DNA of 32,035 bases from Myxococcales bacterium (GTDB lineage Bacteria > Myxococcota_A > Polyangia > Polyangiales > Polyangiaceae): contig JAUVCD010000012.1 of the NCBI GenBank assembly GCA_030590865.1, positions 1-32,035 of the forward strand, given 5' to 3'. Below, piece by piece: positions 1 through 32,035 of the stretch. The position numbers and the translations under genes are program-made. The notes under the pieces are model-generated. The model saw nothing but the letters and a program-made list of their open reading frames with translations, ran no database searches and was not told where the DNA came from. The first letter of the stretch is position 1. The number at the start of each line of letters is the position of its first letter.

Positions 1-1
1 C

Positions 2-340
2 GACGCCGGCGAGGATTGCGACGACGGCATCCACAACAGCGACGTGGCCGCCGACGCTTGCCGCTCGACCTGCGTGGAGGCTCGTTGCGGCGATGCCGTT
101 CTCGACGCCGATGAGGAATGCGACGATGGCAACGCCGTGGCCAATGACGGCTGCGCCGTAGACTGCACCGACGAAGACCCACCCAACGGTACCGGTGGCG
201 CACCCACCTGCCCGGATGACGACGATGACGACGACGATGACGACGGCTGCAGCTTCGGCCAAGCCCCCACCGGCGACCGCTCTGGCGGCCTCTGGACCCT
301 GGCCCTCCTAGCCCTAGCCACCCTCCGCCGCCGTAGCTAG
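2..340 (+). CDS. 3' end of DUF4215 Cys-rich repeat protein with MYXO-CTERM-like tail (partial)
   Basis: The reading frame is open from the left window edge, so the true start lies outside. The visible part has two copies of the Cys-rich DUF4215 (Myxococcus cysteine-rich) repeat, with E-x-C-D-D-G cores (EDCDDG, EECDDGN) and paired Cys, of a kind found in secreted or surface myxobacterial proteins. A run of ten Asp follows. The C-terminus has a Cys (GCSFG), a hydrophobic stretch (LWTLALLALATL) and a terminal RRRS. That layout of Cys, transmembrane helix and basic tail is the MYXO-CTERM sorting signal, which is thought to be processed during anchoring to the cell surface. The Cys is single rather than the commoner C-x-C type. 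Function beyond surface display cannot be told from this fragment. The TAG stop is part of the hairpin-rich repeat that follows. Confidence 0.82.
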   Translation, partial: DAGEDCDDGIHNSDVAADACRSTCVEARCGDAVLDADEECDDGNAVANDGCAVDCTDEDPPNGTGGAPTCPDDDDDDDDDDGCSFGQAPTGDRSGGLWTLALLALATLRRRS

Positions 341-553
341 TTTCCGGCCCGAAAGGCGCTGCGGTCTCGCGCGCCCCTGGCGGGGCGAAGGGCGCGCGAG
401 CCCTTCGCTAGCGCCTCATGTCGGCCGACTTGCTTTTTTTTCTCGGGGTTTTTTGAAAAACCCCGCCCCATCGCTTGCTTCGCTCACGGTTTCGGGTCCC
501 GACGCGCTTCGCGCGTCACCCGTGCACGTGCCTTCGGCGACGGGGCCCCACCC
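337..553. repeat. Dispersed hairpin-rich intergenic repeat, copy 1
   Basis: This stretch aligns without other gaps to 23823-23982 once a 57-nt insertion (474-530) is removed; by hand about 146 of 160 positions are identical. It begins at the CTAG containing the stop codon of the upstream gene. It holds a perfect 11-bp stem (366-376 with 390-400), a perfect 10-bp palindrome CGGGGTTTTT/AAAAACCCCG (444-453 with 456-465), and within the insertion another 7-bp stem GACGCGC/GCGCGTC (501-507 with 511-517). It lies between two convergent genes, so a bidirectional transcription-end or mRNA-stabilising role is plausible. No hairpin is followed by a clear T-run, so it is not a textbook intrinsic terminator. 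Confidence 0.8.
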
Positions 554-574
554 TAAAAGCGCTTCGCGATAGAA

Positions 575-608
575 CAGAGGCGCTGCGGTCTCGCGTGCCC
601 TTCGCGAG
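575..608. repeat. Partial third copy of the repeat's head
   Basis: The string GAGGCGCTGCGGTCTCGCG recurs here, 20 nt after copy 1, matching the head of both larger copies (near 355 and 23840). It is followed by a shorter tail, giving a 6-bp hairpin CTCGCG/CGCGAG (590-595 with 603-608) in place of the 11-bp stem. It ends just before the stop codon of the minus-strand kinase gene. It looks like a truncated or decayed unit in direct orientation relative to copy 1. Confidence 0.6.
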
Positions 609-617
609 TTCGTGGCG

Positions 618-2960
618 CTACGGGTTCTTGATCCGCCCCTGGATGGCCTGGATGGTCTGCCGCATCTTGGCGGCTTCGGAGCGGCATGCCGGTGGGCAGG
701 AGCCTAACCCGAGGAGGCCGCAGCCGTGCTTGCGGCCCACGGTGAGTGGGCGCAGCAGCTTTATGCACCGGTCGTCGCCATCCGCCGCTGCTCGGGCCAG
801 CAGGTTGTATTTGGCGCGGCAGCCGGTGGTGCTGCGCAGCTCGAAGGCGATGCGTAGCGCTGGCGTGGCCCGCTTGCTGACCTTGGGGTCTGACAGCAGC
901 TTGTCGGTGCGCTTGCGGTGCCCAACCTTCTGGGTGCCGAGGGCGTAGAGCAGATCCGGCCCCTCGCTCCCCAGCTTCGCGGCCATCAGCTCGAAGGCGC
1001 GGTCGGCGTGTTTGCCCCCTTGGGCCACTGCCGTTTCCACCGTGCGCTTCACGTCTGGATCGCTGCTGGCCTCGGGCGAGCCCTTGACCAGCTGTTCCAG
1101 CGTATCGAGGGCGGCGGGCATGGTCTTGGGATGTTGAGCCTGGGCCAGCATCAGCTCTTTGAGCACTGCCGGGTCGCCAGGAAACCGCTCGGCCAGCACC
1201 GCCAGGGTCTCAATCCCCGAGCCCTTGGCGATGTCGAGCTCTTCGGTCGTCGCGCGATCGCGATCCGGACCTTTCGAGCGACCCGCCGGCGCCTCCTTGT
1301 CTCCGCTGTCCGCGTTCGAGCCGGCCACCACGGCTTGCATGGCGGTCGGGGGTCGCAGCGCGGCGGTCACCAATACCAGGGCGCCCAGCCCGGTCGCCCC
1401 TGCTATCACCAGCGGCAGCACCCGGGCGGGAGCCGCTGGTCGGCGATTGCCGTCACTGCCCATCCCGCGCCCTCGTCGCTGGACGATGGCCACGGCCACG
1501 GCCACGGCCAGGCTGGTGAGGAACAGAATGATGTCCCAACCCGGCCAGCTTGCGGCCACCGTGCCTGACCGGAACACGCCCTCGACGAGCCGCGCCAGCA
1601 AAGCCGAGAAGCCGTAGACCGAGCCACCTGCGAGCAGCGGTGCCCGCACCTCGGCGAGCATCGCCAGCGTTTTCAGGCTGTTGTTCCAGGCGTTGCGGCG
1701 AATGTGGCGGGTGACCAACACCAGGGGGGTGATGAGCGCTGCCAGGCCGCCTAGCGCCAGCAGCGTCATCTCCATGCCCGTGAGCGACACCCCGGCGATC
1801 CGCAGCGTGGCGCCGATGGCGGTGATCAGCCCGATGACCAGGGCCATCAGTCCGGCCACGACTAACAGCACCAGCAGTCCTCGGGCATCCTTCACCGCCG
1901 CCCCTTGGCCTGCTGCGTCCAGGGTCGCCGGACCGGCTTGAATCGTCGGATGGATCCCGTCCCTTTGATCGAAGGGCGCCAAGGCGTCGTAGAGCTCGCC
2001 GATCGTCTGATAGCGCTCCTCTGGATCCCGAGCGATGGCCTTCTGGATGATGAACTCCAGGTGTTCGGGAATGGACGGGTCGATGGCCCGCGGTCGTTCG
2101 GGCTCTTGAGTGAGCACTGCAACCAGGGTCGCTGACGGGTCATCCCGCTCGAAGAGCACCTGGCCCGTGAGGGCTGCGTACATGATGGCGCCCACGGCGT
2201 AGATGTCGGCCCGATGGTCCACCCGCTCCCCCCGGGCCTGCTCCGGAGGCATGTAGGCTGGGGTGCCCATGATCATCCCGGTGCGGGTGAGGGGTTTGCC
2301 CGCGTTGTCGTCGAGCCGCGAGATGCCGAAGTCGAGCACTTTGACGAGTGGATCGGCGGGATTGCCGGTCAGGAACACGTTCTCCGGCTTGATGTCCCGG
2401 TGGACCACTCCCTGCTGGTGGGCGGCAGCCAGGGCCTTGCAGATCTGCCGAACGATGCGCACCGTCGTGCCGACCGGCAGTTTTTTGGCGGCATCGAGCG
2501 CGTCGCCCAGCTCCTGGCCATCGAGCAGCTCGGCGACCAGAAAAGGTCGACCATCCGGGGTCCGGTCCACGTCGTAGACCCCCACCACATGGGGGCTCGA
2601 GATCGAGCTGGCCGCCTCGGCCTCGCGCCGAAATCGCTCAATCACGTCCCGTTGACGAAGGAACTCGGGGTGGAGCGTCTTGATGGCGAAGCGCTTGCTG
2701 GCGATGCGCGTGTGCTGTGCCTCATAGACCCGTCCCATGCCGCCTTCGCCCAGCACCCGTTTGATCGTGTAGGTGTCGCAGAGGGTCGTGTCGATCAGCT
2801 CGTCGACCTCTTCCATCGGCGGTGGCGGGCCGGACCACGAGCGAGTCGACGCGGGCTGTTGAGCGCCCATCTCGCGCAAGCCCGAGGCGGCGTAAGGGGG
2901 GCCGTCAGGCACCGTGTCTCCTGCGGGAGCATCAGGCGGGAAATTGTCGGCTTCAGCCAT
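618..2960 (-). CDS. Transmembrane serine/threonine protein kinase (Pkn type)
   Basis: 780 aa. The N-terminal part is a Hanks-type kinase domain (about 64-330) with every key motif: Gly loop GEGGMGRV (71-78), Lys94 in FAIK, catalytic HRD (187-189) in VHRDIKPEN, DFG (210-212) and PPE (238-240). It should therefore be an active cytoplasmic Ser/Thr kinase. Five hydrophobic segments follow (about 361-385, 395-416, 441-462, 475-494, 513-536); most Pkn-type kinases have one TM. The C-terminal 240 residues are Ala/helix-rich and end in a Cys-containing segment (CGLLGLGSCPPAC); with five TM passes this part would be outside the cytoplasm and may be the sensor. The start ATG has no obvious Shine-Dalgarno; a TAAGAT hexamer (2984-2979, minus strand) lies about 18 nt upstream. 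Divergent from the lipoprotein gene at 3064. Substrates cannot be inferred. Confidence 0.92.
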   Translation of the reverse strand: MAEADNFPPDAPAGDTVPDGPPYAASGLREMGAQQPASTRSWSGPPPPMEEVDELIDTTLCDTYTIKRVLGEGGMGRVYEAQHTRIASKRFAIKTLHPEFLRQRDVIERFRREAEAASSISSPHVVGVYDVDRTPDGRPFLVAELLDGQELGDALDAAKKLPVGTTVRIVRQICKALAAAHQQGVVHRDIKPENVFLTGNPADPLVKVLDFGISRLDDNAGKPLTRTGMIMGTPAYMPPEQARGERVDHRADIYAVGAIMYAALTGQVLFERDDPSATLVAVLTQEPERPRAIDPSIPEHLEFIIQKAIARDPEERYQTIGELYDALAPFDQRDGIHPTIQAGPATLDAAGQGAAVKDARGLLVLLVVAGLMALVIGLITAIGATLRIAGVSLTGMEMTLLALGGLAALITPLVLVTRHIRRNAWNNSLKTLAMLAEVRAPLLAGGSVYGFSALLARLVEGVFRSGTVAASWPGWDIILFLTSLAVAVAVAIVQRRGRGMGSDGNRRPAAPARVLPLVIAGATGLGALVLVTAALRPPTAMQAVVAGSNADSGDKEAPAGRSKGPDRDRATTEELDIAKGSGIETLAVLAERFPGDPAVLKELMLAQAQHPKTMPAALDTLEQLVKGSPEASSDPDVKRTVETAVAQGGKHADRAFELMAAKLGSEGPDLLYALGTQKVGHRKRTDKLLSDPKVSKRATPALRIAFELRSTTGCRAKYNLLARAAADGDDRCIKLLRPLTVGRKHGCGLLGLGSCPPACRSEAAKMRQTIQAIQGRIKNP

Positions 2961-3063
2961 GGGGACGACCGCGCAGCAATCTTAACGCGAGGCGCAGCTG
3001 AACGCCCCCAGCATCGGGCCCCGAACTGGGATATCCTGTCGAGGCCACCTCAGGGGAAAGCCG
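2961..3063. promoter_or_regulatory. Divergent promoter region between kinase and lipoprotein genes
   Basis: The 103-nt gap separates two divergent starts, so it should carry both promoters. A TAAGAT hexamer reads toward the kinase (2979-2984 on the plus strand as ATCTTA). A GATATCCT element near 3031-3038 reads toward the lipoprotein. The lipoprotein start has a usable Shine-Dalgarno (AGGGGAA, ending about 5 nt before the ATG at 3064). The -10 assignments are by eye only. Confidence 0.35.
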
Positions 3064-4518
3064 ATGAAGCCAGCCATTCGACCTGTCTTGCTCGCCGCTG
3101 TGACGCTCGCGATTGCAGCCTGTACCACTATTCTCGGAAACGACTTCGAGATCCTGGAGACTGCTGCCGGCGGTGGCGGTGGTACTGGCGCGACCGGTGG
3201 ATCCGGCGGCAGCGGCGGCACGGGCAACTACGGTGGCAGCACCGGCGAGGGGCCCCAGCTGATCGGGAGCTCGCCTGAGAACGGCGAGCAGCAGGCTTCG
3301 GTGGTTCCCTTCGGCCGGCTGATCTTCGATCGCCCCGTGACCGTCGGCGATGCCACCGGGAAGATCAGGGTGGGCACCGAGGCGGCGCCTGACGGAGAAA
3401 TAGCCCAGGTCGAGGCCTGCCTGGATAACAGCCCGAGCTGCATTCGCTTCGTGGTGCCGGTGGCGCACACTGTGGATGGCCGCTTGCCTGGTGGGACCAC
3501 CTTCACGGTGGTGGTGGACCAGAGCTTCCCCGATCCGCAGGGCAACACCAACGATGCTGACGCCAGCATCAGCTACACGACCTTTGCCTACAATCCCGAC
3601 TTCTTCTCCGACATGGCCATCAACGACGAGCTCGGCGGAATCGTCTATGTCGGCGATGTGGGTGGGCAGACGATCAACGCTCTCTATGTGACCGGCGAAG
3701 GCTGGATCAACAACAGTGGTCCCGACGTCGTGCGCATCGATTTGAGCCCTCAGGGCCAGCCGCTCGGCGTCCAGATTGCCGCCACGCCCAACCTGTACGT
3801 GGGCTCGTGCGCCAACAACGCCGTGCAAGAGGCCTATGGGCTCGACCATTACGGCAATCGTCTGTTCCTGTCGGCCAACTTCTGCGACGCCGTCGTGCCG
3901 ATGACCATCGATGTGAACAACGGCAACCTGGATCCTACCGGCGGCTTTCACGGCACCGACCTGGGCACGCCGGATAACCTCCTCTTCCGGGTGGATTCAG
4001 TGGTCGTGGTGCCGGATGGCAACAGTTTCCTCTACTACTTCGGCTCCGGCGCCCATGGCAGCGGTCCGGTGATGAGCGGCGTTCCCTGGTACCGGCCCCT
4101 CTACATGGTGGCCTGGGAGCTGTTTGTCGAGCGAGACGGGCTGTTCGATGCAGAGCCGCCTTTCTACCTAGCGAGCAGTCACGAGGGCACGGACACGGTG
4201 ATCTACCTCGCCAACGGCGAGACCATTCTCAAGCTCGCCCAGGCTGATGGCCACGAGCTCAACCGCCACGTTACTGCCGGCGCGAGCTACCACACGCCGG
4301 GGTTCCGAACCGATTCCCAGGGCCGGCTCTACGTCGGTAGCGAGACCTCCCTGGTGGTCTACGACACCACCGGCTTCAACGGTTTCACCGAGCTGGCGGT
4401 ACGCGAAGGGCTCGATTTCCGTCGCCTCGACGTCCGGGAGGATGGGTCGGTAGTCCACGTCTACTTTGCCGACTTCCAGGGCCCCTTGGAGATCCGCGAG
4501 CTAGTGCTCGAATTCTAG
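3064..4518 (+). CDS. Lipoprotein with Gly-rich stalk, Ig-like domain and probable beta-propeller
   Basis: 484 aa. The N-terminus is a lipoprotein signal peptide with lipobox I-A-A-C (Cys20), so the protein should be lipid-anchored in the envelope. A Gly/Ser/Thr-rich spacer (about 36-63, repeated GGSGG/GGTG) follows the Cys. Residues about 65-175 (LIGSSPENGEQQ..., LIFDRPV) resemble the bacterial Ig-like Big_5 fold. The remainder contains repeated short strands (NELGGIVYVGDVGG, DSQGRLYVGSETSLVVYD) suggestive of a beta-propeller, but I do not recognise a catalytic motif. A Shine-Dalgarno (AGGGGAA) supports the start. Predicted role: surface binding or scaffold protein; the ligand is unknown. Confidence 0.85.
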   Translation: MKPAIRPVLLAAVTLAIAACTTILGNDFEILETAAGGGGGTGATGGSGGSGGTGNYGGSTGEGPQLIGSSPENGEQQASVVPFGRLIFDRPVTVGDATGKIRVGTEAAPDGEIAQVEACLDNSPSCIRFVVPVAHTVDGRLPGGTTFTVVVDQSFPDPQGNTNDADASISYTTFAYNPDFFSDMAINDELGGIVYVGDVGGQTINALYVTGEGWINNSGPDVVRIDLSPQGQPLGVQIAATPNLYVGSCANNAVQEAYGLDHYGNRLFLSANFCDAVVPMTIDVNNGNLDPTGGFHGTDLGTPDNLLFRVDSVVVVPDGNSFLYYFGSGAHGSGPVMSGVPWYRPLYMVAWELFVERDGLFDAEPPFYLASSHEGTDTVIYLANGETILKLAQADGHELNRHVTAGASYHTPGFRTDSQGRLYVGSETSLVVYDTTGFNGFTELAVREGLDFRRLDVREDGSVVHVYFADFQGPLEIRELVLEF

Positions 4519-4555
4519 GCCCGCCCGGGTGGTCGCTCCGTCGGCCAGCGCTCTT

Positions 4556-4586
4556 GCCGGGGTGGTCTCATGGTTGCAGCCCCGGC
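4556..4586 (+). terminator. Possible hairpin terminator after the lipoprotein gene
   Basis: GCCGGGG (4556-4562) pairs perfectly with CCCCGGC (4580-4586) across a 17-nt loop, 38 nt after the stop codon. There is no T-run, so factor-independent termination is uncertain. Confidence 0.35.
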
Positions 4587-4614
4587 GGCTGGCATGCGCT
4601 AGGATCCGGCCGCT

Positions 4615-5307
4615 ATGGGTCTCGCTTACGTCTTCGCTCTCATCGTGGGCCTGGGGATCCTGACGATCCAGGCCTTCCTCGGATCGAAGGACGCTGACGC
4701 GGACCACGGCGCCGATGCTGATGCGGACCACGATTTCAATGTCGATGCCGACGCGGATGCCGACTTCGATGCGGACGCCGATGCCGACTTCGATGCTGAT
4801 GCGGACGCCGACGCCCACCTGGGCGCCGACTCGGTGCATGTCCAGACAGGCCAGGCTGCTGACCAGGACATGGGCTTCGGTAGCTTCGTGGCCCTCTTTC
4901 TCTCGGTGCGGTTCTGGGTGTTTGCGTCCCTCGGCTTCGGCCTCAGCGGCACCCTGCTTCATTACGTGACGAGCGTTGGCGCGGTGGCCACGGCCGTCAC
5001 CGCCGCCACCATGGGGCTGGTGAGCGGCTTGGCCGTCGCCATGGCCTTTCGGGCTCTCAAGAAGACCGCCGGCACCCGGCCCGAGCACACCGGCACGGCG
5101 GTGGGGCACCTGGGGCGCATCATCGTGCCCTGCGGCGACCAGACCACCGGCAAAGTGCGCATCGAGCTAGGTGGCCATACCGTCGACCTGATGGCGAAAT
5201 CCACCGGGCTGCGCATCGAGCGAGGCGACACGGTGGTCATCGAAGAGGTCGAAGGCGAAGTCGCCCAGGTGTCTCGGGCGCCTGAAGAGTTGCAACGGTC
5301 GAGCTGA
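4615..5307 (+). CDS. NfeD-like membrane protein with Asp/Ala-rich linker
   Basis: 230 aa. TM1 at residues 3-23; then an acidic low-complexity region (about 25-68) built from Asp-Ala dipeptides with a regular 8-residue DADADADF unit; then two further hydrophobic segments (about 88-115 and 118-145); and a C-terminal soluble domain (about 153-222: GHLGRIIVPCGDQTTGKVRIELGG...) that resembles the OB-fold domain of NfeD/YqiJ-type proteins. NfeD proteins are typically encoded beside flotillins and act with them in membrane microdomains, and two SPFH genes follow directly here, so the context supports the assignment. A TAGGAT hexamer (4600-4605) sits 9 nt before the ATG and there is no Shine-Dalgarno, suggesting a leaderless message. 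The acidic linker is not a usual NfeD feature. Family call good; role of the linker unknown. Confidence 0.8.
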   Translation: MGLAYVFALIVGLGILTIQAFLGSKDADADHGADADADHDFNVDADADADFDADADADFDADADADAHLGADSVHVQTGQAADQDMGFGSFVALFLSVRFWVFASLGFGLSGTLLHYVTSVGAVATAVTAATMGLVSGLAVAMAFRALKKTAGTRPEHTGTAVGHLGRIIVPCGDQTTGKVRIELGGHTVDLMAKSTGLRIERGDTVVIEEVEGEVAQVSRAPEELQRSS

Positions 5308-5458
5308 CCGATCCCCGTCGCTGCCTGGTGCGAAAAGCTGCGGCCGCCCTCTACAAACTGGTGCGGAGGGGTCATAATCCGCCGCCATGACGATTCAATC
5401 CTCATTGGGGGGGCCGCTATGGGCGCTTGCGAGCGCTGCCCAGCAACGGCCCAGGGCT

Positions 5459-6862
5459 ATGTCTACGGATGTCGACAGCCTCATCACCGTGCTGGTCGCG
5501 GCCGTCGCCGTGCTGGTGGGCTTCTTCATCGTTATCGCAATTGTGAAGCGTTTTCTGTTCATTTGCGGCCCCCAGGAAATCCTGGTGTTCAGCGGCCGTT
5601 CTCACAAGCTGCCTGACGGTACGGTCAGCAATTACAAGATTCTGCACGGCGGTCGTGGCTTGCGGCTCCCCTTCCTCGAGATCGTGCGGCGCATGGACAT
5701 GCGCCTCTTTCCCGTGGAGGTGATGGTCGAGAATGCCTATTCGGCTGGCGGTATTCCGCTGACGGTGCGGGCCATCGCCAACGTCAAGCTGTCGAGCGAT
5801 GACGTGGCGGTGCGCAATGCCGTGGAGCGGTTCCTCGACTTCCACATGTCCCAAATCGCCGTGGCGGCCCAGCAGACCCTCGAAGGTGTGCTCCGCGAGG
5901 TCATCTCGCAGCTCACGCCTGAAGAGGTCAATGAGGACCGGCTCAAGTTTGCCGAGAGCCTGATGGACAACGCTCGGGACGACTTCCACAAGCTCGGTCT
6001 CGAGCTCGAGGTGCTGAAGGTACAGCACGTCTCGGACGAGCAGGAATACCTGTCCAACCTCGGTCGCGCCCGGATCGCCGGCATGCTGCGAGACGCGGAG
6101 AACGCCGAGAACTCAGCCAACCAGGCGGTGGCGGAGAACAAGGCTGCCGCCCGCGAGGCAGCCGAGACGGCCACCAAGCAGGCTGAAACCGCGGTGGTGC
6201 AATCCAAGAACATTGCCGCCGGCGAGATGGCCACCCTCGACGCCAACGCCAAGGAGGCGGAGAACCAGGCCGGCATGGCGGTCGAGACCGCCCGGATGAA
6301 GGCGGAGCAGCACCTGCAAGAGCTCCGCGCCACGCTCGAGAAGCTGCGGCTTCAGTGCGACGTGGTGCTGCCTGCCGAGGCCAACCGTAAGGCGGAGCAG
6401 CTCAAGGCCCGTGGTCAGGCTGCTCCAGCCATCGAAAACGGCAAAGCGGTCGCCGAGGCCTTGCGCCTGGTGGCCCACGAGTGGGCGGCGGCAGGCGATG
6501 CCGGCCGTGACGTCTACGTGCTGCAACAGCTGCCACGGCTGGCCGCCTCGGCGGCCAAGCGTGTCGCAGGCTCGGCGGTGGGCAGCATCAAGCTGGTGGC
6601 TGGCGACGAGTCGGCCTACACGGCGGTGCTTGCGAGTTACCCGGCCGCCGTGGTGCGGGTGCTGCAAGAGACTGGCGAGGCCCTGGGCATCGACATCGCG
6701 CGGCTGCTTGCCCCGGCCAAGCACGGGACCTCTGGTGGCGGAGGATCTGGAGGCGGTGGCGGTCAGCGCCCCAAGGCGCGTGCCCCGATGGGAAAGCCCG
6801 GCGCAACCGAGATCATCGACCCACCTGAAACGCGCCGCGGCGTGCCGGGAGGTGAAGCATGA
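5459..6862 (+). CDS. Flotillin-like SPFH-domain protein 1
   Basis: 467 aa from ATG 5459. Short N-terminus, one TM helix (about 8-30), an SPFH/Band 7 domain (about 35-200, with PLTVRAIANVKLSSDD and LRQ-like LEGVLREVISQLTPEEV motifs), a long Ala/Glu-rich coiled-coil (about 205-330) and a C-terminal region ending in a (GGGGS)-like linker and a basic/Pro tail. This is the flotillin layout: proteins that oligomerise on the inner leaflet and organise functional membrane microdomains. An alternative upstream ATG at 5387 adds 24 residues; it has a CATAAT hexamer 8 nt before it, but the extra residues use atypical codons and do not match the paralogue encoded next door, which starts right before its TM helix. 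I therefore prefer 5459. The stop overlaps the next start by 4 nt (ATGA), so the two SPFH genes are translationally coupled. Confidence 0.88.
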   Translation: MSTDVDSLITVLVAAVAVLVGFFIVIAIVKRFLFICGPQEILVFSGRSHKLPDGTVSNYKILHGGRGLRLPFLEIVRRMDMRLFPVEVMVENAYSAGGIPLTVRAIANVKLSSDDVAVRNAVERFLDFHMSQIAVAAQQTLEGVLREVISQLTPEEVNEDRLKFAESLMDNARDDFHKLGLELEVLKVQHVSDEQEYLSNLGRARIAGMLRDAENAENSANQAVAENKAAAREAAETATKQAETAVVQSKNIAAGEMATLDANAKEAENQAGMAVETARMKAEQHLQELRATLEKLRLQCDVVLPAEANRKAEQLKARGQAAPAIENGKAVAEALRLVAHEWAAAGDAGRDVYVLQQLPRLAASAAKRVAGSAVGSIKLVAGDESAYTAVLASYPAAVVRVLQETGEALGIDIARLLAPAKHGTSGGGGSGGGGGQRPKARAPMGKPGATEIIDPPETRRGVPGGEA

Positions 6863-8127
6863 TCGAGATTATCATCGTCGTGGCCATCACGATCCTCGTG
6901 GTCGTGATCTTCATCGGCTACACCCTCAAGAACCTGCTCTTCGTGGCTACGCCCAACCAGGTGTTGGTGCTGGCTGGCGGCCAGCACCGCCTCCGCAAGA
7001 AGATCGTCGGCTACCGCGCGATCCGTGGTGGCCGCGCGGTGCGCATGCCTCTCATCGAGTCGGTCCACTGGATGGATCTGTCCAACATCCCGGTGGACAT
7101 CCAGGTGAAACACGCCTTCTCCAAGGGCGGTATTCCGCTCAACGTGCAGGGCATCGGCCATGTCAAGCTGCCCGGGGCCGAGCCACGGCTGTCCAACGCC
7201 GTGGAGCGTTTCCTCGGCCGCTCCCGTGCCGAGATCGCTCAGATTGCTCGTGAGACTCTCGAGGGCAACGTCCGCGGTGTCCTGGCCCAGCTCACCCCCG
7301 AGCAGGTCAACGAGGACAAGATAGCCTTCGCCAACAAGCTGCTCGACGAGGCGGAGCACGACTTCGTGCGCATGGGGCTGGTGCTCGACACGCTCAAGAT
7401 CCAGAACGTGACCGATGACGCCAACTATCTCAACTCGATTGGCCGCATTCGAGGAGCCTCGATTCGTCGTGATGCTGCCATCGCCGAGGCCACAGCCAAG
7501 AGCGAGGCGGCGATTCAGAAGGCCGGCAACTGGGAGGCCAGCGAGCTTGCCAAGATTAAGGCCAACCTCGCCATCGCCAAGCAGGACACTAACCGGCGGG
7601 TGAAGGATGCCGTTACCGGTCGAGCGGCGAAGATCGCCGAGGCCGAGGGTGATGTCCGCGCCGAAATCGCCAAGATCGAAGAGGACATCAAGCGCCAGAC
7701 TGCGCGCGCCCCGCAGGTCGAGCGGCAGCTCGACGCCGATGTGGTCCAGCCTTGGGATGCCCAGCGCGCCAAGCTGGAGCAAGAGGCTCAAGCCGACGCG
7801 GCCTCCATCATCGAGCGTGGTCGCGCCGAGGCGGGGGCGCTCAAGAAGCTGGTCCAGGAGTATCGTGCATCGGGCGGGGCAGCCCGTGAGGTGTTGGTGC
7901 TGCAGCAGCTGATGCCCATGCTGGACACCATCGCCGGCGCCGACCGGAAGACGAAGATCAAAGAATGGACCGTGTTGGGCGGTAGCGACGATGGCGACTC
8001 GTTCGCCCACAAGGCTATCCAAACCAGCGAGCGGATCCGCGCGGCCACCGGCGTCGATCTCATCAAGACGGCTGGGCGCCTCGGCGGCGGCGGCAAGCCT
8101 CCCTTGCCGCCAGCCCAGGGCGGCTGA
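6859..8127 (+). CDS. Flotillin-like SPFH-domain protein 2
   Basis: 422 aa, a paralogue of the preceding gene, with which it shares a 4-nt ATGA overlap. TM helix at residues 2-22, SPFH domain (about 27-190; PLNVQGIGHVKL, LEGNVRGVLAQLTPEQVNEDKIAF match the equivalent segments of the first protein), coiled-coil Ala/Glu/Lys region (about 200-330), and a short Gly/Pro tail. Tandem flotillins commonly form hetero-oligomers, so the two proteins may assemble together, with the NfeD-like protein as partner. No enzymatic motif. It is followed by a strong hairpin that probably marks the end of the operon. Confidence 0.9.
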   Translation: MIEIIIVVAITILVVVIFIGYTLKNLLFVATPNQVLVLAGGQHRLRKKIVGYRAIRGGRAVRMPLIESVHWMDLSNIPVDIQVKHAFSKGGIPLNVQGIGHVKLPGAEPRLSNAVERFLGRSRAEIAQIARETLEGNVRGVLAQLTPEQVNEDKIAFANKLLDEAEHDFVRMGLVLDTLKIQNVTDDANYLNSIGRIRGASIRRDAAIAEATAKSEAAIQKAGNWEASELAKIKANLAIAKQDTNRRVKDAVTGRAAKIAEAEGDVRAEIAKIEEDIKRQTARAPQVERQLDADVVQPWDAQRAKLEQEAQADAASIIERGRAEAGALKKLVQEYRASGGAAREVLVLQQLMPMLDTIAGADRKTKIKEWTVLGGSDDGDSFAHKAIQTSERIRAATGVDLIKTAGRLGGGGKPPLPPAQGG

Positions 8128-8145
8128 GTCACCCCTAGGGCATAG

Positions 8146-8172
8146 CGGGCAGCGCCGTTGGAGCGCTGCCCG
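8146..8172 (+). terminator. Hairpin after the flotillin operon
   Basis: A perfect 10-bp stem CGGGCAGCGC/GCGCTGCCCG with a 7-nt loop lies 19 nt after the stop of the second SPFH gene. No T-run follows; possibly Rho-assisted or a 3'-end stabiliser. Confidence 0.5.
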
Positions 8173-8247
8173 TGGGGCTGCACCGATCGGTTTGGGAGCC
8201 TGCTTTCGGCAGCCCATCCCGGCCAGACCAGTGCTAATAGGGCCATC

Positions 8248-9561
8248 ATGAAGGTCTGCATGGTGGGAACCGGATACGTGGGTCTGGTGAGCGGTGCTTG
8301 CTTCGCCGAGACGGGCAACCACGTGGTCTGCGCCGATATCGACGAGAGCAAGATTGCCGTCCTAAATCGCGGTGAGATCCCCATTTTCGAGCCCAACCTG
8401 GACACGCTGGTCGAGCGGAACGTCCAGGCCAAGCGGCTGTCGTTCTCCAGCGACGTGGGGGATGCCATCGCCCGGGCGACCGCCGTCTTCGTGGCGGTCG
8501 GCACGCCCCCTCGCTCTGATGGCGCGGCCGACCTGAGCGCCGTGGACAAGGTGGCTGAGACGGTCGCCAAACACGTCAAGCACGAGTCTGTGCTGGTGCT
8601 CAAGAGCACCGTACCGGTGGGGACCAACGCTCGGGTCCGTCGCATCGTTGCTGATGCGCCCCACCGGATCCACGTCGTGTCCAACCCCGAGTTTCTCAAA
8701 GAGGGTGCGGCCATCAACGACTTCATGCGGCCTGACCGCATCGTCATTGGTTGCGATGCCGACGATGAGTTCGCCCGGGACGTGATGCGGCGGCTCTATC
8801 ACCCGGTGACGCTGGCCAAGGAACGCATCATCTGGATGGATCCGGCGAGCGCAGAGCTGACCAAATACGTGGCCAACACCATGCTGGCCATGCGCATCTC
8901 GTTCATGAACGAGGTTGCGTCGCTGTGCGAAAAGGTCGGTGCAGACATTCACCAGGTGCGCGCTGGGGTGGGCAGCGATCAGCGGATTGGTCCCAAGTTC
9001 CTCTATGCCGGACCGGGCTACGGTGGGTCCTGCTTCCCCAAAGACGTCAAGGCGCTGACCCACACCGGCACTGAGCACGGCTTGGTGCTCGAGCTCCCGA
9101 CGGCGACCGATCGGGTCAACCGGCGCCAGCAGGGCGTGCTGGCCCGGAAGCTCAAGCAGATCCACTTCGACGGTGATCTTCGAGGCAAGCGAATCGGCAT
9201 CTGGGGCATCGCCTTCAAACCTGGCACAGACGACATTCGCGACGGCCCGGCGCTCCCGCTCATCGAGGCGCTGCTCAGCGAAGGTGCCGAGGTTCGCGCC
9301 CACGATCCGGCAGCGATGGAAAACGCTCGCCTGGAATTCGGCGATCGGATCTCGCTCTTCGAGGATGCTTACGACGTGGCTGAGGGCGCTGACGCCTTGG
9401 TGCTGGTGACCGAATGGCGGGAGTACCAGAACCCTGACTTCGCGAAGCTCAAGTCGCTGATGCGTGGATCCTTGTTGCTCGACGGCCGCAATATCTGGTC
9501 GGGATACGGCCTGCGGGAGCAGGGCCTAGTCTACGACGGCATCGGGGTGCGGGGCTCCTGA
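8248..9561 (+). CDS. ugd: UDP-glucose/GDP-mannose dehydrogenase family protein
   Basis: 437 aa. The N-terminal NAD-binding Rossmann motif GTGYVGLVSG starts at residue 7, and the catalytic Cys262 lies in GPGYGGSCFPKD, which is diagnostic of the family. The C-terminal domain (GIWGIAFKPGTDDIRDGPAL) is also typical. The expected reaction is NAD-dependent four-electron oxidation of UDP-glucose to UDP-glucuronate, a precursor of capsule, exopolysaccharide or LPS sugars; UDP-ManNAc or GDP-mannose oxidation by a family relative cannot be excluded. An upstream in-frame start at 8158 exists, but MKVCMVGTGYVG is the family's normal N-terminus, so 8248 is chosen. There is no Shine-Dalgarno; an extended -10-like TGCTAATAG (8232-8240) ends 7 nt before the ATG. 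Confidence 0.95.
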   Translation: MKVCMVGTGYVGLVSGACFAETGNHVVCADIDESKIAVLNRGEIPIFEPNLDTLVERNVQAKRLSFSSDVGDAIARATAVFVAVGTPPRSDGAADLSAVDKVAETVAKHVKHESVLVLKSTVPVGTNARVRRIVADAPHRIHVVSNPEFLKEGAAINDFMRPDRIVIGCDADDEFARDVMRRLYHPVTLAKERIIWMDPASAELTKYVANTMLAMRISFMNEVASLCEKVGADIHQVRAGVGSDQRIGPKFLYAGPGYGGSCFPKDVKALTHTGTEHGLVLELPTATDRVNRRQQGVLARKLKQIHFDGDLRGKRIGIWGIAFKPGTDDIRDGPALPLIEALLSEGAEVRAHDPAAMENARLEFGDRISLFEDAYDVAEGADALVLVTEWREYQNPDFAKLKSLMRGSLLLDGRNIWSGYGLREQGLVYDGIGVRGS

Positions 9562-9583
9562 GCCCGTCCTGGCGTTCCCTCTT

Positions 9584-9606
9584 GGGCCGCTCAGCAACAG
9601 CGGTCC
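9584..9606 (+). terminator. Small hairpin after ugd
   Basis: GGGCCGCT (9584-9591) pairs with AGCGGTCC (9599-9606), allowing one G-U pair, over a 7-nt loop, 22 nt after the stop. No proper T-run. Weak evidence. Confidence 0.35.
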
Positions 9607-9670
9607 TTGATGAGGAGGTGGTCCGCTCGCTACCATGCAACGGCCCGATCGGCCTCGACGAGGACCTGCG

Positions 9671-10486
9671 ATGGACCGAGTGCGACCTGTGACCTTCCTA
9701 CCGAGCTCTGCGGCTCTGATTTGGGTTGCCCTGATCTCGGCCACCGCGCTGCTGACGCCTGCCGAGGCCCAGGGGTTCGAGAATGTCGAGCTCGGCGTGG
9801 GCGTTGTGGCCCAGGTCGGCGCCACCTTTCTCGACTCGCCCAGTGACCAGGAGGTTTCAGAGGGGGTCCTGCCTCGCCCCGAGTACCCGGGCTTCGCTGG
9901 GCCCACCGCCGGGCTCGGCGCGATGATCGATCTGCGCTTCTTCGACTACGTGGGGGTCGAGCTCGACATTTTGCGTCAGAACGACCATGGCTCGGCGCAC
10001 ATGACGGTCAAGGACATGACCACCGGAACCGAGACGGGTTTCGACATCGAGATTGGCCACACGGCGTGGCACCTGCCCTTGTTGCTCAAGGCCTCGCTGC
10101 CGCTGCTCTACGTCCGGCCCAACCTGGTGCTCGGTCCCGAGTTCGTCATCCCCTCAGATCCTGAATACGACGAGGGGAGCAACACCTCGGCGGCCACCTT
10201 CGGTGCCGTGTCGGACAGCTACACCCTGTTCACCATCGGCTTCGGGTTCGAGATTGAGCTGCCCGCGGCCGCACCCCTGGAGAGCGTGCGGATCCCCCTG
10301 TCCCTACGAGGCTCGGTCAATCCCGGCGTTTCGGACAGGCGGATCGAGCGCTCGGAGAACCTCAAGGTCGGTGTGCCCGATCCCGCGGCTCCTGACGCCT
10401 ATCCCTATCCTCTAGAGAACGAAGACTACCGGACCTCTTTCGAGTACCAGGTGGTGGCCAATTTCGGCCTCTCGCTGCATTTCTGA
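9671..10486 (+). CDS. Probable outer-membrane beta-barrel protein
   Basis: 271 aa from ATG 9671. A clear Sec signal peptide (about 1-34, hydrophobic core IWVALISATALL, cleavage near PAEAQG) precedes a mature part with alternating hydrophobic strands, aromatic girdles and a C-terminal Phe in FGLSLHF, the usual last-strand signature of BAM-assembled outer-membrane proteins. An ATG at 9635 would add 12 charged residues before the signal peptide. It follows a good AGGAGGTG (9613-9620), but at 14 nt spacing; ATG 9671 has a GAGG about 8 nt ahead and gives a normal signal peptide. No specific porin family recognised. It may be structurally akin to the protein at 25685, but I see no strong sequence identity. 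Confidence 0.78.
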   Translation: MDRVRPVTFLPSSAALIWVALISATALLTPAEAQGFENVELGVGVVAQVGATFLDSPSDQEVSEGVLPRPEYPGFAGPTAGLGAMIDLRFFDYVGVELDILRQNDHGSAHMTVKDMTTGTETGFDIEIGHTAWHLPLLLKASLPLLYVRPNLVLGPEFVIPSDPEYDEGSNTSAATFGAVSDSYTLFTIGFGFEIELPAAAPLESVRIPLSLRGSVNPGVSDRRIERSENLKVGVPDPAAPDAYPYPLENEDYRTSFEYQVVANFGLSLHF

Positions 10487-10504
10487 GCCAGGTCCGCATG
10501 TCAG

Positions 10505-10535
10505 CGCCCCCAGCCGCTCTCTGGAGCAGGGGGCG
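10505..10535 (+). terminator. GC-rich hairpin after beta-barrel gene
   Basis: CGCCCCC (10505-10511) pairs with GGGGGCG (10529-10535); after one A/A mismatch the stem continues with two more pairs. It lies 18 nt after the stop codon. No T-run. Confidence 0.45.
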
Positions 10536-10574
10536 TCGAAGCCAAACCCCTCATCACCCCACCCCCCAAGCCAC

Positions 10575-10580
10575 TATACT
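10575..10580 (+). promoter_or_regulatory. -10-like TATACT immediately upstream of the leuA-like start
   Basis: TATACT ends 6 nt before the ATG at 10587 in an otherwise C-rich stretch with no Shine-Dalgarno. If functional, transcription would begin at or next to the A of the start codon, giving a leaderless mRNA. No convincing -35 element is seen. Confidence 0.4.
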
Positions 10581-10586
10581 GCAGCC

Positions 10587-11837
10587 ATGACAGACTCGAC
10601 CAAGCCTGAGCTCGTCCACGACAAACTGGTTTTCGACTGGAACGAGTTTGGTCGTAAGGGCCGTATCATCCCGCCAGGGATCACCTTCTTCGACGAGACG
10701 CTGCGTGACGGTTTGCAGAATCCGTCGGTCGACGACCCGAGCATCGACAAGAAGCTCGAGCTGTTGCACCTGATGGCCAAAATCGGCATCCACGCCGCCG
10801 ACATCGGTTTGCCTTGCAGCTCCCAGCGCGCCTTCGACGACGTGCTGCGCATGTGCCAGGAGATCAAGGACAACAACCTTCCGCTCGGTGTGGCCTGCGC
10901 CGGTCGTACGGTCGTGGGCGACATCACGCCCATGATCGAGATCTCCCAGAAGGCGGGCATGCCCGTAGAGGTCTATACGTTCATTGGATCGAGCCCGATT
11001 CGGCAGTTCGCAGAAGGATGGGACCTGGACGTCATTCTCAAACACTCGGCCGAGGCCATCGACGTTGCGGTCAAGGCAGGGTTGGAGGTGGCCTATGTCA
11101 CCGAAGATACGACCCGCGCGCGACCCGAAAGTCTCGCCTCGTTGTTCAAGATGGCCATCGATCACGGCGTCTCACGGCTGTGCGTTTGCGACACGGTGGG
11201 ACACGCGACGCCCGACGGCGTGCGGAACCTGATCGGCTTCACCAAGAGCATCATCGTGGGCTCAGGCGCCAAGGTGGGGATCGACTGGCATGGTCACAAC
11301 GACCGCGGACTGGCCTTGGAGAACGCCTTGTGGGCCCTCGAGTATGGCGCCGACCGAGTGCACGGCTGCGCTCTGGGGATCGGCGAGCGGGTCGGAAACG
11401 CCCAGATGGAGCTCATTTTGCTCAATCTCAAGCTGCTCGGGCTGCTGGAGGACCAGGACCTCAGCGCCATGCTCGACTACTGCAACACCGCCGCCGAGGC
11501 GGTGGGCTGGACCATCCCCATCAACTATCCTTTGGTAGGGCGCGACGCTTTCCGCACCGCCACGGGTGTGCATGCCGCGGCCATCATCAAGGCTCAGAAG
11601 AAGGGCGATGCGTGGTTGGCCGATCGGGTCTATTCTGGAGTACCGGCGGGCATGTTCGGGCGGGAACAAGAGATCTGCATTGGCTACATGTCCGGGGCTT
11701 CGAACGTCAAATACTGGCTCGCGCAGCGGGGCATCGAGGTGACCGACGATCTCGTTGCGGCCATTCTGGGCGCCGCCAAGCAAGGCAAGCACATCCTCTC
11801 GGAAGAAGAGGTCATGACGATTGTGAACGGGTCCTGA
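10587..11837 (+). CDS. Short LeuA/homocitrate-synthase-family acyltransferase (DRE-TIM metallolyase)
   Basis: 416 aa. The catalytic HMGL-like TIM barrel is complete: FFDETLRDGLQ (34-44, with metal-ligand Asp36 and catalytic Arg40) and HGHNDRG (His235, His237, Asn238), the two metal-binding signatures of 2-isopropylmalate, citramalate and homocitrate synthases. Such enzymes condense acetyl-CoA with a 2-oxo acid. At 416 aa it lacks the roughly 120-residue C-terminal allosteric domain of classical LeuA, so leucine feedback inhibition is not expected; substrate choice (2-oxoisovalerate, pyruvate or 2-oxoglutarate) cannot be read from sequence alone. The message may be leaderless (TATACT 6 nt upstream). 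The next gene starts 12 nt after the stop, so they may be cotranscribed although functionally unrelated. Confidence 0.85.
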   Translation: MTDSTKPELVHDKLVFDWNEFGRKGRIIPPGITFFDETLRDGLQNPSVDDPSIDKKLELLHLMAKIGIHAADIGLPCSSQRAFDDVLRMCQEIKDNNLPLGVACAGRTVVGDITPMIEISQKAGMPVEVYTFIGSSPIRQFAEGWDLDVILKHSAEAIDVAVKAGLEVAYVTEDTTRARPESLASLFKMAIDHGVSRLCVCDTVGHATPDGVRNLIGFTKSIIVGSGAKVGIDWHGHNDRGLALENALWALEYGADRVHGCALGIGERVGNAQMELILLNLKLLGLLEDQDLSAMLDYCNTAAEAVGWTIPINYPLVGRDAFRTATGVHAAAIIKAQKKGDAWLADRVYSGVPAGMFGREQEICIGYMSGASNVKYWLAQRGIEVTDDLVAAILGAAKQGKHILSEEEVMTIVNGS

Positions 11838-11849
11838 CGGGGTGGGTCG

Positions 11850-14786
11850 GTGGCATGGGAGGCTGATTCCGCTTGGCCGCGGGTGATCGTCTGGCTCGCC
11901 GCATTGGTGTGCTTGCTGCAAGCGGCGTCGCTGCGGGACACTCCCTCGGGCTGGGTTCCTCAGTCCTGGGCGCCGCCACTGCCCGCGTCGGTGGGCAGCC
12001 GGGATGCCGAGCTTCAGATTGCCGTGGCCGGCCAAGACCAAGCGCCGGCCGATGGTGTGCTCGTGCGCGTCTTTGCCATCATTGGCGAGCGCGCTTATCT
12101 CGCCGGACAGGGCACGACTGGGGGAGACGGATCGCTCACCCTCGGCAAGCTGCCTACCGGTGAGGTCTGGGTCATCGCCGAGCGTGACGGATTGGCCCGG
12201 AGCAGCACCCGGCTAGTGCTCGAGCGTGGAGCCCGGCCTCTCAGCCTAGAGCTCCACGCCGCCGAGACCTTCGAAGTGGTGGTTGTCGATCCCCGTCAGC
12301 GACCGATTCGAGGTGTGCGCGTCACCCTCTACGGAGCCGATCCGCTGCCCTTCCGTGCGTTGACCGATGACCGGGGGCTTGCACGGCTGACGGGTTTGGG
12401 TCCTGCACCCTATGCCGTGGACGTGGAAGCCAGCGGCTTTGATTCCAAGTTCTTCCCCAAGCTCGCGCTAATCGACTCGCCCCTTTTCGTGAAGCTCGAG
12501 CGTCTCGGCAGCCTCGAGATCACCGTGCTGGAGCCTGGCGGTGAACCGGCCGTCGGCGCCACCGTCTTCGTCGCCGGATCGTCCCTCTGGCCAGCGCGCA
12601 GCGCCGCCACCAACAAGCTGGGCAGCGTGACCATCGCTGGCCTGGCCCGGGGGTTCTACGACGTCCGTGCCGAGCGCGGCGACTTGGTCAGCGATACCGA
12701 GACTGGGGTCATGCTCGAGCGTGGTGAAATTAAGGCGCTACGGTTGGGTCTGATCAGCGGCGTCTTCGTCAAAGTCACGGTGACCGAAGGGGAAGGCGAC
12801 GGAAGCCCAACCGTTCCGCGCGCCGATGTGGCCTTGGTCGAGGGCGGGCTCTCGTCCTTTCCTCGCTATGGCCGCACCGACGGTGCTGGCGTGGTCGTGA
12901 TCGGTCCCATCGCCGGGACCGATGCCACCCTCTCGGCACGAGCCGAGGGTTTCGTCGCTCGCAGCGCCGTGCCGCTCGAAGAAGGGGCCACCGAGGCGAC
13001 CATTGCGCTGATGCGAGGAGGCAAGTTGGTCGGAACGGTTGTCGATGAGCGGGACTATCCCATCGACGGCGTGTCGCTCGAAGTGGTGGGCGTCGACTCA
13101 GGCGGCATGCCCATCGTCGAGAGCGGCACGCTGAGCGCCTTCCGGGACGACCACTTTGCCTTTGCTCTGCCTGGCGCGATACCGCTCATTCCCGTTGGAG
13201 AGCTCGGGGTCATGCCCACCATCCCCGACGTGCCACGAGAGTTCGGTCCATTGGTGGTGCAAAGCTCGCCCGGAAGGGGCACGCCCTGGGTTTCGCGGTC
13301 TGACGGAAGCTTCACGCTAACGCCAGTGACGCCGGGACGGGTTCGGGTGGTGGCTCGCCATCCAAGCTACGTGGTGGCGATGAGTGATGCGGTTGGTCTC
13401 GAGTCAGGGGGCAGCCACGAGCTCCGCATCGTGATGCACCCCGGTGGGATCTTGGAGGGCCGGGTGCTCGAACAGGATCGTAGCCCGGTGTCCGGTGCCC
13501 GCGTCCAGGTCGTGTCTCAGGCAGGCTCGGTGGAGCGGGTCACCTATGCCGCCGACGACGGCCGCTTCGCCTTTGCGGCGCTGCCTGCCGAGGTGATCCT
13601 CTCGGTGGCCCGGCCCGATGCGCCGGAGCACATCGTCGAGCGCCTGATCATCGACGTGCCACCAGATGAGCGGCGGGAGGTCGAGATCCTTCTTCCCAAG
13701 AAGCGTGACGCGGTAGCCCTGCGGGTCGTCGACGATCGAGGCTACCCCATCGATCGGGTGGAGGTTCACGCCAGCTCTCTCGCGCCACGGGAGCCACTGA
13801 TCAAGACCTTGTTCACCGACGATCAGGGTGAAGCCAGCCTGCCCGGGGCCAGGGGATTACCCCTCCGGTTCGTCTTGCTGAGGCGTCATCGGGCTCCTGG
13901 AGTCTTTGAGATCGATCCAGCTCCTGCCCAGTTGGATCTACCGATGACGCCAGCGCTCAGCGCGGTCGGGCGGGTCGAGTCGCGGCACGGAGCCTTGGCC
14001 GGCGCCAAGCTCGTCTTACTCACGCCGACGGGCATGCGGCGCACCCGGACCGACGACCATGGCGCGTTCCGTTTCGAGGAGCTTGCACCGACCTCAGCGC
14101 GACTATTGGTGACGGCCAAGGGCTACGTCCCCGATGAGCGGGACGTGATGATCGAAGGGGACGACCGTCGCCCAGTCGATCTGGGGTCCATCGAGCTCAG
14201 CGCAGGGGGGAGTGCTCGCGGAGTCGTCGTCGATGAAGCCGGCGATCCCGTCGTGGGCGCCCGGGTCGCTCCTGGTCGAGTGCCCACCTATCTGCCCCTC
14301 GGCCCGCTGCCGATTGGGGTGGCGGCGACCGACGCTCAGGGCCGCTTTGCGCTGTCTAATCTGACGCCTGGCAAGACGGAGATCGAGGCCTATAAGGTCG
14401 GTTTCGGCCGTGAGGCTGTCCTCGATGTGGCGATCCGTGCAGGCCAGACGACCGAGGATGTTCGAATCGAGCTACGCCAAGATCTCGACGTGGACGGGAC
14501 CGGGGTCAACGCCCGCGCCAGTCTCGCCGTCACCCTCAGCGAGAGCCCTCGGGGCAAGCAGCGGGCGGTGATCTTCGAGCATGTTCCGTTGGGCGGCGAG
14601 GCGCAGCGGGCCGGCATCCTCGCCGGTGATCGCTTCGTCAGCTACAACGGCATGTCGATTCGCTCGCTCGAGCACGCCCGCCGGTGGCTGAACGGGCCGC
14701 TGAGCGAGGACTTCGTGGTCGAGCTGGAACGAGGCGACGAGCTACGCTGGCGGGTCCGGGTCCGGCGGGAGCGCGTCCGGCGTTGA
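11850..14786 (+). CDS. Large carboxypeptidase-regulatory-like domain protein with C-terminal PDZ domain
   Basis: 978 aa, GTG start 12 nt after the previous stop. An N-terminal hydrophobic helix (about 10-25, VIVWLAALVCLLQAASL) serves as an uncleaved anchor or signal peptide. Most of the protein is a string of beta-sandwich repeats of the CarboxypepD_reg/transthyretin-like type, recognisable by recurring G-x-V-x-D-x-x-G-x-P-V-x-G-A-x-V and TDxxGxxxLxxLxPG patterns (e.g. near 395, 545, 790). The last 90 residues (VTLSESPRGKQRAVIFEHVPLGGEAQRAGILAGDRFVSYNG...) are PDZ-like, with AGILAGDRF the usual carboxylate-loop region. Predicted location is periplasm or cell surface. No protease catalytic site is visible, so an adhesive or scaffold role is more likely than a peptidase. 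Confidence 0.85.
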   Translation: MAWEADSAWPRVIVWLAALVCLLQAASLRDTPSGWVPQSWAPPLPASVGSRDAELQIAVAGQDQAPADGVLVRVFAIIGERAYLAGQGTTGGDGSLTLGKLPTGEVWVIAERDGLARSSTRLVLERGARPLSLELHAAETFEVVVVDPRQRPIRGVRVTLYGADPLPFRALTDDRGLARLTGLGPAPYAVDVEASGFDSKFFPKLALIDSPLFVKLERLGSLEITVLEPGGEPAVGATVFVAGSSLWPARSAATNKLGSVTIAGLARGFYDVRAERGDLVSDTETGVMLERGEIKALRLGLISGVFVKVTVTEGEGDGSPTVPRADVALVEGGLSSFPRYGRTDGAGVVVIGPIAGTDATLSARAEGFVARSAVPLEEGATEATIALMRGGKLVGTVVDERDYPIDGVSLEVVGVDSGGMPIVESGTLSAFRDDHFAFALPGAIPLIPVGELGVMPTIPDVPREFGPLVVQSSPGRGTPWVSRSDGSFTLTPVTPGRVRVVARHPSYVVAMSDAVGLESGGSHELRIVMHPGGILEGRVLEQDRSPVSGARVQVVSQAGSVERVTYAADDGRFAFAALPAEVILSVARPDAPEHIVERLIIDVPPDERREVEILLPKKRDAVALRVVDDRGYPIDRVEVHASSLAPREPLIKTLFTDDQGEASLPGARGLPLRFVLLRRHRAPGVFEIDPAPAQLDLPMTPALSAVGRVESRHGALAGAKLVLLTPTGMRRTRTDDHGAFRFEELAPTSARLLVTAKGYVPDERDVMIEGDDRRPVDLGSIELSAGGSARGVVVDEAGDPVVGARVAPGRVPTYLPLGPLPIGVAATDAQGRFALSNLTPGKTEIEAYKVGFGREAVLDVAIRAGQTTEDVRIELRQDLDVDGTGVNARASLAVTLSESPRGKQRAVIFEHVPLGGEAQRAGILAGDRFVSYNGMSIRSLEHARRWLNGPLSEDFVVELERGDELRWRVRVRRERVRR

Positions 14787-14825
14787 CTTAGGGCACGGCG
14801 ATTCCGTTTTCACCACGGAGCTAAG
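14787..14825. terminator. Imperfect hairpin between convergent genes
   Basis: CTTAG (14787-14791) pairs with CTAAG (14821-14825) and, inside, CCGT (14804-14807) with ACGG (14815-14818). It occupies the 60-nt gap between convergent stops at 14786 and 14847 and could stop transcription in both directions. Stem is interrupted, so confidence is low. Confidence 0.3.
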
Positions 14826-14846
14826 CACGGCCCCCGCGCTTCCGGC

Positions 14847-15560
14847 TCACTCGCGGGCGCCGAAGATGGCTGTGCCGACGCGTACGAGGGTGGCGCCCTC
14901 TTCGATGGCCACTTCGAAGTCCTGGGACATGCCCATCGACAGCTCGGGTAGTCGCTCGGTACCACCGTGGCGATCTCGTAGCTCCCGCAGCTGTTGGAAC
15001 CAGCCGCGCGCCTCTTCAGGATCGGCGACTGGCGGCGGCATGGTCATCAGTCCGCGCAGCCGCAGGTGGTCGGCACCATCGACTGCGGAGAGCAGCTCGC
15101 CAAGCTGGTCCGGGTGGCAGCCGCTCTTGGTGTCTTCGCCCGAGATGTTCACCTGTACCAGTAGATCCACGGTGGTGTCAGCGGCTGCTGCACGCTTGGC
15201 GATCGCGCCGATCAGCTTGGCCCGGTCGACGCCGTGAAGCAGGGCCACCACTGCGCCCGTGCGAGGGGCCGCCACCGGTCCGACTAGCTGTTTGACCTTG
15301 TTGGTCTGCAGATGGCCGATGTAATGCCAGCGAATGTCGTCGCGATCGGCGAGCTGCTCGGCCTTGCTCAGCAGCTCTTGTCCGTAGTTCTCGCCGAAGT
15401 CGCGTTGCCCTGCCTCATAAGCTTCGACGATCGCCGACAGGGGTTTGCGCTTCGAGACGGCGACCAGGGTCAGCCCTTCAGGGGATCGGCCGCCTCTGGT
15501 TGCGGCTGCGGTCATACGCTCCCGTACTCGAGCCAGTCTGTCTCCCACTGCATCGCTCAT
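14847..15560 (-). CDS. yggS: YggS/PROSC-family pyridoxal-phosphate homeostasis protein
   Basis: 237 aa, the normal length for the family. The PLP-binding Lys37 lies in LVAVSKRKP, followed by the family signatures FGENYGQEL, WHYIGHLQTNK, LVQVNISGEDTKSG, LRGLMTMPP, LSMGMSQDFEVAIEEGATLVRVGTAIFG. The fold is a single TIM barrel like the N-terminal domain of alanine racemase. Known relatives bind PLP, have little or no racemase activity, and maintain vitamin B6 and amino-acid balance in the cytoplasm. It stands alone here, convergent with the PDZ protein gene and divergent from the lipoprotein array. Confidence 0.96.
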   Translation of the reverse strand: MSDAVGDRLARVRERMTAAATRGGRSPEGLTLVAVSKRKPLSAIVEAYEAGQRDFGENYGQELLSKAEQLADRDDIRWHYIGHLQTNKVKQLVGPVAAPRTGAVVALLHGVDRAKLIGAIAKRAAAADTTVDLLVQVNISGEDTKSGCHPDQLGELLSAVDGADHLRLRGLMTMPPPVADPEEARGWFQQLRELRDRHGGTERLPELSMGMSQDFEVAIEEGATLVRVGTAIFGARE

Positions 15561-15739
15561 GGTCTTGGTCTCACCGACCCGGGTTGGGCTTTCTGGGTTC
15601 TCTCCCCCACTCTTTGCACCAGTTTGTCCTTCACTGCCTCACACGATCGACCGTGCGGGGTTTGTGCCAAGCTGTGCCAGCTATACCAGAAAGGGATAGC
15701 GAAGGTGCTCACCTTACGGACGGTTAGCGGCACCACGCC

Positions 15740-15756
15740 TTGGCACGGACTGTGCT
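15740..15756 (+). promoter_or_regulatory. Sigma-54-type -24/-12 promoter candidate
   Basis: TTGGCACGGACTGTGCT matches the sigma-54 consensus YTGGCACGrNNNTTGCW at every defined position except one (G for the first T of TTGC), with the invariant GG and GC exactly 10 nt apart. Predicted transcription start is about 15767, only 8 nt before the ATG at 15775, which is short but not impossible. Sigma-54 promoters need an enhancer-binding activator, and these regulators are abundant in myxobacteria. It lies directly ahead of the four-gene lipoprotein array. Confidence 0.5.
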
Positions 15757-15774
15757 ACATTGAGATCTGACCTA

Positions 15775-16116
15775 ATGGCTGCTGATCGACGAGCTCTGTT
15801 TGTTGTCGCCCTTTTCATGGGCACCGTCTTGGGTAATGGCTGTGGGTTCAACCCCCAGCCAGAGCCACCAGGCGCTGATGAGGAGACCGGCTCCTCGACT
15901 TCCGGGGCCGGTGGTTACGCTAGCTCCAGCTCTGGCACTGGCGCGGACAACGCCGGTGGCTCCACCACCGATTTAGACGCAGGCAGCGGCCTGGGCGGAG
16001 ATGGTGGTCTGGGTGGAGACGGCGGGTTTGGCGGCCTAGGCGGAGCAGGTGGACTCGGCGGAGCCGGCGGGCTCGGCGGTGTCGGAGGCTTCGGTGGCGC
16101 TGGAGGGGGAAACTAA
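15775..16116 (+). CDS. Small Gly-rich lipoprotein 1 of the NPQPEPPG array
   Basis: 113 aa from ATG 15775 (an in-frame TTG at 15760 would add five residues). A hydrophobic signal segment ends at Cys23 (VLGNGC), followed immediately by GFNPQPEPPG, then a Ser/Thr/Gly/Asp spacer (about 34-68) and a C-terminal run of Gly-Gly-X triplets (X = Leu, Asp, Phe, Ala, Val) to the end. No globular domain is left after the signal peptide. The lipobox is poorer than in the second and fourth members. The stop TAA overlaps the next ATG by 1 nt (TAATG), and GGAGGGGG, encoding the last Gly residues, acts as the Shine-Dalgarno of the next gene. Function unknown; probable surface or envelope protein. Confidence 0.75.
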   Translation: MAADRRALFVVALFMGTVLGNGCGFNPQPEPPGADEETGSSTSGAGGYASSSSGTGADNAGGSTTDLDAGSGLGGDGGLGGDGGFGGLGGAGGLGGAGGLGGVGGFGGAGGGN

Positions 16117-16436
16117 TGCGACGGTTGCTGCGAGCTCCTCTGGTGATGGTTGTATGGGTGGTTCTGGCTGCCTGCGGATTCAACCCGCAGCCCGAGCCGC
16201 CGGGCAACGAGGGGGGCTTCGAAAACACGTCATCCAGCGGTTCGGGAGTAGGCGGCAGCAGCAGCGGAACCTTGCTCGGTGGTGCTGGCGGCATGAGCAG
16301 TGGTGATGGTGGAGTTCTACCAGGTGGTGGCGCTGGCGGCATTGGTGGCTCAGCAGGCGATGGCGGAGTTGGCGGCATCGGCGGTGCAGGTGGTGTAGGC
16401 GGGATTGGCGGCAGCGGCGGCCAAGGTGGAACATGA
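16116..16436 (+). CDS. Small Gly-rich lipoprotein 2 of the NPQPEPPG array
   Basis: 106 aa. Basic N-terminus (MRRLLR), hydrophobic core, canonical lipobox L-A-A-C (Cys20), then GFNPQPEPPG as in the first member. The mature protein is a Ser/Gly spacer followed by a GGXGG tail (GGVGGIGGAGGVGGIGGSGG). It starts 1 nt inside the stop of gene 1 with GGAGG (16102-16106) at suitable spacing, and overlaps gene 3 by 4 nt (ATGA). This is the clearest lipoprotein of the four and the best guide to the family's layout: signal peptide, lipid-Cys, invariant nonapeptide, polar spacer, glycine tail. Confidence 0.8.
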   Translation: MRRLLRAPLVMVVWVVLAACGFNPQPEPPGNEGGFENTSSSGSGVGGSSSGTLLGGAGGMSSGDGGVLPGGGAGGIGGSAGDGGVGGIGGAGGVGGIGGSGGQGGT

Positions 16437-16768
16437 AGAACCGAGCCCCTTTGACAGTGTTTTCGTTGTGCGCCGTTCTGGTGTTGCTGGTGGATTGCAT
16501 CTTCAATCCCCAGCCAGAACCTCCTGGTGAAACCACCTCGGATTCTGGCGGCAGTGGCGCTCAGACAGGCTCGTCCTCCTCTTCCGGCACGACCTCGAGC
16601 GGAACGGGTGGTCTCAGTGGGGGCGGCGGCTTCGGTGGCAGCGTGAACGCTGGCGGCGGCGGTGACCAAGCTGGCGGAGCTGGTGGTGATGGCGGAGCTG
16701 GTGGTGACGGCGGCGTCGGCGGCGTCGGTGGCGCACTCGGTGGCGGTGGAGCTGGCGGCGGAGGTTGA
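16433..16768 (+). CDS. Small Gly-rich lipoprotein 3 of the NPQPEPPG array
   Basis: 111 aa. Signal peptide MKNRAPLTVFSLCAVLVLLVDC with Cys22; Asp at the -1 position is unusual for a lipobox, so lipidation is less certain. The sequence IFNPQPEPPG follows the Cys directly, and its codons differ silently from the other copies. A Ser/Thr spacer and a tail of GGDGGAGGDGGVGGVGG type follow. The ATG overlaps the stop of gene 2 (ATGA), with AAGGTGG (16423-16429) as a close Shine-Dalgarno. Its own last Gly codons provide GGAGG for gene 4. Function unknown. Confidence 0.76.
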   Translation: MKNRAPLTVFSLCAVLVLLVDCIFNPQPEPPGETTSDSGGSGAQTGSSSSSGTTSSGTGGLSGGGGFGGSVNAGGGGDQAGGAGGDGGAGGDGGVGGVGGALGGGGAGGGG

Positions 16769-16770
16769 AC

Positions 16771-17115
16771 GTGACGCTTGGTGGCCTGATGAGAGTTGTT
16801 GCGCCCGTCGCTGCTTTGGTTCTCGTGGTGGGCTGCGTGTTCAACCCCCAACCTGAGCCGCCAGGTGCGCAGTCCGCGTCGTCGAGTGGCGATGGTGGCG
16901 GTGGCGGTCTCGGCTCGACCTCGACCTCGACCTCGACGTCAAGCAGTTCGACCTCGACCTCTAGCGGCGAAGGAGGCGGCGGCGCCTTCAGTTATGATGG
17001 TGGCGGTGGCGCGGGCGGAGAGGCTGGCGCAGGCGGTCAAGGCGGTGCAGGAGGCCTAGGCGGCGCAGGTGGGCAGGGCGGCTCGTTCGGCGGTGGCGGC
17101 ACCGGCGGAAGCTAA
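16771..17115 (+). CDS. Small Gly-rich lipoprotein 4 of the NPQPEPPG array
   Basis: 114 aa from GTG 16771, chosen because GGAGG (16760-16764) lies 6 nt upstream. TTG 16765 and ATG 16789 are in-frame alternatives; the last leaves the signal peptide intact. Lipobox V-V-G-C, then VFNPQPEPPG, a Ser/Thr block encoded by hexanucleotide repeats, and a GGAGG tail. It is the last gene of the array: its TAA stop (17113-17115) shares bases with the stop of the convergent minus-strand gene (17112-17114). Function unknown; same architecture as its three neighbours. Confidence 0.77.
   Translation: MTLGGLMRVVAPVAALVLVVGCVFNPQPEPPGAQSASSSGDGGGGGLGSTSTSTSTSSSSTSTSSGEGGGGAFSYDGGGGAGGEAGAGGQGGAGGLGGAGGQGGSFGGGGTGGS
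16915..16959 (+). repeat. TCGACC hexanucleotide microsatellite inside lipoprotein 4
   Basis: Three perfect TCGACC units (16915-16932), a one-base variant TCGACG (16933-16938), then after 9 nt two more TCGACC units (16948-16959). Each unit encodes Ser-Thr. The repeat is in frame, so gain or loss of units would change spacer length without frameshift. Confidence 0.75.
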
Positions 17116-18557
17116 CGTCCAGGCTCACGCTCGATCACAGAAATCGTCTTGGCGAAGTGGTTGGCGATTGCCGCCCTGGTCCCGTCTGGTGAGGTGGCGA
17201 CCCGCGCGGCTCCGCGGTCGGTCTTCAGCGTCGCGACGACCTTCGGAGGATCGCCTTCCACGACGGCAGCGCCAGATTCGGTGGGCGGCCAGGTCGTGCC
17301 GCCGAGGGCGATGAACAGCTTGGTCCCATCCGGTGCGGCAGCGCCATGGCTAGGCGAGCCGGTCAGCATGAGCGTGCTCAGTCGCGTCATGTCAGCCAAG
17401 TCGATGACCGTGGCCGTGCGGGCCTTGGCGTCCAACGTCACGCCGTAGCGATCGTCGCTCAGCAGAAAGGCTGCGATCGGGCCTTGGCCCACCGTGACGG
17501 TCTTGGTTTCAGTCGTTGCATCTACCGTCAAGAGCGACGCCGTGTTCGACACGTGGTCCGGGAAGAACAAGGCAGTGTGATCGCGGGTGACCGCACCAGG
17601 GTGTGGGTCCCGCCCTACCGATACGCTGCGTCGGGTGGCGCCGAAGGGCGTCTCGGTAGGATCAAATAGATCAATCCAGGCTCCGGCCGGCCGGCCAGCG
17701 CGGAAGAGCGTACCCAGCGCTCCCACACAGGGGCGCTCGCCGGTGCGCAGGACGTAGAGCTTCGAAGTGGCATGGGGTAGGCGAATGTCAGCCTGCCGGC
17801 GACCGCCCTCCAGCTCGAACCAGGTGAGCCGTTTGCCTCGGCTCGAGGCCGCGACGATCGTCTTGCCATCAGGCAACGCCACGACGTCGGCGGGGTTGGC
17901 GCCGACCCATAGCAACTTCGGGTCTCGGTCCCAGTTGTCGGTGTCCAACAGAGGGATGTGGGCCGCTTCGTATCGCCGAATGAGCGCCACATAGCGGTTG
18001 CCCAGCAGGCGAATTCGATCGCCCTGAGCCGGTACGCTCGCCATGTGCACCAGCTTGCCCGTCTTGACGTCGTATTCCCGCAGCGAGGCGTCGTCGCCGC
18101 TGACGTAGAGTGTCTCACCGCTGGCGCTGAAGACGAGATCGAGAGGGTGAACGTCCAATCGCAACCGTCTCGAGCGCCAGTCCCGTTGGCCTGCCTGAGG
18201 TGATTCGACTGAAGCCCCTGGTTCACCTTCGATGTCCGGTCCAACCACTTGAGGCGCAGCGCCCGCCGGTACGTCAGCTGCGGCGACCGATGAGCCCGTC
18301 GCAATGGGCGTCAGGGGCGGAGCCTCGCCGACCGGTGACTGGCGACCTGAGATGAGCACCGCCAATACCGCGACGACGGCGGCGATGATCAGGGTGAGTG
18401 ATCGTGAGAAGGGTGATCGACCGCGCGGCGGCTCGCCGAGCCAGCGTCTGCAGTAGCGGCACTTGCGGGCCCCGGCGACGATCTGAGCGCCACAAAGGGG
18501 ACAAGGAATCCGCTTCTGACTGCTCGGCTCGACCGCCTCATTCACCGCAGCACCCAT
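17112..18557 (-). CDS. Zinc-ribbon / single-TM / beta-propeller membrane protein
   Basis: 481 aa. A short zinc ribbon at the N-terminus (Cys19, Cys22, Cys33, Cys36: CPLCG...CRYC), one TM helix (about 54-70), a Pro/Ala spacer, then a large domain with YVTN-like repeats (LDLVFSASGETLYVSGDD, DVVALPDGKTIVAASSRGK, ATSPDGTRAAIANHFAKTISVIE) predicted to form a beta-propeller. With the ribbon in the cytoplasm, the propeller would be periplasmic. The start overlaps the 3' end of the upstream minus-strand gene by 16 nt, and the two share the ribbon-TM-propeller plan, so they are probably coupled paralogues. The stop overlaps the convergent lipoprotein array. No enzymatic motif; ligand unknown. Confidence 0.83.
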   Translation of the reverse strand: MGAAVNEAVEPSSQKRIPCPLCGAQIVAGARKCRYCRRWLGEPPRGRSPFSRSLTLIIAAVVAVLAVLISGRQSPVGEAPPLTPIATGSSVAAADVPAGAAPQVVGPDIEGEPGASVESPQAGQRDWRSRRLRLDVHPLDLVFSASGETLYVSGDDASLREYDVKTGKLVHMASVPAQGDRIRLLGNRYVALIRRYEAAHIPLLDTDNWDRDPKLLWVGANPADVVALPDGKTIVAASSRGKRLTWFELEGGRRQADIRLPHATSKLYVLRTGERPCVGALGTLFRAGRPAGAWIDLFDPTETPFGATRRSVSVGRDPHPGAVTRDHTALFFPDHVSNTASLLTVDATTETKTVTVGQGPIAAFLLSDDRYGVTLDAKARTATVIDLADMTRLSTLMLTGSPSHGAAAPDGTKLFIALGGTTWPPTESGAAVVEGDPPKVVATLKTDRGAARVATSPDGTRAAIANHFAKTISVIEREPGR

Positions 18558-20458
18558 GCTACTTTGGACCGATCGGAGATCACGACAGCCGCGCGCCCGT
18601 CCGGGGTGAGTCGCACCCGATGAGGCTCGCCGCCAAGCTCATGGAGCTGCAGGTCATAGGTGTCCAGATCGAGCAACCCCACCGCCCCTGCCTTGTCGCG
18701 CACCAGCAGTAGGATCGCCTGCCGGCCATCGGGGGTGACCACCAGATCGCTGACCCGCGCGTTGAGAGGGATTTGTCGAGCGAGCTCACGCTTGTGCAGG
18801 TCGAACACCTCGACGGCTCGGTCCAGGTTGCAGCGCACGATGGCACGGCGGCCCCTACGGATCAGCTCGATTTGCTCAGGCTGGCGGCAGGTCTGCAGCC
18901 GCCCGGTCTGGCGGATGGCGCCCGAGGCAAGCCGCTCCACCTGGATCACGGCGTCCTTCTCCCGGAGCACCACGTAGCTGGTCTTGGAGTCTGGCAGCAT
19001 GGCCACGTCGACCGGGTTGCCCATCATTCCGGTCCGCACTCGGTCCTGCTCTGAGGGCAGGCGGGTTGGATCGAAGGCGTACATGGCGCCGAAGTTGTTG
19101 GCGCTACGAGGTGCCGGCAATCCTGCTAGCGGTACCCGGCCATTGGTGGCCAGCGCCCGCTCGCCCGTGTCATCCAGCGCCACCTGCAGCACCTTGTCAT
19201 CACCGAAGTAGAAGCGGCTCACCTCGGCGTGGTAGTCCGCCGCAATGACGGCCGCTGCCCGTGCCCCAGGGATCGAAGCCAGCACTCGGCGTCCCGATGC
19301 GCCCACCGCGAGCGCTCCGACCGGCGAGCCGATCTCGATGGTCTTGAGTACTCGAGTCGTCTGCACGTCGATGACGTAGATTCGTCGCGGCGCGGTAGCG
19401 TAGACCACCTCGCCCACTCGATAGAGCTTCTGGGCTTGTGGTGCATCGCTGACCAGGCTGAGAGTGCTGCCGGTGCGTGTGCTAGTGATCTGTACGCCCA
19501 GCAGGTAGGACACGGCGAAACGATCGGCGTCCAAAGGCATCGCGTCGACCACCCCCCGGGGCAGGTCGAAAGGACCGGCGATGGTGGGCACTGTGTCGAT
19601 GTGGCCGACATCGTTGGGCTGTTGCCAAACACATCTGCCCATCTGGCAAGCTTCACCATGCCAGCAAGGGGTGTCGCAAGCGGGCTCGGCGGCCGCTGCC
19701 GGGGGGCCCATCCGCCGCGGGGGCTGGTACCGGTCAGGTGCCAGATAGCGCAGTGCGATGCCGGCGGTGATGAGGCTGAAGATGGCGCTCATCGTGATCA
19801 GCGGACGCCAGTGCATCTTCAGCCAACCGGCTCCCGGCGGGTCGTCGGGAATCGAAGCCGGCCGTGAGCTGGCTGGGAGGAAGGAAGCCGGTGCGGTTCG
19901 CTCACCGCATTCCGGGCAGAGCTTTGCGTCCGCCGCGACGATCTCGAGGCAGATCGGGCAGGGAATCGTCGGGACCGTATCGCCATCCGCGGCGCTGAAG
20001 CCGTCACTCAGAGTGACCGGATCGGGCACCAGCTCCATTTCTGAGGAGGGGAACCAACAGTCGCCTCCGACGAGGGCCACGACGGCACCGGCGTCTGAGC
20101 CCTCATCTAGCGCTTGCTGGAGGGCGTTGCCGCCGAGCGGTCCGCGCACCACGCCCTTAGTGCGCAGCCACCAGCGAAGCTGGTCCCGCTCGTCGCTGCT
20201 GAGCGCCATGAGCTCGGGCGGCATGTCCAGCCGTTCGGGGACGTGGCGCTCCGGCGGCGCAGCGTCGAGATCGAGGGCCCGCCAGGCCACGGCCGGTGCC
20301 CAGAACGACGTGCCCGCGACGCACAGGTCGACCGTCGTGGTGAGTCCTCCAGTGACCAGCTGTTGGCGGATCTCCAGGGCGGACAGCGGCCCCAGCTGGG
20401 GACCGCCTGGCTGGACCGCCCCATGGGGCCGCACGACGAACTGGCAATGGTGGCTCAA
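18542..20458 (-). CDS. GYF / zinc-ribbon / TM / beta-propeller membrane protein
   Basis: 638 aa. Order of parts: GYF_2-like domain (about 5-60, GPLSALEIRQQL and a Trp near 53), a second GYF-like unit (about 97-140, RGPLGGNALQQAL...CWFP), zinc ribbon (Cys167, 170, 181, 184), TM helix (about 219-239), a small Cys cluster (Cys261, 265, 271, 276; EGF-like spacing), and a YVTN-type beta-propeller to the end. GYF domains bind Pro-rich peptides; GYF_2 plus zinc ribbon at the N-terminus of membrane proteins is common in myxobacteria. The protein would link a cytoplasmic peptide-binding module to a periplasmic propeller. A 92-nt gap separates it from the upstream lipoprotein gene. Function unknown. 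Confidence 0.84.
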   Translation of the reverse strand: MSHHCQFVVRPHGAVQPGGPQLGPLSALEIRQQLVTGGLTTTVDLCVAGTSFWAPAVAWRALDLDAAPPERHVPERLDMPPELMALSSDERDQLRWWLRTKGVVRGPLGGNALQQALDEGSDAGAVVALVGGDCWFPSSEMELVPDPVTLSDGFSAADGDTVPTIPCPICLEIVAADAKLCPECGERTAPASFLPASSRPASIPDDPPGAGWLKMHWRPLITMSAIFSLITAGIALRYLAPDRYQPPRRMGPPAAAAEPACDTPCWHGEACQMGRCVWQQPNDVGHIDTVPTIAGPFDLPRGVVDAMPLDADRFAVSYLLGVQITSTRTGSTLSLVSDAPQAQKLYRVGEVVYATAPRRIYVIDVQTTRVLKTIEIGSPVGALAVGASGRRVLASIPGARAAAVIAADYHAEVSRFYFGDDKVLQVALDDTGERALATNGRVPLAGLPAPRSANNFGAMYAFDPTRLPSEQDRVRTGMMGNPVDVAMLPDSKTSYVVLREKDAVIQVERLASGAIRQTGRLQTCRQPEQIELIRRGRRAIVRCNLDRAVEVFDLHKRELARQIPLNARVSDLVVTPDGRQAILLLVRDKAGAVGLLDLDTYDLQLHELGGEPHRVRLTPDGRAAVVISDRSKVAWVLR

Positions 20459-20550
20459 AGGCAGACGGTCGGACTATCCCGGCGGTCAGTGGGAGTCTAG
20501 CGTCGATGGCTCAGCAGGCAGGCGCGCCGTAACCGCTGTCGGTTGCAGCG

Positions 20551-21867
20551 CTACCCTCCGTCAGGTTGGTCGGCCGTCGCCACCCCGCCATAGATGACCG
20601 TGGCCGGCAAGTGATGCTCCGACGTCTCGCCGATGATCTCGCCCAAGAAAGTGCGCCACTGAACGCTATAGCGGCCGCTCAAGGGACCACGGATTGCGGT
20701 CTCACCCCAGGGCTCGACAGCCGCCACCGGTACGCCATCGAGCAACAGGTACAGGAGCAAGTCACTTTGATTACTGGCTTTTAGGCCCACCTCTGGAGCG
20801 CTTGGGCTCGGCGGGCTGGGCGGCGCTGCCTCCTCGGATCGGAATGCTGCCAGCTCCGCCTCGCTGAAGAACGTGCCGCCGCTGACGGACGGTAAGCTGC
20901 TGGGCGACTGTCGGGCGCCCGCCGGAGGCACCGCCAGCTCGCTGGCTGGGAAGTCGTTCTGGCGGCTCACAGCGGTGACCTCGAAGCGGATGCCTCCCCC
21001 TTCTTCGGGCTCCCCACCGGTCCAGGAATAGTCGGCTGCCAGCGCGACTTCTGGCCCACGACATAGCTTGATGCTCGGGTCGATGCCGGCGATTTCAACG
21101 AGCAGGCGACACAACAGCGGGCCGCCACGGCCCGCCTCGAGCATGGGCGCCAGCTCCAGCTGGAGGGTACCGAATGACGACGTCAGCTTCACTTTCCGTG
21201 TCTTGAAGCCAAGTCGCTCACCCTCGCCCAACGCCTCGGCCTTGCCAGGGGACATCGGATTGATGTCGGCTCGCCGCTCGCCCAGCGTGGCCCGCAGCGT
21301 TCCTGGAGGTAACACCCGGTAGTGTCGCTCATCAGGCCACAGGACGATGCTCCCGTAGCGGTCTTCTCGAGCGAGCAGGGCCGACCGAGGCGGCAAGGGC
21401 AAACCACGGGAGACGAAGCTTGCCCGCATGCGTCCGGCGGTCGTCAGTTGCACCCGCCATTGTCCCCTTGCCAATCGCCGCATGGGCTCAATGGTGTTGG
21501 TCGCTGCCTGGGGCACCTGCGCCGGTGTTGGAACCCGCTTCCATCGCCAGAAAGCAGTGAGCGCCACACCGCTTTGTTCCCGCAGCCGGCTGACGTCCGG
21601 CAGGAGCACTTCGTTGGCGGTCAGCGGTTTCGGCGGTGGCGGCGCCGCATCACGGACGCCACGCCCGGCGTCTGTCCCTTGCCCGTTCCCGCGGGATCCA
21701 CCGTCGGTCAGCATGCCCTCAGCAGCGGTGGCCAAGGGCCGCGGCAGGATGCTTGCTCCGGGAGCGGCTCCAGCATCACTGACCGTCGGCGCTGGTCCGA
21801 AGAACCCTGGCTCGCAACCGGCGAGGCCCACGGTGAGCACAACCAGCGTGGTCAGCTGGAGCCTCAT
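20551..21867 (-). CDS. Lipoprotein of unknown function
   Basis: 438 aa from ATG 21867. An upstream in-frame start at 21930 adds 21 charged residues; ATG 21867 yields a standard lipoprotein signal (MRLQLTTLVVLTVGLAGC, lipobox L-A-G-C) and has GAGG about 9 nt ahead. After the Cys comes a disordered Gly/Ala/Asp/Pro stretch (about 20-80), then a folded beta-rich region with motifs such as YGSIVLWPDERHYRVLPPG and FKTRKVKLTSSFGTLQLEL, and two Cys (LLCRLL, KLCRG). I recognise no family. It is probably the first gene of a minus-strand cluster with the two propeller proteins. Confidence 0.78.
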   Translation of the reverse strand: MRLQLTTLVVLTVGLAGCEPGFFGPAPTVSDAGAAPGASILPRPLATAAEGMLTDGGSRGNGQGTDAGRGVRDAAPPPPKPLTANEVLLPDVSRLREQSGVALTAFWRWKRVPTPAQVPQAATNTIEPMRRLARGQWRVQLTTAGRMRASFVSRGLPLPPRSALLAREDRYGSIVLWPDERHYRVLPPGTLRATLGERRADINPMSPGKAEALGEGERLGFKTRKVKLTSSFGTLQLELAPMLEAGRGGPLLCRLLVEIAGIDPSIKLCRGPEVALAADYSWTGGEPEEGGGIRFEVTAVSRQNDFPASELAVPPAGARQSPSSLPSVSGGTFFSEAELAAFRSEEAAPPSPPSPSAPEVGLKASNQSDLLLYLLLDGVPVAAVEPWGETAIRGPLSGRYSVQWRTFLGEIIGETSEHHLPATVIYGGVATADQPDGG

Positions 21868-21920
21868 GACTCGATCCTCTTCGTAGCGTGTTTGGCGAGC
21901 GTCATTGTCACCAGTGCGCC

Positions 21921-21951
21921 ATGTAGTCAATTTATCTACATGAACCTACAT
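21921..21951. promoter_or_regulatory. Operator-like ATGTAG/CTACAT cluster in a divergent promoter region
   Basis: ATGTAG (21921-21926) forms a perfect inverted repeat with CTACAT (21936-21941), and a second CTACAT (21946-21951) follows in direct orientation exactly 10 bp later, one helical turn. The block is AT-rich compared with its surroundings and lies in the gap between the divergent lipoprotein genes (starts 21867 and 21991). It looks like a transcription-factor site or overlapping promoters; no regulator is assigned. Confidence 0.5.
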
Positions 21952-21990
21952 AATTGGGCAGAGCAGGAGATAGAACCCTAACATACGCAC

Positions 21991-22383
21991 ATGCGTTTTC
22001 GTCTCGCGGCACTGATAGCAACTCTCCTCGCGCTCCCTGCTGTTGCAGGCTGCGATTCCAGTCCCAAAGAGCGCCTCCAAGGCACCTGGATTGGCGAGCG
22101 GGTCGACAATTTCCAGCCTCAGCAGGCGGCTCGTGCCGACGGGTGGGCCAGGGGTATGTCCTTTGAGTTCAAGGGCTCACGGGTGACCGTCAGCGTTCCG
22201 GCTGAGAGCCCCCGGGTCGGCACCTACAAGATCACCGAGGCGACCAAGGATCAGTTGCTCGTGTCCTTTCTGCGACCTCACGGTGCCCGCGACGAAGTGA
22301 CGCTGCGCCTGGAAGGTGAAGACAAGCTGCGCTGGATGGTGGGCGACGGCCGGAGCGTCGTGATGCGCCGAGCAGCAGATTGA
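21991..22383 (+). CDS. Small lipoprotein
   Basis: 130 aa. Signal peptide MRFRLAALIATLLALPAVAGC with lipobox V-A-G-C (Cys21). The mature 110 residues (RLQGTWIGERVDN..., TYKITEATKDQLLVSFL, DKLRWMVGDGRSVVMRR) look like a small beta-barrel or lipocalin-like fold, with GTW near the start and repeated strands. Stand-alone gene, 72 nt before rarA; no strong Shine-Dalgarno. I do not assign a function. Confidence 0.78.
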   Translation: MRFRLAALIATLLALPAVAGCDSSPKERLQGTWIGERVDNFQPQQAARADGWARGMSFEFKGSRVTVSVPAESPRVGTYKITEATKDQLLVSFLRPHGARDEVTLRLEGEDKLRWMVGDGRSVVMRRAAD

Positions 22384-22455
22384 CGAGCCCGTTCCTGGTC
22401 TCCCACTCGCTGTGGACGACTGCGGTCCTTGAATTTGGACAGACCTTGAGCTTCC

Positions 22456-23826
22456 ATGCGCCTGATGGCGCGCCGAGCGCAAAGCCCCGACAGGGGCGGC
22501 CCCAGTCTTTTTGACGCTGCCTGCCGCCGCGATCCGAGCGCCGACGGAGCGATGCCGCTGGCCGAGCGCGTGCGCCCCAACAGTCTCGCCGAGGTCGTCG
22601 GCCATCGTGATCTACTGGGCGATGGCAAGCCCTTGCGTGAGGCGATCGAGGCAGATCGACTGCCGAGTATGGTGCTGTGGGGCCCGCCCGGTTCGGGAAA
22701 GACGACCCTCGCACGGGTTGTGGCCGGCACGACTCATGCGCGGTTTGTGGCCTTCAGCGCCGTGCTCGGTGGCGTGGCCGACATCCGACGCATCGTCGCT
22801 GAGGCTGCGGACCGGCGCAGCTTGGACGGTGGCGCCACGGTGCTCTTCGTCGATGAGATCCACCGCTTCAACAAGTCACAGCAGGATGCCTTTCTTCCCC
22901 ATGTCGAAGATGGGACCGTCACCCTGATCGGCGCCACCACCGAGAACCCCTCCTTCTCGCTCAACGCACCGCTGCTGTCGCGCTGCATGGTGTACCGCCT
23001 CGAGTCGCTGGGCCGGGACGATCTGATTCAGCTGCTGGCACGCGCGCTAGGGCACGCCCACGGTTTCGTCGACCCACCGCCGGTGGACGAGGCTGCGCTC
23101 GAGGCGGTGGCCGAGGTAGCCAGCGGAGATGCGCGCCGGGCACTGACGACTCTCGATATGGTCATCGCTTCGGCCATCAAACGTGGCGCAAGCCACGTGA
23201 CGGCAGAGCTCGTAGCCACGCTGCGCTCCCACAAGACACTGCTCTACGACAAGGCGGGTGACGAGCACTACGATGTGGTCAGCGCATTCATCAAGTCTCT
23301 CCGAGGCTCGGATCCCGACGCAGCGGTGTACTGGATGATGCGGATGGTCGAGGCCGGCGACGACCCGTTGTTCATCCTCCGCCGGATGATCATTTTTGCC
23401 AGTGAGGATATCGGCAACGCCGATCCCCGCGCCCTGTCCGTCGCCGTTGATGCCGACCAGGCGTTTCACCGCCTGGGATTGCCAGAAGGCATCTACCCGA
23501 TGGCCCAGGCGGTGCTCTATTTGGCCAGCGCACCGAAATCGAACGCCGCCAACTTGGCCTGGCACCGCGCCAAGCAGGCGATCGCTGACCGCGGTGCCCT
23601 TCCAGTGCCTCTCAAGCTGCGCAATGCGCCCACCAAGCTGATGGGCGATCTGGGTCACGGTGCAGGGTACCGTTACCCCCACGACGAAGGCGGCCACGCT
23701 GCAGGTGAGACCTACCTCCCCGACGAGCTGGTGGGCTCACGGTTCTACGAGCCGACTGAGCGGGGCCTGGAAGCGAAGATCGCCGCCTGGCTCCGCAAGC
23801 TGCGAGGTGAGGACCAAGCCGACTAG
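22456..23826 (+). CDS. rarA: Replication-associated recombination ATPase RarA (MgsA/WRNIP1 family)
   Basis: 456 aa. AAA+ clamp-loader-like ATPase: Walker A GPPGSGKTT (76-84), Walker B VLFVDEIHRF (129-138, Asp133/Glu134), sensor-1 region LIGATTENPSF, SRCMVYRLE (arginine finger region), and the C-terminal RarA tetramerisation domain (KSLRGSDPDAAVYWMMRMVEAGDDPLFILRRMIIFASEDIGNADP; PKSNAA; LKLRNAPTKLMGDLGHGAGYRYPHD). RarA acts at stalled replication forks, together with SSB and the recombination machinery. The start could be ATG 22456 or 22465. Its TAG stop is the first element of repeat copy 2. Confidence 0.97.
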   Translation: MRLMARRAQSPDRGGPSLFDAACRRDPSADGAMPLAERVRPNSLAEVVGHRDLLGDGKPLREAIEADRLPSMVLWGPPGSGKTTLARVVAGTTHARFVAFSAVLGGVADIRRIVAEAADRRSLDGGATVLFVDEIHRFNKSQQDAFLPHVEDGTVTLIGATTENPSFSLNAPLLSRCMVYRLESLGRDDLIQLLARALGHAHGFVDPPPVDEAALEAVAEVASGDARRALTTLDMVIASAIKRGASHVTAELVATLRSHKTLLYDKAGDEHYDVVSAFIKSLRGSDPDAAVYWMMRMVEAGDDPLFILRRMIIFASEDIGNADPRALSVAVDADQAFHRLGLPEGIYPMAQAVLYLASAPKSNAANLAWHRAKQAIADRGALPVPLKLRNAPTKLMGDLGHGAGYRYPHDEGGHAAGETYLPDELVGSRFYEPTERGLEAKIAAWLRKLRGEDQAD

Positions 23827-23982
23827 TTTTCGGCCCAAGAGGCGCTGCGGTCTCGCGCGCCCCTGGCGGGGCGAAGGGCGCGCGAGACCTTCGCGAGCCC
23901 CCCCTGTTGGCCAACTAGCGTTTCTTTCTCGGGGTTTTTTCAAAAACCCCGCCCCATCGCCTTCGGCGACGGGGCCCCACCC
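23823..23982. repeat. Dispersed hairpin-rich intergenic repeat, copy 2
   Basis: A 160-nt counterpart of copy 1 (337-553) without its 57-nt insertion. It starts at the CTAG that contains the rarA stop codon and carries the same 11-bp stem (23852-23862 with 23876-23886), the same 10-bp CGGGGTTTTT palindrome (23930-23939 with 23942-23951; the centre is TC here, TG in copy 1) and an intact third stem (23951-23961 with 23965-23975, one mismatch, loop TTC). In copy 1 that third stem is split by the insertion. Again the element lies between convergent genes (rarA and the TPR gene). Confidence 0.8.
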
Positions 23983-24027
23983 AAAAACCGCGTCGCGCGA
24001 AAAAGGGGGTTTCAGGCCGGAACCCAG

Positions 24028-24363
24028 CTAGCCCAAGCTAGGTGGTGGAGGGACTTGATTGAGCGCTTCTTCTAGCTCGGCCAGGGCGTGTTTTTCGCTG
24101 AGCTCGCGGGCCTTCAAGACGCCGCACTCAAGCCATTCACGAGCCTCCTTGGCGCGGCCCGAGTCGAGCAGCATGGTGCCGCACATCAGGTACATGGCCA
24201 CGTAGTCCGCGTTGTCGGCTCGCAGTGTCTCGAATGTCGCCAGGGCGTCGTCGATCCGACCGAAGCTCGCGTACTCGAGCGCCAGGCCGTACCAAGTGAA
24301 CGAGTCGGCGGTGCCGCTTGTCGTCAGCCGCTCGAGCATTTCAATGCGCTGCTGGTCTCCCAT
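24028..24363 (-). CDS. Small TPR-repeat protein
   Basis: 111 aa from ATG 24363, preferred over 24393 because GAGG lies 8 nt ahead. Two to three TPR-like helical repeats are visible (TWYGLALEYASFGRIDDALATFETL, VAMYLMCGTMLLDSGRAKEAREWLECG, ARELSEKHALAELEEAL), and the protein ends in a Pro-rich tail. No signal peptide, so cytoplasmic. TPR proteins mediate protein-protein contacts; the partner is unknown. It lies 57 nt downstream of the NUDIX gene on the same strand, so they may be cotranscribed, and it converges on rarA. Confidence 0.8.
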   Translation of the reverse strand: MGDQQRIEMLERLTTSGTADSFTWYGLALEYASFGRIDDALATFETLRADNADYVAMYLMCGTMLLDSGRAKEAREWLECGVLKARELSEKHALAELEEALNQVPPPPSLG

Positions 24364-24420
24364 GGCCATTTCCTCGGCCCCGGTTAGCACCATTCTGCCG
24401 TGGCTGACAGGTCCGGGCCC

Positions 24421-25014
24421 TCAACCGCGCCCGGCGTCGAAAAGCAGTTGAAGCATGCGGTAGGTCAGCCCCCACACGATGTGCTCGCCTACCTGATAGC
24501 CTGGCAGATCGAGGCGGTGACCGGCGTGCTCCCACGGCCGAGTCGTCGCGGTTTCACCGCTCAGCATCGGGCCCAGCGGCGCCCAGAGAGCTTCGTCTAC
24601 TTCCGTGCCTGACAGCTGAAGCGTCACGGGCTCGTGCAGCACGAACACGTGAGGCACGATGACCAGATCCAGTCGCCGCGCCTGTGCGGTGGCCTGAACG
24701 TCGTCCAGCCGTCCAAGCAGCTCTGCGCTGCGACTCAGGTCGACACCGACCTCTTCTTCAGTCTCGCGGACTGCCGTCGAGACCAGATCGGGATCCTCGA
24801 CCTCTCGTCGCCCCCCTGGAAACGCCATCTGGCCTGACCACGGGTCTCCTGGCGCCTCGGTCCTGCGAATGAGCAGGACCTCGGGCTCGCTCGCGTAGCG
24901 CAGCACGGCAGCCACCGCTGCGTAGTGTGTTCGGTCGTTGGTGGGCACATGCCATGGCTCGAGCACCTTCAGGTGTGCGCGGAGTTTCGATTCTGACAGC
25001 GCTGACACGTCCAT
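24421..25014 (-). CDS. NUDIX hydrolase of the CoA-pyrophosphatase type
   Basis: 197 aa from ATG 25014; a longer in-frame start at 25200 adds 62 low-complexity residues that lie outside the family's normal N-terminus. The core reads LLIRRTEAP...GQMAFPGGRREVEDPDLVSTAVRETEEEVGV, a NUDIX box in the slightly expanded form (FPGG...E...TAxRExxEEvG) typical of CoA diphosphatases such as NudL. The expected reaction is hydrolysis of CoA or its derivatives to phosphopantetheine and 3',5'-ADP, though substrate is inferred only from the motif variant. Cytoplasmic. Confidence 0.85.
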   Translation of the reverse strand: MDVSALSESKLRAHLKVLEPWHVPTNDRTHYAAVAAVLRYASEPEVLLIRRTEAPGDPWSGQMAFPGGRREVEDPDLVSTAVRETEEEVGVDLSRSAELLGRLDDVQATAQARRLDLVIVPHVFVLHEPVTLQLSGTEVDEALWAPLGPMLSGETATTRPWEHAGHRLDLPGYQVGEHIVWGLTYRMLQLLFDAGRG

Positions 25015-25192
25015 GGTCCTGCGTGTCCTAGCCCAAGACGTCGGGCAGGCCCAGCTCGCACGGGGCGCCGCAGGGCCTGGCGTCCTGATAGTCAGGCGCA
25101 GGATCGGCGCTCGGTAGAAGCGGTTGACTGGGGCCAGCACGCCATGGTGGTCCCCGCAGTGCTCAGTCAAATAGCCGGGGGCGGGCGCTAAG

Positions 25193-25493
25193 TTGTCCAC
25201 AGGTTGTCCCAGGAAGGTCGTTTGTCCACAGCGATGCTAACGGACACAACACGACACACACACACCTTGTAGGGAACATGACCACAGTGCCATCCGGTGA
25301 GTGAGGTTGCTGGTCAGTCTCCCAAGGCGTCGGAAGGTCATGTCCAATCAGCTGTGATCAAAGGGTATTTTGCTGCTACCCCAGGTGTCGTGACCGGTGG
25401 TGGAACAAGGCCGATCTCTCTCATCATCGCGAAATAGCAAGGGAAAAAAGCTACAAGACACACTCTCCGGCCAAGATCCCTTCCTGTGGACAA
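25193..25493. other. Cluster of three exact DnaA-type boxes in a long intergenic region (candidate origin-like site)
   Basis: The 670-nt gap 25015-25684 holds no convincing gene and is visibly less GC-rich than its surroundings. It contains TTGTCCACA at 25193-25201 and 25222-25230, its reverse complement TGTGGACAA at 25485-25493, and a near match TTGTCCCAG at 25204-25212. TTGTCCACA is the DnaA-box form common in GC-rich bacteria. The stretch between the boxes includes AT-rich segments (near 25365-25375 and 25430-25450). No dnaA, dnaN or parAB gene is seen in the window, so a chromosomal origin is not proven; a DnaA-titration or regulatory site is equally possible. Confidence 0.5.
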
Positions 25494-25684
25494 ATTGTGT
25501 TGATGATCGCCTGACTGCGGTTTTCCCCAACCCTTACGGCACGTGAGTTTTGACCACGAAACCTCGACATCAGCCTGAGCAACGGGGTCCAAACCTGCGA
25601 ATTATCGTGGAACCTGAAGGCAAGCACTTTGTCCCGCACGCGGTCGCCCTTGATTCGTCGGCTCGACTCAGGCAGGACACTGCC

Positions 25685-26422
25685 GTGGCTCGGTTGGTTG
25701 CATCGTGGACCTGCGCAACCGTCTTGACGCTCGCAGGTTCGCCGCCTGAGGCTTGGGCTGACGCCAGCGCGAAGCCAGCGGTCGAGCAAGACGAAGGTAG
25801 CGGTCCAATCGACCTGAGCGAGCAAGCTGCACCTGACTCGCCTCCGCCGGACAAGCCCGCCTGGGAGACTGCGCTGCATGAGCGACGTTGCGGATTGTCC
25901 CTCGGTATCGTTGCCGGGGGCATGCTCGCCGCCGTGGAGGGCTTCCCCAATGACTCGGAGAAAATCGACCGAGAGCGCTTCTTCACCGAAACCGGTTTTG
26001 CAGGTGGTGGACAGGTCAGCAGCTGGATCGGCGTGGCCATCACCGACTACTTCGTCTTCGGCCTCGGCGGCCACTTCGGCGCTCTGAAGAGCTCGGACCA
26101 CGACACCTCCTTCTTCGGTGGCAACTTCCACATCGATGCGTTCCCGCTCTACATGCTCGGTGGAGAGTGGCGCGAGCTCGGCCTGAACGTCGACGCCGGA
26201 GTGTCCACCGCAACGACCAGTCACGTCGACGAGCCCGATGTGGGACTGATCGAATCGGGCGGCGCCTCACGAGTCGCTGTCGGCGTGTTCTACGAGGGGT
26301 TTCGCTGGTGGAAGCTGTCGATGGGGCCATTCGCAACCTACGACCAGCTGTGGAGCACCTCGGCCTATCGCCCCACCGCCTGGATTGGGTGGCGCACCGC
26401 GTTCTACGTCGGGCCCAGGTAG
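25685..26422 (+). CDS. Probable outer-membrane beta-barrel protein
   Basis: 245 aa from GTG 25685, chosen because AGGA precedes it by 8-9 nt and the first 29 residues form a signal peptide (RLVASWTCATVLTLAGS, cleavage near AWADA). A TTG at 25550 would add 45 residues of non-signal character. The mature part starts with a charged spacer, then shows alternating strands with aromatic residues (VAITDYFVFGLGGHFGAL, FHIDAFPLYMLGGEWRELGLNVDAG, WWKLSMGPFATYDQLWS), as in outer-membrane barrels. No family recognised. Start assignment is uncertain. Confidence 0.72.
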   Translation: MARLVASWTCATVLTLAGSPPEAWADASAKPAVEQDEGSGPIDLSEQAAPDSPPPDKPAWETALHERRCGLSLGIVAGGMLAAVEGFPNDSEKIDRERFFTETGFAGGGQVSSWIGVAITDYFVFGLGGHFGALKSSDHDTSFFGGNFHIDAFPLYMLGGEWRELGLNVDAGVSTATTSHVDEPDVGLIESGGASRVAVGVFYEGFRWWKLSMGPFATYDQLWSTSAYRPTAWIGWRTAFYVGPR

Positions 26423-26447
26423 CGCTGCGGATGGTGGAAGCTTAGCT

Positions 26448-27236
26448 ATGCTGCGCTTCGAAAAGTGGGAAGGCCTGGGCAACGACTTCATCCTCCTGGA
26501 GGAAGAGCTGTCACCAGAGCAGGTGCGCCGGTTGTGCGACCGGCATCGCGGAGTCGGCGCCGACGGCGTGATTGCCGTCGAGGCCATCCAGGCGTCGCGA
26601 TGTCGCATGATCGTGCACAACGCCGACGGCTCACGGCCAGAGATGTGCGGAAACGGTCTTCGGTGCGTGGCCGCTTACATGGCCGACCGTGGGGCCTCGA
26701 AGGCCGGCGCGGTTGTCGTGCTGACCGACGCGGGCGAGCGCCTCTGTCGCCCGGTGCGTCAAAGTGAGGGGTGCTATCGAGTCAGCGCCAGCATGGGGGT
26801 CGCCGAGGTGGGCGGAGTGCTCGAGACTCCCGCTCACGCCGGAGCGACGGGGCGACCCTTTCGGATGGTGCGAGTCGGTAATCCCCACGCCGTCAGCTTC
26901 GCTCCCTTCGTATCTGAGGACGTGGAGGAGCTGGGCCGCGCGGTGGACCAGCTCGTCGAGGGGGGAGCCAACGTCGAGCTGTGCAAGATTGGTGATGGCG
27001 GGCGACAGGTCGAGGTTTCGGTCTGGGAACGCGGGGTTGGCCTTACCGAGGCCTGCGGAACCGGTGCTTGCGCGGTGGTGGCGGCGGCGGCGGGGGCCGG
27101 TCAGCTTCCCTTTGACGAGCCCATCGACGTCGTGCTCGCTGGCGGAGTCCTCGAGATTACGGTCGCAAGGGACAGCTGGGCGCTCACCATGGTTGGGCCG
27201 GCTCGGCGGGTCTTCGTGGGTGAGACGCTGGTCTGA
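26448..27236 (+). CDS. dapF: Diaminopimelate epimerase
   Basis: 262 aa. Converts LL- to meso-2,6-diaminopimelate, the last step before meso-DAP enters lysine and peptidoglycan synthesis. Both catalytic Cys are present: Cys67 in MCGNGLRC and Cys203 in EACGTGACA, along with GNDFILL near the N-terminus and GNPHAVSF. Start ATG 26448 gives the standard N-terminus (MLRFEKWEGLGNDF) and has GGAAG about 7 nt upstream; an in-frame ATG at 26385 adds a Gly/Ser-rich non-family stretch. It lies 25 nt after the beta-barrel gene and may be cotranscribed with it. Confidence 0.97.
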   Translation: MLRFEKWEGLGNDFILLEEELSPEQVRRLCDRHRGVGADGVIAVEAIQASRCRMIVHNADGSRPEMCGNGLRCVAAYMADRGASKAGAVVVLTDAGERLCRPVRQSEGCYRVSASMGVAEVGGVLETPAHAGATGRPFRMVRVGNPHAVSFAPFVSEDVEELGRAVDQLVEGGANVELCKIGDGGRQVEVSVWERGVGLTEACGTGACAVVAAAAGAGQLPFDEPIDVVLAGGVLEITVARDSWALTMVGPARRVFVGETLV

Positions 27237-27329
27237 TCGTCACCCTAGCCGGCGAATATCCGGCTTCAGCGCAGTTTTCGAGCTGTTCGAAAGTTAGCCA
27301 AGATCCAGGGCTATGATACGGCAAGCCCC

Positions 27330-30300
27330 ATGGGTGTACTAGCAGTGCCAGTGCCAGAGCCAAGCCTCGCTGACCTGTCGGGCCAGCATGCTCGGGACGA
27401 GTTCCTCGAAGAGTTGATGGCTCAGCTCACCGACCTCCGGACCGACATCCGTGATTTTGCCGCGGACGCTACGGTGGATTCCAAGCGCACCGCGCTGACC
27501 CGAGCGTTGCGAGCGCTCGCAGGGGCTGCCAGCTCGTTCGATCTAGCGCTGCTTGCCGAGGAACTCCGTGGCTGCCAGCTAGTGATTCAAGGCACTTCGG
27601 TACTCGCCAAGCTGGACGATGCTGACCTCAGACAGCTCGACGATGCGTTCACCCGCATCGAGGCCTACGCCAAGGCGGAGGCTGAGCGCGAGCAAACCTT
27701 CACTGCTGGGTCCTACGGTGAGGTCTCTGCAGCGCCGGCCGGGCGCCGCCGTGCTCGGGCCCATGGCGTGCTGCGTTGTGTCGTCGTGGGTGCTCGCCAG
27801 CTGGTCGAGGGGCTCCGCGCCGAAGACTGGGCCGCCGAAGACGATGCGCCTGCGTTCAACGTCGAGCGGGTGAGCGAGATGGGCAGGGCTCGCCAGCTGA
27901 TCGCCGCTTCCAAGACCGACATCGTGGTGGTGGACACGGAGGTCGAGGGGGCCCGCGGGTTGATCGAGCTGCTGTTGGGCGACGACGCCACCGATCGCAT
28001 TCCCATCGTGGCCTTGGGGCAGTGGGACAAGCCCGAGCAGGCTGCGCCTTACGTTGCGCTGGGGGTAGCGCGGACCGTCGCCAAGCCCGCCTCGCCCAGC
28101 CTCTTGCGGCGAACCTGTCTCGAGGTCGCGCCGTCCTGGAAAGGCTCGCCCTTCGAAGCCATCGGGAAGACGACCGTTGACGAGCTGAGCATTCGGCTCG
28201 CCGATGAGCTGCACCGCGGCCTCTGCGACGCCGCCGACCCGCAGGCCCGCGGTCGAACCCTCGACCTGGGTCATGGTGGCGAGATCTTGACGGTGCTCTG
28301 GGACGCGGTAGCGCGGATCCGCGAACACGTGATCGCCAAATCGAGCGGCGAGCTTCGCTTTGCCCAAGGTGGTCCGCTCGCGACCCTCCCCAATGCCCCT
28401 TGGCTCAGCTCGTCGGCGCGGCGTCCCCATTCGGGACGGGCCGCTGGGTTGGGCGAGATACGGCAGGCCGCGGCCGACAGCTCGCTACAGGGCTGCACCA
28501 TCGTGGTCGCCGAAGACGACCTGTCGATGAACTGGTTCCTCAGTGGAGTGCTGCGGGACGCCGGGGCGACTGTCTTTGATGCCTTTGATGGTTCAGAGGC
28601 TTTGAGGCATGCCCATCGGGCGGCCCCGGATCTGGTGCTGAGTGACGTGGTGATGCCGAAGATCGATGGCTACGCCCTGTGCCGCTCTCTGAAGCGGGAC
28701 GTCGTGCTCTGTTCGGTGCCCGTCATCCTGTTGTCCTGGAAGCAGGACCTGCTTCATCGAATGCGGGATCTGGGCGCCGGTGCAGATGGGTACCTGTGCA
28801 AGGAGGCCAGTGGCAGCGAGATTCTGCAACGGGTTCACGAGGTGCTCCGGCCGCGGCAGATTGTAGCCAAGCGGATTGCCGAAGAGGACACGGTGCGTGG
28901 CCGACTCGATGGGTTGACGGCCTACGACCTCATGCGGATGGTGTGCCGTTTGCGGCCCAACGCACGAGTGGCCCTGCGGGACGCGAGTTACGTGCATGAG
29001 ATCGTGGTGCGCGGTGGGCGCCCGGTGTGTGCCACCCGTACCGGTGCTGAAGGGTCGACGAGACGAGGCGCCGAGGTGCTCAAGCGATTGTTGGGAGTCG
29101 GCGCCGCTCGCTTCGGAGTCACCAGCGTCGAGATTGACGAAGCGGTGGCGGTTGAGCTCGAGGGCAGCCTCGACGAGCAGCTGCGTGAGCCCATTGCCAC
29201 AGCTCGGGCTGCCCAAGGCTTGCTCACTGGCTCCGGTCTACTGCGGGTCGAGCGCGTGACCTTCGATGAGCCCGCGTTGGCGGTGCACGTGGCAGCCACG
29301 CCCGAGCCGTCTGGAGGACTGTTGCGCCAGCTCATTGCCGGAGTCTCACCTCGTGAGCTGATCGGATCAGGCCGCGTGTCTGCTGACCTCGTGGCCAGCG
29401 TGCTTGGTGATGCGGCTCGCCATGGAGCGCTGCGGGCGGTTGTATTGACCGACGGCACGGATGCTTTGCCAGCGGCAGTGACACGAGAGCTCGCCACCAT
29501 GAAAGGTGAGATCAGTAGCCCGGGGCCTGTCGAGCCCAACGATCCGCTCGTTGACCAGGCTCTTGCCGAGGGTATGGCTGGTGAGCAGGATGTTCGGTCC
29601 GCGGATGCCGAAGACTTGGCGACCGAGGAGGAAGGCAGCGGGCCGGTGCCACTGAGCGAGACCAAGGAATCACTGGACGCTGACGAGCTGGACCCGGCAG
29701 AGGCCGGCCTGCCGGTCGATGCTTCGGCCGCCGCCTTGATCGTGGACCGCGACTTCGACGCTTCCGAAGATGACGAGCACGACCCGCCGGCGCCCTCCCC
29801 GGCACCGTCGACGTCGCTCGAAGCTGGGCCGCTGGGACGGGTGTCCCGGCCGCCGCCTGGAGCACCGAGCCTGCACAGCACGCCGATGCTTGCTTCGGCA
29901 GTGGAGGTGTCCCAGGGCGCTCGTCACTTCACGCCCATCTTTACGACGGCGGTGGAAGACCATCAGCCCCAGCTTGCCGAGCTGGATGACCGCGAGGCTC
30001 CGACGAAGGTCGCTCGGCGCGGTCAAGAGGCCTCGGCAGAGTCCCAAACGGAAAGCCGCGACCCGGCTCCTGCCGAGGGGGCCAAGTCACCGGAGCCTGA
30101 GGCCATCGAGCCTCCGAAGGTTCCGCGATTTCCCATGCCATCAGCCTGGGCGACTCGGCCTGGCGATCAGCCGCGGGGCAGGCGGCGAGGATCCCGCTAC
30201 ACCCTCCCGCTCATCTTCGGTCTCATTGGTATCGTTCTGGCTGTGGGCGCACGCTGGCTGCGAGAGCGGCCACCGGTCACGCCTCCTCCAGCACCGCCGG

Positions 30301-30677
30301 CGGTGCTGCAAGCGCCGCCACCGCCGCCTGCCAACGATGCAACCGGTGGTGAGCAGGTGGCTCCGGGCCCCCGTGCCGAGGTGCAAAGCGCTCCCCGGGC
30401 TCATGAGCTGCCCGTCCTGTTGCCGTTGAGTGAGCAAGACGCGGCCTTGTTGGGCAAAGGCGAGGGGCTGCTCGAGGTCGTAGCGGGACGGAGCGATGAG
30501 ATCTATGTGGGGCATCAGCTGATTGGGAAAGGGCCTTCGGTGAAGGTCCCCTTGCCCGCACGGGCCGAGCCACACGAGGTGCGCGTGAAGCTCCGTGGTG
30601 AGGAGCGGGTGCGCTACGTCGTCGTCCAGGAGGGCAAGCGCATTCGGCTGCGCGTCGCTCCGCCCTGGACGCGCTGA
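27330..30677 (+). CDS. Multi-domain receiver/DUF4388 signalling protein with TM helix and PEGA-like C-terminus
   Basis: 1115 aa. Order: an Hpt-like helical segment (about 20-120) in which the phospho-His position appears as Arg61 (RALAGAA where HxLKGSA is expected); a degenerate receiver (about 147-265, Asp202 and Lys252 present, acidic pocket missing); a canonical receiver (about 388-508, Asp396/Asp397, phospho-acceptor Asp439, Ser469, Lys491); a DUF4388/PATAN-like domain (about 523-600); a long acidic, disordered linker; a TM helix (about 958-977); a Pro-rich stalk; and a small C-terminal beta domain resembling PEGA (about 1040-1110). It would carry a phosphorylation signal from the cytoplasm to a periplasmic wall- or protein-binding domain. 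No DNA-binding output domain. The start has no Shine-Dalgarno; TATGAT ends 12 nt upstream. Confidence 0.85.
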   Translation: MGVLAVPVPEPSLADLSGQHARDEFLEELMAQLTDLRTDIRDFAADATVDSKRTALTRALRALAGAASSFDLALLAEELRGCQLVIQGTSVLAKLDDADLRQLDDAFTRIEAYAKAEAEREQTFTAGSYGEVSAAPAGRRRARAHGVLRCVVVGARQLVEGLRAEDWAAEDDAPAFNVERVSEMGRARQLIAASKTDIVVVDTEVEGARGLIELLLGDDATDRIPIVALGQWDKPEQAAPYVALGVARTVAKPASPSLLRRTCLEVAPSWKGSPFEAIGKTTVDELSIRLADELHRGLCDAADPQARGRTLDLGHGGEILTVLWDAVARIREHVIAKSSGELRFAQGGPLATLPNAPWLSSSARRPHSGRAAGLGEIRQAAADSSLQGCTIVVAEDDLSMNWFLSGVLRDAGATVFDAFDGSEALRHAHRAAPDLVLSDVVMPKIDGYALCRSLKRDVVLCSVPVILLSWKQDLLHRMRDLGAGADGYLCKEASGSEILQRVHEVLRPRQIVAKRIAEEDTVRGRLDGLTAYDLMRMVCRLRPNARVALRDASYVHEIVVRGGRPVCATRTGAEGSTRRGAEVLKRLLGVGAARFGVTSVEIDEAVAVELEGSLDEQLREPIATARAAQGLLTGSGLLRVERVTFDEPALAVHVAATPEPSGGLLRQLIAGVSPRELIGSGRVSADLVASVLGDAARHGALRAVVLTDGTDALPAAVTRELATMKGEISSPGPVEPNDPLVDQALAEGMAGEQDVRSADAEDLATEEEGSGPVPLSETKESLDADELDPAEAGLPVDASAAALIVDRDFDASEDDEHDPPAPSPAPSTSLEAGPLGRVSRPPPGAPSLHSTPMLASAVEVSQGARHFTPIFTTAVEDHQPQLAELDDREAPTKVARRGQEASAESQTESRDPAPAEGAKSPEPEAIEPPKVPRFPMPSAWATRPGDQPRGRRRGSRYTLPLIFGLIGIVLAVGARWLRERPPVTPPPAPPAVLQAPPPPPANDATGGEQVAPGPRAEVQSAPRAHELPVLLPLSEQDAALLGKGEGLLEVVAGRSDEIYVGHQLIGKGPSVKVPLPARAEPHEVRVKLRGEERVRYVVVQEGKRIRLRVAPPWTR

Positions 30678-30697
30678 GGGTCACCGGAGCATGGCTT

Positions 30698-30723
30698 GCT
30701 TGCCTCGGTGGTCTAAGGCAAGC
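30698..30723. terminator. Hairpin between convergent receiver protein and pta genes
   Basis: A perfect 8-bp stem GCTTGCCT (30698-30705) / AGGCAAGC (30716-30723) with a 10-nt loop, in the 47-nt gap between the two stop codons. It reads as a hairpin on both strands and may serve both genes. No T-run. Confidence 0.45.
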
Positions 30724-30724
30724 G

Positions 30725-32035
30725 CTACTGGGCCTGGATGGCGGTGATGGCCACCGTGTTGACGATGTCTTCGACCAGGCAGCCGCGGCTGAGATCGTTG
30801 ACCGGCTTGTTGAGGCCCTGCAGCACCGGACCCACCGCCACGGCATGGGCTGACCGCTGTACGGCCTTGTAGGTGTTGTTGCCCGTGTTCAAGTCCGGGA
30901 AGATGAACACCGTGGCGCGGCCGCCGACCTCTGAGCCGGGCAGCTTGCTCTTGGCCACACTGGCATCTACTGCCGCATCGTACTGGAGCGGACCCTCGAG
31001 CTTGAGGTCCGGCCGTCGCTGCTTGGCTAGCCGCACGGCCTCCTTGACCTTGTCCACGTCGGCGCCCTTGCCTGACTCGCCAGTGGAGTACGACAGCATG
31101 GCGACCAAGGGATCGATGCCGAAGGCCGCGGCCGTATCGGCGCTGGCCACGGCGATATCAGCGAGCTCCGATGCCGTGGGATCAGGGTTGACCGCGCAGT
31201 CGCCGTAGACCAACACCCGGTCCTCGAGACACATGAAGAATACGCTCGAGACCAGCGAGTAGCCCCGCTTGGTCTTGATGATCTCCAGCGCTGGTCGAAT
31301 GGTCCGGGCCGTCGAGTGCGTGGCGCCTGCTACCATGCCGTCCGCGCGGCCGGTGTGCACCATGAGGGTGCCGAACACCGCCGGTTCGACCACGGTCTCG
31401 CGGGCGAGCTCCAGCGTAACGCCCTTGTGCTGGCGCGCTTTGTGGTAAAGGGCGGCGAACTCCTCGGTCCAGGGGCCGTCGTTGGGATCGATCAGCTGGG
31501 CGCCCTCGAGCTCCAGGTTGAGCTGCCCGGCGTGGTTCTCGATCTCCTTGGGCTTGCCCAAGATGGTCAGATCCACGACCTGAAGCCGGAGCAGCGCATC
31601 GGCGGCTTTGAGAATACGCTCGTCCTTCCCCTCTGGGAGCACGATGTGTTGGCGGTCACTGCGCGCGCGCCGGATGAGCTCATACTTGAACATTGTCGGC
31701 GTCGTCTGCTGTGGCTTGGACACTTGAATCGCCTCGGTGAGCAACTCGACGTCCACGTTGGTCTCGAAGATCTGCCGCGCCATCTCGAGCTCCCGCACGT
31801 TGTTCGGCTCGAGTACGGCATGGACCCTGGAGAGCTTCATGACCGTTTCGTAGGTGTTGAGGTGGGAGCGCACGATGGGGATGCGCGGACCTGGCAGCCC
31901 CTTGATCAGCTTCAGAACCGGCGTGGTGATCTCCCGCTCACCGCTCAGCACGATGCCGCCGATGTTGGGCGCGGCATGGGACATGAGCGACGCCAGGGCC
32001 ATGAAGATGACGTCGTGGCGATCGACGTGGGTGAC
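30725..32035 (-). CDS. pta: Phosphate acetyltransferase, long form, 3' part (partial)
   Basis: The frame continues past the first in-window Met (32002) to the window end (VTHVDRHDVIF precedes MALASL), and the family's N-terminal P-loop domain is absent, so the gene begins outside. The visible part is the end of the DRTGG domain (first ~100 residues) and the complete PTA_PTB catalytic domain with GMVAGATHSTARTIRPAL, VYGDCAVNPDP, SYSTGESGKGADVDKV, EGPLQYDAAV and FPDLNTGNNTYKAVQR. It interconverts acetyl-CoA and acetyl phosphate in acetate overflow and utilisation. Whether ackA is adjacent cannot be seen. It converges on the receiver-protein gene. Confidence 0.95.
   Translation of the reverse strand, partial: VTHVDRHDVIFMALASLMSHAAPNIGGIVLSGEREITTPVLKLIKGLPGPRIPIVRSHLNTYETVMKLSRVHAVLEPNNVRELEMARQIFETNVDVELLTEAIQVSKPQQTTPTMFKYELIRRARSDRQHIVLPEGKDERILKAADALLRLQVVDLTILGKPKEIENHAGQLNLELEGAQLIDPNDGPWTEEFAALYHKARQHKGVTLELARETVVEPAVFGTLMVHTGRADGMVAGATHSTARTIRPALEIIKTKRGYSLVSSVFFMCLEDRVLVYGDCAVNPDPTASELADIAVASADTAAAFGIDPLVAMLSYSTGESGKGADVDKVKEAVRLAKQRRPDLKLEGPLQYDAAVDASVAKSKLPGSEVGGRATVFIFPDLNTGNNTYKAVQRSAHAVAVGPVLQGLNKPVNDLSRGCLVEDIVNTVAITAIQAQ

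Follow-up and report, generated by a model that had tools for sequence, protein, structure and literature searches.

The window, as we call the whole 32,035-nucleotide stretch of DNA analysed here, comes from a Myxococcales bacterium of the family Polyangiaceae and carries an array of four small lipoprotein genes behind a putative sigma-54 promoter, laid out as follows.

15740-15756, + strand: putative sigma-54 promoter TTGGCACG-GACT-GTGCT, 12/13 consensus positions, 20 bp before the ATG at 15775
15775-16116, + strand: NPQP lipoprotein gene 1, 113 aa; Cys codon 15841-15843; CGFNPQPEPPG; GGX tail
15847-15873, + strand: conserved block FNPQPEPPG, copy 1
16116-16436, + strand: NPQP lipoprotein gene 2, 106 aa; Cys codon 16173-16175; CGFNPQPEPPG; GGX tail
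16179-16205, + strand: conserved block FNPQPEPPG, copy 2
16433-16768, + strand: NPQP lipoprotein gene 3, 111 aa; Cys codon 16496-16498; CIFNPQPEPPG; GGX tail
16502-16528, + strand: conserved block FNPQPEPPG, copy 3
16771-17115, + strand: NPQP lipoprotein gene 4, 114 aa; Cys codon 16834-16836; CVFNPQPEPPG; GGX tail
16840-16866, + strand: conserved block FNPQPEPPG, copy 4

In each protein, the signal peptide leads up to the lipobox Cys, after which come a single variable residue (G, G, I and V, respectively), FNPQPEPPG, a polar spacer and a Gly-Gly-X tail; in gene 4, the spacer ahead of the tail is rich in Ser and Thr. The lipoboxes of copies 1-4 end in LGNGC, VLAAC, LLVDC and VVGC and follow the bacterial lipoprotein pattern of a hydrophobic core and [GAS]C, the Asp at -1 of copy 3 being unusual. 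Both the open reading frames and the motif agree with the sequence-only reading of this DNA, which had described four consecutive, coupled lipoprotein genes of 106-114 aa. The ATG of gene 2 overlaps the stop codon of gene 1, and a Shine-Dalgarno-like GGAGGGGG lies inside the tail codons of gene 1. Genes 2 and 3 are joined by an ATGA overlap, and gene 4 starts with the GTG at 16771, 6 nt downstream of GGAGG, to which the listed TTG at 16765 would have no spacing. For gene 1, an alternative TTG start at 15760 is possible, but it lies upstream of the inferred transcription start. At 16100-16116 and 16755-16771, terminal Gly codons double as the Shine-Dalgarno sequence of the next gene (genes 2 and 4), which links the composition of the tails to the coupling of the operon.

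The conservation of the block resides in the peptide. Over its nine codons, the six pairwise comparisons between copies give 31 silent differences (over 38 silent sites; pS 0.82) and 0 replacement differences (pN 0), while the 12-codon windows flanking it give pN values of 0.54 and 0.66. Silent differences occur at eight of the nine block codons, exactly as had been counted in the sequence-only reading, which had argued for purifying selection on the peptide instead of recent duplication or gene conversion and had proposed a comparison of silent and replacement changes. Silent saturation, the lack of any replacement and conservation over dozens of genera strongly support such selection. Identical peptides in tandem copies might also suggest a nucleotide-level element or recent gene conversion, but the third positions vary freely, and in 45 adjacent pairs of copies the silent third positions of the block agree at background level; this silent variation already refutes the explanation, to which we assign next to no probability. 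Chance origin was likewise rejected: in the 9.5 Mb genome of the window, N-P-Q-P-x-P-P occurs only at the four array sites, and a reversed control pattern gives 0 sites.

How far does the motif extend beyond this genome? The search for a lipobox followed by the NPQP block, also proposed beforehand, places it well outside its own genome: C-x-[LFI]-NPQP-x-x-P (Pro at +10) follows a lipobox in 83 of the 108 genomes of the family Polyangiaceae, mostly in tandem. Elsewhere in the class, 3 of 210 other genomes have a match, 2 of them credible lipoproteins. With the pattern C-x-h-NPQP, matches were found in 91 of the 108 Polyangiaceae genomes, some of them false, and the stricter C-x-h-NPQPEPP occurs in 0 genomes outside Polyangiaceae among 379 of the phylum. 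Named carriers, among them Sorangium cellulosum and Minicystis rosea, are mostly Polyangiaceae or Myxococcota MAGs. Within a genome, the motif is restricted to about 2-6 proteins. Some matches did not stand up to inspection. Those to SCLMNPQPFSSLNH come from a recurrent frame that lacks a signal peptide, and we removed them from the set; the frame is near-identical in L099, L110, L134, L137, L139, L144, L150, L151, L155, L158, L160, L165, L183 and L187, and is probably antisense to a conserved gene, inflating pattern counts. A convincing signal peptide is also missing from matches labelled Streptomyces, Chthoniobacter and Acidilobaceae. A record labelled Patescibacteria and probably mis-binned (L077, 1605-3836, - strand) encodes a believable 744-residue lipoprotein that starts CGFNPQPEPPAENQ and contains seven MopE metal-binding repeats.

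Examination of 100 regions yielded 124 proteins from 62 genomes, all 124 with the lipobox Cys and 119 with A, G or S at -1. Their consensus is C-x-[LFI]-N-P-Q-P-[ELDIF]-[PVLI]-P, in which the invariance of N-P-Q-P and of the final Pro is partly conditioned by the search pattern and filter. Since these residues were built in by the search, we used syntenic loci as an independent test and inspected the lipoproteins beside the syntenic cNMP-binding gene in family genomes without the exact motif. There we found CVIQPQPLPP, CIIQPQPLPP, CVIDPLNPQPLPP, CSGELNPQPLPP and CFLNPFPELP, and further CALNPQSEPP, CVFDPQPDPP, CFDPQPDPP, CALSPIPELP and CNLNPVPEDP; in genome G349, the spacing between motif and Cys is shifted by 2-3 residues. 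These variants indicate that the motif is nearly, not absolutely, fixed and that its distance from the Cys can change. The NPQP loci themselves contain a single further near-variant, CGLNPRPEDP.

A looser form, C-x-h-[NST]-P-x-P-x-P-P, is carried by a second lipoprotein family of Polyangiales, which we found via two matches outside Polyangiaceae. Its members share a region of about 200 residues in which no Pfam family rises above cut-off; unlike the array proteins, they are folded and encoded by single genes. They occur in several families of the order (L189, L190, L246-L254), including in Sorangium and Minicystis, and the genome of the window has one of its own, L251 (L282), cut by the contig end. 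Their mature N termini read CGINPQPSPPN, CAINPQPTPPN, CGVSPQPSPPN, CGVNPIPEPPS, CVVSPQPSPPV, CGVSPQPEPPS, CVGTPQPDPPN and CGISPKPQPPI, so that the looser pattern is a broader post-Cys motif of Polyangiales. Several loci share one arrangement: the gene of this globular family points away from a very large kinase gene on one side, and next to it on the other comes a gene for a Cys-rich lipoprotein that bears a YTK(D/E)EA motif. In six genomes, the wide pattern A/G-C-x-h-x-P-x-P-x-P-P gives just 2-7 matches each, of which several are due to chance, and a general export tag on many lipoproteins was rejected for this reason.

Around the motif, the proteins change quickly. In the 45 adjacent pairs, identity is 21-23% in the signal peptide and from +11 to +30, compared with 98% at +3 and 89% at +8/+9. 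Taking one pair per genus (25 genera), the two copies agree at +8/+9 in 96% of cases versus 24% for shuffled partners, and at +3 in 100% versus 48%; signal peptides are not clearly above background (p = 0.08). Such agreement is expected if the copies of a genome answer to one shared partner, and we take it as suggestive only, not as proof of co-evolution with a partner, since slow change combined with lineage-specific duplication yields the same pattern.

The tails are more diverse than the window alone would indicate. Of the 103 short members, 19 have a tail with more than 40% Gly, and another 44 have an acidic one with more than 20% Asp+Glu; Lys+Arg is at or below 2% in 73 of the 103. In some genomes, proteins with DUF4397, with Lcl_C or with Cys-rich repeats start with the NPQP N terminus. 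With acidic tails and unrelated domains in other members, Gly-Gly-X is one tail among several, and the Gly-Gly-X matrix envisaged in the sequence-only reading is not a general feature of the family but a lineage-specific one. Its other statement on structure, that there is no globular domain and no recognisable named family, holds: no Pfam-A or NCBIfam family reaches its cut-off (best New_glue with 16.3 bits versus 31, and MIGRI with 13.7 versus 28), a search of solved structures found no sequence relative, and the AlphaFold model shows the signal-peptide helix only, with pLDDT mostly below 50 in the C-terminal half. The mature chain and its tails are thus predicted to be disordered.

A feature that had gone unmentioned in the sequence-only reading is a conserved promoter-like site of the sigma-54 (-24/-12) type ahead of the arrays. 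The sigma-54 consensus is TGGCACG-N4-TTGC(T/A), and the M. xanthus pilA promoter has GTGCT as its -12 element (PMC9765219). In the window, the -24 GG lies at 15742-15743 and the -12 GC at 15754-15755, giving the GG and GC 12 bp apart within the consensus that are expected of a sigma-54 promoter. Of the 38 tandem arrays, 29 have a site matching at least 10/13 positions upstream of their first gene; among the 38 single-match loci, 13 do. The background is 3.3/76 in dinucleotide shuffles and 12/501 for other genes of the same loci. In an independent set, seven of the eight variant arrays have a sigma-54-type site.

In most genera, the arrays adjoin genes for a stand-alone cNMP-binding protein and a GNAT acetyltransferase. 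In the window, the neighbours are a YggS-like protein (Ala_racemase_N) and two proteins that, from their sequence, resemble zinc-ribbon plus beta-propeller proteins. No dedicated export machinery was found among the conserved neighbours of the arrays, and a RiPP-like precursor was rejected because these neighbours include no modifying enzymes. Upstream of the array, positions 11850-14786 (+ strand) encode a protein of 978 residues in which many CarboxypepD_reg domains are combined with a PDZ domain at the C terminus. At 4615-8124 (+ strand), 7.6 kb upstream of the array, lie a gene for an Asp/Ala-rich membrane protein and two Band_7/SPFH (flotillin-like) genes. In three genomes of another genus (L115, L116, L119), this set of three genes is closely followed on the same strand by a Cys-rich, NPQPEVP-tagged lipoprotein.

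We consider it somewhat probable that the array is a sigma-54-controlled, coupled operon of disordered envelope lipoproteins, in which the membrane-proximal motif serves as a sorting or docking tag for a small clientele. Activation by sigma-54 would lead to expression of the translationally coupled operon of four small lipoproteins; the signal peptide would export each protein, and the lipobox Cys would become lipidated. The proteins would then be carried to the outer membrane, a destination suggested by the absence of Lys at +2 (0/123), the residue that marks inner-membrane retention in M. xanthus (PMC3222651). There, possibly at the cell surface, the disordered mature chain would hold [LFI]-N-P-Q-P-x-x-P next to the membrane, followed by a low-complexity spacer and the tail. 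Function would centre on the peptide, a short linear motif that one partner in the envelope recognises, be it a sorting step or a docking protein. The tail would be a bulk hydrophilic, Lys/Arg-poor chain, Gly-rich, Asp/Ala-rich or replaced by a domain, and may act as a brush.

The strongest competitor is common descent: the N terminus would simply change slowly, and tandem copies and fusions would be lineage-specific duplications carrying no transferable tag. The syntenic locus with cNMP-binding and GNAT genes throughout the family speaks for it, as does the orthology of copies by position, which holds within genera (0.52 versus 0.20) and not between them. However, descent alone leaves unexplained how about ten residues remained fixed in proteins whose signal peptides, spacers and tails have become randomised, and the motif recurs in the separate globular family. 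We regard this account as a real possibility, if short of probable; since descent and selection are compatible, it limits the claim of a tag and does not replace it.

The tag itself had been anticipated by the sequence-only reading, which compared the block to the lipoprotein export signal (LES) of Bacteroidota. The idea of a tag gains support, because the identical N terminus is joined to unrelated tails and domains; the likeness to the LES is restricted to position. The LES, K-(D/E)2 or Q-A-(D/E)2, is charged, position-critical and widely used, and moves proteins to the surface (PMC5080379). Like it, the NPQP motif is short, directly follows the lipidated Cys and is portable between unrelated lipoproteins; unlike it, the motif is uncharged to weakly acidic, Pro-rich, tolerant of shifts and found on few proteins, with neither K at +2/+3 nor a pair of acidic residues within +3 to +6. 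We put forward tentatively, and with considerable doubt, that C-x-[LFI]-NPQP-x-x-P could be a new signal of Polyangiales for sorting or surface display, one that has recognition machinery of its own and is borne by sigma-54-induced disordered coat lipoproteins. MYXO-CTERM, the myxosortase tag (PMC11980579), is likewise a lineage-specific sorting tag of Myxococcota with an invariant, predicted lipidated Cys. In contrast to the NPQP motif, it is C-terminal, comprises a transmembrane helix and an Arg cluster, and has dozens of clients per genome; the C termini of NPQP proteins are GGX or Asp/Ala-rich and have no helix.

Could the block go further and act as a true surface-flipping export signal, the Polyangiales equivalent of the LES, which redirects lipoproteins that would otherwise face the periplasm to the surface of the cell? 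It adjoins the lipid-bearing Cys, is modular, and heads tails that look extracellular, and besides the missing +2 Lys there is a precedent in the same phylum, where N-terminal residues sort the lipoproteins of M. xanthus and Ala at +7 is required for export of FibA to the matrix (PMC3222651). In both cases, the signal would lie in the first post-Cys residues, a single residue in M. xanthus versus an eight-residue motif here. However, +7 is Pro and not Ala (123/124, a count conditioned by the search), and the variant arrays also lack Ala at +7. The spacing shift in G349 is at odds with the position-critical LES, the genes adjoin no dedicated machinery, and the small clientele makes a general export signal unlikely. 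We therefore judge surface flipping to be unlikely.

Still less credible to us, and rather improbable, is an inert, protease-resistant and rigid Pro spacer that has no reader and holds the tail off the membrane or aids extraction by LolCDE. The motif is indeed Pro-rich, and disordered post-Cys linkers matter for Lol transport, in which the linker is contacted by LolE even though substrates share no sequence identity there (PMC12846838). By the same token, ordinary Lol transport leaves a fixed sequence unexplained: a spacer would not need a near-fixed Asn and Gln and a hydrophobic +3 over dozens of genera, and few other lipoproteins of the same genomes carry the motif.

Finally, we would like to place the tagged lipoproteins into the context of myxobacterial biology. 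They form an undescribed family, absent from Pfam and NCBIfam, that keeps about ten residues and leaves nearly everything else free; a literature search with the peptide strings NPQPEPP and NPQPLPP found no paper. So far, a single residue for matrix export and another for retention are on record in myxobacteria (PMC3222651), and the family offers a clean system for the role of the first post-Cys residues in these organisms. The sigma-54-type site provides a handle on the timing of lipoprotein production, and with Sorangium cellulosum and Minicystis rosea, culturable carriers of the motif are at hand.
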